A stretch of DNA of 64,000 nucleotides, taken from the NCBI GenBank assembly GCA_014898415.1, contig RCTD01000003.1, forward strand, positions 1,674,001-1,738,000, read 5' to 3'. Each line of letters opens with the position of its first letter. The first letter of the stretch is position 1. Origin of the DNA: Stromatinia cepivora. Lineage: Eukaryota > Ascomycota > Leotiomycetes > Helotiales > Sclerotiniaceae. The notes beneath the pieces are model-generated. The model was not told the DNA's origin. It was given only the letters and a program-made list of their open reading frames with translations, and ran no database searches. This document shows, in pieces, positions 1 to 64,000 of this stretch. A program made the position numbers and the translations under genes.

Positions 1-2527
1 CCTCATCTGATACCTCTATGGGTAGATTTAGCAAAGCAATACCTTCCGTAAGCCGTGGCATCATGAATACCGTGTTCTCTAACGGTAGGTATGCGCCAAT
101 GATGCTTTGGATGCCTTTCAGGTCCTGGGCAAAGCGAGCTGCGCCTAATGTTGTGAAATCCTGTTTGAGGAGGACTTCATTGAAAAGCAAATCTTCGAGA
201 GCTGAGATTGCTTGGCGCCAAGTTCGCATAAATGCAGGATAAGAAATGGTTTTCTCGAGATAGGCCATTTTCTCTTTCATTACCTAGCGAGGACATTAAG
301 TGTGGATTCAATTTGCGAGACAGGAATACACTCACTTGAAGAGGTTGATCAAGCTCGGCTGAAATTGTCAAAGACGACGTATAGTATGCTACTAAACCTG
401 ATTAGTAAAATGCTTGTCGGATAAAAGAAGGCTTACTTACTAGATTGAGAATCTTGACCAACTGTAGTCCATTGCGCTTGAGTGAGATAGGCTCTAAACT
501 CAGCTGGAATTGGATATTTGATCGCTCGTTGTAGAAGGTCTCCCGCGTTGCTCCTTATCTTCTTGAAGCCGTGGATCGCTGTATCGAAAATTGTTCCCTC
601 ACCCGTGCCTAGCTTGAGAGAAGTAGATAACTGAAGCTGCGAACATGTGATAGGACCAGCGATGGCACTTTCCGGATGTACGTCTCGTGCCCTATCATCC
701 AACTGGAAATATAATTCCACGAAAAACTAACCACATATCAGTATTTGACGTTATACTATTGTATCGAATGATAGAGATACTAACCATTTCATAGGCTAGA
801 GATTCAAGACTCGAGATAATATGATCTGCACTACCAAAAACTTTGCAAAGACTAACGAGCCCTGCCATTCCCTCGACAGACCGTTGCTGCTCTTTGGTGG
901 CGCCTGTGGCTATACGACCGACAGTTGAGGTAAGAGATACATAGGCGTCCAGAGATTCGGATAGGCGAATTTGATATCTATCAAGTACAGCAATTTGAGT
1001 ATTGAGGAAGAATCGAACTTTATGTGAGACTCTTCGTAGGTCTCTATATTGTGTTGTAATGGTCTTCAGGAGATCAGTAACCTTTGTAGCCCCAAAGGTA
1101 GTTTTAGTCTTCTGCGATTCGTTGCTGTCATAGTCAATATTCCCATTATCTGGCGATTGCATTATTTCTTCAAATCTCTGCAAGGCAAATTTCTCCTCAG
1201 CTCCTAACCAGGGAGCGAACCATTTATCTAGGACATGCCAAGTCACGCCAACCCAGCCGAATTCAATGTTACCACCATCATACTTATACTTGCTTCGGAC
1301 ACTATCATCCCAAATCATTAATTGGCCTATAAATTTACTCAAGTGCACGGGATCGTGCTGGATATCCTTCAAAACAATTTCGGTCTTGTCTTTGACCAAT
1401 GGCAAGAGTGCTGTGATGAAGGCAGATACGGGATCAATGTAAAGTGAATTCCCAGCCAGAGAACTACCCAAAAAGTGTGCAGCCAAAACTGGTCCAGCAT
1501 TAACTCGAAGATATGACTCATGCGAATCTATGACATCGAGGATCCAGTTCAGGTAATATTCTCCGAGCTGATTTTGTTAGAGCGTGTTCATGAACAATAA
1601 ATAGGAACTTACAAGGCTGCTGGCACTCGTAGGCGTGGTTCCCATGAAGTGATAGCGAAATTTCAATTCAATTTCTTTGACTAGAGCCGCAAAAGGGAGA
1701 AGTATAAGAGGTTCTCGAGCTTCTCTAATTTCTGGAGCTTGTAGATCCAAAAGTCTTCCAAAACATGTTTGCCATGTCCTAGAAACTTCGACATCCAGAT
1801 CTGGCCATTTCAAGGTTTTGAGTACATCCTGAAATTCTTTGACCATGATTTGGACCATTTGTGCCCATAAATGAGTCGCTGTCTGTTCCACATAGGCAAC
1901 GAGATGAGGAGCAGTAACTTCTGTGGTATTCTGGGTCGCTTGTAAAGCCATCGCAAGTTGTTTCAATCGCACATATGGCTTCAAAGCCTCGGTAGGATTG
2001 TCAGGTAAATTTTGACGAGCTTCCTTGGTCATGTCATCGACATCTTTCAATAGTTCAACATATGCTTGTGCCAGCTCAACTTGTCGTAGTTTCTCCATCG
2101 GTCCCTCCAAGCGCCGTACTGCTTCCTCTGGAGTATCTGAAGATGTAAGCATCATCAATCGCGCTCGCAGATCGTCTTGTTGCCGCTCAAAGGCTTGAGT
2201 TTTTTGGGCTAGCGACGAAGTGTGATTTGCTGCGGCTCTTTTGGCCTCTGCGAGCTTGGTTGTGGCATCTCTCAACTGTGTAGAGTCCTTATTAGCTAGT
2301 GGAGTGAGGTTCACGGAGATATCGCGACTTACTTGCTCTTCCAATTGCTTTTGCTTCGCATTTACATTCTCTAATAAGCTCGATAGGCTGCTCATATCTG
2401 CTGTAGTCTGGATTTTGTCGTTCAACCAATCTTCAACTCTGATATTTCTTTCCCCGACTGGTATATCGACATTCGGATTGCATAAATAAGCCTTCGGGCT
2501 ACGCTCCAGCTCTATTTGAAGCGACAT
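1..2527 (-). CDS. TIP20: TIP20/RINT1-family vesicle tethering protein (3' end runs off the window)
   Basis: Membrane-tethering subunit of the Dsl1/NRZ complex, which receives Golgi-derived COPI vesicles at the endoplasmic reticulum. Five exons read on the minus strand: 2527-1613, 1567-785, 726-441, 358-336 and 283-1, all with GT-AG introns and continuous phase. The N-terminal ~200 residues are coiled-coil-like (for example SSLLENVNAKQKQLEEQVSR). The middle shows ILDVIDSHESYLRV and the last exon shows LLKQDFTTLGAARFAQDLKG, both of which I recognise as RINT1/TIP20 family blocks. The fourth exon is only 23 nt. The protein is open at the window edge (about 750 residues visible), so its stop codon is not seen. 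The start is the first ATG and is followed directly by the family-like MSLQIELE. It shares a 382-bp divergent promoter with DNA ligase I. Family assignment is firm; the internal exon borders are inferred. Confidence 0.85.
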
Positions 2528-2909
2528 GTTTCAATGTGGTTAATCGGGTTGCTTCCTCAACTAGCAGTCGCAATGATTAAAGTTGTCCTCAGTTAAGGTT
2601 AACAAGTTGAAATTTAGCGATCTCAGGGTCGCCAAAAAAGCGCCATTTCCGGGGCCCCCTCATTCAAAAACGACGTCACCACAGCCTGAAATCTGCCGCC
2701 CGCGTCACGTCCACAGGTAAATGCGGGACGCGATTTTCTCCAATGGTACAATTCACTTTAGGCGTGAGATGTTTTATACTCATGATTTCATGAACGTTTT
2801 TTGCTACTCGACAAAAGTTCTTACAATGGCTCACAGATGATAATACTAATCACATTCGCAACAATTTACCCTACCATTTCCCATTGAAGTGGCGAAACGC
2901 ATTGAGAAA
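2528..2909. promoter_or_regulatory. Divergent promoter TIP20 / DNA ligase I, with MCB-like and CRE-like sites
   Basis: This 382-bp spacer drives both flanking genes. It holds a GC-rich patch at 2640-2735, unlike the AT-rich remainder. Within the patch, ACGCG at 2728-2732 matches the core of the MluI cell-cycle box bound by MBF, known to drive DNA ligase in yeasts, and GACGTCA near 2671 resembles a CRE/bZIP half site. A five-codon upstream ORF (ATG at 2826, stop at 2838-2840) precedes the ligase start. The functional role of these sites is inferred only from the motifs. Confidence 0.35.
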
Positions 2910-5752
2910 ATGGGGACACCTACGAAGCGGAGGAAGCTCAACAATGATACAAAGTCGAATGGTTCTCGAAATCTCGACTTCTTTTTTGGAAAGCGAAAGA
3001 AAGAGGAACAAGGGTTGCCATCTCAACTAGTGGGTAGTCCATCCCTAGATGTTCCCGATGGCGCCGGTCCCTCTGAATTGACAGACGAGCAACTGGCAAG
3101 AAAGTTACAGGAGGAATGGGATCGGGAACCAATTGGCACAAATGAGGTGACTGAAGGTCTTCCGGTCGAAACCGATGGGCAGCCACGTGTGACTCCAGGC
3201 TCTGCTATTCCTACCAGCCATACAAGTGAAGAGATACCGAGTGATAGCATTCCCGACCAGCCTACCATAAAATCGGTCAACCCAATTATCAATAAGAATA
3301 CCCTCTCACTACAATCGGCTGGCACAGCGGAAGATACTATATCGTCGAACATACCATTAGATGAAAGCCCCTTAACCTTCGAACCTTCGAAATATGTGTT
3401 TGATCTGCAAAAACATTGGGCTGCAGAAGGAGGGGATGCATCTTATGCTCTCTTGACAAGATGCTTTATACTCGTGAATAGTACTCAGAGCCGCATAAAG
3501 ATAGTAGATACTCTAGTCAATTTGCTGAGGGTGATCATCGAGGGTGATCCCGATTCTCTTCTACCTAGTGTACGTTCAAGCCATTCTTACAAATCTTTTA
3601 TGAGCAAAATATAGCAAATTCCCGCCAGAACCCATATATGATTCCTTCAAGCCTCTCTATGTATCATACTACATATCCCATGCTCTACTTGTATTAATTC
3701 TCAATATAGGTCTGGCTCGCGACGAATGCAATATCACCACCATACATATCCCTCGAACTAGGTTTGGGTGGTTCGGCCATTTCAAAGGCATTGAAAAACG
3801 TGTGCGGGCTAGATTCCAGGTCCTTGAAGACATTGTATGACAAGCACGGTGATGCTGGCGATGTGGCTTTTGAGGCTAAGAAGAGACAGAGTTTTACTTT
3901 AAGAAAACCGAAACCACTAACGATAAAAGGAGTCTATCAATCTCTGGTCAAAATAGCTAGGACACAAGGAACCGGCAGTAGCGAGATCAAACAAAGAATT
4001 GTCGATCGATTATTGCAAGACGCTAGAGGAGCAGAGGAGAGTCGATATGTTGTCAGGACCCTCTGCCAACATGTGAGTAATTATTTTAATTATTTACAAT
4101 ACATCCCAAACTGTAATTTTTGTGGAATATCATTGTCAAATTTCTTTCCCATACGAATCTAACTTGCCTACCAGCTCCGTATTGGTGCGGTTAAAACTAC
4201 AATGTTGATTGCTTTATCTCGAGCTTTCCAGCTATCTAGACCACCTGGAGCAGACTTCCCTCTTAAGTCACAACAAGAGCTGGCAAAGCTTAAAAAGGAA
4301 GTCTTGGCCGAGGTGTGGTCCAAGGGTGAAGAAATTGTGAAAGCATGCTTTGCTAAAAGGCCCAATTACAACGACCTGATACCCGTTTTACTTGAGATTG
4401 GAGTCTGCGAGGAGCTACTGATTAGATGCGGACTAGCCTTACATATTCCATTACGCCCCATGTTAGGGAGCATTACCAGAGATCTTGCAGAAATGCTTAC
4501 GAAACTTCAAGGTCGTGATTTCAGTTGTGAGTATAAGTATGATGGACAGCGAGCCCAAGTTCATTGTGATGAGAATGGAAAAGTGTCAATATTTTCCAGG
4601 CACCTTGAACTCATGACAGACAAATATCCTGATTTGGTGGCCTTGATACCGAAGATACGTGGGGAAGGTGTCGACAGTTTCATCATGGAAGGAGAGGTCG
4701 TTTCTGTTGATAGGGAATCTGGTGATCTAAAAACTTTTCAATCTTTGGCAAACCGGGCGAGAAAAGATGTGGCAATTGGGAGCGTTACTATTGATGTGTG
4801 TCTCTTCTCCTTTGATTTGATGTATCTGAATGGAGAATCACTTCTCAATCGAACATTCAGGGAAAGGCGAGAACTTCTTCGGGGTTTGTTCGTTGAGGTA
4901 CCGAACCAGTTCACATGGGTAAAGAGTATTGATGCTACTTCTCAGGATTCAGAGGTTGTCTTAGAATTCTTCAAAAGTGCGACAGAGCGAAAGTGTGAGG
5001 GAATTATGTCGAAAATTTTAGATGATTTACCTAGCACTACGTTACCTGAGTCCGAGGAAGCCTCAGAAGGACCTGAGCCCTCTATTCTCCAAACTTCCCA
5101 AAAACAATCCAAAGGAAAAAATAAATCTGCAGAAAAAGAACCCGAGAAGAAAACGCGTCGAAAAGCTTTATTATCTACCTATGAGCCCGACAAACGACTG
5201 GACTCTTGGCTGAAAGTGAAAAAAGACTATAGTGCTTCATTTGATACATTGGATTTGATACCTGTCGCTGCATGGCATGGCCAAGGACGCAAGGCAAAAT
5301 TCTGGTCACCAATTCTCCTTGCGGTTCGTAACGATGAGACTGGCACTCTGGAAGCTGTGTGCAAGTGTATCTCGGGATTTAGTGACACATTCTACAAGGC
5401 CAACAAAGAATTCTACGCAGAGGGGGGCGAGCATGTTCTAGGAGGAAAACCAAATTATGTCGATTATCGAGGAGGGCACCCCGATGTTTGGTTCGAACCG
5501 CAAGAGGTCTGGGAGGTGGCTTATGCGGACATCACAATTAGTCCGGTGTATAGAGCAGCAATCGGTCTTGTGAGTGATGAAAAGGGATTAAGTTTGAGGT
5601 TTCCAAGATTCTTGAAAAAGAGAGAGGATAAGTCTATAGAAGAAGCAAGCACAAGTGAGTTTCTTGCTGGGTTATGGAGGAAGCAGGAGCAAAAGGTAGA
5701 TGACGGGAAGGATAAATTAGAGGAAACATATCCGGAGGAGGATGAGGAATAA
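2910..5752 (+). CDS. LIG1: ATP-dependent DNA ligase I (Cdc9 type)
   Basis: Seals nicks between Okazaki fragments and in excision repair in the nucleus. Three exons, 2910-3569, 3710-4072 and 4175-5752, give 866 residues. An N-terminal basic stretch (TPTKRRKL) and NLDFFFGKRK resemble a nuclear signal and a PCNA-interacting box. The DNA-binding domain follows in exon 2. The nucleotidyltransferase motif I is EYKYDGQRAQ with the AMP-accepting lysine near residue 462; motif III is FIMEGEVVSVD, motif IV CEGIMSK, motif V LDSWLKVKKDY. A charged segment of about 50 residues (roughly 624-674) sits between motifs IV and V, where animal ligase I has only a few residues. I chose ATG 2910; an in-frame GTG at 2889 is not a likely start. 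Family certain; exon borders well supported by frame continuity. Confidence 0.95.
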
Positions 5753-6130
5753 TTGATACATCACAAAGCTATTCTTAGTGAATGGTAAAAGGGCTATCGG
5801 GAGGATACCATACCTGTTGGAAAAGTATTGTAACCTTAATATTTACCTGTGTTAGAAGTTGTTACAAGTAAGGCCTGGATATCACACATCTACAGCATTG
5901 CTGCAATTGTATCCTAAACAAACGAATGAAGTCACTTTAAAAACATAGACTTATGTAGTCTGATCATGGCTAAATCCTCAAAACCCACTTTATTTAAGTA
6001 TCGTTGCCGAGCCAACATGGAAGAAGTCGCAACCTCGGAAAAAGAAGAGACGATAACTGAACATTAACAACTCAATGATATTAATTTGAGGCTTAAATCA
6101 TAGTCAATTTTTATCACGACAGTATACATT
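5753..6130. other. Intergenic spacer between LIG1 and the SprT/HMG gene
   Basis: About 380 bp, AT-rich, containing the ligase 3' UTR and the promoter of the next gene on the same strand. I see no ORF, RNA gene or repeat in it. Confidence 0.6.
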
Positions 6131-8134
6131 ATGGCGAGACTTGTGGTGTATAGTAGCGATGAGGAGTTTCCGGATGTAAATGAGGTGATTCGAGGGAAAG
6201 CGGGAACAACCATAACATCGACGACAACACGAAAAGTATCGGGAGAAACAAGTAGGAAAATCGACCGAAATGAACCGGCGAAAAGTATTTCAAGGAAGGG
6301 GAAAGAATCGATGATTTCAAATGTCAAGGAATTGGATAGTGATGAGATAAATGGTTCTGAGAATGCAAAACCTAAAGCTAGGAAGCGCATACTGAAGCAG
6401 AATTTGGATAATCCACTTTTAAAACCATTGAGTATGAACACAAAGGGGTCGAGTACAGAGCCTAGAAAGGCATCGGCTTCAAACTCGGCTGTTCCGATGC
6501 CAAAAGTGTTGAAGGAGGAACCAAGGGAGAAACCAATGGCTCGAAAACCTAGGATACCAGATTTTGATGAGGAGCGAAAGACAACTGCTCGGAAACCTAG
6601 GATACCGGATTCAGACGAGGAGGAGGAAGAGGATGAGGATGAATCGGATGATCTATCGGATTTCATAGTGGACGACGATGATTCTGACGCGTTTAAGACG
6701 CCACCAAAATCAACTCGGAAACTAGTCAGAGGTCGAAGGACAGTGGTGGAAGAGTCGAGCGATACTGATACAGAAGATGAAATTCTGCGCCAGCTTCTAG
6801 ACAGAACTTCAATTAACGACAAAGAAACACCTCCTGAATTCAAAGCGCCAGAGTTGAAACCGCCAAAAAGAACCGAGAAAGTCGAGATTCGACCAGGTAC
6901 ATCTTCTAGCTTCGATGATAATGGAGCCGTTTTACGATTGTAAGCAATTAGATTCCACGATAGTAGATATATACTAATAAATACAAGCTCGCCATCACCC
7001 AGAAAAGTCTCAAAAGGAGTCCGACTATCAACTCCTCCAGGAAGCCCAGAACTCAAACCTCGAGGCCTCGTATCACCTAAAAAGTTATCACGCATACCGT
7101 CTACGCCCCATCGTCCAAGTATGGATAGTTTCTGGTCACAAGATCTCGTCAATGACTGGAATGATCAATACTCCCCCATGAAGACTCTCCAACCAATTAC
7201 CAAGCCCAAACTCCAACCTCCTTCCACATCCGGCGGTACCGGTCTCTTCAAGAAACCCGTTCCAGCTAAACCTGCCCGTCTCGACAAGGATTTCAAAAAA
7301 GCATTCTCAACAGCTAAACACACCATCGCCTCAGATTTCCTCGCCGAACTCGACTCCAAAATAACATCTGGTCGTATAGCCCAACTCTCCGCCTCTACAG
7401 GCGGCGTCCAAATAATCTGGTCCAAAAAACTCATCACCACAGCCGGACGCGCAAACTGGAGACGGGAGACCATTAAACCTCCCTCTTTAAACATAGATTC
7501 CCAAGAAACATCCGTCAAATATCGACACTACGCCTCCATCGAACTAGCCGAAAAAGTAATCGACGACGAAAACCGACTTCTCAATGTCCTCGCGCATGAA
7601 TTTTGTCACTTAGCCAATTTCATGATCTCCAACATAAAAACGAATCCGCACGGTAAAGAATTCAAAGCATGGGCCACGAAATGCTCTGCTGAATTCGGGC
7701 ATCGCGGCATCGAAGTCACCACGAAACATAGCTACGAGATTGAATATAAATACATGTGGGAATGTATAGAACAAGGCTGCGGAACACTGTTTAAACGACA
7801 TTCGAAGAGTATTGATACGCAGAGACATCGATGTGGTGCTTGTAAGGGTGTTTTGGTACAGATTAAACCGGTGCCTAGGGGGAAGGCGACCGGGAAGGAG
7901 AATGAGTATCAGGTTTTTGTGAGGGAGAATATGAAGAGGATTAGGGAGGAGAATCCGGGGAGTCCGCAGAAGGATATTATGGGCTTGGTGGGGAAGAGGT
8001 ATCAGGAGTATAAGGCTAGTAAGGCTGCGAAGGCTGGAGTGGAGATGGCGCATTCGAAGGAGAGTGCACTTGATGATGAGGAGGTGGAAGTCGTTTCGAG
8101 GAGACTTGATTTCTTGGATTTAACGACTCCTTGA
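6131..8134 (+). CDS. SprT-like metalloprotease with zinc finger and HMG box (GCNA/ACRC-like)
   Basis: Likely nuclear protease for DNA-protein crosslinks. Two exons, 6131-6939 and 6988-8134, join in phase (branch site ATACTAATAA just before the acceptor) to give 651 residues. The first ~310 residues are disordered and strongly charged, with an acidic run EEEEEDEDESDD and two hydrophobic-plus-acidic stretches, RLVVYSSDEE at the N-terminus and DFIVDDDDSD, that look like SUMO-interacting motifs. The SprT domain carries HEFCH (His473, Glu474, His477), the HExxH zinc site, with a further His downstream in NPHGKEF. A four-cysteine ribbon follows (WECIEQGC ... HRCGACKG), then an HMG-box-like end (YQVFVRENMKRIREENP). 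The order disordered acidic region, SprT, zinc ribbon, HMG box is that of GCNA rather than Spartan or Wss1. Function is inferred from that architecture. Confidence 0.85.
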
Positions 8135-8444
8135 ATTGTTCTCGAAGAATCAATTTATTCTTGAGATTTGTTAACTGAATTATGAAATCCTTCCTATGTA
8201 TACCAAATCTCATAACGAATGCTTATTTTGTAAATCAGCATTGCCCTTCCTGACAAAATAAATGAAAATATGAAAACCACCCATAAGACATCATCACGGA
8301 ATCCCGCCATCCACCCAGTCCACGGTAAATCATTCGCCATACCGTGCCATTTCATCAGATTTCACCAATACCATTCCCTTTCATCCAATCCCCCAAAGCC
8401 CATGCATCTCCAAACCCCTTTACCCCTCTCATCCCTCCTCCCAC
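8135..8444. other. Convergent 3' region
   Basis: A 310-bp spacer between two convergent genes, rich in pyrimidine on the plus strand. No coding signal is seen; it should contain both 3' UTRs. Confidence 0.6.
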
Positions 8445-9264
8445 CTAAACCTCATCAAAAAGCCCCCAATCCTTAATCTTAAACGTCTCCCAAATCTTCG
8501 CCGCATGTTCCACCGCATTCTCAATCAACTTTCCCTGTTTCCCCAATTGCAAATCCACATCATCGGCCGAATACTCGCCTTTAATATGTGGAACATTAAT
8601 CGTGACCAAAATATCCGTACTCTCCCGCTCCAAACGAATCAGATTGAGTACTATGGCTGTGAAATCTGGGGCCGAGGCACGGGAGTTGGGATCGTGCGGT
8701 GGTGTTTGAGTTGCGATTAGGGTGTATGCTGGTGTGCCTTCTCTTTGGGGTTGTCAGCTTTGCTGATACGGATATTCGGGAGGGCACGTGATGTGGTGGG
8801 ATGAGATGGATGTGATGGGAATCAGGGATAGAAAGGGCGGAAGTAAGAGGAATGAATGGATGAGAGGCACTTACGGTAATTTAGAAAACTTAGTATCGGT
8901 AATCGACCATACTTTAACGGTATCAAGATCCGAATCAACGATATCTTCCAAATGAGTCGTCATAGCCGCTCCATCGGTCGCCGGGCTAGAACCTGCTGTA
9001 CCTACTCGCTCCGTGATATCGAAGATAATACTTGTAAATCCATCTTTATCTAAGTATACTTCTTGATGATCGGGAACTTGTCTTATTGTACTATGATATT
9101 TGTCAGTTAATGTGGTGATGTTTGAGTTTTATCAGAAGGTGGGGATGGATGGGTTTGATGTTGGTTGTTTTTCTTTTTTAATCTTACCTAACGTCGGCGA
9201 ATGTAGAGGGGAGATCAACTATGAGGGCGCCCCCGAAGAGAGGAGTGGAAGTATATGTAGTCAT
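8445..9264 (-). CDS. MOG1: Ran-binding nuclear import factor Mog1
   Basis: Mog1 binds Ran GTPase and promotes nucleotide release, supporting nuclear protein import. Three exons on the minus strand, 9264-9188, 9081-8875 and 8742-8445, join to a 193-residue protein, the normal size for the family. The N-terminus TPLFGGALIVDLPSTFADVR followed by QVPDHQEVYLD is the family hallmark; the second exon continues with SIIFDITERV and the last exon has FTAIVLNLIRLE and ILVTINVPH. An in-frame stop in the second intron shows that the acceptor must be at 8743/8742. The phases agree at all joins. It is convergent with the SprT/HMG gene. Confidence 0.9.
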
Positions 9265-10054
9265 GTTCGAAGATATATATTTGGTGTTGTATATCGTGTG
9301 AGAAGTTGGCGATGGGGTTGGATTGCTTTGATATGTTGTGTTGGTAGGGCTGCAGTTTGGATGGCAGGGTAAGACGTCACTTGTTGGTGACTCGCTTGAT
9401 GAGGAACAGGGAAGATGGGAAGAACAACAAATGTATGCCCAATGCTTCTTTTGGGTATTCTTTTGGGTATTAAATGTTGTATTCTTCTTGGTATAGTTTG
9501 TGTGGAATTTGAATTGAGTATGAGATGAGATAAAAAGAGAGCGGGTGAATAAATTTAGATGATATCGATTGATGTTCGGTTTTAATTGCTCACCTAGGCA
9601 GGTTTTAGCGGGGTGTGCGCATACTTGAATTCCTTCCAGTTTTCATCCCATCTTTTTACACATTTATATTCAGAGAACTCAGTATCAAAAACTTTCCATC
9701 GATTCTATTTTAAATTGTATAGTCTCATTGTCTGATACATATTGCACAATTTCATCGGGGGCTTGGCATGTATAAGTAGGTACTGCGAAATACTGTTATA
9801 TGCAATTCAATTTAGAGTATTTGTAGAAACCTACACACTCGGTGTAGTGTGTTTATCATACTCAAATCGTATATTGGATGGGTTCTCGCAGTTGCAAGGC
9901 TTCGTTGCACCTCGTTTTCATTCATGGACTTGCAGCCTTCTTGATTTAGGTTGGTGCGTGTAGTACTCACATTTAAGAGAAGAGTGGAAATACTCATTGA
10001 AATCGAATTGACTACAACTTTAGCTGCTTTTTGCGTTTTCGTTACCATAGAATC
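9265..10054. other. Intergenic region upstream of MOG1
   Basis: About 790 bp of AT-rich DNA between the MOG1 start and the beginning of the HET relic. It should hold the MOG1 promoter. No other coding or RNA feature is recognised. Confidence 0.5.
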
Positions 10055-12421
10055 ATGCTTTGCAAAGTCTGTAAATCGATTGACTTTGGAGATCTATGTT
10101 ATCGCTAGTTACAACTAGTTTGTGATCCGTTCGCAGCCGGGCCAGAGACTCGACACTATGCCAACTATAAAAGCCTCGCAGGATCAGCGCGAAAAGGCTG
10201 TGGATTGTGCAATGCGGTTAAAAAGGGTATGCGCTTGGCATCCATCTATGAGGGAATTTTCAAGATTACAACGGGGATCTCACAGTACGTTGCGGACCAG
10301 GATATTGTTCTGGCCCAAAGCGAACAATAAAGGATGATTTCACCAGAGGAGTTGCTGAATTTTGGTTTGAGTGGAAGATTTATGACAAAGAGGGGATAAA
10401 GCAATTTCGTTCTGTTATTCACAATTTTTGTGAAGACGCATATGCAGCATCGCAGCTCCAGAAGTCAAAACTAACACACGCATACATAGAATCCCCCGCT
10501 GCCGCATTGAACATCATCGGTGGGCGGCCTTTTTTCGTAACACTTTGCTTCTCACAATCCTGTGAAACTGCTCGAACGTGGCTTCAGGATTGTCTTGAAA
10601 GCCATCAAGGTTTCTGTCCAGGCAAACGAGCTGCTCTGCCTTCGTGTGTTATTGACGTTGGATCCGACAACAATTTTGGGACACCACACATACATATTAG
10701 TAAGGATGGTGAAATGGGTAGTTGGGTTGTGTTAAGCCATTGTTGGGGCCAGATCCATAGCCATGTGACCAATGTCACCAGTCCGAGCTGTAGAATGCGT
10801 TCTGTCTCTGTCCAAGAGCTTCCACCTACGCTGAAAGATGCCATTATAGTCACTAGGTGTATGGGATTCAAATATCTGTGGACTAATTCGATCTGCATTC
10901 TACAAGGTTCCGACGCCGTCGCCCAAGCAGATTAATTGTTTGAGTCGGAACGCATGCGAGATGATTATAAAGATATTGTGTATTATGTATTACCGTCGAC
11001 GACGCGTCTTCAGATCAGGAAGGCTTCCTGAGCATTTCGCGCGCATAAGGGACAAGTGTTTCTGTTTCCCTGTCGCTAAATCATTGGGGCCCGCCGAGTC
11101 TTGCACAACACACCCCGAAGCAGATACCAACCCTCGGTCCGAATCCCCTGGTCGCCGTCGCACCGCTCTTGCTACTAGGGGGTGGACACTACAAGAACAC
11201 GTTCTATCTCCACGTGTTTTACATTACATTTCCAAGCAACTAGTCTGGAATTCCTAGCTTCAAAAACTCTCCGGGCCAAATGTAAATCCGGAAATCTTGT
11301 GGTCAAGTGATAGGCTTAGGTTCAAGATGGACCCCAAAAGATTTTTTTTGGCCCCAAACTATGGGCAAAATTATATATCAGAGAATTTTGGCCCTTCATA
11401 TGCCCAGCCACTTGACCTAAGAAAGCGCTGGTATAGCTTGGTCAATGAGTACGCAGCTCGTTCCCTCACATTCGAGACCGACCGACTCTTTGCATTGGCT
11501 GCTTTAACACAAGAAATCGAAACACATTTCGGATTGACTTCTTGGATGGGGATATGGGCCGAAGACATTCATGACGGCCTTCTCTGGAGCACGAGTGGGG
11601 CGAGAAGTATCCCAGAAGCATATGTTGCACCTTCATGGAGCTGGGCCAGCCTCGGACTCGAAAATCAGAATCTGGGTCGTGATGTTGGCTATTATTCAAA
11701 CTCCGAGGAGGGGAGGATCAATAGTTCAAGATTTAGAGCACAGATAACTGGCTGTGAGATCATAACTGCCGATGGGATTTCTAATGGGCGCATTTTATCT
11801 GCGAAACTCACACTTCGCACTCTTTGTGTTAATTTAGATCACTGGCCAGTCTCAGGAGATGTGACTATAGCACGCCCGAACATGATATTCCCGGAAGCAC
11901 GTAGCCCTGGGCAGCTTTTACTAAAATTCGATCGATTATCAGAAGATGGCTCGCTCAAGTTGCGATCTTTACGAGTCAAAGCTTTTCCGCCAGAGAGAAA
12001 AGGCTTCCTAAGATCGGTATCCTCTTTCATCTATACTCATCCAGCAAAATCGAAAAATCGTCCTGTGCCAAATTTCAACAAAGCAGCTCAGGCTCGAATA
12101 CAAGAAACATCAGGAGCCTTGCCAGAGCAGGCGTCCTCAGACACATACGTCTCGCGCCCCGACCCCACTTTTTTTCGAGTTGAACAACCACTCCAAAAGC
12201 TCTCTACCCTGCAGCGCACTTCCAGTGGCCTGACAATGGTACAAATTGGAAGCATCCCTGGACTTTTCGATATTGACAAGCAATGTTTTAGTGTGATATG
12301 TCTCGTCGTTGAGCCAGGGACTGAAGAGGGAACGTTCAGGAGGGTTGGTTTAGCTCAAGTCCCGAACTCGCAAAAATTCAGTTCAGTGCCATGGGAGATG
12401 CGTACTATCGTGCTTGTATGA
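10055..12421 (+). pseudogene. HET-domain (heterokaryon incompatibility) gene, broken by stops and frameshifts
   Basis: HET-domain proteins act in non-self recognition and cell death after hyphal fusion. Typical blocks follow one another in the expected order but in three different frames: an N-terminal MLCKVCKSIDF at 10055, YKSLAGSARKGCGLC near 10160, WVVLSHCWG near 10720, LPPTLKDAIIVTRCMG near 10820, SSDQEGFLSISRA near 11010, ALATRGWTLQEHVLSPRVLH near 11180, and finally a long open segment 11297-12421 with RSLTFETDRLFALAALTQ and APSWSWASL. Stops lie inside conserved regions at 10106 (TAG), 10328 (TAA), 10933 (TAA) and 11255 (TAG). Several stops could derive from C-to-T change of glutamine codons, which would fit repeat-induced mutation, but that is inference. 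Splicing cannot remove all defects, since the stop at 10933 falls within the core motif region. Confidence 0.85.
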
Positions 12422-13263
12422 AGTCCTATGCCATACTACATTAAGTCCTCTCTTTTAAAATATCATGGAAGTGTCAGCTTATCCACTGCAGAATTAAGTC
12501 GGAAACCTCAGTCGTAATACACCCCTCCGTAAGAGAGAATCAAGCGGAAATTGGCATATGCAGATTCAATCAAGATTTCTTAGTTTTAAATATGTATCAT
12601 TATAATGCTTAGAATATCTAGAGTAAAGAGAAATATAAATTAGTATTGTTCCACTTAGATCTTATTGCTATTATTGATTTATTTAAGATCCCAATTGACA
12701 GACAAATTGCAATATAAAGTACATTTGCACACATCAATCAATCCTCCTCAAGCTCTCCCTCACACCAAAACCCATCTCCACAATTCCCACCCAGAAACAA
12801 ACCTCGCTTGCCACTCCCTCCAAAAATCTCACCGTCTCCCCAAAACACCAAAACAGAGGTCAAAAAATCCAAAAGAAATTTCTCTGAGTAATCAGAAGGT
12901 GTGTTTCCAAATATTTGATGAATGGAGTATTATGGGCATGAGCCACGGTCATCTCTGGTAAAAGGCAAGAAATGAATTCTGAGCTAGCTTGTCCCACTCC
13001 GAGATGTAAACAGTGTTTTGGTAATATATATACATAGAATTGGGGAGGGCGCTTGGACTTTATCGGAGTCTCGGGTAATACCCGGGATGGAGCGAGAGAG
13101 CTTAATGCTTAATGGAGCTTTAGGAATGTTGGACCCCGCGTTGGAGACCATGAGTGAAGACCAGACCTGAATTGAGATCTCGTTGTTTGACTTCACTTAG
13201 GCTCTCAGTTGTAATTACAATTACGATACGATATCTGGGTTTATATCGAGATTTTAATACAAA
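12422..13263. other. Intergenic region before HNT1
   Basis: About 840 bp. The first 300 bp are very AT-rich. An ORF at 12665-12961 has the biased composition of chance coding (Thr/Pro/His/Ser) and no family motif. The last part must contain the HNT1 promoter and 5' UTR. Confidence 0.5.
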
Positions 13264-14311
13264 ATGGCTTCTCAAGCAGCATGTATCTTCTGCAAGATTA
13301 TCAAAGGTACGATTCCTCAACCTCCAGCCTTCAGCTCCAACTCCATGCTCTGTATACAAAAGCTAATGTTATCATGTAGGTGATATCCCCTCGTTCAAAC
13401 TCTACGAATCGGAAAAGGTGTTTGCGTTTTTGGATATTAATCCTTTGTCCAAGGGTCATGCTGTTAGTATTTTATTTCTATACTCTATTTCTATACGTAT
13501 TCATGCTCCTCTTTCTCTGTATTTTTATATCTGCGAGCGAAGCTATCCGGTTTGAGGTTTTTAGGTTATGGACGGATGGATGCTTGGATTGATGGATGAA
13601 TGGAAAAAGTAAATAGAGCTAACATTTACATCGAAACTAGCTCGTAATCCCCAAATATCATGGCGAGAAATTGGTTGATATTCCGGATGATCAATTGCAG
13701 GAGATTTTGGTACGTCTCTCTTCTCCTTCCTCCCGAATCATTTCGACGCCCTTCCTCGTTTCTTCTTTCCGGTTCTCTCGACATCAGAATCTGCCAATAT
13801 TCCATGAGACCTCACGCTCTCCTTACATATTAAACAGAGAATAGAATAAGATAGGATTCGAAACACAGCTAACACATATACACAGCCTGTAGTAAAGAAA
13901 CTCGTCGTGGCAACCGGTGCTGAAAATTATAATGTTTTGCAGAATAATGGACGCATTGCGCATCAGGAGGTTGATCATGTATGTTATTGCTCCTCCTCAT
14001 CCGTCCCCTCTTCCTTTTCCCTCCATCCATTCCTCAGACAATAACTAACACCTCCTTCTTCAGGTACATTTCCACATGGTTCGTCCCATTCCCTCAACCT
14101 GCAACTCCCCCTCACCCTCTCCCCATCCCTTAATTACCTGTCCTCTCCCTCTTCCCCGTCCCTCTCAAATCCAACTCCAAACTAACTCCCATCCTCCCCC
14201 TAGATCCCCAAACCCTCCATCGAGGAAGGAATGTCCATCGGCTGGCCACAGCAAAAAACAGACATGGATAAACTAAAAGCACTTTTCGCTGAGATAAAAT
14301 CGAAGATGTAA
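13264..14311 (+). CDS. HNT1: Histidine triad (HIT) nucleotide hydrolase, Hint branch
   Basis: Adenosine 5'-monophosphoramidase of the Hint group. Six exons: 13264-13306, 13380-13462, 13641-13709, 13886-13978, 14064-14078 and 14204-14311, giving 136 residues, normal for Hint. Recognisable segments are CIFCKIIKGDIPSFKLYE, FAFLDINPLSKGHALVIPKY, NNGRIAHQEVDH and the HIT signature HVHFHMIPKP. The fifth exon is only 15 nt and encodes VHFHM, so the catalytic histidine triad is split over three exons, with the first His of the triad at the end of exon 4. All phases agree. The end IGWPQQKTDMDKLKALFAEI is typical for fungal Hint. Very secure identification; the micro-exon is supported because its removal would destroy the motif. 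Confidence 0.93.
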
Positions 14312-15323
14312 GCTTCCATTTTCATGAGTTGGGTTGGGATGCGTTGCATTGGGAGCGGGGTTTTAGGTGTAGGAGCATATGAGCAGGCGTTGAAATTTAA
14401 GTACTTTCCATGACTTATGGAGAGAGATGCGGGGAGTTGGTTTGATGAGCGATGATATCAATCTGGTTTTATGAAATGAAATGAGATGAATTACAAAGAT
14501 TTGAAATATGATGAAATGGGATGAAATAAGATGAGATAATATGAGTAGAGAATCCCCTTAATCTTCCGTATATACTATCATCTAAAAGCCAACGCAAAAC
14601 ATAACCCCGAAAATATAACTTCCTTGAGGTCATCTAACCCTAATTTTCCTATCCCTTCCTATCCCATCCCATACAAATTCTATCTTGAAAGCAGTAGTAC
14701 AAACATAAACTAAAAATCCATATCCATATCCCATATCCATATCCATATCCATATCCAAATACTACCTACCTACTAATCTACCAAGTAACTAACCCCTCTT
14801 CCTTCCAGTCCAACCTAACTCCCCAGCTAAGACGAGCAAGACTCAGCAAAATGGAGAGCCATGAAGTACGATAGAGAGATGAAGAATAAGACGAGTAAGA
14901 AAGAGTGCATTGTATCTTCTCCTTATATATGTCGGTACGTACCTTAGGTACCTTGGGTGTATATATACGGAATATTTCTTGCATCTTCCTTCTTTGCTAT
15001 ATCTTACTCGCTCTCACTCTCACTCTTGCACTTCCTTCCCGTCGAAGGGAGTCGAACCGAAGGGAGAAGGTTTACGTATGTATCTATCCATTTTTACATC
15101 CATCTTAGTACCAATACCAATACCAATACCAGTAGCAAAAATCAAACATCAAACATCAAACATCCATTTTTTTTCACCTCAAAATCTCATTTCATCTCAT
15201 CTCATGTCATCTTATATTATCTTTCTAACTCTCATTTCATTCTATTCATATTATAAATCCTCTTTTATTTTCTATTATCTCTTTCTCTTTCCCTTCCTCT
15301 TTCTCTCTCATTTCTCTCTTTTC
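14312..15323. other. Convergent intergenic region with simple repeats
   Basis: About 1 kb between convergent HNT1 and the CRAL-TRIO gene. It contains degenerate GATGAAAT-like repetition (14460-14545), an ATATCC repeat (14717-14757), and TACCAA and CATTT-type repetition (15100-15300). Overlapping ORFs on the plus strand are low-complexity shadows. Confidence 0.6.
14717..14757. repeat. Short tandem repeat (ATATCC)n
   Basis: About seven imperfect copies of a six-base unit, one of them carrying an extra C. It is a simple-sequence tract in the spacer and has no visible coding role. Confidence 0.8.
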
Positions 15324-17490
<2,167 letters not shown>

Positions 17491-18157
17491 GGAAAAGATA
17501 TATAGTTGAGTAATCTTGACTCTAAATAGTCAAGTTGAAGGAGGGGTTGAGAAGTGAGGGGACTGAAGCCTTGAAACGTTGGTAGAAAACAAAATTCGTA
17601 ACAGGTCAAGTTATGGGGCTTACTGTACATACCTACCTAACACTAACACGAGAATCTTTAATTGATATCTACAATTTCTAAGCAAAATAATTCTCTTGGC
17701 CGTTTTGATTGTCAAACGACAGGAAATTAGAAAATGATCAGCAGGAAGCGGAAAATGCATTTCTGAATTGAAATCCGAAGTAGCCGCAAATGCTGCAAAT
17801 TTCCTTTTCATATTGTATTCCCGAGGTCATAAAAGTTCGTCATTGTGCGCTCTGTGGTGTTCGTGTCAAATTCATGTAGGTGCACACGGTAGGTACGCAG
17901 CGGGGTAAATTATTACTCAGTACCTGTATGTATTTTTGATACATAGCGGGTTGAAAACATCCAGGCATTTTCACCACTATCAGATAGGACCATCAGACCT
18001 GAATTGTGTTGTACAGCAGCATCAAATACGCGATAACTTCTGTTTTGCGCGTCAATTAAGGTTCTTGATTGTGAGGTGCGCAACCAGCATTTGGACATAA
18101 GACCCCAAACAAAATAACAATTCCAGCGCCCATCTTTCATCCAAAAAGCCAACAACA
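17491..18157. promoter_or_regulatory. Divergent promoter region, CRAL-TRIO gene / DAM1
   Basis: A 667-bp spacer between two divergent genes. No ORF with family motifs and no RNA gene is seen. I could not assign specific binding sites. Confidence 0.5.
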
Positions 18158-18974
18158 ATGGCCACCACAACTCCCCTCACCGGCGGCAACAATAGCACCA
18201 AAAGATCTCACTCCGCCTCTCGCAACCCACTATCTCGGCCAACAACGCCTCTACGCCCCTCCTCACGCTCTTCCCTTCGCGATTCTGCGAGAAGGAGTAC
18301 GGGCGGTTACTCCAGTGCTCCTTTAGAAGCATTTGAGCCTGCTTTTGCAGAATTATCTGATTCGATGGCGGATTTAGAAGCCAATTTTATGCATTTACAG
18401 TTGATGCATGAGAGTTTGGCCAGGTTTAGTGAGAACTTTGCTAGTTTTCTCTATGGATTGAATATGAATGCTTTTTGTGTGGATTTTCCTGAGGTTTGTT
18501 TACTTGAGCTGGGCTATTTGGGATTTTCTAACTGCGTTGCTAGGCGCCTATTCCGGATTCATTTCGTAGAGCACAGGAACAGGAGGAGCAATTAGGTCAG
18601 TTTCATGGACGGGTAAACATTGAAGGCGTTACTGATAGTTTAACTAGGCAGGTCAACAAATTCGGAAAGATTTCGTGGTGAAATTGATGGAGAGACAACA
18701 TTTTTGTAAGCAAAATGTTAGTTGCTATTATGGCTCATGGCTAATTGACCTCTCTAGGACCACTGACACATCCTTCGTTGATAATCCTCCAACCTCCTCC
18801 AAAGCAACCCCAAAATTTACAACCCCAGCACCATCACGAATAGCAGGCTCTTCTAGCCGAGGTGGATCTTCTGGTGGCTCTGGATCATCTGGGAGAGGTA
18901 TTCCTGTTCCGCGCGGGGGACGTGGAGGTAGAGCGAGTGGTCTTGCGAGGGGTCGAGGTCGTGGTGTACGATAA
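18158..18974 (+). CDS. DAM1: DASH complex subunit Dam1 (one-base frame conflict before last exon)
   Basis: Kinetochore-microtubule coupling subunit of the DASH/Dam1 ring. The Dam1 core is plain in exon 1 (18158-18493): FEPAFAELSDSMADLEANFM, HLQLMHESLARFSENFASFL, GLNMNAFCVDFPE. Exon 2 (18544-18595) gives APIPDSFRRAQEQEEQ and exon 3 (18652-18705) gives QQIRKDFVVKLMERQHF. The expected last exon (18758-18974) has the fitting frame TTDTSFVDNPPTSSK and an Arg/Gly-rich tail, but joining 18705 to 18758 leaves the frame one base short and makes a TGA at the junction. The donor lies in a T5 run (18701-18705), so a single missing T in the assembly or a real deletion would explain it. The N-terminal 160 residues are secure; the C-terminal part is uncertain. 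Confidence 0.8.
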
Positions 18975-19103
18975 TACAGAAATACGCATCACAAATCCTC
19001 CACCATGATACCCCGCCATAGATTTATAGTAGTAGCCACGATGGACTGGGCTTTGATAAACCCCTCTATGATTACTTCATGTCAGGGAATATGATGCATA
19101 TGC

Positions 19104-19616
19104 TCAGGTTTCCTGGTCGTCAATAAATCCAGAGTTTTCCATCTCAACCTCTACATCTAGAGCCTTATTTCTGGTGCCATTATCTGGAGGGCCTTGTCCT
19201 ATAGCTGCTTCTGCATCTCTTTGTGTATATGGTTCCTCCTTTAATGCCTTGACTCTATAAAAAGTAATTAGCATGATGCTTTCAGGATTTTTCTCCATAA
19301 TCCAACATACCTTCTCTTATGAGGTTTGCCTTTAAGATGCGACAGCATACTATTTTCCGATTCGTACCATTTCGCACACTGAATGCAATACCATTTTCCC
19401 AAACCTGGCAAATCTTCCGCAGCTTTCGAGCCTTTATGTTGCGCTAAATGTTTTGGAGAACGAATATCGGCAGAGATTTGATCGAGATCTCTGTAATGGA
19501 AAATATTAGTCTTGCGCACAAAAAAGCTTCCTTTCCATTAATTGAATTGCATTGCATTCTACTTGCCTCAATCTTCTCCTCGTCTTAGTTTTAGTTGATT
19601 TTTGAGGGATACCCAT
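19104..19616 (-). CDS. BUD20: C2H2 zinc finger ribosome biogenesis factor Bud20
   Basis: Bud20 is a shuttling factor of pre-60S ribosomal particles. Three exons on the minus strand, 19616-19567, 19490-19311 and 19254-19104, encode 126 residues. The basic N-terminus (QKSTKTKTRRRLRDLDQI), the core DLPGLGKWYCIQCAKWYES and the finger CIQC ... HLKGKPH with the following KRRVKALKEEPYTQ are the family signature. The C-terminus is acidic. The first intron starts with GC (AG/GCAAGT, 19566-19565), not GT; the frame fits exactly (Arg split over the junction) and no usable GT is nearby. It faces aconitase across a 980-bp divergent promoter. Confidence 0.9.
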
Positions 19617-20598
19617 TTTGACTTATCGACTTGGTGATATTCTGCTTCGACGACTTGATTGGAGTTTTTTGCTGCAAATGGAAATTTCGATGTATGGTGG
19701 GTTGTAAGTTTGAATATTGAATTACTAAATTTTTTGCTTAGACTGCATGTGGGATTTTTGAAAATTACGGGGAAACCTTTATCCACCCCACAGAAATTGT
19801 GCATCTGTCGGCACGGTTAGAACGGAAAGAGTATGCCGAATTCAGTTATTAAATCTTGGAAACAACTCCGCAGATAAATTATACAGAAATAAACTTTCAG
19901 CCTTTGAAAAGGAATTCAGCCTCGGAAAAGTCCTATTGTTGATAGCACATGACCGGAATAGAAATCCGATTTCGCATCAAACCGGAACCGTTTGACGGAA
20001 GACATCATGAAGCAAGTAAATGACAAGTGGATAAATGGAAGCGGGCGTTAACACTTTATTGGATATAGCGAAGAAAGTTTGATCCACTATCAACCTGCAG
20101 ACCTACGAAAAATTCGCATTTGAAATATAGCCACAAACAAAGGCTTCAATTTTCAAACCCAAGCCTTGATGAGAGAGATGAGAGCGACACAAAAGTAGAA
20201 AAATAGAAATAAATTCCAAAACTCTTCTCCCCGTTCTTGAAGAGTTTGTTAATTCAATTGTTTTAATTCATACAATAACTAGAATACCTCAATATTTTCT
20301 GATGTCAACCTTTTTATTCTTTATCTAATTGGACAAATTTTAACACATATTACATCGTTGTGCATTTTAATCCTATCCTGCCCAGCCTATCCCCCGTTTT
20401 GGAGAAAAATAATACCTCAATTTTGATTGGACCGCTCATATATGGTCAAAGCTTGAAGATAAACCCGCGGTTCCCAAGCTTCGGTTGTCCAAGTTTCTTC
20501 CTCCCACTATTTTGCAACTTCAAAGTTGTTTAAACAATAAACAACCTACAATCATTTTTCTCTCTCTTCCCTCTTTTGCCTTAACCATCTCTCTCACA
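19617..20598. promoter_or_regulatory. Divergent promoter region, BUD20 / ACO1
   Basis: A 982-bp spacer. The part near the aconitase start (20340-20598) is pyrimidine-rich on the plus strand, as is frequent in strongly expressed fungal promoters. No separate gene is seen; a minus-strand ORF at 19568-19804 overlaps BUD20 exon 1 in another frame. Confidence 0.5.
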
Positions 20599-23561
20599 AT
20601 GTTGGCAACAAGACAGGTTCTCGCTGCTGCGAAGCGGCGAGCAATTACCGGCATGAGCATTCGCACAATGGCCACTGTTGGTGATTCCCCGCTTGATAAA
20701 CAAGTTAGACAAAATATCCACGAAAAGAACAACTTCATCAACTACAAGAAGATGTCCGAGAACCTCTCAATTGTTCGTCAAAGATTAAACCGACCTTTGG
20801 CATATGCTGAAAAGATTCTCTACTCACATTTGGATGATCCTCATGGTCAAGAGATTGAACGTGGTGTATCATACCTTAAGCTTCGACCCGACAGAGTAGC
20901 TTGTCAAGATGCTACTGCTCAAATGGCTATTTTGCAATTCATGTCAGCTGGCATGCCTTCTGTCGCAAACCCTACCACCGTTCACTGTGATCATTTGATT
21001 GAGGCACAAGTTGGAGGTGCGAAGGATCTTACTCGGGCTATTGATATCAACAAGGAGGTCTACGATTTCCTCTCTACTTCTTGCGCAAAATACAATATTG
21101 GTTTCTGGAAGCCAGGTTCCGGTATCATTCATCAAATTATCCTTGAGAACTACGCTTTCCCAGGTGGTCTACTCATTGGTACTGATTCGCATACACCCAA
21201 TGCCGGTGGTCTCGGTATGGCCGCTATTGGTGTCGGTGGAGCTGATGCTGTCGATGTTATGGCCAACCTTCCTTGGGAGTTGAAGGCACCAAAGGTTATC
21301 GGTGTCAGGCTCACTGGTGAACTCTCTGGCTGGGTTACTCCAAAGGATATTATCCTCAAGGTTGCTGGTATCTTGACTGTTAAGGGTGGAACTGGTGCTA
21401 TTGTTGAATACTTCGGTCCTGGAACGAACTCAATAAGCTGTACAGGAATGGCAACTATATGCAACATGGGTTTGTACTTTTCAATTTTATATTTGTTTTC
21501 TTGTCCTAACTTTTTTATAGGTGCCGAAATTGGTGCAACAACCTCTCTCTTCCCATTCAACGACCGCATGTACGATTACCTGGCTGCTACTAAACGTACC
21601 GAGATTGGAGACTTTGCTCGCACATACGCCAAGGAACTCAGAGAGGATGAGGGTGCACAATACGATGAGTTGATTGAGATTAACCTTTCTGAGCTCGAAC
21701 CACACATCAACGGACCATTTACTCCAGATCTTGCCACTCCTATCTCCAAGTTCAGTGAGGCCGTTAAGGCTAACAACTGGCCTGAGGAATTGAAGGTTGG
21801 ACTTATTGGTTCTTGCACAAACTCTTCATATGAGGATATGACTCGTGCTGCTTCTATCGCTCGTGATGCCATGGATCATGGTATCAAGGCAAAGTCTCTC
21901 TTCACTGTTACTCCAGGTTCCGAACAAATTCGTGCTACTATCGAGCGTGATGGTCAATTGGAAACTTTTGAACAATTCGGTGGCATGGTACTGTAAGAAT
22001 TCCCCCAACTTTCTTCCTTTCCACAAGCTTCATCGTCCTATTTTACTACACCCCCAATGTCCAAGTTTATTTGGATGTCATCTTTACTAAAACCTCTCTA
22101 GTGCTAATGCTTGTGGGCCTTGTATCGGTTAGTACCCCTTTAATTTTCTCCCCCCTTTGCTACCCCTCAAAAGTGCCCTTTTAATTGCCAAGAATACTTG
22201 AGACATTGAAACCTTTTCAATTGTCAACAGTACTTGAGGCATTGAATCCTTTTCAATTGTCAACAGTACTTGAGGCATTGAATCCTTTTCAATTGTCAAC
22301 AGTACTTGAGGCATTGAATCCTTTTCAATTGTCAACAGTACTTGAGGCATTGAAGCCTTTTCAATTGTCGACAATAGTTGGGACATTGAAATGCTCTTTT
22401 GGGGGAAGTGATATCTTGCTTCCACTTCAAGGCGTCTTGATTGTTCACCACAATTTGGACATTGGAATACCCCACCACGTCTCCTCCATTCATTTCATGA
22501 ATTTTTACTGACCTTTTAAAAGGACAATGGGATCGTAAAGATGTTAAGAAGGGAGAAGCCAATTCGATAATCTCATCCTACAACCGTAACTTCACTGGAC
22601 GTAACGATGCCAACCCTGCTACTCACTCTTTTGTCGCATCACCAGATATGGTAGTCGCTATGACCATTGCTGGATCCCTCCACTTCAACCCTCTCACTGA
22701 TACCCTGAAGGATAAGGATGGAAAGGAATTCAAGTTGTCTCCACCTACCGGTGATGGATTGCCATCAAGAGGATATGACCCAGGACAAGACACTTACCAA
22801 GCACCACCTGCTGAGCGTGCTTCGGTCAATGTTGCTGTCTCACCAACCAGTGATCGTCTTCAACTTCTTGAGCCATTTAAGCCATGGGATGGAAAAGATG
22901 CTTTGGACATGCCTATCTTAATCAAGGCCAAGGGAAAGACCACTACCGATCATATCTCCATGGCTGGTCCATGGCTCAAGTACCGTGGACATTTGGACAA
23001 CATCTCCAACAACATGTTGATCGGTGCCATTAACAGCGCAAACGGTGAGGCCAACAAGGTCAAGAACTTCACCACTGGTGAATTTGATGCCGTTCCAGCT
23101 ACCGCCAGAGATTACAAGAAGAAGGGTCTCCCATGGGTTGTCATTGGTGACTGGAACTACGGTGAAGGAAGTTCAAGAGAACACGCTGCTCTTGAGCCAA
23201 GACATCTTGGAGGTCTTGCCATCATCACCAAGTCTTTCGCTCGTATTCACGAGACCAACTTGAAGAAGCAAGGGATGCTTCCTTTGACTTTCATTAACCC
23301 AGAGGACTATGAAAAGATCGATCCATATGACAAGGTATGAAACTCCAGCAATTATCCTTCCAAAGCAAAGCTAATCATTTTGACCTCTAGGTTGACCTTA
23401 TGTGCACTGAGCTCGCCGTTGGTAAGCCAATGACTCTCAGAGTTCACCCCAAGTCCGGCGAGTCATTCGACATCAAGCTCGCTCACACTTTCAACGCCCC
23501 ACAAATTGAATGGTTCAAGAATGGAAGCGCTTTGAACACAATGGCAAAAATGAATGCATAA
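20599..23561 (+). CDS. ACO1: Mitochondrial aconitate hydratase (aconitase)
   Basis: Converts citrate to isocitrate in the TCA cycle in the mitochondrial matrix. Five exons: 20599-21469, 21521-21992, 22102-22127, 22523-23334 and 23391-23561, giving 783 residues, the usual length. The start is chosen because it gives a good presequence ([20 protein letters not shown]) before the mature DSPLDKQV. Visible family blocks are [55 protein letters not shown] and [20 protein letters not shown]. The three [4Fe-4S] cysteines lie in SCTNS and in CGPC; the latter two are encoded by a 26-nt micro-exon. Intron 1 (51 nt) has no in-frame stop. The third intron (395 nt) contains a 36-bp minisatellite. Highly confident. 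Confidence 0.95.
22179..22393. repeat. 36-bp minisatellite inside the third aconitase intron
   Basis: Six head-to-tail copies starting at about 22179, 22214, 22250, 22286, 22322 and 22358. The four inner copies (22214-22357) are nearly identical, while the first (35 bp) and last copies are diverged. Each unit contains CAATTGTCAACAGTACTTGA. Because 36 is divisible by three, the array is open in frames of both strands and produces false repetitive ORFs. It lies wholly between the micro-exon and exon 4. Confidence 0.9.
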
Positions 23562-25317
23562 ATGATTAAAATACATTGGGTGCGGTTGTGGTGTTGGGCG
23601 GTGATTTACGAGAACTAAATCTTTCTGGACTTTCGGAGCTAATGGGTTGCTCTGGTCTGCTACTGTATTTTGTTCACCACAGTGAACCTTTTTTAGTTAA
23701 TGCTTTTACAGTTTACTCCCGTACATTAGGCCCCTTTTTCCTATGTTAAAAAGTATGAAATCCCTAGAAGGGGAAATGCTATGATAATGAACGATTGTGC
23801 ATCAAGATTTTTGCAGTGTGATTGTTTGAATTTGGAAAGAAATTTGTTACTTTGATTTTAATGTCTGAAGCTAGGGAAGTTAATCGAAGTACGAGTATCT
23901 ATATATTCACGGAAGTCCTTGAGAAAATTGTTTATGAGATGATGGCCAAGGTGGCCATGCGCAATAGTTGTTATAGATATTCTGGGAATGGAATGCGGAA
24001 GCGGGGAATCGTATTATTGTCTTTGGATACCTTGCTTGGTGTTAAGACTTTGTCGCGGCTTTAGTCCTTTGTATCAATTTTGGAATTGATTTAAAAAAAA
24101 ATATGTATTTGAATTTCTATAATCATTCTGAATTCATCGATTTAAAAATTATTCAAAATTTGATTGAATTATTCATACACCTTTATCTTGCGGGACACTT
24201 GCTTTCACCGACTACGCACTAGTTGGCTGAGCCATAGAGAGCCGACTATAAATCGCTTGTTTGGGGATGATTGGTTTGGAGATGGTTGATTGTGGAAATA
24301 GAAATAGAATGGTGTATGTAATGTATTTAAAATGAGAATGTTGATTGTGGTGGTTTTATATTGTGGATTTGGTGTGGATTGGAGGTTGGAGGTTGGATAA
24401 TTCGGATTGTCAGGGACTCCTATCATATTTGAAATATTTGACCAACTGTGTCATTCATCAGATCTTTCTTTTTCAAGGTCTACTTTACCACATATTGAAT
24501 AGATATTACAAATGATATCTGGACATCTAATAAGGGGTTCCCACTCTGATGGATATATTCTCAAAGAGCTCCAATGGCATTTCTGATAGAATGTTATGGC
24601 TCAAGTAGGTTGCGAAACAATTGTAAGTGTAGTGAACTGGGAAAACAGATAGTATATAGCATATATTAAGATTTACTTACCTATTCCGAGAAAAATTGTT
24701 GTATTCCCCAAACTTTTCGACCTGCTACATGTCTTTTGAAGAAATGATATGATATGATGTTTGGTCTTTGGAGGATTACTAATATTTGGTTTCCTTTTTG
24801 TTGGAGAGATGAATGAAGGGTTAAATAGTTAGATGATAGATGTGGATTCGGATTCTAGTCGCCGCCCCTTCCTTCAAGTCGCTATACTTTTACTCTGTCA
24901 TCATCTGCGATATATTGATACTGAAATGATGAAAAGTTATCATGTTGGTTGGTAATAACATTTCCCTGGGTCAAACTACTATTTAATTTTGGAATACATG
25001 GATAATTGCCTTGCTACTGATTGTGTAGCTTAAGTTAAGCTGGTTAAAGGTCTAGGCCGTGGTTAGGAATACCTCTTATACTACTAATAACTATCAAAAT
25101 TCTTCTTCTTTTGATAGGGTTTGAGATTTCGAGACTATGCTTGCTGTAGGGGATAATGTGGATTTAGTTGCGGAGTTTGGGTTGTGATATACGGCGCGAT
25201 TGCTTATGCTATGTCCTCAAAGTAGGTAGGTAGGTTTATTATCTATACTTTGCTACTAGTTAGATACTAAATCACCTTTTTACTCTAGTGTTATTTTGAT
25301 TTATTTCAGATATAATT
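23562..25317. other. AT-rich intergenic region after ACO1
   Basis: About 1.75 kb. The start holds the aconitase 3' UTR. A short ORF at 23822-24064 and a minus ORF at 24205-24426 show no motif and are low-complexity or AT-driven. I recognise no gene or RNA. Confidence 0.5.
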
Positions 25318-26029
25318 ATGGCTCTTATCCTTCAAAGTAATGATTTCATCAAGACCCTCTGGTTCTTACCTGGCGAAGAAACAGATATACCACGTAGTTT
25401 ACTATACGGCTACACGCCTTCAACTTGGTGCTGGAATTATTGGTGCTACAATAGCCACTGTTATAGCCATAGCACTTATTCGGCGCGTACTCAAAACAAA
25501 AGCTCGGGTATCTACCGCTACTCATGAGTCTGCATCTCAAGGCTTATATGAACCACACCCTACACATGCAGTAAAAGCATACGCTCTTCTCTGCAGAGCC
25601 TACCAAATCAAAGGCCCCGATAACAAGCTAGCTTATGTGAGTAGCTATATATCGATCTATAAGTGCAGCGTGAATCGTCTATACGAGTCTTGCTTGCCCT
25701 CCTGACATGAAGATCTATAGACCAGCCCTATCTTTTGTTGCTGCTGCATGCTATTAGTTTTCAAATGTGTAGTTTCTTTGTTACTCCGCCGGCATTTCTA
25801 CAGAAACGCATGCTATGGCGCCGTTGAATTATATCAGTACTATATCTGTGGGTTGATTTTAGTAAGATTACTTTCCTCATACAATTCCTTGAGCTCACTA
25901 GGTGGCTGGTTAGTTCTCGCTTCCGCATTCACGGGCAACAAATTAGCACAGGATATTGAAACAGCTGTGAATAGTGGCAAACGTATATTGAGATTTGAAC
26001 TCATAGTTCAATTACTTGACAGAGATTAG
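25318..26029 (+). other. Short ORF fragments with a possible membrane segment, unrecognised
   Basis: Three overlapping or adjacent ORFs (25318-25527, 25340-25705, 25748-26029) show non-random peptide texture. The second contains a hydrophobic stretch LGAGIIGATIATVIAIALI followed by basic residues, like a single membrane anchor. The third contains LGGWLVLASAFTGNKLAQDI. A donor-like GTGAGT follows Tyr at 25637. They may be exons of a small unknown gene or the remains of one. I do not recognise a family. Confidence 0.3.
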
Positions 26030-26782
26030 CACACGCAGAATGAAACCGCATGATGTTCCTCATGCTGGTGCATCAGTACTTGCGCAGCTATTATCGTGGT
26101 ATTGTGATATCATCTTGTGGTTAATACTCCGGCTAACTTTCTAGTCTCCAGCTATTTCGAATCCTGGGTTTTCAGGCTCCGGGGTTGGTGGTGGGCATTA
26201 TTGAGCAGTATGAATGGAATTATGGGGTCTTTGATATTGATGCTATTCCTATGATCTGTCAGGGTTGCTTATATTTACTTGGATACTCGAGCATATAGAG
26301 GTATACTAATATGTGTTTTACTTTTTTACTGCGGTATGCTATAGTTATTTAGGGCAATATCTGTCCCGAGAGTTCCTTGGGTTATGTTACAGGAGAACGA
26401 GAGTTACTATGGATGTATACTTTTTAAGACTTTAGATAGCGTGTAGTTTCTAGTTAGGTATGGGTGGAGGGAGAGGTATTAAGCTTTTATAGACTATTAC
26501 TCTTTTATGGTTATAGATAGGTCCACAATTTATTTGTTGTTACTTTGTTGGTCTATCGATTTGATTATTTGATGCCTAACAAATTGTGTGATACTTGAAA
26601 AGCCATAAATTGTGGTATTCAGTCTAAATAAGGAACCTATAGGATCATTTAGTATACGAATGCTAAATGTATGAATCCAGGTTGCTCGGGGCAATTATGC
26701 TAAGAATGAAAGAAGGATCAAGGAACCCCATATGTACAGCTTCAAGAGCCGATAGGAGATCAAGAGTTCCAAGTAGAGCCAA
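26030..26782. other. AT-rich region left of the mobile element
   Basis: About 750 bp of AT-rich sequence without a supported gene or RNA, ending at the target duplication of the hAT-like element. Confidence 0.5.
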
Positions 26783-26802
26783 CTCACTCGTAGGCTGCGC
26801 AA

Positions 26803-26935
26803 CGGGTACCCGCGGGGCGGATAATGGCCTTGACAGATAATCCGTGGGTACCCATTGGGCGGGGCGGGTAATTCAAAATCTGGATGGGTAACCCACGGGT
26901 TATCTGCAGATAATCTGTAAATAATCCGCAGACGC
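26803..26935. repeat. Left subterminal repeat array of the element
   Basis: A cluster of GGGTACCC, GGGTAACCC, GGCGGGTAAT and GATAATC motifs in direct and inverted order, with the palindrome TTATCTGCAGATAA at 26900-26913. The composition is clearly more GC-rich than the neighbouring DNA. Confidence 0.75.
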
Positions 26936-27079
26936 TTGATAAGATTATAAGTGCGGGGTGCTCCACTATACTAATCTTTATACTAATCGCTTTACTTATT
27001 TAAGTTGGATCATGCAAAACAGATTGAACAAAAGGTTAATTATGTCTTTATTGCTTATTATTACATATCTGAATATAGA

Positions 27080-27598
27080 TTACAACTCCCCTCCAACGTA
27101 GGAGTAACCTATCATCATTTTCCGTAAGCGGCGCACAAGCACCATATCCTTCGCTTGAATAGTTACTCGTTTTGCGTGGATAGCGCACAAGTTTGTCACT
27201 AATAATTATTAGCTTTCCATCAATAAGTAAGTATAAAAGCCTACTTTCAAACTCAGTTACTATAGTAGACTCTGCAGCCTCTTGTAAAGCCTCTAAGGCT
27301 GAGCTCTGAATTCGAAAGGAGCCGTGATCGTGCATGATTTCTTTTACCAATCGACGGAATGGTAATTTCGGTATAAAAAGTTCTGTCGATTTTTGATACC
27401 GACGAATTTCTCGAAGTGCAACAGCTATACGCGTTTTAGAGTCTTATACTAATCATTATACTAATCATTTAACTTACTACCAGGTTTAAATCTCCATTTC
27501 TTTTTGTTTGCACTGCGAACACGTGATTTTTTAGTTCGTGACCGCGTTTTCGCACCACTCAAAGCAGCCCGGATAGCACCTCGCTTTAAAGGAGGCAT
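27080..27598 (-). CDS. Histone H3-like protein carried by the mobile element
   Basis: Three exons on the minus strand, 27598-27478, 27424-27245 and 27198-27080, with introns of 53 and 46 nt, encode 139 residues. After splicing the core reads as histone H3: [59 protein letters not shown] and [10 protein letters not shown]. Compared with canonical H3, the tail (residues 1-39, [17 protein letters not shown] and on) shares no ARTKQTARKS or other modified-lysine context, loop 1 is about one residue shorter, and the end is extended. The exact restoration of the H3 frame by both introns shows the gene is under coding constraint or recently active. It is not a clear centromeric H3, because those usually have a longer loop 1. 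It likely enters nucleosomes, but function is inferred. Confidence 0.9.
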
Positions 27599-27901
27599 AT
27601 CGCACTTCGCTAAGGGGTTAGTAGCTATTTAAAAATAAATCAGAGTAATTCAGCTTACTAATATCGATTGTAGTGTAAATAGCTTAGGAATATTGAAAGA
27701 AGAATAGGCTGAAATGTGGATATAACGAATCAGAGATTAAAAAAAAGCAACATTTAAGCGGGGATTGAACCCTCACCCTAGAAGTAAGCGAACATGCATT
27801 TAACGCCTCCCCACTTTCAAAAACTTTAATTTATTTCAAGCCTTTTAAACCCCTACCATTAAATTCAATCTTCATACTAATCTTTATACTAATAATTCAA
27901 T

Positions 27902-29025
27902 ATGCCTCCCAAGCGTAAAGCTTCTACTGAATTATCTAATAACCCTCACACCACTAAAGCTCGAAATCGATTAAATAATCGAAATGAATTTGAGATTCAA
28001 ATCGAAAAAGCTAAAGCGAGCGATCAAGCAGCAATCACTTATCGATTGAATACTATTCGTCGATCAAGTGAGTGGATCCAAGCGAGTGAGCTCGAGCGAG
28101 CTAATATAAAAGAACGGGTCAAAAATGAAGTGATCCACAAGCGGTGAGCTAGAATGAGCTCACTCTTTCCCTATTGATACTAATTTTGATCTTATTAGGA
28201 AGGTGACAGGTGTTCATGCATCAATTATTGCACAAAGACTAGGCTATGGAGATGAGGGAGGTCAATTTGCGCAAGCTTACGATGGTAATGATAATTTTGA
28301 AGATTGTGAAGAAGACGACGAGGCTCTTCAAGAGCGAATGTGGAGAGACGACGATGAGTGTAATGGAGAAAGGTTTATTGATCTTGAAGGAGATAAAGAA
28401 GAGCAAAAGCAAGAGCTTTTTGTTCATGGTATTAAGGTATATTGATTCTTATGATTTTTACTTTTTTACTACTAATTTACTATTTAGAAGCACCGAAATC
28501 TTGAGTTTCGTCTCTGGCAAAAAGCTTGGAAGCGGGTAATGAAAAGCTTTCAGAGAAAGTGTAATAAATTAAATCTGAAAGGGGTTGATTACTTAATCTC
28601 CTTAGGGCCTTATATCGATCGTAAGACTAGGTAAATTAATCTTCTTTTATACTAATCTTTATACTAATCATTAATCATTGTATAGTAAATATTATGAGAT
28701 CATCCCACCTCATAAATTCTTTACCTCTTATGAATTGATGCTATGGCGAAATCTCCGTGTGACTCTCAACGCTGGGTGTGAAGAGGGGGATCCAGATTGG
28801 GTACAGTTACCAGGCCCTAATGAGTGGTATGTAGAGAGCTACAACCTTGAAAAATATGGATTTTATGATCCACCAGAGAAAGACAAGGAGTTATATGAAG
28901 GTATATTGCTTCTGTTGATGCATTCTGAAGATTCTATTCCTCAAGATTATCAACGTGTCAATTTTGCATGTAAAGAGTTTCGTTTGATGACTAGCACAGA
29001 GCTACTCTTCAAATTTAATGTATAA
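27902..29025 (+). CDS. Element-borne protein of unknown family, acidic middle
   Basis: Four exons, 27902-28143, 28199-28436, 28488-28630 and 28686-29025, join in phase with canonical GT-AG introns and CTAAT branch sites to an intact 320-residue protein. I do not recognise its family. The N-terminus is basic (MPPKRKAS) with a helical charged region (SSEWIQASELERANIKERV). The middle, about residues 107-155, is strongly acidic (ENDED-like runs such as EDCEEDDEALQERMW and DDDECNGERF). The C-terminal half is mixed, with aromatic-rich parts (PGPNEWYVESYNLEKYGFYD). It is transcribed away from the H3-like gene with ~300 bp between the two starts. An acidic protein beside a histone gene suggests a chaperone or loader, but that is speculation. 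It does not resemble a transposase. Confidence 0.75.
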
Positions 29026-29059
29026 ATAGCTTGCTAATATCAATATCAATATAAAATAT

Positions 29060-29249
29060 CATAAAAGAGTTACAGATAATCTGCAAATAATCCGCGGATA
29101 TATGGATTATCTGCAGATAATCCGCGGATTATCCGTACGGGGCGGGTAATTTTGAAGCCTTGATGGATAATCCGCAGGGCGGGTAGGACCTCTGATGGGT
29201 AACCCACGGAGCGGATTATCCGCGGATTACCCATGGGTACAGATAATTT
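29060..29249. repeat. Right subterminal repeat array of the element
   Basis: Dense GATAATCCGCGG-like and GGGTAACCC-like repeats in both orientations with two overlapping perfect palindromes, GGATTATCTGCAGATAATCC at 29104-29123 and GATAATCCGCGGATTATC at 29116-29133. It mirrors the left array. Confidence 0.8.
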
Positions 29250-29269
29250 TTGCGCAGCCTACTCACTCG

Positions 29270-31875
29270 ATTCGCCCGAAGATATTTGTGTCAAGTGATA
29301 GTTCCATTATTTCTTAAATATAATATACCATAATGTATCTAAATTATTCAACGCTGAAAAGAATGATGGCGTAGTACCGAGAACTGTTGTAATACGCGAC
29401 TTAGAATAAGGTTATGATAATGTTAGCGCAGTTCCTATAGTCTACACCTTCAATATTTCTACGACCCAGTGACTGCGGGACTCCTGTGATTTGTTTTCAA
29501 GTATTGAAAGACATTTTATTTTATATGTCCAAAAAGTATACAGTTTCAACAATAAGAAAATTCTGACATGCCGGCAGAATTTCAACCATTCCAAGTATAG
29601 AATTCGGTTGTAATTTTACAAAATCAAGAAATGCAGATACTGCACTATACCTAGTTCTAAAAATCCATAACCGGGGATCGAAGAAAGTTCGAATAACAAC
29701 ACTTAGTAATACGGGTTAGGATCAAGATTGAAGATATAGTGGCAGGGTCTCGCTTGAACAGTCTAGGACATACAATATGGCCGCACGGGAGGGACCTCCC
29801 TTATTAGATCTCGCTTGTGATGTTCAACATGCCTGAAGCGTGCAAAATGTTATATTTGGATTTCTTGTTTGGGATAGAGAAATATTTAATGATAGTCACC
29901 CGTCAGTGCTTTTCCTCGCAGTGAAAATAGCACGGTATTGTGGGTCTAGTGAGATAAATTTGAAGATATCCTGATCAGAAGCAGTTTAAACGGCGCTGAC
30001 GCCATGGCTTTTCCAATAATTTCTAACTGATAAACTCGAGATGCGTGCCACGCTTTGTACCCAATCCGAACTATTCAGAATGCGCTGAAATCGAAACTCA
30101 TCCTCTAACCAATAGCGCAACATCAAATCCATCTATTATATCCATGCTATTCGCTCTTTTCCTGCATTCTCCACCACAAAAATAACGTCACCTACTCTTT
30201 TAAATGCTTTTGTATCTGAGATTAAAGAGTAGATGGTGGTTGTACGTGTCAGTGGATCAAGGCTAACAGATAGACAGCGGACCGATTCAGATCTTGGCCC
30301 TTGCTTCACTTGAAATAGAAACCCTTCGAGAGCCAGATCTCGAGTCTAGTAGCTTTTGTCGCTGTGTATGTATAGAGAATCGATTATTGGGGGAAAGTGA
30401 ATAACACATGAGGTAGCTAATGGAAAGAGGAGATGGGCAGTAATTCTAGCTAGTTTGGGAGCTTCGTGTCGGGCTTCGCGACATGTGGTAAGATGAAAGG
30501 GTGTGGTATCGTGGACACCAACTACATATTGAATTGTGATGATCGTGTACCGCGGTGCGTAATTCAACGATACCACCGGGTCTCGTAGAGTAGACCGACA
30601 CCCATATCATGAGACAGATCTCCCATTGAGACCGGCTCAGCCCGAGGATTCGCAGTACTTATCTACTATATTCCTTAAGGGTCTTCCGTCTCGCTTGTCG
30701 GCATTTCAAGACAATCGACTGCTTATTGGGGGCGAGTATTGAAACACGTGTTTTGTATGTTCGGATGCTCAAATTCTCTCGAGAATCCCCCAGAGTAGCG
30801 GCGTCGTTATATCGCTAGTAGTTAGCCGTTCAAGCGTGTTGATTAAAACAATGGCCATACGATTGATGGATCGTTCTCTATCCAAATGCATGCGCAGTAT
30901 ATGATTGCAGCCGTTAATGTAAAGAGGGAAGATGAGAAAGATAACTGACTATGCGAAGAGCGGTGTCGTTATCACTCTACACACCTGGTTCAGATTGATG
31001 CATTTGTCGTAAAAATGATGCTTAACATGCAATTTAGGGAGGAGAAAAGGGAGAGAAGAGCATGAATACAAGATATTTGGTCTGGTATCTGGCTTATGTC
31101 GTAAACTAAAGCAATATTCCAACCTCAATCAATGTTGGGGTATCACGCGAGTTCTAGTGCTTGTGTCGAAAAACACGAAATGAGTTCACCGGGGACAAAT
31201 ATAATTGTGCTCCCGGTGGGCTCCCGGTGAACCACTGAATACTTGATGAGCTTCATGTAACACTAGGTATTGAGTGAAAGCAAACTTCTTTGAATATTTC
31301 AAATCGCTTCGAATTCCGAGGCTCTGGGTATATGTTAAAGCCACCCGAATCAAATAAGCAAGGCTATTATTACTTCTGTTTTTCTTTGTTAATATTGAAG
31401 AGTCGATGAAAGTGTGCTCCTTCGTTCGAAACAGGAATGCATTTGCCTCATTTTTATCAGCCTTGTCTCTGACCCTGCACTTCCGAAAGGACAATTCAAG
31501 CTTTTAGTGTTAAAATTCAAGAAAGTATCTCATCCAGATCGTGTGAGAAATTACCAATATAAGTTCCCAAAGAATTGAAATGTATTTAGTAGTTTAGTTG
31601 TTCAAACAAATTGGTAAACCCTGGGAATGTCTGTTCTGATGAGCGACATGGAGGCTTCAGCCTTGCTTGCGGTAACTCTAGCGAAAAGTCCATAATCTCA
31701 TAACAGTTTCCATTGACGATTGATTTCTCGACTTACCACTCCGCGCATCGATTCTCAAACGATGCTGCAAGATCCTTTAAAGAATTTAAGAAGTGATAGC
31801 TAAGTCATTGGATTTTCGAAATCTGCCATAAATCTTCCCAAAAAGCGAGGTGACCAGAAGTTCGCAACATCCACG
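29270..31875. other. Gene-poor region right of the element
   Basis: About 2.6 kb with only short, motif-free ORFs (for example minus 30346-30576 and minus 31186-31494). I see no RNA gene, terminal repeat or recognisable transposon protein. The last few hundred bases should contain the RBD2 promoter. Confidence 0.5.
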
Positions 31876-32916
31876 ATGGCAATTACATTACCACAATTCG
31901 GCGCAACCCGGCTAAGATCATACATCCTTCGTTTACCTTTATTCACAAGATGTATAGTAGCGGTCATATTCATATTATGGCTCGTCAGTTTGCAATCAGC
32001 TTGGGATTTACAGAAATGGGGGGGTTTGTACCCAAATGAGATTGGGTTGCAGTCAAGTAAATCTATCATTTCAATACAATATTCGAGTTATTCTTACGGA
32101 TCATTAAGCTAATATGGCATTATTATAGTGTATCGCACGAATACTTTCCCATTGATACATATGGGTTTCATACACATGATAATGAATACCATTGCTTTAA
32201 CTCCATTGTTGGAGAGATTTGAGGCGGAGTATGGGACTTTGACTACATTGGCATTATTTATGGGCCGTAGGTTTCTCTTGGAGAGGATGGCATAAGGAAG
32301 GTAGAGCTAACGGTTGTTATAGCTTTGTCGACGATTCCTGCATTAATATATACATTCGTGGAAAGGGGGATCTTCCATATGAATACAGGAGTGATGGGTG
32401 CTAGGTGGGAGAATTATACTTCATCTGCTCACAAAGTTTTGCTAACAAAGACTTTAGTATTTGGGTTTTCACTCTACTTGCAATGGAAGCGATCAAGACA
32501 TATAAAACAAACCCAAATTTCGTATTGGGTACAGTTCAAATTCCAACATGGACAACACCAATTATTCTTACACTATTCATCTCCTTCTTGGTACCACATA
32601 CCAGCTTCCTTGGTCACCTTTGCGGACTTGTTTTTGGTTATGGATGTTAGTGCCCCTTTTATGCTATGGTTCGGACCGCTAACTAACTTTTATAGGGGGC
32701 CTGGGTTATCTCAAATTCTTAGCTCCACCAGAGAAGATTCTAAGATGGATTGAAGGCAAAATGAATCTTCTGGGTAGATTACCACACTACGTTTCCGTTG
32801 ACCAAAAAACCGTTGGAAGATATGGATTATTACCCACCACTAATAATCCAATCATCTCATCTGACACAAACATTGCGCTAGGATTTCCTGGCCAGCCACA
32901 GCGATTGGGACCCTAA
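31876..32916 (+). CDS. RBD2: Rhomboid intramembrane protease Rbd2
   Basis: Golgi rhomboid of the RBD2 type. Five exons, 31876-32056, 32129-32266, 32323-32404, 32458-32645 and 32696-32916, give 269 residues. Several hydrophobic segments are visible, starting with LFTRCIVAVIFILWLVSLQ. The HMGFIHMIMNTIAL block after exon 2 is the family's His/Asn region; the nucleophile Ser is in GVMGASIWVF and the catalytic His in FLGHLCGLVFGYGWG. The C-terminal tail (ALGFPGQPQRLGP) is polar and short. The Ser codon is split by intron 3, so the correct acceptor is the TTTAG before 32458. Phases agree throughout. Confidence 0.9.
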
Positions 32917-33472
32917 AATATTCTACTTATGAAGCAATGATTTCCCTTCTCTATGTACAAAGACTACGCATAATTACGGAGTTCGGATGTTCTGGGAGCG
33001 GTCATGCTTTGATGTTAAAATGGTGGAAATGGAATATGATATACGGCTTTGGTTTCTACTTTGGCTTTAGGTAGATAGACTGCTGGTAGCTTAAGGCATA
33101 TGGTAAATTTATAATTGTATGCCTTCTAATGACAACTATATAACTAGACGAAACCATTTGGAGCTCGACAGGCTGTGGCCAAAGTTATTCATTTTTCACA
33201 ATATCCGTCTGAACTTTAAAGCAGTGAAGTAATTGTAAAACCAATTGTCCCACACTATGATGAACGTTGGTGGATACCGGGAAACTTTTGCATTCTTCGG
33301 ACGGAAAGTTAACCTTGAGCCAAAAGTCTCTCGCGTCAGCTCCTGATTTCGCGTCTCCCGAACCTCGTCTCAATTCTGGGACATTTTGGCAAGGCTGACA
33401 ACCCACCTAAGCTTCGAGCTTCCAATGTGAGAAGAACCAACACTCTGGACTTCGCGAGGACTTTTTTGAGCC
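32917..33472. other. Intergenic region between RBD2 and GAA1
   Basis: A 556-bp spacer on the same strand as both neighbours. No supported ORF or RNA. It should include the RBD2 3' UTR and the GAA1 promoter. Confidence 0.5.
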
Positions 33473-35585
33473 ATGGGGCTACTGTGTACGTATTTGTATT
33501 TGTTGTGGACCAAGATTCTAACAATGGCAAGCATCCACCGTCTTGCGATATGCGCCGGTCCGCAAGTTACCACCGTATCTATCCTTTCTTTGCATCGCCA
33601 TAGGTGTTGCATGGCTGCTACTTCTACCTTTGAACGATTATTCGAGGAATACTTATGTTTCGGAAAATGCACTTCTGCCAGGACAAGTCCATACCTATTT
33701 TGCGGGGAGTGATCAGAATGTTTTTCGAGGGTATAAGAGGGAGATTGATGCTCTGGGGGAAAGTAGCAACGTTGAGTATGTGCGAGAGCTGCGAGCGGCA
33801 TTGCGATTTAATCGTATAGCTGACTTTGGCGTACAGAATTAATGATAAACTCGAGGAATTCTTCAAAGCTACGGGACTTAAGGTTGCGAGACAAAAGTAC
33901 GAATATAAATCGGCGGGTGAGGTTCATAGAGGAGAGAATGTGTATGCCATTTTACATGCACCTCGAGGTGATGCCACAGAAGCAGTTGTGTTGGTAGCGG
34001 CCTGGAGAAATATTGATGGAGAGTTGAATCGAAGTGGTGTTCCTTTGGTACTTACTCTGGCGAGATATTTCAACCGGTGGTCTTTGTGGTCAAAGGATAT
34101 TATATTCCTGATTACAGCGGATAGTAAAGCTGGTCCTCAGGCTTGGGTTGATGCCTATCACGATACTCACCAGTCGCCTGCCGTTGAGTCGCTGCCTGTC
34201 AAGAGTGGAGCTCTTCAAGGAGCTGTTGTCATTGACTATCCTTTTGATCATCGCTTTGAATCGATCCATATCGTTTACGATGGAATTAATGGTCAACTTC
34301 CTAATCTCGATCTCTTCAACACCGTAGTTTCAATTGCTAGCGGTCAGATGGGTATCAGAGTCTCACTACAGAAGATGTGGCAGCATAGCGATAGCTACCA
34401 AGATCGACTCAAGACTATGTTACGCGGTATGATTAATCAAGGATTAGGTCATGCTTCAGGACCTCATAGTAGTTTCATTCCATATCATGTGGATGCCATC
34501 ACACTTCAACCATTTGGAGACGGTTGGCAAGATGAGATGGCAATGGGAAGAGTAATCGAAAGTACATTTCGAAGTTTGAATAACTTGTTGGAACATCTCC
34601 ATCAGAGTTTCTTCTTCTATTTACTGATGCAAGCTAATCGCTTTGTGAGTATTGGTACTTATCTTCCAAGTGCCATGCTAGTGGCTACGAATTTTACTAT
34701 TATGGCTATTTACCTATGGGTAAAAAGTGGTTGGCCTAGTCCGAAGACGGGATTATTGATGTCTATGGAAAAAGTTGAAAAGAAGAAGACTCCATTAGTG
34801 GTCGTGGGGGCTGGTGATGCAAAAGCACTCATCCCACAAAAAGATCTCCAAGTGCGCGAACGCAACCTCTTTCTACCTCTAGCTGTTGTGGGTGGATGTC
34901 ACTTCTTAGGACTTGTTCCTCTTTACATCTTTAACCATACATCAAAAGCCGTACGTTTCTATTTTCCTCCCTCCGTCCCCTACAAATTTCAAGTAATCAT
35001 AAACTAACATGGATATCCTGCATTCAGAACCTCCCCATAGTCTTCGCCATCTTTTCCATCCTCAACACATTCCTTCCCCTAGCCCTCTCCACCCTCCTCC
35101 ACTCCACCTACTGCACACCCCCCACCCCACACCAACTATCCCTCATCCAATCCTTCTCCCTCCTCCTCCTCGGCATGTACCTCTCTTCCCTCGCGACCCT
35201 CAATTTCTCCCTCTCAATCCTCATTGGCATCCTATCCACCCCCTTATCATACATTCGTCCACTGGGTCATAAACCCATTCTCGCTGCTATACTCGTTATG
35301 TTGTTAGGTGTATTGGCGCCTTCGACTGTATTGCTTGTGGGTGCGAAGTATTGGGGGTTGGATGTGGGAGATGTTTTGGTAGAAGCGGCTTTTGGATGGG
35401 ATGTCTGGGGGATGACGACACAGGTGGTGGTTTGGTGTGTTTGGTGGCCCGCGTGGGTAGTGGGTGGGATGTTGCTTTTTGGGAAGCCGAGGGAGGAGGA
35501 AGAAGAGGAAGAGAAGGTTGATGGGAGTGCAAATGGGATTGAAGGGAAGGTGGTGGAGGTAAAGGGTGAACTAGAGAAAAAATAA
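33473..35585 (+). CDS. GAA1: GPI transamidase subunit Gaa1
   Basis: Membrane subunit of the ER complex that attaches GPI anchors to proteins. Four exons: 33473-33485, 33532-33775, 33837-34950 and 35028-35585, giving 642 residues. The first exon is 13 nt and, after splicing, gives MGLLSSTVLRYAPVRKLPPY, typical for fungal Gaa1; the second exon alone has no in-frame ATG. The first membrane segment is FLCIAIGVAWLLLLPL. The lumenal peptidase-like region shows HRGENVYAILHAPRGDATEA and ADSKAGPQAWVDAY. The last exon is a run of membrane helices (for example ILAAILVMLLGVLAPSTVLL) and ends in a charged tail with EEEEEEEK. Very strong family match. Confidence 0.92.
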
Positions 35586-35824
35586 GGTGGCTATTTGGTT
35601 GCACGATGTAGTTATAACAAATGTAGTCATGCATCGCAATCAGCGAATTTGGAAATATAAAATAGCAAGGGTATTTTTCTCATATATCATTTTATTCTTT
35701 CTCAATGCAAATGCAACTACCCACAGGCATGCACGTAGGAGAAGGAATATCTATTTTACAATCCCATGTAAGCCGAAGACGCCATTCTTGCTTTCCTTTT
35801 CATTCATGATCATGGTTTTACTGC

Positions 35825-37017
35825 TCATGCTGCCCACACATCCTGACCCTTCGACTCGATCCAGTTACCCAGCGAGTTAACGCTGGAATCCCATTCCTCT
35901 AGTCGTGTACGCATACCCTCAATTTGTGACATGTCCAATACCTTAGGTTGTACCCAATTGATACGTGCAATTTCATCCACCTGATCAATGCTTCCTCGCA
36001 ATAAACCTAAGCTCAAAGCTTTCATAATCAGATGCTCAATTTCGTCAGGACGAACTTTTGTTTCCTCAGAGATTGTACGGAAAGTCATGGCACGGTCGTG
36101 AGGAGGGCGACGGAAAACTGCTTCAGTGAGGGCAGCAAGATAAATCTTTTGTTTGAGTGCGTCGCGATGTTGGGCGAGGAGAGGATTGGAAGTAATATGA
36201 CCGGCGAGTACATCGTAGGCGGCAAGGTCACCACGGTTGAAAGCGAAGAGGAGATCCCGGAGCCAGGCGTCATCCTCTACGAGAGTGTCGAGGATGGGGT
36301 GGAGAAGGAGCTCACCGAAGTTGTAAATGGTGTCGGATACAAGGGCTGCGATACTCAGATCGTAGGCTCGGCTTTTGCGCTCAGAGGGAGTGAGATCATT
36401 GAGGTCGATACAGGCTAGGTATAACAGGGCGTTTTTGTAATATGATGCGAATTCCAATTTGGATTGATAGTACTCTGCGTTAACCCGGTAGAAAGCAGCA
36501 TGTACGATTGTCTCCACAGAGTCAAATCCATCTAATATCTTCTCTGATTTATCCAAATCCTTCCTCGCCCCATCTTGATTTTGTAGTTCTAATTTGACGG
36601 TAGCCACGGCCACTGTTGCGTATACGTATGCATCTTGGGAATTGGGGTTATCGACTTTCTTTGCTACAGCCTCCAGGAAAGACAAGCGCTCTTGACTATC
36701 TAATACTAGGTTAGCGGTTATTTTAGGGCCTTTTGGATTACTCTATTACCTTTACACTGCGAAGCAGCGCTTAAAGCAAGAGTAACAAGCTTCAACTGAT
36801 TGATCTTATCGGCAAATGTGAGGATGAATGTCTTGTATATCGGTAATCGTTGGGCAGCGCTTTCTTTGTGATTAAAGAACTCAACGAGAGTATCTGTCAG
36901 TTGATGCCACAGCTTCTTTTCCCAAAGATCTTCGAAGGATAAGAAAAGGTGTTGAAGGTCTGCTGGCGCAGCATCGCGTTGCTCCCCAAGAAAGTCGGGG
37001 ATTGTGTCGACATTCAT
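35825..37017 (-). CDS. RPN9: 26S proteasome lid subunit Rpn9 (PCI domain)
   Basis: Structural subunit of the 19S lid. Two exons on the minus strand, 37017-36750 and 36699-35825, give 380 residues, as in other fungi. The N-terminal helical repeats begin NVDTIPDFLGEQRDAAPADL; the PCI part includes FRTISEETKVRPDEIEHLIM followed by KALSLGLLRGSIDQVD and the family end VLDMSQIEGMRTRLEEW. The intron uses the acceptor TATTAG immediately before 36699; a TAG six bases upstream would break the frame. It shares a 335-bp divergent promoter with the complex I subunit gene. Confidence 0.93.
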
Positions 37018-37352
37018 GATGGTTGAGTGCGGGGTGAGATGAAGTAGAATTGTTTTGTTCCTGATTTCTGGTATCGACTTATACACCCTTCAATTAAGAA
37101 AGGTGGTATCGTTTGGGTATCTTTTCGTGTTTGTAAATGTTTGAAATTGAAGCTGCTTGGTTGGGGTTTTGATATGTTCAAGGCGAGGCAACGAGAGAGC
37201 TGCGCAAGGTCGGACCTAACCTTATTTAGACTAGGTTAATCCGCGGCTGGAATCCCGCAAGGTCAATCTACAACTTCAACATCAAGTGAAGTTGAACCCT
37301 GCCAACTGCCTTTGCGTCTGCGATTCAATTGATTTGTACCTCAGTCGCAAAA
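37018..37352. promoter_or_regulatory. Divergent promoter RPN9 / complex I 40-kDa subunit
   Basis: A 335-bp spacer. I looked for the PACE element GGTGGCAAA known for proteasome genes of yeast and did not see an exact copy. No ORF. Confidence 0.45.
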
Positions 37353-38941
37353 ATGCAGAAATCCTGCAGTCCATCGACTTTGAACAGTCTGCGGACTGCT
37401 GTGCGATCGAAAAGAGGCATTGAAAATGTACCTTTGAGCAGGAAGTTATCTGATGTCACTATTACAAGGACCGGAAAGCCCATTATTCGTACCCAGGGTG
37501 GCAGGTGAGCTCTTGTACTCTGGTTCTCGGTCCTGTAGACATTCTTGCTGATGTGCCGTTCTTTAGATCATCTCTTGGAGGTATATCGTCCGCAAAACCC
37601 GCAATCAACACAAGCCTAATTTGATGCTACAGGACATACTGCAACGGTCTTCGGTGCGACTGGATTTCTCGGACGTTATATTGTGAACAGACTCGGTACG
37701 AAAATCTCTATGTATATCGTAGAGCTGCTTGGGCTGACGAGGGTGGTGGTTTAGCAAAACAAGGATGCACAGTTATTGTTCCTTTCCGGGAAGAAATGGC
37801 CAAACGCCATTTGAAGGTTTCCGGTGATTTGGGCAGAGTCATATTCATGGTACGACAGATGTTTATTGGTCAATATATTGGTCAGGTTGACTGATCCCCG
37901 ATAGGAATACGACTTGAGAAATACACAATCTTTGGAGGAAAGTGTCAGGCACTCTGATGTAGTCTACAACCTTGTTGGACGTAATTATCCCACCAAGTAT
38001 GCATCAAAGAAGACTAGACGGGAGATGAATGCTCATTAATATCAGGAATTTCGATCTCGAGGATGTACACGTTGAAGGAGCGGAGCGAATTGCAGATGCC
38101 GTTGCCAAATACGACGTGGACAGATTCATCCACGTTTCTTCCTACAATGCGGACCCTAATTCACCCTCTGAGTTCTACAGAACGAAAGTATATGATCTAT
38201 TCCTTTCAAAACATCGGTTCATATGGCTGACATACCTTCTATAGGCAAGAGGTGAGGCAGTCGTACGCAGTATATTCCCAGAGACCACAATTGTGAGACC
38301 TGCTCCGTTGTTTGGTTTCGAGGATCGTCTTCTCCACAAGCTTGCCGGATTCACCAACGTTCTTACGTCTAACCACATGCAAGAGCGCTATTGGCCAGTC
38401 CACGTATGTTTTAAATCTTCTATCTACATGGTTCTCTGCTAACAATATCTTAGGCACCTGATGTAGGCCAAGCACTTGAGAAAATGCTTCAAGATGACAA
38501 TACTGCATCCCAAACATATGAGCTCTATGGCCCCAAGAATTACTCAACGGCCGAAATTGCTGCCTTGGTGGATAAAGAAATCAACAGTCGTCGCCGACAT
38601 ATCAACTTACCAAAGAGAATCCTCAAGCCAATCGCTGGAGTCTTGAACAAAGCTCTTTGGTGGCCTGTTCTCTCTGCTGATGAGGTTGAGCGGGAATTCA
38701 TTGACCAAAAGATTGATCGTTCCGCAAAGACATTCAAAGACCTTGGAATCGAGCCAGCAGAGCTCAGTAGTCTTACTTTCCACTACCTGGTATGTACACT
38801 CTTCCATCGAAATTTCAATGAAGCAATGCTAATTTCAAATAGTTGGGATATCGAAGTGCTGCATTTTACGATTTGCCTCCGTCAACAGAGCGTGAGAGGA
38901 GGGAAGAGAAGAAATATTTGCATGTCATTGATGACCAGTAG
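37353..38941 (+). CDS. nuo-40: NADH:ubiquinone oxidoreductase 40-kDa subunit (NDUFA9 type)
   Basis: Accessory subunit of mitochondrial complex I with an SDR/NAD(P)-binding fold. Nine exons: 37353-37504, 37567-37580, 37633-37695, 37755-37849, 37905-37996, 38046-38187, 38245-38403, 38454-38789 and 38843-38941; 383 residues. The second exon is only 14 nt. The presequence-like N-terminus precedes the nucleotide motif TATVFGATGFLGRYIVNRL. Further family blocks are REEMAKRHLKVSGDLGRV, VVYNLVGRNYPT, DRFIHVSSYNADPNS, TIVRPAPLFGFEDRLLH and DLPPSTERERREEKKYLH at the end. All nine exons join in phase. Very secure. Confidence 0.92.
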
Positions 38942-39265
38942 AAGATTGGTTTGGTTATGGGATGTATTGATAATAGCATGCGAATTGTACATATGCCAAG
39001 ATTATTTGAAAACACTTTTTGTTGTATGTGATATTCGGATTTTGAACAACCATTTAAAGATGATAGATAATCTGCTTTGAAATTAGACGACATGAGGAAA
39101 CCCCTTTTTCCAAATCACGCAGCTTTCCGTTTGTGTATCAATAACTTTTATCAAATTGTTTGAAGTGAAGTTGAAGAGACCTCTCTGCCCCACATTTTTA
39201 CCCCTCCAAACCCCGTCGCAATTTTGCACCATCACGTTCCTTGAAAATAACTTCAAATATCAATC
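38942..39265. other. Intergenic spacer before EFM5
   Basis: A 324-bp AT-rich stretch containing the 3' UTR of the complex I gene and the EFM5 promoter. No other feature. Confidence 0.5.
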
Positions 39266-40387
39266 ATGGAGAACGCAGACGAAGACGATATTCCGTAAGC
39301 TACTGCGATTACAAAATTCTCAAGATATTACTAATGAAAGCACGAATAGCGTTCTGTCGGGCTCAGCGCTGGATGCGCTGAAAGAGTTTTACGCAGACCG
39401 AGATGCGCATCAGCAGAAATTCGAAGCCTTGAAGCAACGGGCTGAAGATCAAGCTGATGGTGTTCCGTTAACTATGGATGCTTTTGCTGAGGATTGGAAT
39501 GAATCGCAGTTTTGGGTCAGTTTTCTTGAATTCGATTATTCTGTTCCAAATTTGGAGATTGGGGAATCGGAATGCTCATGAGATGGAGATGTAGTATTCC
39601 AATGAGACGGCTACGATTCTTGCGCAGGAACTCCTCAGAGATGCGCTTGCTGAGACGGTTATTGCTGTCGTGTCGGCTCCGAGTGTTTTTATTCAGTTGA
39701 AGAATATTGTTGTAAGTTCAGTTGGTAGGGAGGACATGTGTGGGCAAGGAGATTAACATTGGAAAGGCAGGGTGGCCGGTGGATAGGAGGCCGAAACTTC
39801 ATTTGTTGGAGTTTGATGAGAGGTTTGGGGTTTTTCCTGAGTTTAGCTTCTATGATTTTAATAATCCCCTGAAGCTTCCTTGTGAGTTATAGAGCACTTG
39901 GGCGGAGATTGAGTGGAACTTTGCTGATAGATAGTAGCGCATTTGAAGGGGTGTGCTGATCGTGTTATTTGTGATCCGCCCTTTCTGAGCGAGGAGTGTC
40001 AAACTAAAGGTATATAATCATTCATTTTGTGGATGGGGTTCTTGGGATACTAAATGGACTTTTCTAGCATCTCTAACCGTCCGATGGCTGTCGAAATCAT
40101 GGGGTCAAAACGAGTCTTTGATGTCATGGGGTCAAGAAGAATCTGCATCGCCGTCGAAGCTCATCGTATGTACCGGTGAGCGGGTAGGAGATATTGTGAA
40201 TAAGCTTTATCGACCGTAAGTATTCATTGCTATATTGGTGGTATGTTGACTCATATCAAATAGACAAGGTATTGCAACTACGACTTTTCTCCCGGTACAC
40301 GCGAAGGGGTTGAGTAATGAGTTCTTTTGTTTCGCTAATTTTGAATGCGAACACTGGACGTGGAGAAAGTCGGATGAAGAGAAGTAG
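39266..40387 (+). CDS. EFM5: Protein-lysine N-methyltransferase Efm5 (EEF1AKMT1 family)
   Basis: Methylates a lysine of translation elongation factor 1A. Seven exons: 39266-39294, 39350-39515, 39595-39711, 39767-39881, 39938-40009, 40068-40215 and 40264-40387; 256 residues. The family start ALDALKEFYADRD, the segment DAFAEDWNESQFWYSNETAT, and the catalytic DPPF in DRVICDPPFLSEEC are clear. The SAM-binding region carries LLEFDERFGVFPEF. The last part has NFECEHWTW. The fourth exon's acceptor must be AAAG before 39767, because the GCAG three bases later would shift the frame. The gene is convergent with the LACTB2-like gene, with only 54 bp between stop codons. Confidence 0.9.
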
Positions 40388-40441
40388 TTTACGCATGGCT
40401 AAAAGAGTATCTCTTCTCCATCATAAAAGAATCAGGTACAT

Positions 40442-41468
40442 TTAAAGAGCGGCTCGCGCCTTTAATTTCCATTTATCTTGCTCCTTGACCACTTTCTCAT
40501 CCGCTTGCAACTTGTTTAATATTTGTACAATGCCACCATTCGCTGGTACGTGAAGGCTCTCGGGTATGTCCCTATATATGATCTTCACTATCTCCATCGA
40601 GGTCCATTCATCAGCTTCTTCATCCCTAGTAATATTGACCCCAGGTTTATTCTTTGCAGACTTCAACACCTGGATAACCTGGGACTCTCTTTCCTTTCGG
40701 TGTCTGATATATTCTCCAATTTTACCAGGTCCATCTTCTATAACTGCTCCATGTCCTGGATATGCTTTACAGCTAAAAAGACCCTTCATTCTTTCAAGGC
40801 TGTTCAAGTAAGTCAGCAAGTCTTCGAAGACCGCGGTGCCGTGCCCCAAGACGTTGTCTCCGGTGAACATAGCATCTTCTTCCTCAAGTATTATTGCCAT
40901 GTGATCTTGGGTATGACCAGGCGAATGAATTGCACGAAGAGTTGCGCCTTCTGTTGCAAATACTTGACCATCTTTTATATCTGTTTGTCCCTCATCTGGA
41001 CGATTTTTGTGGATGATGGTTTCCGGCGAGTACTCTAACAAGTGGTCAACTCCGTTCACGTGATCATGGTGCCTAAATCTTTAATTAGTGGTCGAGTTGC
41101 AACTCATGAAGTGAACAAGCTCTCACCAATGCGTGAGAATACAAGAGGTAATCGTAGCTTGCTCTTTTTCCAAAGTATCCTTTAAATTCCTAATCCAACT
41201 TTCCTTCCCTTCCCCCGTATCAATCAATAATCGATTTTTCCCCTTCCCAACAAGATACGTATTCGTCCCTACACCCTCGTCAGAAAAATGAACTATCTAT
41301 TCAGATCGTTTATGTACCTTGCAAAGTAAACTATTTGATATCAGCTGACGATGCCTAATATGACTCCTCTCTCAAAGTCCTCACCTTTCCTGGATTTCCA
41401 CCAAGGATCCGAATTACAGTAGGACTCAATCTTTCGACGTCCGGCAGGGACACTAGTTGAGTTGCCAT
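40442..41468 (-). CDS. LACTB2-like metallo-beta-lactamase-fold hydrolase
   Basis: Four exons on the minus strand, 41468-41385, 41330-41318, 41268-41127 and 41072-40442, give 289 residues. The second exon is 13 nt and encodes FTLQ, so the joined sequence reads NPGKFTLQGTNTYLVGKGK, standard for the family. Zinc ligands are in THWHHDHVNGV, split by the third intron, then AIHSPGHTQDHMAIIL, FTGDNVLGHGT and the final His in AYPGHGAVI. The C-terminal winged-helix-like part (WTSMEIVKIIYRDIPESLHV) is typical of LACTB2, whose animal member is a mitochondrial endoribonuclease; the fungal substrate is unknown, and some fungal relatives act in polyketide clusters. No polyketide synthase is seen nearby. 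Confidence 0.9.
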
Positions 41469-42079
41469 TTTCTTGATGGTATTTTTGAGAGATAACATTA
41501 ATGTGGATAAAGGAACATTGTTCAATGTTGACTAGATGGGTCTTGAAAATGATGCAATGCCGATAAGCCTCGGTTGATCGATGGATTGTTTGATAAGCAT
41601 GACTTAGACTTAGTACTGAGTAAAGTAAAGCAAGTCTTTTTTGTCTTTTTAGCTGAGGGTTATATATATATACTTTGTATAGATGGAGTGAATTGATGAG
41701 TTTTGATACACTGGTATCAAGATTGTCAGAAGAGTATAGAAAATATTATCTATGATAAGCTCAGTTTGAAACTTGGTTTGGTATTGAAGATGTACTAAGT
41801 TTCTGATACTTCGACCATATCATACCTAACACTGGATAACCTGAGAGGGAACCCATCCAACAATTACACCGTTTTGTGGGTGCACTAGAGTACAAAAGTT
41901 CAATAGGAGACAAATAGCCCGAAAATAATGCCGCTTATTGTCTCACCGCCCGCCCGATTTTCCGCAAGGCTCAGCCAATTTAAGCATCATCAATCAATAT
42001 TAAATATATCAAGAAATCAAAAATCCATCAACGAATCTACGATTTTGTCACAATTGTAGGAGATCTACACATTTGAAAA
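41469..42079. promoter_or_regulatory. Divergent promoter, LACTB2-like gene / UBP8
   Basis: A 611-bp spacer between divergent genes, AT-rich, without a supported ORF or RNA. No binding site assigned. Confidence 0.5.
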
Positions 42080-44145
42080 ATGTCTACTTCTAGACCAGTA
42101 ACTCCAGCTTCTCCTCGAATTATAAAGATCAAATCACCACAACCTGGAGTTCCTAAATATGGCTGTCGTATGTTTCACAATCCACCCGTGTCGTATTCTC
42201 AGCCTTCCCATCAATTGCTAATATGGCATCTTAGTGCATATTCAACTACTCTTGAACCCGGATAATGAGGAACGTATGAGAAATACAATTACATATTATA
42301 AGAATTGTTTGAGAGTGGTTCTAGATAATACACCAATTGTTCCACAAACATCTAAGACTCCGAAAGGCCCGCCCCTCACTTCTCTGACGCCAAATTACCT
42401 CTGCCTACAATGTGACCGAACGGCTACGGCGCAAGATCATGTGAAGCATGGACAGGAAACTTCGCATAGATTTTGTATGTTAGGTTGTGATGCTAGTATT
42501 TGCGGCTTCGCTAATTGGTGGCAAATTAGATGTTGAATCGAGGACGGGGGCTTTGTTTTGCCAAATGTGCAATGATTTTGTATGGGATCCTACACTAGAG
42601 GAGTTAAGAGTGAGAAAGACTGGGACTGGATCTTTTTCTAGTAAGTCACGCATGAGTTATATGCTTTCTCAAAGCTTTGTTGTGGCATGCCCTCGATTAT
42701 GAACCTTTCGGTAACAGTGGCTACACTCCCTATGAAGTTTGCATATTAAATCTCCAAATGTCTCCCCTCTAGTTTGCATTATATCATCTCCTATTTCTCT
42801 TTCTCCGTTGTATCCAACGAATTTCCACAATTCCACGCAACATACTGATTTTGCTTCTCTCTTCAGGTCGAAAACGAAAACATGACGAGCTTTTTACAGA
42901 CGCCACGAAAGAGGACCCAAGATTTATAGCCACAAACACCATGTCCGCTCCTTGTAGAGCAAGTGGTGTTAGGGGTATTTATAACATGGGAGCTACTTGT
43001 TACATGAACGTCATTCTTCAATCATTCGTTCATAATCCTCTACTTCGAAATTTTTACCTTGGAGATGGTCACCAAGCAAGCGAATGCGAGCAAAAGAATT
43101 GTATGAGTTGCGCTATGGATGATATGTTTCAAGATTTTTACTCTCAAGAGATTACAACGGGATACTCGGCTTCGAATATACTTGCCAGCTTTTGGCTTTC
43201 GAAGAGAAAAGCATACGAAGAATTAGCAAGCAACAAAGAGCAAGACGCTCATGAGTTCTTTCAATTTCTTACTGAAGAATTACACGAAATAAATGGCGGA
43301 TCACGAGCAAGCGATCGAGAAGATAGCAGTCCAAATCCCAAGCGGTCAAAAATGGATCAAGGCTGCAAATGTATTGTGCATCAGACATTCTATGGGAAGC
43401 TTCAAAGCACCATCACCTGTCAAAATTGTGGAGACGTAAACACATCGGTCGAATCCTTTTTAGATCTAAGTTTAGGTCTTGATGTTATTCAGAAAAAGAG
43501 CAAGCTAAAAGCAGCTTCTGGCACAATCAGTCTCCAACGTTGCTTAGACGAAGAGTACATTCGGGCTGAACGTTGTGAATATTCATGTCATCAATGCGAT
43601 ACTCAAGAAGCAAAAAAGCAACTCAGTATCAAAAGTCTGCCAAACGTATTGTGTATCCAGCTTAAGGTAATTTTTTTTCTCCACTACTAGATTGCAATCG
43701 TATCGGAACTAACACAAAATAGCGCTTCAAACAAGATCCTAGAGGCCTCGCCTCAAAAATTGATACCACAGTCACTTTTCCACTTCAGCTACATATGCTT
43801 CCTTATACCAATCGAGCACGTGGTCAAGACACAAAGAATAATTTTGAGTTGGCCAGGTCGTGTACTTATGATTTACAAAGTGTTGTAGTTCATGTTGGGA
43901 ATTTGGAGACTGGTGAGAAAGCACTTCTTACATTATTTTCCCCCACCCCTCCTTGTCATGTACGAGGTATGTTGGTGATGAGATTGCTAATCAGTGGTGT
44001 ACAAGTAGGTCACTATGTATCCTACTCTCGAGTGGGAAATCAATGGTTTAAGTTCAATGACCATAATGTTACGTTGGCGAGTAAGAGTCAAGTGTTAAAT
44101 GAACAGGCTTTTCTGTTATTTTACGTCATTCAAAGTCTAGCGTGA
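42080..44145 (+). CDS. UBP8: SAGA-associated ubiquitin hydrolase Ubp8
   Basis: Deubiquitinates histone H2B as part of the SAGA DUB module. Six exons: 42080-42167, 42235-42474, 42530-42640, 42867-43666, 43723-43912 and 44009-44145; 521 residues. An N-terminal ZnF-UBP domain spans roughly residues 27-145 (Cys-Leu-His, then LCLQCDRTATAQDHVKHGQE, FCQMCNDFVWDP). The USP core has the Cys box YNMGATCYMNVILQSF, the QDAHEFFQFL block, zinc-ribbon cysteines (CQNC and CHQC), and the His box GHYVSYSRVGNQWFKFND. The phases of all five introns agree. Subfamily assignment to Ubp8 rather than Ubp22-like others is based on the zinc finger plus short USP layout. Confidence 0.9.
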
Positions 44146-47100
44146 TGATATATGGTGATCTGGGGTGGCACAAGTGGATTGCGTATCATATACATAAGAA
44201 GAGGACGAGAAGATGTCACATGAGAATATAAGAGGAGAGACCAGAGTGGAGTATTGAGGCATGGCATGGATGGCATATACACAAGGTATTTCGGACTGGA
44301 GTTGGGGCATAAGGGTTTTGCATTCAGGAGGCGTTAACGTCGCGGGTATTGCTTGACGGGTTATGGAGCAGGATTTGATATGGTATGGTATGGTATGGCA
44401 TGGTTGGTAATTTATGAATCATAGAGATTTGAAGGGAAGGGAACTTAGGGGGCTTTATAAAGGGTGTTCTTTTTTCCCTCTTTTTACATCTTTCTTCGTT
44501 TGAAGACTTGTTTATATTATCTACTTACTTCTTACTTATTTACTTATTTACTTATTTACTTACTTACATATACTCTTTCTCAATATATTTAGGAATTGTC
44601 TTTTTTTGGGCTTTTGAGAGAGAGAGAGAGAGAAAACTTGGGAGTGGAAAGCTGTTTTTGATTTTTGTTATTGTTTTGGGATGAATAATTGAAGGTTTGA
44701 GGTTTTGAGAGGGGGTTACAAAAGGGAAAAGAAGGGGGGAGAAAGGATGTTATTTTTGAAAGTTGTTACTTGCTACCTGGTAGCTGATAGTTGGTGGTGA
44801 TTTTGTTTCTGATAAGGGGGGGGGGGGGTTTCTACTAGTTTAGATGATGGAAGATTATGTACATCTTCTACGCCCGCGAGGACATTTTCCGAGACCATTG
44901 AGAAATCTCTCAGTCTTGCAAATGTTGGGGTGAGTAAAGAGAAATTTAGATTCGAATTCAAATTCAAATTCAAATTCTAATGTACAGAGGGAAAGATTTC
45001 TTTGGACTGAACTTGTTAGCTGGATTCCAGAATGCTATACTTGGGCCACAGTGTGGTAATTACTCGAGTATATTCGAGGTTGATGATTGCCTAAAAAAGC
45101 ACATAATCCCCGAAATATTTTCGGCCGATGATGGTACAGGCATTATTCTCAGCCCTTCTAAAAATGTTCTCCCGATAGGTATCCGGTAATGGTCACCGGT
45201 AAATCTATATACTTGCCGTTTTAAAGATTCCGAGATATGGGAGGCTTTGATGGTGGGGTAGTACCAGGTGTTTCTGGGGGTGTTGCGGGTGGTGCATTGT
45301 GGGTGGTTGCCGTTTGGGGGGTTCTGGGGCTGGGGGGATGGGGTTTTGTCTAGACCTTTTCAGCTTTTGCTTTTGCTTTTGCTTTTGCTTTTGCTTTTGC
45401 TTTTGCTTTTGCTTTTGCTTTTGCTTTTGCTTTTGCTTTTGCTTGTGCTTGTGCTTGTGCTTGTTGTTTCATACGCTTTCGGTGATGGGTATCAGCTTAT
45501 TGGAGAAGGTCTGTTATGCTACTGGCTGGTTGATTAGTATCTTGGAATTTCGAGGCATATCGACGATAGCAAAGATCTTTTATGATCTGATAGATGAAGT
45601 AAGTGAGTTATTGAACAGGTGATTAAATTCGATCGAAGATGGGATATAGAAAACGGGAAAATACGACGCTGTAGCACGGAAATAAAAGATGGAAAGAATG
45701 AATTCCTAAATGCCGTGACCAATGGTTTGTGATGCAGGAGATGCAGGAGTTGTGTCCGATATCCGATATATCCTAGTTTGAGGTGGGAGTGGGAGCTAGG
45801 ACCCCCCTCGTTTAAGGAAGGATGTGAGCACTGGGAAGCGAGCTGTAAAGAAGTTTTTGGTGGGGGGCTAGGCGTCGAACGGGATTGTGGATGGCGTCAA
45901 TGTCAAATATGTCAATGCTTAGATCATGGCTCGTCATGTTATCTAGTTGGTGTTAAGAGGCGTGGAAGTAGTTGTATTTGTAACTTTGAATGTTGGTGGG
46001 AAGTACGTAGGACGGCGTAGGTGACCGAGTTTGTGTTTTTGGAGAAGCTTGGTCTGTAAGCACCAATGTATTTTTGATAATCAGATGATTGAATATGACT
46101 CTGCCGGAGAGATATAAAACATGACATGTGCAAGTTAAAAGCCTTGTCGATTCATCGATGGCCGCCAATACTTTATTCCACCTGCCGCATGCAAGAAGTC
46201 GAAATCGTGATTAGATCGTCCTACTAAAATGCCGAAAAATTTTACACTTCATCCCTACCTTACTGAATAAGAAATGGTGAAGATATTGATGAATCATGAA
46301 TGACTCTTCGGAAACATCGGAGTTGTATTGTCGTTGAAATGGCTGGATTGCTGAAGTAATAAATGTGGAGGTAAGGCACGAAAGAAAACGTGGTGGTTGG
46401 ATGATCTTCATGTAATATGTTGTATGAATAGTAAGCAAAGTATGGATGGAACGGACACTAATTAAGTTACTAGCGGGGCTGAGGATGGGTTGGGAATTGA
46501 TGTCATTGGTGAAAAGTGTGAAAAGTTTGACGTGAGGAATATTCTTTTCTCTCCTTGGTGCAGTTTCATTGACTTGCAGTTTTAATGGAAGGAGTAGTTA
46601 TGAGGGGAAGTGGGTTATTAATTATCAATTGATTATTCAAGGACCGGAGTATAGTTTTAGTTAGGTTGGTATGTCGGTTGTGTTGTCAGACGTTTGGTTT
46701 GGGGATGAGATATTGGTTGAGGAAACACAAGAATGAAAGTCGGACTGAATCTCATAAAGGATTTTTTATGTTGATATAGAGGAAATGAAAGTATGAATAT
46801 TGTAAGGAACCGATGACTTCTGAGGTAATATTCTACTTACATTTACTGTTATTCAATATTCGTCCATGGTAGAAAATTCAACATATAAAATGTAAATGGA
46901 AAATAAAAAGTTATTAATAATCACATTGGATGATATTCACTGCCGCCGCTTGCGGTAGTTAGCTTCCAAATGTTGGCTTAGTCATCTATCAAAATCAGAT
47001 TTACCCATCAATTCAAAATCAATCTAACCTTATTATTATTATTATTATTATACTCGAGTGATATTCTATTTGGAAACAACAAGAGTACGAATAAACAACC

Positions 47101-47630
47101 AAAAACAGCCTCTGTCGCAAATCAATGCCACAACATCCAATCCCTTGTCATTTGGAACCTTGTACTAGCTGGCGTCTATCTATATGTACATTTTTATCAA
47201 TATCAATATGGCGCGAAATCGATCAGTGGAGTAAGAAAATTCATCGTTTCATTCGATATCGGAATTCACGGAGTTATGACCGTTGGCTATTTCTTTCCTT
47301 TACTTATTAATTCATTTCATCATGGGAGACTTATTTATTTGTCGTCATGTTCCCGATATGTTTCCACCTCTTTTCGATCTCTTTACATACACATTTTTCT
47401 TTTCGGCATAGGAGTATTCTTCTGGAATATTTCTTTCTTTTGTTCCACAATTTTGTTTTCATCAGTATACATATCTACTGAACGCCCGCACTTGTTATTT
47501 CCCTTTGCCTCTTTACTATTCAATATACCCTGATACCCTAGATTATTTCAGCTGTGTACTTTCTGACGCACGACTCATTTCTTACTGTCATCGCATTTTG
47601 AACTACTGGCACTGTACGAAACCAATACAG
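44146..47630. other. Long intergenic region with simple repeats
   Basis: About 3.5 kb. It contains TACTTATT-type repeats (44520-44575), a GA run (44618-44632), a run of 13 G (44816-44828), an ATTCAA repeat near 44955, a long hexanucleotide tract at 45364-45464, and ATT repeats near 47035-47050. ORFs here are short or produced by the repeats. I see no supported gene or RNA. Confidence 0.55.
45364..45464. repeat. Hexanucleotide tandem repeat CTTTTG, then CTTGTG
   Basis: About 13 copies of CTTTTG (45364-45443) pass without break into about three copies of the variant CTTGTG. It is translated in two plus-strand frames as alternating Phe/Cys and poly-Leu, which are artefacts. Confidence 0.92.
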
Positions 47631-49593
47631 ATGCCTTCATATATGCGAAACCTCACATTATACAGCAGTCTTATACTGCTTGGACTTTTACCTCTAATAG
47701 CCGCACACGGCGATGACGAACCGGAAATGGATATGGGCATGCAGATGAGTTCAGTAGCCACCACTATAGCTACAGCTACGGATTCAACTGTCATGAACAA
47801 TACCGAGGTGGCTGAATCTAGTTATTTTCAATATCCTGAACATGGAGGTCTTATGGTAGCTCATATTATACTCATGACCATAGGATGGGTATTCGTTCTC
47901 CCATTATGTGAGTAGCTCAAAGGCAATGAATGCCTCCAAAAATCTAATGTGTTTCAGGTGTGATGTTCTCATTTTCTCGATCTCGATTAAATCTCCCTAC
48001 TCAATTCGTATTCCTAGCCTTAAACGGCGGTGGTCTCTTCTGCAGTATAATCTACAATGCCTCCACTCCGGACTTATATCCGAACAATGTACATCATAAA
48101 TTGGGGTGGTTTTTGATATGCTTAATAGCTGCGCAAGGGGTAATTGGGGTGATTAGTGCCTATGCGGGGCACAAAGGCGAGAAACAACAGGAGAGCTCCG
48201 GGTATATTCCCGTTTCGAGAGAAGCAATGGCAGAGCATACCAGTATGCATGAAAGACCTAAACCTGTTACTAGATTTTCGGATGATAGTGGCCAAGGCAC
48301 GGAACCAAATACTGAATCTTTACGAAGTCATTCAATATCTTTATCTGGGGATGACGAAAATACTCTAAATGTATCAGAAAGAGACGAGCCGGAAAAAGTG
48401 GGTTTGATAGAAGGTACCCGGGTGGATCAATACTTATCGAAACGACTTCCAGGATTACTTTCCGCACGTCTTTTACGCATAATTGGATTTGCATATGACG
48501 TTGTGAATCGAGTAATCCTTCTTTTGGGTTTTGCTATTCTCACATCTGGATTTGTCACATATGGTGGTTTATTCGTAAGTTTTGCCAGTACTATGAAGAT
48601 ATATGTTCCATTACTAAATATCATTGCAGAAAGGTGCAGAGATATATAGCGGTCTTGCGCACTTTATCAAAGGAGGAGTTTTCTTCTGGTATGGAATTTT
48701 AACTCTCGGTAGATGGGCAGGTTGTTTCGCTGAGATTGGTTGGTCTTGGAATATCAAACCTGATAATGAACGGCGATTCACTCCAACCGCTGAATTTGTG
48801 GAGAGTTTTCTAATCTTCTTTTATGGATCTACAAATGTTTTCTTGGAACATCTGGCTGCTTGGGGAAATGCATGGAGTGCACAAGATCTTGAGCATATTT
48901 CAATCACCATTATGTTTATTGGTGGTGGATTGGTGAGTTTTTCATGTTATAATTTACAAGCACTTCTAACGTGTGCAGTGTGGTATGCTCATCGAATCAA
49001 ACAAAATCCGTAACTTTTTAAATACGGCGGTCCAACAATCATCATATTCGATGTCCTCTTACCACCCAGAAGCTCAGGAACCGAAATCTTATAGATTTTC
49101 AATGAACCCAATTCCTGCCTTGGTTGTCATGTTATTAGGAATGATGATGAGTTCACATCATCAACATTCAATGGTCTCAACCATGATCCATAAACAATGG
49201 GGAACTTTACTTGTGGGTGCAGCATTTGCACGTGCGGCTACTTATGTCGTATTTTATCTTGCGCCACCTACTTCGATTCTTCCTGGCAGGCCACCGACTG
49301 AAATTATTACAGCTTTTTGTTTGATGGCTGGAGGTTTGATTTTTATGGCTAGTGTATGTTCCACCTTATGTCATGCGATGAAACCAAGGCTAACAGAATT
49401 GTAGAGCAAAGATACAGTCAAAGCAATCGAATTGAATGATCTCGATGCGATGTTCGTTTTTACAGTCTCCATGGGTCTCATCACATTCTTAATGGCTTGG
49501 ATTATTCTTGTGATCGCAGTTAAAGGATGGGCGATGAAAAAAGAAAAGAGGTGGAGTAAGAGTGTTGGGTATGAGATTGAGTGTAATACATAG
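47631..49593 (+). CDS. Ytp1-family multi-pass membrane protein (DUF2427 plus Ytp1 domain)
   Basis: Five exons: 47631-47907, 47958-48574, 48630-48932, 48979-49353 and 49405-49593; 586 residues. A signal peptide (LTLYSSLILLGLLPLIAAHG) is followed by a Met/His/acid-rich lumenal stretch (DDEPEMDMGMQMSS). The first domain has membrane helices with conserved His (EHGGLMVAHIILMTIGWVFV; HHKLGWFLICLIAAQGVIG), resembling cytochrome b561-like folds, then a polar loop of ~110 residues. The C-terminal Ytp1 part has LAHFIKGGVFFWYGILTLGR, NVFLEHLAAWG, and a second Met/His cluster MMMSSHHQHSM. The start 47631 is preferred because an in-frame extension to 47505 would place ~42 poorly conserved residues before the signal peptide. 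Biochemical role unknown in the family; metal or haem involvement is only suggested by His/Met content. Confidence 0.85.
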
Positions 49594-49979
49594 AAATAAT
49601 AATGGTGGTAATAGTTTGGGGAAGAGAAGGGGGGAAAGAGGAGTAATGAATAGATACGTCATGATATTATGAATATTATGAATCGACGGGAGCATGGAAA
49701 TATTAATATTCTATGAGGTAGGAATTTGGAGTATCAGGCGTCAAAATACCATGGATTGTTTTGATCTTTTGGATCTTGGATTGGGAGAAGTGGGGGGAAG
49801 AGAGGTAGAATACCTAGTTCTAGTAATTCATAATGGGATTGGACACTTGATAGAGAAATCGCCCGTCTATCTATTATATCTTGTCATCTGCCAGCTCTGG
49901 GGCTACCCCACTCTTTCCATAAGCTTAGCGTATTCATTAGATTACAGTTTTTTACTTAGGTCATCAAACATCGCTAAAA
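49594..49979. other. Intergenic spacer before tRNA-Ser
   Basis: A 386-bp AT-rich spacer with the 3' UTR of the Ytp1-like gene. No ORF with support. Confidence 0.5.
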
Positions 49980-50075
49980 GGCATGTTGCCAGAGTGGTTA
50001 ATGGGTAAGACTTGAATGAATTAATTCGGTTATCTTATGGTTTCGGCCTCGTAGGTTCAAATCCTGCACATGTCG
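49980..50075 (+). tRNA. tRNA-Ser(UGA) with a ~15-nt intron
   Basis: The acceptor stem GGCATGT pairs with ACATGTC, followed by discriminator G as expected for serine. The D-arm has the A-box GCCAGAGTGG; the T-arm GTAGG/CCTGC encloses TTCAAAT (B-box GGTTCAAATCC). The anticodon stem TAAGA/TCTTA encloses CTTGAA plus an insert of about 15 nt and a final A, so the anticodon is TGA with the intron one base 3' to it. A long variable arm (TGGTTTCGGCCTC) fits a class II tRNA. A T6 tract directly after the gene is a Pol III terminator. Confidence 0.85.
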
Positions 50076-51407
50076 TTTTTTGGGGGGTGGGGAGTGTGTT
50101 TTTTTTTTAGGGGATTTTTTGGTTGAGGGTTGAGGGGTGAGGGGTGAGGGGTGAGGGGTTTCGTATAAAACCAGAAAAGCTGATAAGACCCAACTAGGAA
50201 ATTGCCGGCGCAAATGGAGAATGAGTTCCTTATATGCTCGAACTCATCGATGTTTTCAATCTCAACGACTTGAAAGGTGTCACATGCGATACTCTTGTGC
50301 AATAGATGATCGGGGGAATAACCCGCTACTACGATTCATTCCAAACCACCTTTTTGGATCTCACACCCATGCGTTCACACGGATGCAAAATCCTCCATTT
50401 CCATAAGGAACAAGATGCATATGCATCTATTCCAAGCAGTTCCACGGATTCGTTCGCACGCGCGTCAAATCATATATCCCAACATAAACCTCAGTGAATC
50501 CCCTGCCATGGATAAGCTTTACTTAGTACCAAGAGCAGCGCACTGTGGTTAATTTTAGTTCTCTAGAACCAAATGCTCCATTCTTTCAAAAGAGTCTTGG
50601 CGGTTATGATTGACTGGGCGGAAAATGGTAGTGCACGGTTCTGTGGTTTTGAGTGGTGATTGAAGGGGGATAATGGGTGGATTTATGCGTGGTCTTTGAG
50701 AGCTATGTGGAATAGTAATAGCGCTTGGGAATTTCTGTGTGATGAAACTGGTATAACTTTCATGCTTATAAGTTGCGTTTCTATTGATATTAAGTGACCA
50801 AAGTTGAGGTAGAAAGAGGAGGGCTTGGGTTTATGAAGGATGGCTTTGGAAGACGAGAGGTTTGGAGTACAGTAGATTAATGAAAGAGGAAGAGTAAATA
50901 TCCTCTCATATACATCAGCAGTACTCCAGGAATGTATATTTTGTAGATCCCACAATATGATGCTCATCTTTGCAGTAACTTTACTCATCTCACAATCTAC
51001 TTAAATCCTTCATCTGGGTCTTGGCTTTCGGATTCATGAAAGTAACAACGTAAGTATAAACACGCGATTGATAAATCAAAAGCAATGTGACGAGAAATAA
51101 ACATGTGAAGAATACAATAAAAAAACTCATAAGCCCTAGCAAATTCCCCGGAAAAACATCGTATATACCGGCACGTGACCCACCCCATACCCCAACCAAT
51201 AACTACCCATCTACTCTATCCTACCCCAAGAACAAAAAAACACCTCAGAATTTTCCATTTTTACTGTCCCCTGCCTCCACTCCGCTCTGGCGCTCAAAAT
51301 AAAACCCAATCCACCACAAAATTCCAAATCCTCATCTATATCCCATCATCCCCAGACGAAAAATAACCCCCAGATGAAGCAAATAGAGGTAAAAGAAGCA
51401 AAAGAAT
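50076..51407. other. Intergenic region between the two tRNA genes
   Basis: About 1.3 kb. Directly after the tRNA terminator is a G-rich stretch with four GGGGTGA repeats (about 50130-50160). Several short ORFs on both strands lack motifs. No supported gene. Confidence 0.5.
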
Positions 51408-51515
51408 TGATCACTGGCGGGATCGAACCGCCGACCTTGGCGTTGTATATCTGTGAATATATGGGATATTCAGAGGATATTAGCACCACGCTCTAACCAG
51501 CTGAGCTAAGCGACC
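51408..51515 (-). tRNA. tRNA-Ile(AAU) with a ~33-nt intron
   Basis: On the minus strand the gene begins GGTCGCTTAGCTCAGCTGG. The acceptor stem GGTCGCT pairs with AGTGATC (one G-T pair at each end region), discriminator A. The anticodon stem TGGTG/CGCCA encloses CTAATA, giving anticodon AAT, followed by an intron of about 33 nt and the last loop base A. The T-arm GGCGG TTCGATC CCGCC is perfect. T-rich sequence follows on the minus strand (TTCTTTT), a likely Pol III stop. Confidence 0.92.
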
Positions 51516-52085
51516 TATTTGGTTGTTTGATTGTTGAGGGAGAAGTGTAGTTTGGTGTTATGAATAAAAGTCTGGGGGGAGAGTAGGAGTGGGAGTGGAT
51601 GAGGGAGATTTGGTGGGTTGGTGGGCAGGCAGGTTGGTGGGTGGTGGAGAGGGGACAGGGAGCAGGGGAGTATAGCGAGAGCGAGTCATGGGCTAGGGTT
51701 AGGGTTTATGTGGCGGGAAAGACGGAGTGGGATGTAAGAAGTGGAGGGATGGTGGGGCGAGTGTAGGGTCTTGGGTCTTTGGTGTAGAGTGGAATTGGTG
51801 GACGTTGGGTTTTTGGCGCGGAGGGGGACGAGAGGAAGTTTGGGGTCATGGGTTTAAGGTGTACTCAGATAGTAGCTAACAATTATTTATGCTCTTTGAC
51901 CTCTGACAATGCATAGGAAAGACATGAAACGAAAGCGACTTGGTCATTTGAGAGTCCATCATGTACCTAGTACATTTTACACAAACTAAACATGGGCCAC
52001 GGAAGAAACAATTCAAACAACTCTAGACAAAAGACGTAGAACTATCTTTGTATATATTTCATCATTCATATCATTAATCTACCCC
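51516..52085. other. Intergenic region, G-rich then AT-rich
   Basis: About 570 bp. The part 51570-51850 is strongly G-rich on the plus strand with GGTGGGT- and GGAG-like repetition. No supported ORF or RNA gene. The 3' UTR of the reductase gene should lie at its right end. Confidence 0.5.
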
Positions 52086-53395
52086 TTACAAACGGGAACC
52101 AACTGAACTATCTTCCTTAACCTCGACCAATAATTTTCCTGGAGATTGTCAGCACAATTGTCCACTAATATTAAAATAGAAAAAACTTACCAGTATTAAC
52201 ACCTTGATATAAATCCAATAAAGCTTGCTCGGCAACACCAAGTCCACCCTTAATAATGGTCTCCTTTCTTTGAAGTTTGCCTTCTGCTAACCATTGAGAC
52301 ATCTCTTTACGGGCTTCCGCATATTTGGATGCATAGTCGAAGACGATAAAACCTTGGAGGCGAATGCGCATTGAGATGATCATCGAAAAGTTCTGGATTA
52401 AGTCAGAAAGTGTAACGGGTAATACATGGAACGAGTAACATACCTTTGGTCCTACTGGAGTATCAGAATTATATTGACTGATGGCACCACACATAACAAA
52501 AGTTGAGAATGGCTTGGCTCTACTAAGAGCAAGTTCCAAAATGTCTCCCCCAACATTGTCAAAGAATATATCGATGAAGTTTGGCGTAGCAGCCTTGAAC
52601 TTGGAAGCAAATTCCTTGTCTTTGTAGTTCAAAGCATCATCACAACCCAATTCCTTCAACCATTGAACTTTATCATCACTTCCCGCAAGACCTAAAACCT
52701 TGGCTCCCTTAAGCTTAGCAATCTGACAAACGACACTTCCAGTAGCACCAGCGGCACCAGAAACTACAACGAAATCTCCTGCCTTGACCTTTCCAACTTC
52801 GAGAATTCCAAAGTATGCGGTGAGGCCAGTCATTCCAAGAACACCAAGTGCGTCGGTGAGTTTGCCGTTGGGTGGAAGATCAATAGGTGTGAGATCTTTG
52901 GGGGCCATGATAGCTACCTCTCTCCATCCTGTAATACCGGATGCGTAATCGCCGACATTGAATTTCGATGACTTGCTGGCGATGACCTTTCCAATCGAAA
53001 CACCACGCATCACCTCTCCAATCTGAACAGGTGGGACATATGATCTTCTATCTATTCCAGCATTGTGAATGTCAGTGATGATCACATGAAGAGGCGGGGT
53101 GTATCAAGAATATACCCTTACGCATCATCCATTAATGGCTAATGGGAGAGAAAGAGAATAGCAGTTGGTACGTACCATTTAACCAACCTCTCATGGCCGG
53201 ATCCAATGAAAGATATAACACTTCAACCAACACTTGATCATCCTTAAGATCTGCCTCCGTCACCATTGGATTCTCCTTCTTCTCAAAAGTCTCTCCTGGG
53301 ACAATCTGAGCAGTAGGACGTTTGGCCAAAACCACCGATTGATATGTTGATTCAGCCATAATGTTCTTTGAACGTTTAATCTTTTGACCCTCCAT
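52086..53395 (-). CDS. NADP-dependent medium-chain reductase (alkenal/prostaglandin reductase type)
   Basis: Zinc-free medium-chain dehydrogenase/reductase that likely reduces activated double bonds. Four exons on the minus strand, 53395-53176, 53051-52444, 52392-52191 and 52138-52086; 360 residues, or 348 from the second ATG at 53359. The substrate-side motif VLYLSLDPAMRGWLN and VPPVQIGEVMRGVSIGKV are typical of the leukotriene B4 dehydrogenase/CurA subgroup. The Rossmann motif is VVSGAAGATGSVVCQIAKLK, followed by LGLAGSDDKVQWLKELGCD and FFDNVGGDILELAL. No catalytic-zinc GHE motif is seen. The final exon adds KLLVEVKEDSSVGSRL. Substrate unknown. Confidence 0.88.
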
Positions 53396-55219
53396 TTTGA
53401 TATCCGTCTGCGGCGCTCCCTTATATATCTTTGAATCGTTTCGCTTCGTTCAAAATACCCTTCCCAACAAATTTGTGTCTCTTTCCGTTTCTAGGTCGAA
53501 TACTTGATGTGATGTTGACGCTTACTGCAATACGGACCGATCCAATGCAATCCAAAACTATAATAAACAACTACACCGCACAACCAAGATCATCCAAGTA
53601 TGTGCTGTATCGTTCCGTAACCGAAGCTTTTCGTCTCGTATCAATGAATTATCTGCCTTTCTCCGAGGCAATCGCTAAGCAATATCAATCAAATCCACAA
53701 AAACTTCAAGGTGATTTTACCAAACTTGAATATATCGTCCGACGTCTGTTTTACTCGAACCTCTAAACGTTGCTGCATTGCTGCGTTTGATGACAAAATG
53801 GTTGAAATATCAAGGTTTCGTCAATAACCATGAGCCGAGGCAGGCACCCGGAGCATTTGACTGCCTTACCGAAATGGCCCAATTTCCTGATTTGGACATC
53901 ACACCGACACTGCCGACATGCCGTTCTAGGATTTCCCCGATATAAGAGAATCATCCATTTTTCTAAAGTTCAGCATGGAGGAGCAGCATGAAGTATGTCA
54001 TCGGAGATGAACCGAAAGAAGATGCAGATGCGCGATTGCATGACGTGTGTATTGGACCCGGAGAACCTTATCAAAAGAAGATTTCCGATAGGATGATTGA
54101 ACTCGGAGACGGGCCAACGTTGAGACCTCGAAGTGGACTTATTAAGCAAAGGCAGTTCGGCGCGAGTACCCGTATGCGGCCGCAATCGCATTATTGACGA
54201 CCCTTTCTCCCAGGTTTCAAATCCAAAAGCGAACAAACGGAGCAAGTCCATAGGCTTTGTTTTTGTAGGGCTTTCTTTGGGGCGGGTGAAGACCGTTTTG
54301 GATTTTGTTGATCTCGGGGCTTTGTCTCTGCACAGGTATTGTGGATCTCAAAGTTTTCGTTTCTGTGCGGACGTACTACTATTAAGGTGTACCATGCCCG
54401 AGACTTCTTCAATGGAGGGAAGTCTTTGTTTTTGTTTGTTTATTCTGAGACACGAGTCCTGCATTAACCGATGTAAGTTTCGGATGCAAGTCACAGATCG
54501 TTTACGGAAAGGGGGTAGTCATCGCACCTTGTGTTGGGAGACACAAAAACGTGCGTTTTCTACATAATGCGAATACGCGGCCTGTGGGATGTCATGAAAA
54601 GCAAGTACTCCGTAACCTTTATGCAGACGATGGATTCTGGCGGGGATATTTCCCCATGCAATCTTTGCGGAGTTGTTGCTGCCCGGCCCCGCTCCATTGT
54701 TCAGGATGGAAAGGCCCCTCATTTAGGGCCGTAGGATTTAAGTACCATTCAGGAAACTTCACCGCTTGCTTCGGCTCAGTATGCCCCACTATTTCAGGTT
54801 TTCCGAACTCTTTGATCATAAATCCCATATCCTAGAGTCCAAGCTTTTGAAAGTTATAGGATGTGATTTATAACTAGAAGATCTTCTGCTGCTTTTGAGT
54901 GGTTCAATAAATGCTGCTGTCATGTCAAATCCTCGGTATACACGAATATACCGGGTCTAAAGTGAGTATAACAGAAAACGGGAGCAGAGTTCGGTCCCAT
55001 ACGCGGAGGACGGACCAATTGATACCCGAGTTGAAACCCTCTTTCATTTGAGCATTAGAGCGGTCAATTTCAATGTGTGAGTATATTTACTATATATTTC
55101 TGTGGCTATAAGGATAGATTTCTGCACACCCATTACGCACAAGGCACATGTTCGACACGTGACCAGTTTCCTTTCTCCCACCTGGGAGATCCTTCATCCT
55201 TTCAGTTCATGATGCATGC
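53396..55219. other. Intergenic region between reductase and polygalacturonase
   Basis: About 1.8 kb. ORFs of 60-144 codons exist in several frames (for example 54133-54567 plus) but overlap one another and show no family motif. No RNA gene or repeat recognised. Confidence 0.5.
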
Positions 55220-56430
55220 CTAGTTAGGACAGCCAGTTGATGGATAGTTACAAGTACTTTTGTTTGCTCCTCCAGTAATCTTAACCCCAGAGAAACTAAT
55301 ATTGCTACAGCTTCCGGATCCACAGAGCACGTAGTAGTTTCTGGCGCTAGCTGCGGCTGTTCCAGTCACGTTTTGAAATAGGACATTCTGGATAAGGACA
55401 CCGTTGGTTGGATTCCCTGTTGGGCCTCCGTTTAAATAATCTTGTTGTACATCGATGCCATAGGTATCAATGTTGGTGAGCTTAATATTACTGTATGTGA
55501 TGTTGGAGATGAAGCCGGTGGTTCCTTCGTTGGACTTGATACGAGCTCCGTTGCTGGAATTGACGACTTGACTATTCTTAAACTGGAAAATAATGAGAAA
55601 GATATTCGATAGCGAGGTATATAGAACTTACTGTGATGTTTGTCACATTGTTATTGCTCTTGCCACCTACAGATCCTATGGAGAGACCATGGCCACCTGA
55701 GCAATATAATCCATCAATGGTGATGTTGTTCCCGCTCGTAACGGCTACGCAATCATCCTGATTGTAAACGGATGTATTCCTGATTATTGTGTCTCTACTC
55801 GAGCTGAGATCAAATCCATCCGAATTATGACCTGCAGCTAAAGTACCACTGGCAGCATTCGGCGCGTCTCCTGCTGTATTGTTAAGAACCAGGTTTTGGA
55901 TGGTCAGCCCAACAGCACCGCTAATACTGAAAAGATGAACGGGCCAGTTCTGAATATATAGATTCTCGATCACGGAACCACCAATCAATTTCGAGGCAGT
56001 GATAAGATGATTTGGCCTAAACTGATCGTTAGCTTCATCATGTTTGAACTACCGTAGAAACATACTTTGGCACACCACCGTTCGAACCAAGCCCATCCCA
56101 ATAAGCTTGGCCATTGCCATCGATGACTGCACCAGGTGCACCACTAATATGAATTCCGGAGCCCGATAATTTGATTGGGTCGAAGTCACTATCATTGGTG
56201 AATCCAAAAGTTGTTTTCCCGGCAAAGGTGATTTTAGTACCGGCCTTGACTTTAGTCAAGTCAATACTGCTTTCTGATGGTGCATATATATTGTTCAGTA
56301 CAATTGCTGTTGAGGATGCAACGCAAGGCGCGATTTGGGAATACACGGAAGCTGTGCATGTTGATTGAGCTGTGCAAACGCCTGCAAAAGTGAGTGCTAA
56401 GAGCCCAGGAATCGAAAGGTTTTTATGCAT
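55220..56430 (-). CDS. Secreted endopolygalacturonase (GH28)
   Basis: Hydrolyses homogalacturonan of plant cell walls; secreted. Three exons on the minus strand, 56430-56066, 56016-55632 and 55582-55220; 370 residues. A signal peptide (LSIPGLLALTFAGVCTAQS) starts the protein. GH28 blocks are FTNDSDFDPIKLSGSGIHIS, GAPGAVIDGNGQAYWDG, then the catalytic segments GHNSDGFD (about 184-191), YNQDDCVAV (Asp209, Asp210), SGGHGLSIGS (His231) and ARIKS (Arg264, Lys266). The first catalytic motif reads NSD where most family members have NTD. The C-terminal cysteines (CGSGSC, CNYPSTGCPN) match fungal endo enzymes. Gene isolated, no other pectinase nearby. Confidence 0.93.
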
Positions 56431-58236
56431 GATGAGAGTTAATCAAGTAAATGAATGAAGCTGAACATGCAGGAATCAGGAGGAGGCAAGTAAATGAATG
56501 AAGTCAAACTTGCAGGACTCAGGGAGAGGCATTGAGGACACTCGAGTTTATGAAGTCCTGAAAGGCCAAGTACCTATGGCAATCTCCCCAGACCCTCCTT
56601 TCTCCATGCCGAAGAGAAAACACTACAAACTGAACTTGTAATGGGCCGGAGTAACTACGTACATTGCTTCTCCGCAAATTAATATAAACACAGAAGTGCG
56701 GGCTGAGAAGATATCCGCATTTAACCAGAAAAGGCAGCTCATGAATACCAGAAGTTCAATAAAGTGGTACCAGATGAAAATCCCCAGATGGGAACTTACT
56801 CTGCAATGATGAATATTCTCCAATGTTTCATCGCTCATCCCACAACCCCAGATTTCAGCCTGGCAGCGGGTCGCCGTCCACCTGGTACTATTTGCAAGTT
56901 CGAATTTTCCACAAATAATAAGGTCTGCCAATAAACTTTATTTGAACCACCAATCTCAAGTAGGTCTGGAAAATTCCTTGAGTCTTCCATTTGACATAAA
57001 TCTAGAACAGATCTTTCCATGACTTCTGGTTGGAGGCCAAGATTATTCCGCGAGGATCATCACGTGTGTGAAACTACACTACCTATCGACCCGTCGCTCC
57101 TGTTGCAAGCCACTCGCTAAGGCGGAGGAATCAACGCATATATTCTGCTAGGTTGTTGATTGGGAGGGAGATTAAAGACTGCGATACGATATAGAAAAGG
57201 ATTGTGATACATACCCATGGTCATATGCTTCAACGTCCTATCTTCTTCATATTGATGAACACTATAAAGCGGACTTTTTCGAAGGCCAGGATCATCAGGA
57301 TGCGCCACCATGCTTGGAAGACGGAGGATTTTTAATCGTCCGAGCTGTACAAAATTGTCCGCTTAGCGACGACGAAGGTTTTTGTCACATTGGCAGCTGA
57401 GTGAGAATAGTAGGGATGGGCCCTTTACGTAAAGCAGAGCTAGGATACAATAAAATATAATATAAAGAGATTATACGTTATATTACGCACGTGATTTTCA
57501 TTGACCAATCAGGGAGCTCCATTCTTGATGATTAATCCAAAAATGATTATTAATCATTGAAAATAAAACCATTGAAAATTTAATATAACTTTAATTTATT
57601 TCTATCATTTTGGTATTATATAACGTAAGCTAGAATATATAATATTGTCAAAATTTTGCTTTACATTACACATTATATAATTCCAAAAAGCCCAACCCTA
57701 GAGAATAGTCTGAACATCATCTTAGCGACGGGAAGGACCAGCTAAGGATTATATATTAGGGGAAAAAGTGTATTGTAGATTTCATATAGCTCAACACTCT
57801 AAGGATATTGAGCTAATGCACTTGTTTATTCGATTTTTTAATTGTTAAGGGGAAAAAAAGAGATGGAGAAATGAGTTTCCATGCGGGTAAGCACGTGTAT
57901 TTATTTATAACCTCCGAACCTCGCATTTATTTTACCTGGTAATGCACAATGAATGTTACAAGGGCGAGACGCGTCTGATCACGAGCCCCTCCGGCTGAAT
58001 TGACACGGTTGTAATGATCACAAATATGTGATTGCAGCATTCTCGATCCCGTCAAAAGAAGGATAAATTGAGCAGAGTCGAAGATGCTCCTTATCAAGGG
58101 AAGTTCGAGATTCTACGGCATACTCGGGATGATATTTAATTGACTTATATACGAAAGAGTCATGTTCTTATCATCATCAGATTCTGACATTGGGGGCTGA
58201 GAAGGGCGATTACACGAAAAAAGCAATTTCTATCAT
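56431..58236. other. Intergenic region upstream of the polygalacturonase
   Basis: About 1.8 kb. Short minus-strand ORFs (56623-56931, 56835-57020, 57117-57311) include donor-like GTATGT and GTAAGT sites and could be pieces of an unknown spliced gene, but I find no family motif. The part 57440-57720 is extremely AT-rich. The polygalacturonase promoter lies at the left. Confidence 0.45.
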
Positions 58237-58701
58237 ATGCGGCTTGCATCAAAGGAAGTCCGGAAGGATCCTTCTTTCTGCCTGAATGATGGATGTCTTA
58301 CACTCCATCTCCCGGAAGCTTTTTGCAAAAAGCAGTCATACGAGCCCTCTTATCATTCTAAGGTCGAATCGGATTTCATCATGGCGGTCGCAAGGGTTGC
58401 TGTTCCATGCGAAGTCGCATCCTTGCATGAATGCTATGTGCATCCTACCCACCATTGGAAAGCAATTACAACGAGGCCTGGGAGTCGATATAATACAAGT
58501 CCCCGCCCTTCTCTGAGCTTTTCTGTTTTCCTAGGGCCGACTGCTCTCTCTGAAAGTTACGACTTCGCTCTTTGCCTTACAGATTTTCGGTTCAATGATC
58601 GTTTCAAGGCAATGAGCTGCTCATGCAGCTGCGACCAATCACACGCATCAATGACTACCGAGAAGGATTCCGAACCAACCACGAGGTTTGATTGGCTCTA
58701 G
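58237..58701 (+). CDS. Hypothetical ORF, 154 codons
   Basis: An uninterrupted ORF of 154 codons in an otherwise ORF-poor region. It has a run of cysteines (MSCSCSCDQSH) and no recognised motif, signal peptide or membrane segment. It may be chance; there is no supporting evidence except length. The codons do not show obvious repetition. Confidence 0.25.
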   Translation: MRLASKEVRKDPSFCLNDGCLTLHLPEAFCKKQSYEPSYHSKVESDFIMAVARVAVPCEVASLHECYVHPTHHWKAITTRPGSRYNTSPRPSLSFSVFLGPTALSESYDFALCLTDFRFNDRFKAMSCSCSCDQSHASMTTEKDSEPTTRFDWL

Positions 58702-59066
58702 GTCGTTCTACAATGCTCTTATGAATTGGAGACCGACTTGTTTGGGCGTGCCAAGGGAATCAAGTAAGAGAAACAGACAATGCCCGCGGGATCGCCCTGT
58801 CTAATGTCACCCCCCGTGACTTGAGACTACTATGAATTGAAATGCTCTCATTCAATGATATTTTGGGCAAGCGATAGAAGCTACCGGTGATTGACCGATG
58901 TGTTGTATTGAGGAAAGGTGAGAGGTAGGTTATGAGATTTTTGGTAGGATAGGTAGGTTGTGGAGGCCCCTAGCTTTCCTCCGTTATCCGACCATTTCCC
59001 ACCCCTCTTAACTGTACATATATTTTCTTCACCACCATTAACCTCTACTACTCATTCATAAACAGC
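58702..59066. other. Intergenic spacer
   Basis: A 365-bp stretch without a supported feature. It contains a pyrimidine-rich part before 59067. Confidence 0.4.
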
Positions 59067-59855
59067 TTGTGGGCTATTATTATCACGACTCTACTCATTG
59101 TCCAAATTATTACTCGGGATTTACTTCGTTCTTTCCCCCAATCCCAAGAAAAGGGTAAGTTTCATCACCGCTTCATTCATTTGTCAATGAGTCTCGAAGG
59201 CTCACGTTGCTGCCTAGTTTCCTCGATCAGAATGTCAACCTCTTTTCAAACCTCCATAGATGATCTCTCAGGCATCACTGCGCCTTCCAAAAATTTGAGC
59301 GAGTGGAACTTTCGAGGGATTACCATTTCAGCAGAACAATACTCCGGCGACATCGATGCAGACCTTGCTGCACTCCCGGCAAAACATTTCCCTGGAAATA
59401 CCAAGCCTGCGGCCGTGAAGGCCTACCGCTGCTACAAATCTGCAGATGGACCTGCGCCTGCATGGCCACCTTCCTTTGACCGTCGTCTATCTGGCAGCAC
59501 AACTGCAAATTCGTATGTGGATGCGGAGGCATCCATGAGGCTGAATTATACCCCACCTTCTTTCGAGTCGATGTCACAATTTTCGACTTATATCCTTACG
59601 CCGACCACCTCGATCGATGAGCGCGGGGATGACAGCGTTGTCCAAGTCCAAAATGACTCGATCGAACTGCAACAACCATCTTTATACTCCCACTTTCCTG
59701 CCTACGCCAGCGGCTCTACACCGCTAGAATCTTGGTACAATGAACATGAGCGACACGAGCTTATTGCTTACAAGTTGTCGGACCCTGCAATCGATTCGAT
59801 GGCGCAAAGGGAGTTCAAGAGATCGGACGGCAAAAAAGTTCAAAAGCGCAAGTGA
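59067..59855 (+). CDS. Hypothetical protein, possibly starting at 59232
   Basis: A 262-codon ORF. The first part (IIITTLLIVQIITRDLLRSF) is hydrophobic; the rest is polar, Ser/Thr/Pro-rich and probably disordered (PSKNLSEWNFRGITISAEQY, YTPPSFESMSQFSTY, ending in KRSDGKKVQKRK). GTAAGT at 59156 and a CTAG near 59217 would allow an intron with the real start at 59232 (MSTSFQTSIDDLSG), giving 208 residues without the hydrophobic part. I do not recognise a family. Coding character is supported by length and by absence of repeats. Confidence 0.5.
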   Translation: MWAIIITTLLIVQIITRDLLRSFPQSQEKGKFHHRFIHLSMSLEGSRCCLVSSIRMSTSFQTSIDDLSGITAPSKNLSEWNFRGITISAEQYSGDIDADLAALPAKHFPGNTKPAAVKAYRCYKSADGPAPAWPPSFDRRLSGSTTANSYVDAEASMRLNYTPPSFESMSQFSTYILTPTTSIDERGDDSVVQVQNDSIELQQPSLYSHFPAYASGSTPLESWYNEHERHELIAYKLSDPAIDSMAQREFKRSDGKKVQKRK

Positions 59856-61934
<2,079 letters not shown>

Positions 61935-62956
61935 ATGGCGTATTATGCAAATTGTCTCAAAGTTTCAGACGAATGTCCCATCTCTGCGACAGCATACGGG
62001 TATGCGCCATCACTCGCTGCAAATGCTACATTATTAGCAATTTTCTGTATCATCACGCTGGCACAACTGATCCAAGGTTTCAAGTACCAGACATGGGCAT
62101 TTACGGCTACATTTATGCTGGGGAGTTTGTGCGAAGTAATTGGGTATGCTGGGAGGATAATGATGGCATCTAATCCATGGAGTCATGTTGGGTTTGATAT
62201 CCACCCTCTAGATCCATAAGAATGGCACTAATAATCATATAGCCTCACACTCCAAAATCTCTGCCTCACAATTGGTCCCCTGTTTTTCCTTAATGGAGTT
62301 TTTCTCTGCTACACAAATATAATCGAAACGTACAGTATCACCCTCTCCCGCATAAACCCCACCACCTACCCCTTAATCACCACCTCAGCCACACTCCTCC
62401 CCTTCATCCTCCTCACATCCGGCTCTCTCCTCCAAAGCACATCTGCTATCGGCTTAACTCCATCTTCCTATCTGCCCACGGGCTCTCATCTCGTTATCGT
62501 AGGCTTATGTTTCCAACTCCTCTCTATGATTTGTTTCGGTGTCTTGAATGCGGATTTTAAAATCCAAGTTCGTGCTTATCCGGAACAACTTAATGCGTAT
62601 GCGGAAAAGACACGCTCTTCTCGACGATTTATGTATTTTTATATTGCGTTGCCGCTCGCGTATTTGGGGGTAGGGGTTAGTGTTGTTTATCGGATGATTG
62701 TCCTAGGACAGGGATGGGGAATGGGATTTATGAAGAATGAGGTTGGGTTTGTTTGTTTGGAGGGCATGTAAGTTTTTTCCTTCAGTTTTTTTTTTATCAG
62801 GAGTTGTGATGCTGATTTGTTTGTAGATCTGTGGTGGTTGCGGGATATGCTTTGTCGCTTGTGCATCCGGGGTATGTCTTTAGGCCGATGGAGTATATTA
62901 GCCATAAGAGTGCAGAGATGATTGCTGATGAGAAGTTGGAAGAGGCTTGGAATTGA
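61935..62956 (+). CDS. RTA1-family seven-helix membrane protein
   Basis: Members are linked to lipid translocation and resistance to toxic lipids or drugs (Rta1, Rsb1, Rtm1). Three exons, 61935-62191, 62243-62767 and 62827-62956; 303 residues. The N-terminus YGYAPSLAANATLLAIFCI is typical. Helices follow (ATFMLGSLCEVIGYAGRIMM with the family motif E-x-x-GY-x-x-R, then LCLTIGPLFFLNGVFLCY). The last helices show FYIALPLAYLGVGVSVVYRM and VVVAGYALSLVHPG. The segment 165-200 (TSATLLPFILLTSGSLLQS) fits the family only loosely. The first intron donor (GTTTGA) is weak but joins the frame well and has a good ACTAAT branch site. Confidence 0.85.
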
Positions 62957-64000
62957 TTGAGATGAAACTAAAGTCGTTCACTTTCTTGAAGGAAGGATGG
63001 CGTTCGTGATTGTGTGGTGGGTTTGGAGACTCATTTTGTACGAGTTCGGTAAAGGTACATCCTTTGAAAGGATGTGATGATAGTTGCAGGTAGAGATGGC
63101 GTTATGGAACTGTTGTTTTCTTGTCGCTCGTCATTAAAAATGGCCTATATTAGGTCACTAGACTGAATGGATGTAAGGTGTGAATAAATGGACATATTTA
63201 ATGACTCTTTCCCGGTTTGAGGACCAGGCAACTATACTGATGTAGTTACGGGAGGTCGGTAGGTCGGGAGACATACTTAAGTCAACGGTCTAGAAGCGAG
63301 ACTGAATGTTCAAACATCATTGGATTACCAGACGAAACATCGACACATCAACTGATACTACCAGAACGGTTGTAAAAGAAAATATGGGTATCACGCAAAA
63401 CAATGCTCTTCCGAGACACCATCGACACACATCCCTATCCAAAAGCCATTGAATCCGTTCACACATAAGTCTGAAAAGTTTGCGCCTTCATCTCATCGAC
63501 CATCCTAGTAATTCAATCTCCAGCCAGTATAACACCAAGCTCCCTCGGATACAGTCCCATCGATTCCTTTCCCGGACGAACTTCAAACTATGCCTTGTCT
63601 ATACCAAAAGCTTCGTAAACACTTTCGCGCCTCGTACTCCCACAATAACTCTAGTGCTCTTGTTCTAATCTTTCGGGAAGTTTTTTGGTTACTAGAAGTA
63701 GACCTGTCACTAGAAAGTCACCTACTAGAGAGCTGTGATCTCACACCTATCAACTGTGATTTGCAGAAGATCAAGAAGCATGCATATTCGTTTAGTCATC
63801 AGTGCTATTGGGCTTTGGTAAGACAGTGGAGATGAAGAGCGCGAACGATATGAGTGTAAAAACAGGAGTAAGTGCTCTGTCCTATTTATCAAATTTGAGA
63901 TACTGGTCAAAACCCACGAAATAAGTATACTTCGCAGTTTCTATTTCCACAGTTTTGCTTGTACCCTGTCTCGCCAGAATGTAGAAATTTTGAGTACTCG
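62957..64000. other. Right edge, no supported gene
   Basis: About 1 kb. Short ORFs (63480-63668, 63590-63835, minus 63725-63910) overlap each other without motifs. A gene reaching in from beyond the window cannot be excluded. Confidence 0.45.

Follow-up and report, generated by a model that had tools for sequence, protein, structure and literature searches.

The 2,471-bp unit at positions 26791-29261 of the window, the 64-kb stretch of Stromatinia cepivora DNA analysed here, is a non-autonomous internal-deletion derivative of a three-gene hAT transposon, and encodes two intact genes, a histone H3-like gene (H3L) and a second gene, ORF2. We regard this as the best overall explanation of the locus and as highly probable. 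It shows features of the hAT superfamily, i.e. an 8-bp duplication, short inverted ends and, in the longer copies, a dimerisation domain. Exact 12-bp inverted ends (TAGGCTGCGCAA) terminate the unit at 26791-26802 (plus strand) and 29250-29261 (minus strand), and when one mismatch is permitted these remain the only two matches in the window (shuffled expectation 0.17, with two matches reached in 2 of 100 shuffles). They are flanked by the direct target-site duplication CTCACTCG (26783-26790 and 29262-29269, 8 bp each), and enclose mirrored subterminal arrays, the left of GGATAATCCGC-like units (26803-26932), the right at 29072-29249, with inverted-repeat pairs linking 26833-26932 to 29098-29229. 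The right array also holds two Rfam matches below threshold. The flanking ORFs end at 23,340 on one side, in a gene that is presumably aconitase-like, and start at 32,325 on the other, with no ORF of at least 130 aa listed between these positions when ORFs are read without introns.

H3L is encoded on the minus strand in three exons, the first carrying the ATG and N-terminal tail (27598-27478), the second the bulk of the histone fold (27424-27245) and the third the C-terminal part ending GYSYVGGEL, stop included (27198-27080), separated by intron 1 (27425-27477) and intron 2 (27199-27244). The spliced 139-residue product is the public S. cepivora protein EAF04_001721 (P0001; 100% identity over 100% of its length). 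ORF2 is read divergently from the plus strand, in four exons (27902-28143; 28199-28436, holding an acidic stretch; 28488-28630; and 28686-29025, stop included) with three introns, and gives an intact protein of 320 aa. In the 303-bp spacer between the two genes (27599-27901) ARAGORN finds no tRNA gene and Rfam no match, ruling out a tRNA-like stretch there. The inverted ends, duplication, mirrored arrays and two undamaged intron-containing genes, one of them H3-like, had been proposed in a first-pass annotation of the window, and all hold to the base.

The ends are abundant in the 55.7-Mb genome, where the 12-mer occurs exactly at 97 forward and 100 reverse places (197), against 0 forward and 1 reverse for a control with its letters reversed. 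The whole unit has at least 88 matches in the genome, with 40 of 181 candidates scored. The H3L-ORF2 module recurs at nine further loci (C19, C5, C2, C11, C24, C9, C1, C23 and C4), eight of which have identical 8-bp duplications, each its own, in a survey permitting up to two mismatches per terminal end: TGCATTTC (L031), ATTACAAC (L032+L033), CATATATA (L035+L036), GGGAGGGA (L037), GCTAAATC (L038), CCAGCCGA (L039), GCCAGGTA (L046+L040) and CCTCCAAT (L041). At the ninth, L034, the flanks show no matching duplication. The counts of the 12-mer and the locus-specific duplications rule out chance repeats as the origin of the ends. The first-pass annotation had called for a search for copies with differing duplications, which are thus found, and had named a fixed single copy whose ends occur nowhere else as the outcome that would speak against a transposon; with its many copies the genome does not show this outcome. 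Unit positions 1-127 are up to 96% identical to the other H3L loci. Shorter elements of 551 and 858-956 bp share the ends and have duplications of their own; those of the 551-bp non-autonomous family include L016, L018, L027 and a member at 7123-7673 of L037, and one member is 100% identical to the window copy across its left 109 bp (unit positions 1-109). Two further loci are less exact, the module-free L042 having a duplication with one mismatch and L043 one that differs at two positions. When the joined flanks of the window insertion are compared with this genome only the two flanks themselves match; they are single-copy, so no empty site is seen within it.

Two of the nine longer copies are free of large inserts (L037, 5,528 bp; L034, 5,637 bp), placing the clean length at about 5.5-5.6 kb, and the other seven are enlarged by inserted sequence to 7.5-16 kb. 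L031 and L038 contain nested inserts, probably retroelements, that measure about 1.5-2 kb and are bounded by direct terminal repeats of 150 bp (at 2372-2521 and 4174-4323 in L031, and at 5285-5434 and 6811-6960 in L038). The gene order in the longer copies is end, H3L (minus), ORF2 (plus), hAT transposase (plus), end, with a damaged transposase beyond ORF2. Its C-terminal pieces match the hAT dimerisation domain PF05699 (Dimer_Tnp_hAT) in L038 (E=3.6e-9) and L031 (E=5.8e-7). A 157-aa middle piece, which we take to resemble the hAT core, where catalytic DDE residues in an RNase-H fold would be expected, has no hAT match in Pfam, the copies being RIP-damaged. Among the 17 PF05699 matches listed for the genome 16 contain stops, and eight of the 17, all with stops, fall in eight of the nine loci. 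The sole stop-free match listed, C27:566216-566410, possibly belongs to an intact, different hAT. The 157-aa piece has 18 matches in the genome, the only one free of stops being the piece itself, and no undamaged copy of this element's transposase is seen in the assembly.

About 3 kb of L034 (about 2796-5769), with the transposase part, is absent from the window copy, and post-ORF2 sequence is fused to the right end at a junction at 29034-29061. The window copy has no PF05699 domain of its own. It is the presence in the longer copies of an additional, damaged hAT transposase that identifies the window copy as an internal-deletion derivative, and such a derivative would very probably have been moved in trans by the transposase of a sister copy. 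The first-pass reading of a hAT-type element with an H3-like gene is thereby borne out, and the full-length relatives with a hAT transposase that it advised seeking do exist, in damaged form. Its phrase ‘instead of a transposase’ suits the deleted window copy, but not the longer copies, which carry transposase remains as well as H3L and ORF2.

H3L is predicted to have a histone fold related to that of H3. It matches the Pfam Histone family (PF00125, E=1e-17, with an earlier, wrongly spliced model), a PDB sequence search gives histone H3 as its best matches (E=2.2e-35), and 63 of 88 core residues are identical to host H3; the AlphaFold model is weak, with a mean pLDDT of 60. Alignment to host H3 shows retention of H113, C110, D123, R83, K115 and R116, replacement of R63 by P, R72 by K and D106 by M, loss of K79, and a loop 1 that is one residue shorter. 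H3L is not a canonical H3, as it lacks the conserved tail ARTKQTARKS...ARKS. Nor is it a CenH3/CENP-A. CenH3 typically has a longer loop 1, that of H3L is short, and the host CenH3 candidate, itself on a long branch, lies outside the H3L clade described below. Capture together with host introns is likewise ruled out, as one H3L intron interrupts the T codon of KPGT and the other the M codon of FEM, and those of the host H3 gene, as read, follow AR and HR, so that positions do not coincide. H3K9 and H3K27 are located in ARKS motifs. The ARKS motif is absent from the H3L tail, in an alignment that is unsure in this region, and the tail should therefore not be a normal substrate for the H3K9 and H3K27 silencing marks.

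The Pfam matches of ORF2, to DUF6557 and one other family, are both under the cut-off (E about 0.1), a PDB search with its alignment gave 0 matches, and an AlphaFold model of the relative P0121 alone has a mean pLDDT of 40. A profile run against 4,485 candidates matched only three proteins, from Botrytis, Botryotinia and Monilinia, and by locus tag H3L and ORF2 relatives adjoin in all three: BOTCAL_0234g00160/00150 in Botryotinia calthae, EAE96_001783/001784 in Botrytis aclada and EYC80_006414/006413 in Monilinia laxa. The B. calthae ORF2 model extends into a match to the N-terminal part of the transposase (L034 5e-12, L038 4e-15, L031 3e-11), which makes the same gene order probable there; the transposase-like stretch has no match in L049, a copy of the older subfamily considered below. 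The public model concerned, P0122 (BOTCAL_0234g00150), is thus a fusion of ORF2 with the N-terminal part of a hAT transposase, probably an annotation join. Among the best 120 of 7,989 H3-like matches eight share the signature E-F-[EY]-[ML]-T-N-L and a C-terminal extension, and come from Stromatinia, Botryotinia, Botrytis, Monilinia, Bisporella, Tricladium, Clarireedia and Rutstroemia, genera that we take to belong to Helotiales. These eight proteins form one clade (support 100/97) apart from 19 other rows in a tree of 27 hand-chosen rows (25 of the 120 listed matches, host H3 and the host CenH3 candidate), which has several long branches that may have pulled Clarireedia and Rutstroemia towards each other.

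The nine longer copies have been heavily altered by RIP. Compared with the window copy over unit positions 200-2250 (2,020-2,050 aligned bases per copy) they show 2,893 C>T/G>A changes against 12 transitions in the reverse direction and 10 transversions, with 1-31 gap positions per copy. Substitutions not of RIP type number zero to five per copy, and L031, L032 and L038 have zero reverse transitions and zero transversions. The GC content of the module falls from 0.37 in the window copy to 0.15-0.26, all nine copies contain stops (two to five in H3L and 6-17 in ORF2, codon by codon), and the start codon is lost in most of them. Since nearly all differences are of RIP type, the window copy lies near the sequence that the parent had before RIP, and the burst looks recent. 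The changes pooled by context (CpA 885/1,908, CpC 483/1,147, CpG 478/1,202, CpT 1,047/2,464) show a weak CpA preference, 46% changed compared with 40-43% for the other three, unlike classical RIP, which is biased to CpA. H3L is RIP-damaged, with stops, in 14 of 14 other copies examined, five older copies having 6-10 stops in H3L and 20-28 in ORF2, and the histone thus gave those copies no protection from RIP.

How the window copy alone stayed intact is probably a matter of timing. It would have escaped RIP by arriving late, i.e. once the last sexual cycle was over, or by way of a cross or a transfer from another strain, with H3L irrelevant to its survival. The zero to five non-RIP substitutions per copy fit such a recent burst, and RIP operates in the sexual cycle, as stated in the accessible text of PMC6710886 (further background on RIP appears in parts of PMC8959702 and PMC12543289). 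Late arrival is compatible with the internal-deletion reading, as it concerns the survival of this one copy. A domesticated locus, at which the host uses H3L and ORF2 as chromatin genes of its own and the transposase has been lost, might be suspected because the window copy has the only stop-free pair of H3L and ORF2 among the ten loci of the subfamily and is missing nothing but the transposase part. We consider this improbable, as three of the nine copies are without a single non-RIP substitution relative to the window copy over 2,038-2,050 bases, which makes the window copy young.

Are H3L and ORF2 functional genes of the element lineage, or useless hitch-hikers? RIP yields transitions only, and we therefore counted transversions alone in testing for selection. 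Within the young burst there are 3 unique transversions per gene, too few for such a test. An older subfamily also carries the H3L-ORF2 pair, on C5, C25, C11 and C12, with a transposase piece downstream of the pair at C5 and C12, and the ratio of nonsynonymous to synonymous transversions per opportunity (N/S) was calculated between the window copy and four copies of this subfamily (L049-L052), which are interrelated, so that the four tests are not independent. For ORF2 N/S is 0.30-0.35 (p 1.4e-7 to 1.7e-9) and for H3L 0.46-0.54 (p 0.005-0.021), the histone core alone giving 0.38-0.45 (p 0.009-0.024) and the tail alone 0.36-0.71 (p 0.03-0.36). Sense frames offset by one or two bases give 0.82-2.5 and antisense frames overall 0.60-4.4; one ORF2 antisense frame lies at 0.60-0.77 and two of the three H3L antisense frames at 0.62-0.81, near the true H3L frame, and the H3L signal is for this reason modest. 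A fifth old copy, L053 (C15:206500-208800), whose H3L is further diverged, gives an H3L N/S of 0.52 (p 0.008), as compared with 0.79 and 1.62 in the shifted frames, and its adjoining ORF2, at a ratio of 0.97, has no meaningful alignment. These ratios suggest strong purifying selection on ORF2 and modest purifying selection on H3L, consistent with some function of both, and point to the two genes having been kept functional while element lineages diverged.

This argues against passive cargo. Transduplication, in which a hAT took up an H3 gene accidentally and both H3L and ORF2 merely travel with it, is the reading proposed for the published cases, in Pseudocercospora (PMC6710886) and, by drift, in Pyrenophora (PMC3538342), as far as the available portions of these reports go. 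The stops in H3L of every other copy examined would fit it. However, N/S lies below 1 for both genes, with the shifted sense frames at about 1 or above (the antisense frames being less clear-cut), the C-terminal H3L signature is common to eight proteins of one clade, and the H3L-ORF2 pair occurs in four species, counted as three genera. We therefore hold passive transduplication to be rather unlikely and lean towards H3L and ORF2 being functional genes of the element lineage, as both look to have been under purifying selection between element subfamilies.

Histone-carrying fungal hATs are already known as a kind, and the Stromatinia copy is a well-preserved member in Sclerotiniaceae; two reports (PMC3538342, 2013; PMC6710886, 2019) contradict the first-pass statement that no fungal transposon with a histone gene had been described, and histone capture by such elements was published as transduplication. 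As described in the consulted parts of the first report (Manning et al. 2013, PMC3538342), Pyrenophora tritici-repentis has 10 copies of a 5.6-kb hAT with H3L, a central ORF and transposase, alongside 16 copies of a non-autonomous short form of 2.3 kb, and its H3L groups with neither canonical H3 nor CenH3. The Stromatinia element is alike in having three genes between its ends, a length of about 5.6 kb and a short form, here of 2,471 bp. In the Pyrenophora short form the central ORF and the transposase are fused in frame and the dimerisation domain is retained, whereas in Stromatinia ORF2 is complete and the deletion has removed the transposase part. The Pyrenophora copies are reported in the same text as near-identical with little RIP, in contrast to the nine RIPed longer copies here, and the two central ORFs are likened by layout, as the ORF2 profile found no Pyrenophora relative among its 4,485 candidates. 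The second report, again as far as its accessible text goes (Dhillon et al. 2019, PMC6710886), deals with hATs that carry H3 in six Mycosphaerellaceae, their copies inactivated by RIP, and regards the Pyrenophora histone case as independent. The element of Pseudocercospora, Cercospora and Sphaerulina shares with that of Stromatinia 8-bp duplications, an H3-like sequence and RIPed copies. It is about 9.5 kb long in P. fijiensis and has 18-20 bp ends and intronless H3-like copies, none of them intact in the elements, whereas the Stromatinia element has 12-bp ends, an H3L with introns, an additional conserved gene and one copy that is intact. The RIPed repeat family R25 of Stagonospora nodorum shows, in the seen part of PMC3017866, weak similarity to DNA transposons and an H3 match after in-silico reversal of RIP, these weak matches being given there without a description of element structure. 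For Leotiomycetes no report of such an element was found in searches of the open-licence PMC literature. New here are the Sclerotiniaceae member, the H3L-ORF2 pair in three further species, the eight-protein H3L clade and, from a test confined to transversions, indications of purifying selection on both genes. A three-gene element with the Pyrenophora layout is now seen in another fungal class, with an intact copy and with signs of selection on its histone and partner gene.

What the two genes might do can be proposed only tentatively. H3L would pair with host H4 in nucleosomes that have no normal H3 tail, whether at the element itself or also elsewhere; such tail-altered nucleosomes could blunt silencing by H3K9/K27 methylation, and ORF2 might act as a partner or loading factor. 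We rate this scheme as possible though doubtful. The first-pass suggestion that the histone may mark or open chromatin at the element's own loci, or help it to avoid silencing, is similarly tentative. Equally speculative, in our estimate, is the wider view in which the variant H3, with its unmarkable tail and partner ORF2, would be an old, selected and standard part of a Helotiales hAT lineage, one perhaps shared with the Dothideomycete elements. If true, this would be a transposon that makes a nucleosome subunit of its own, whose tail lies beyond the reach of the host silencing enzymes, with ORF2 as a dedicated partner. The intact copy makes it testable whether a transposon histone enters host chromatin and counters silencing.

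A double motif, TACTAATC..TATACTAAT, occurs four times on the plus strand of the window, all inside the element, at 26969 near the left end, at 27447 across H3L intron 1 (antisense), at 27875 just upstream of ORF2 and at 28650 within ORF2 intron 3. Of the 18 plus-strand TACTAAT motifs in the window, 11 fall in the element.
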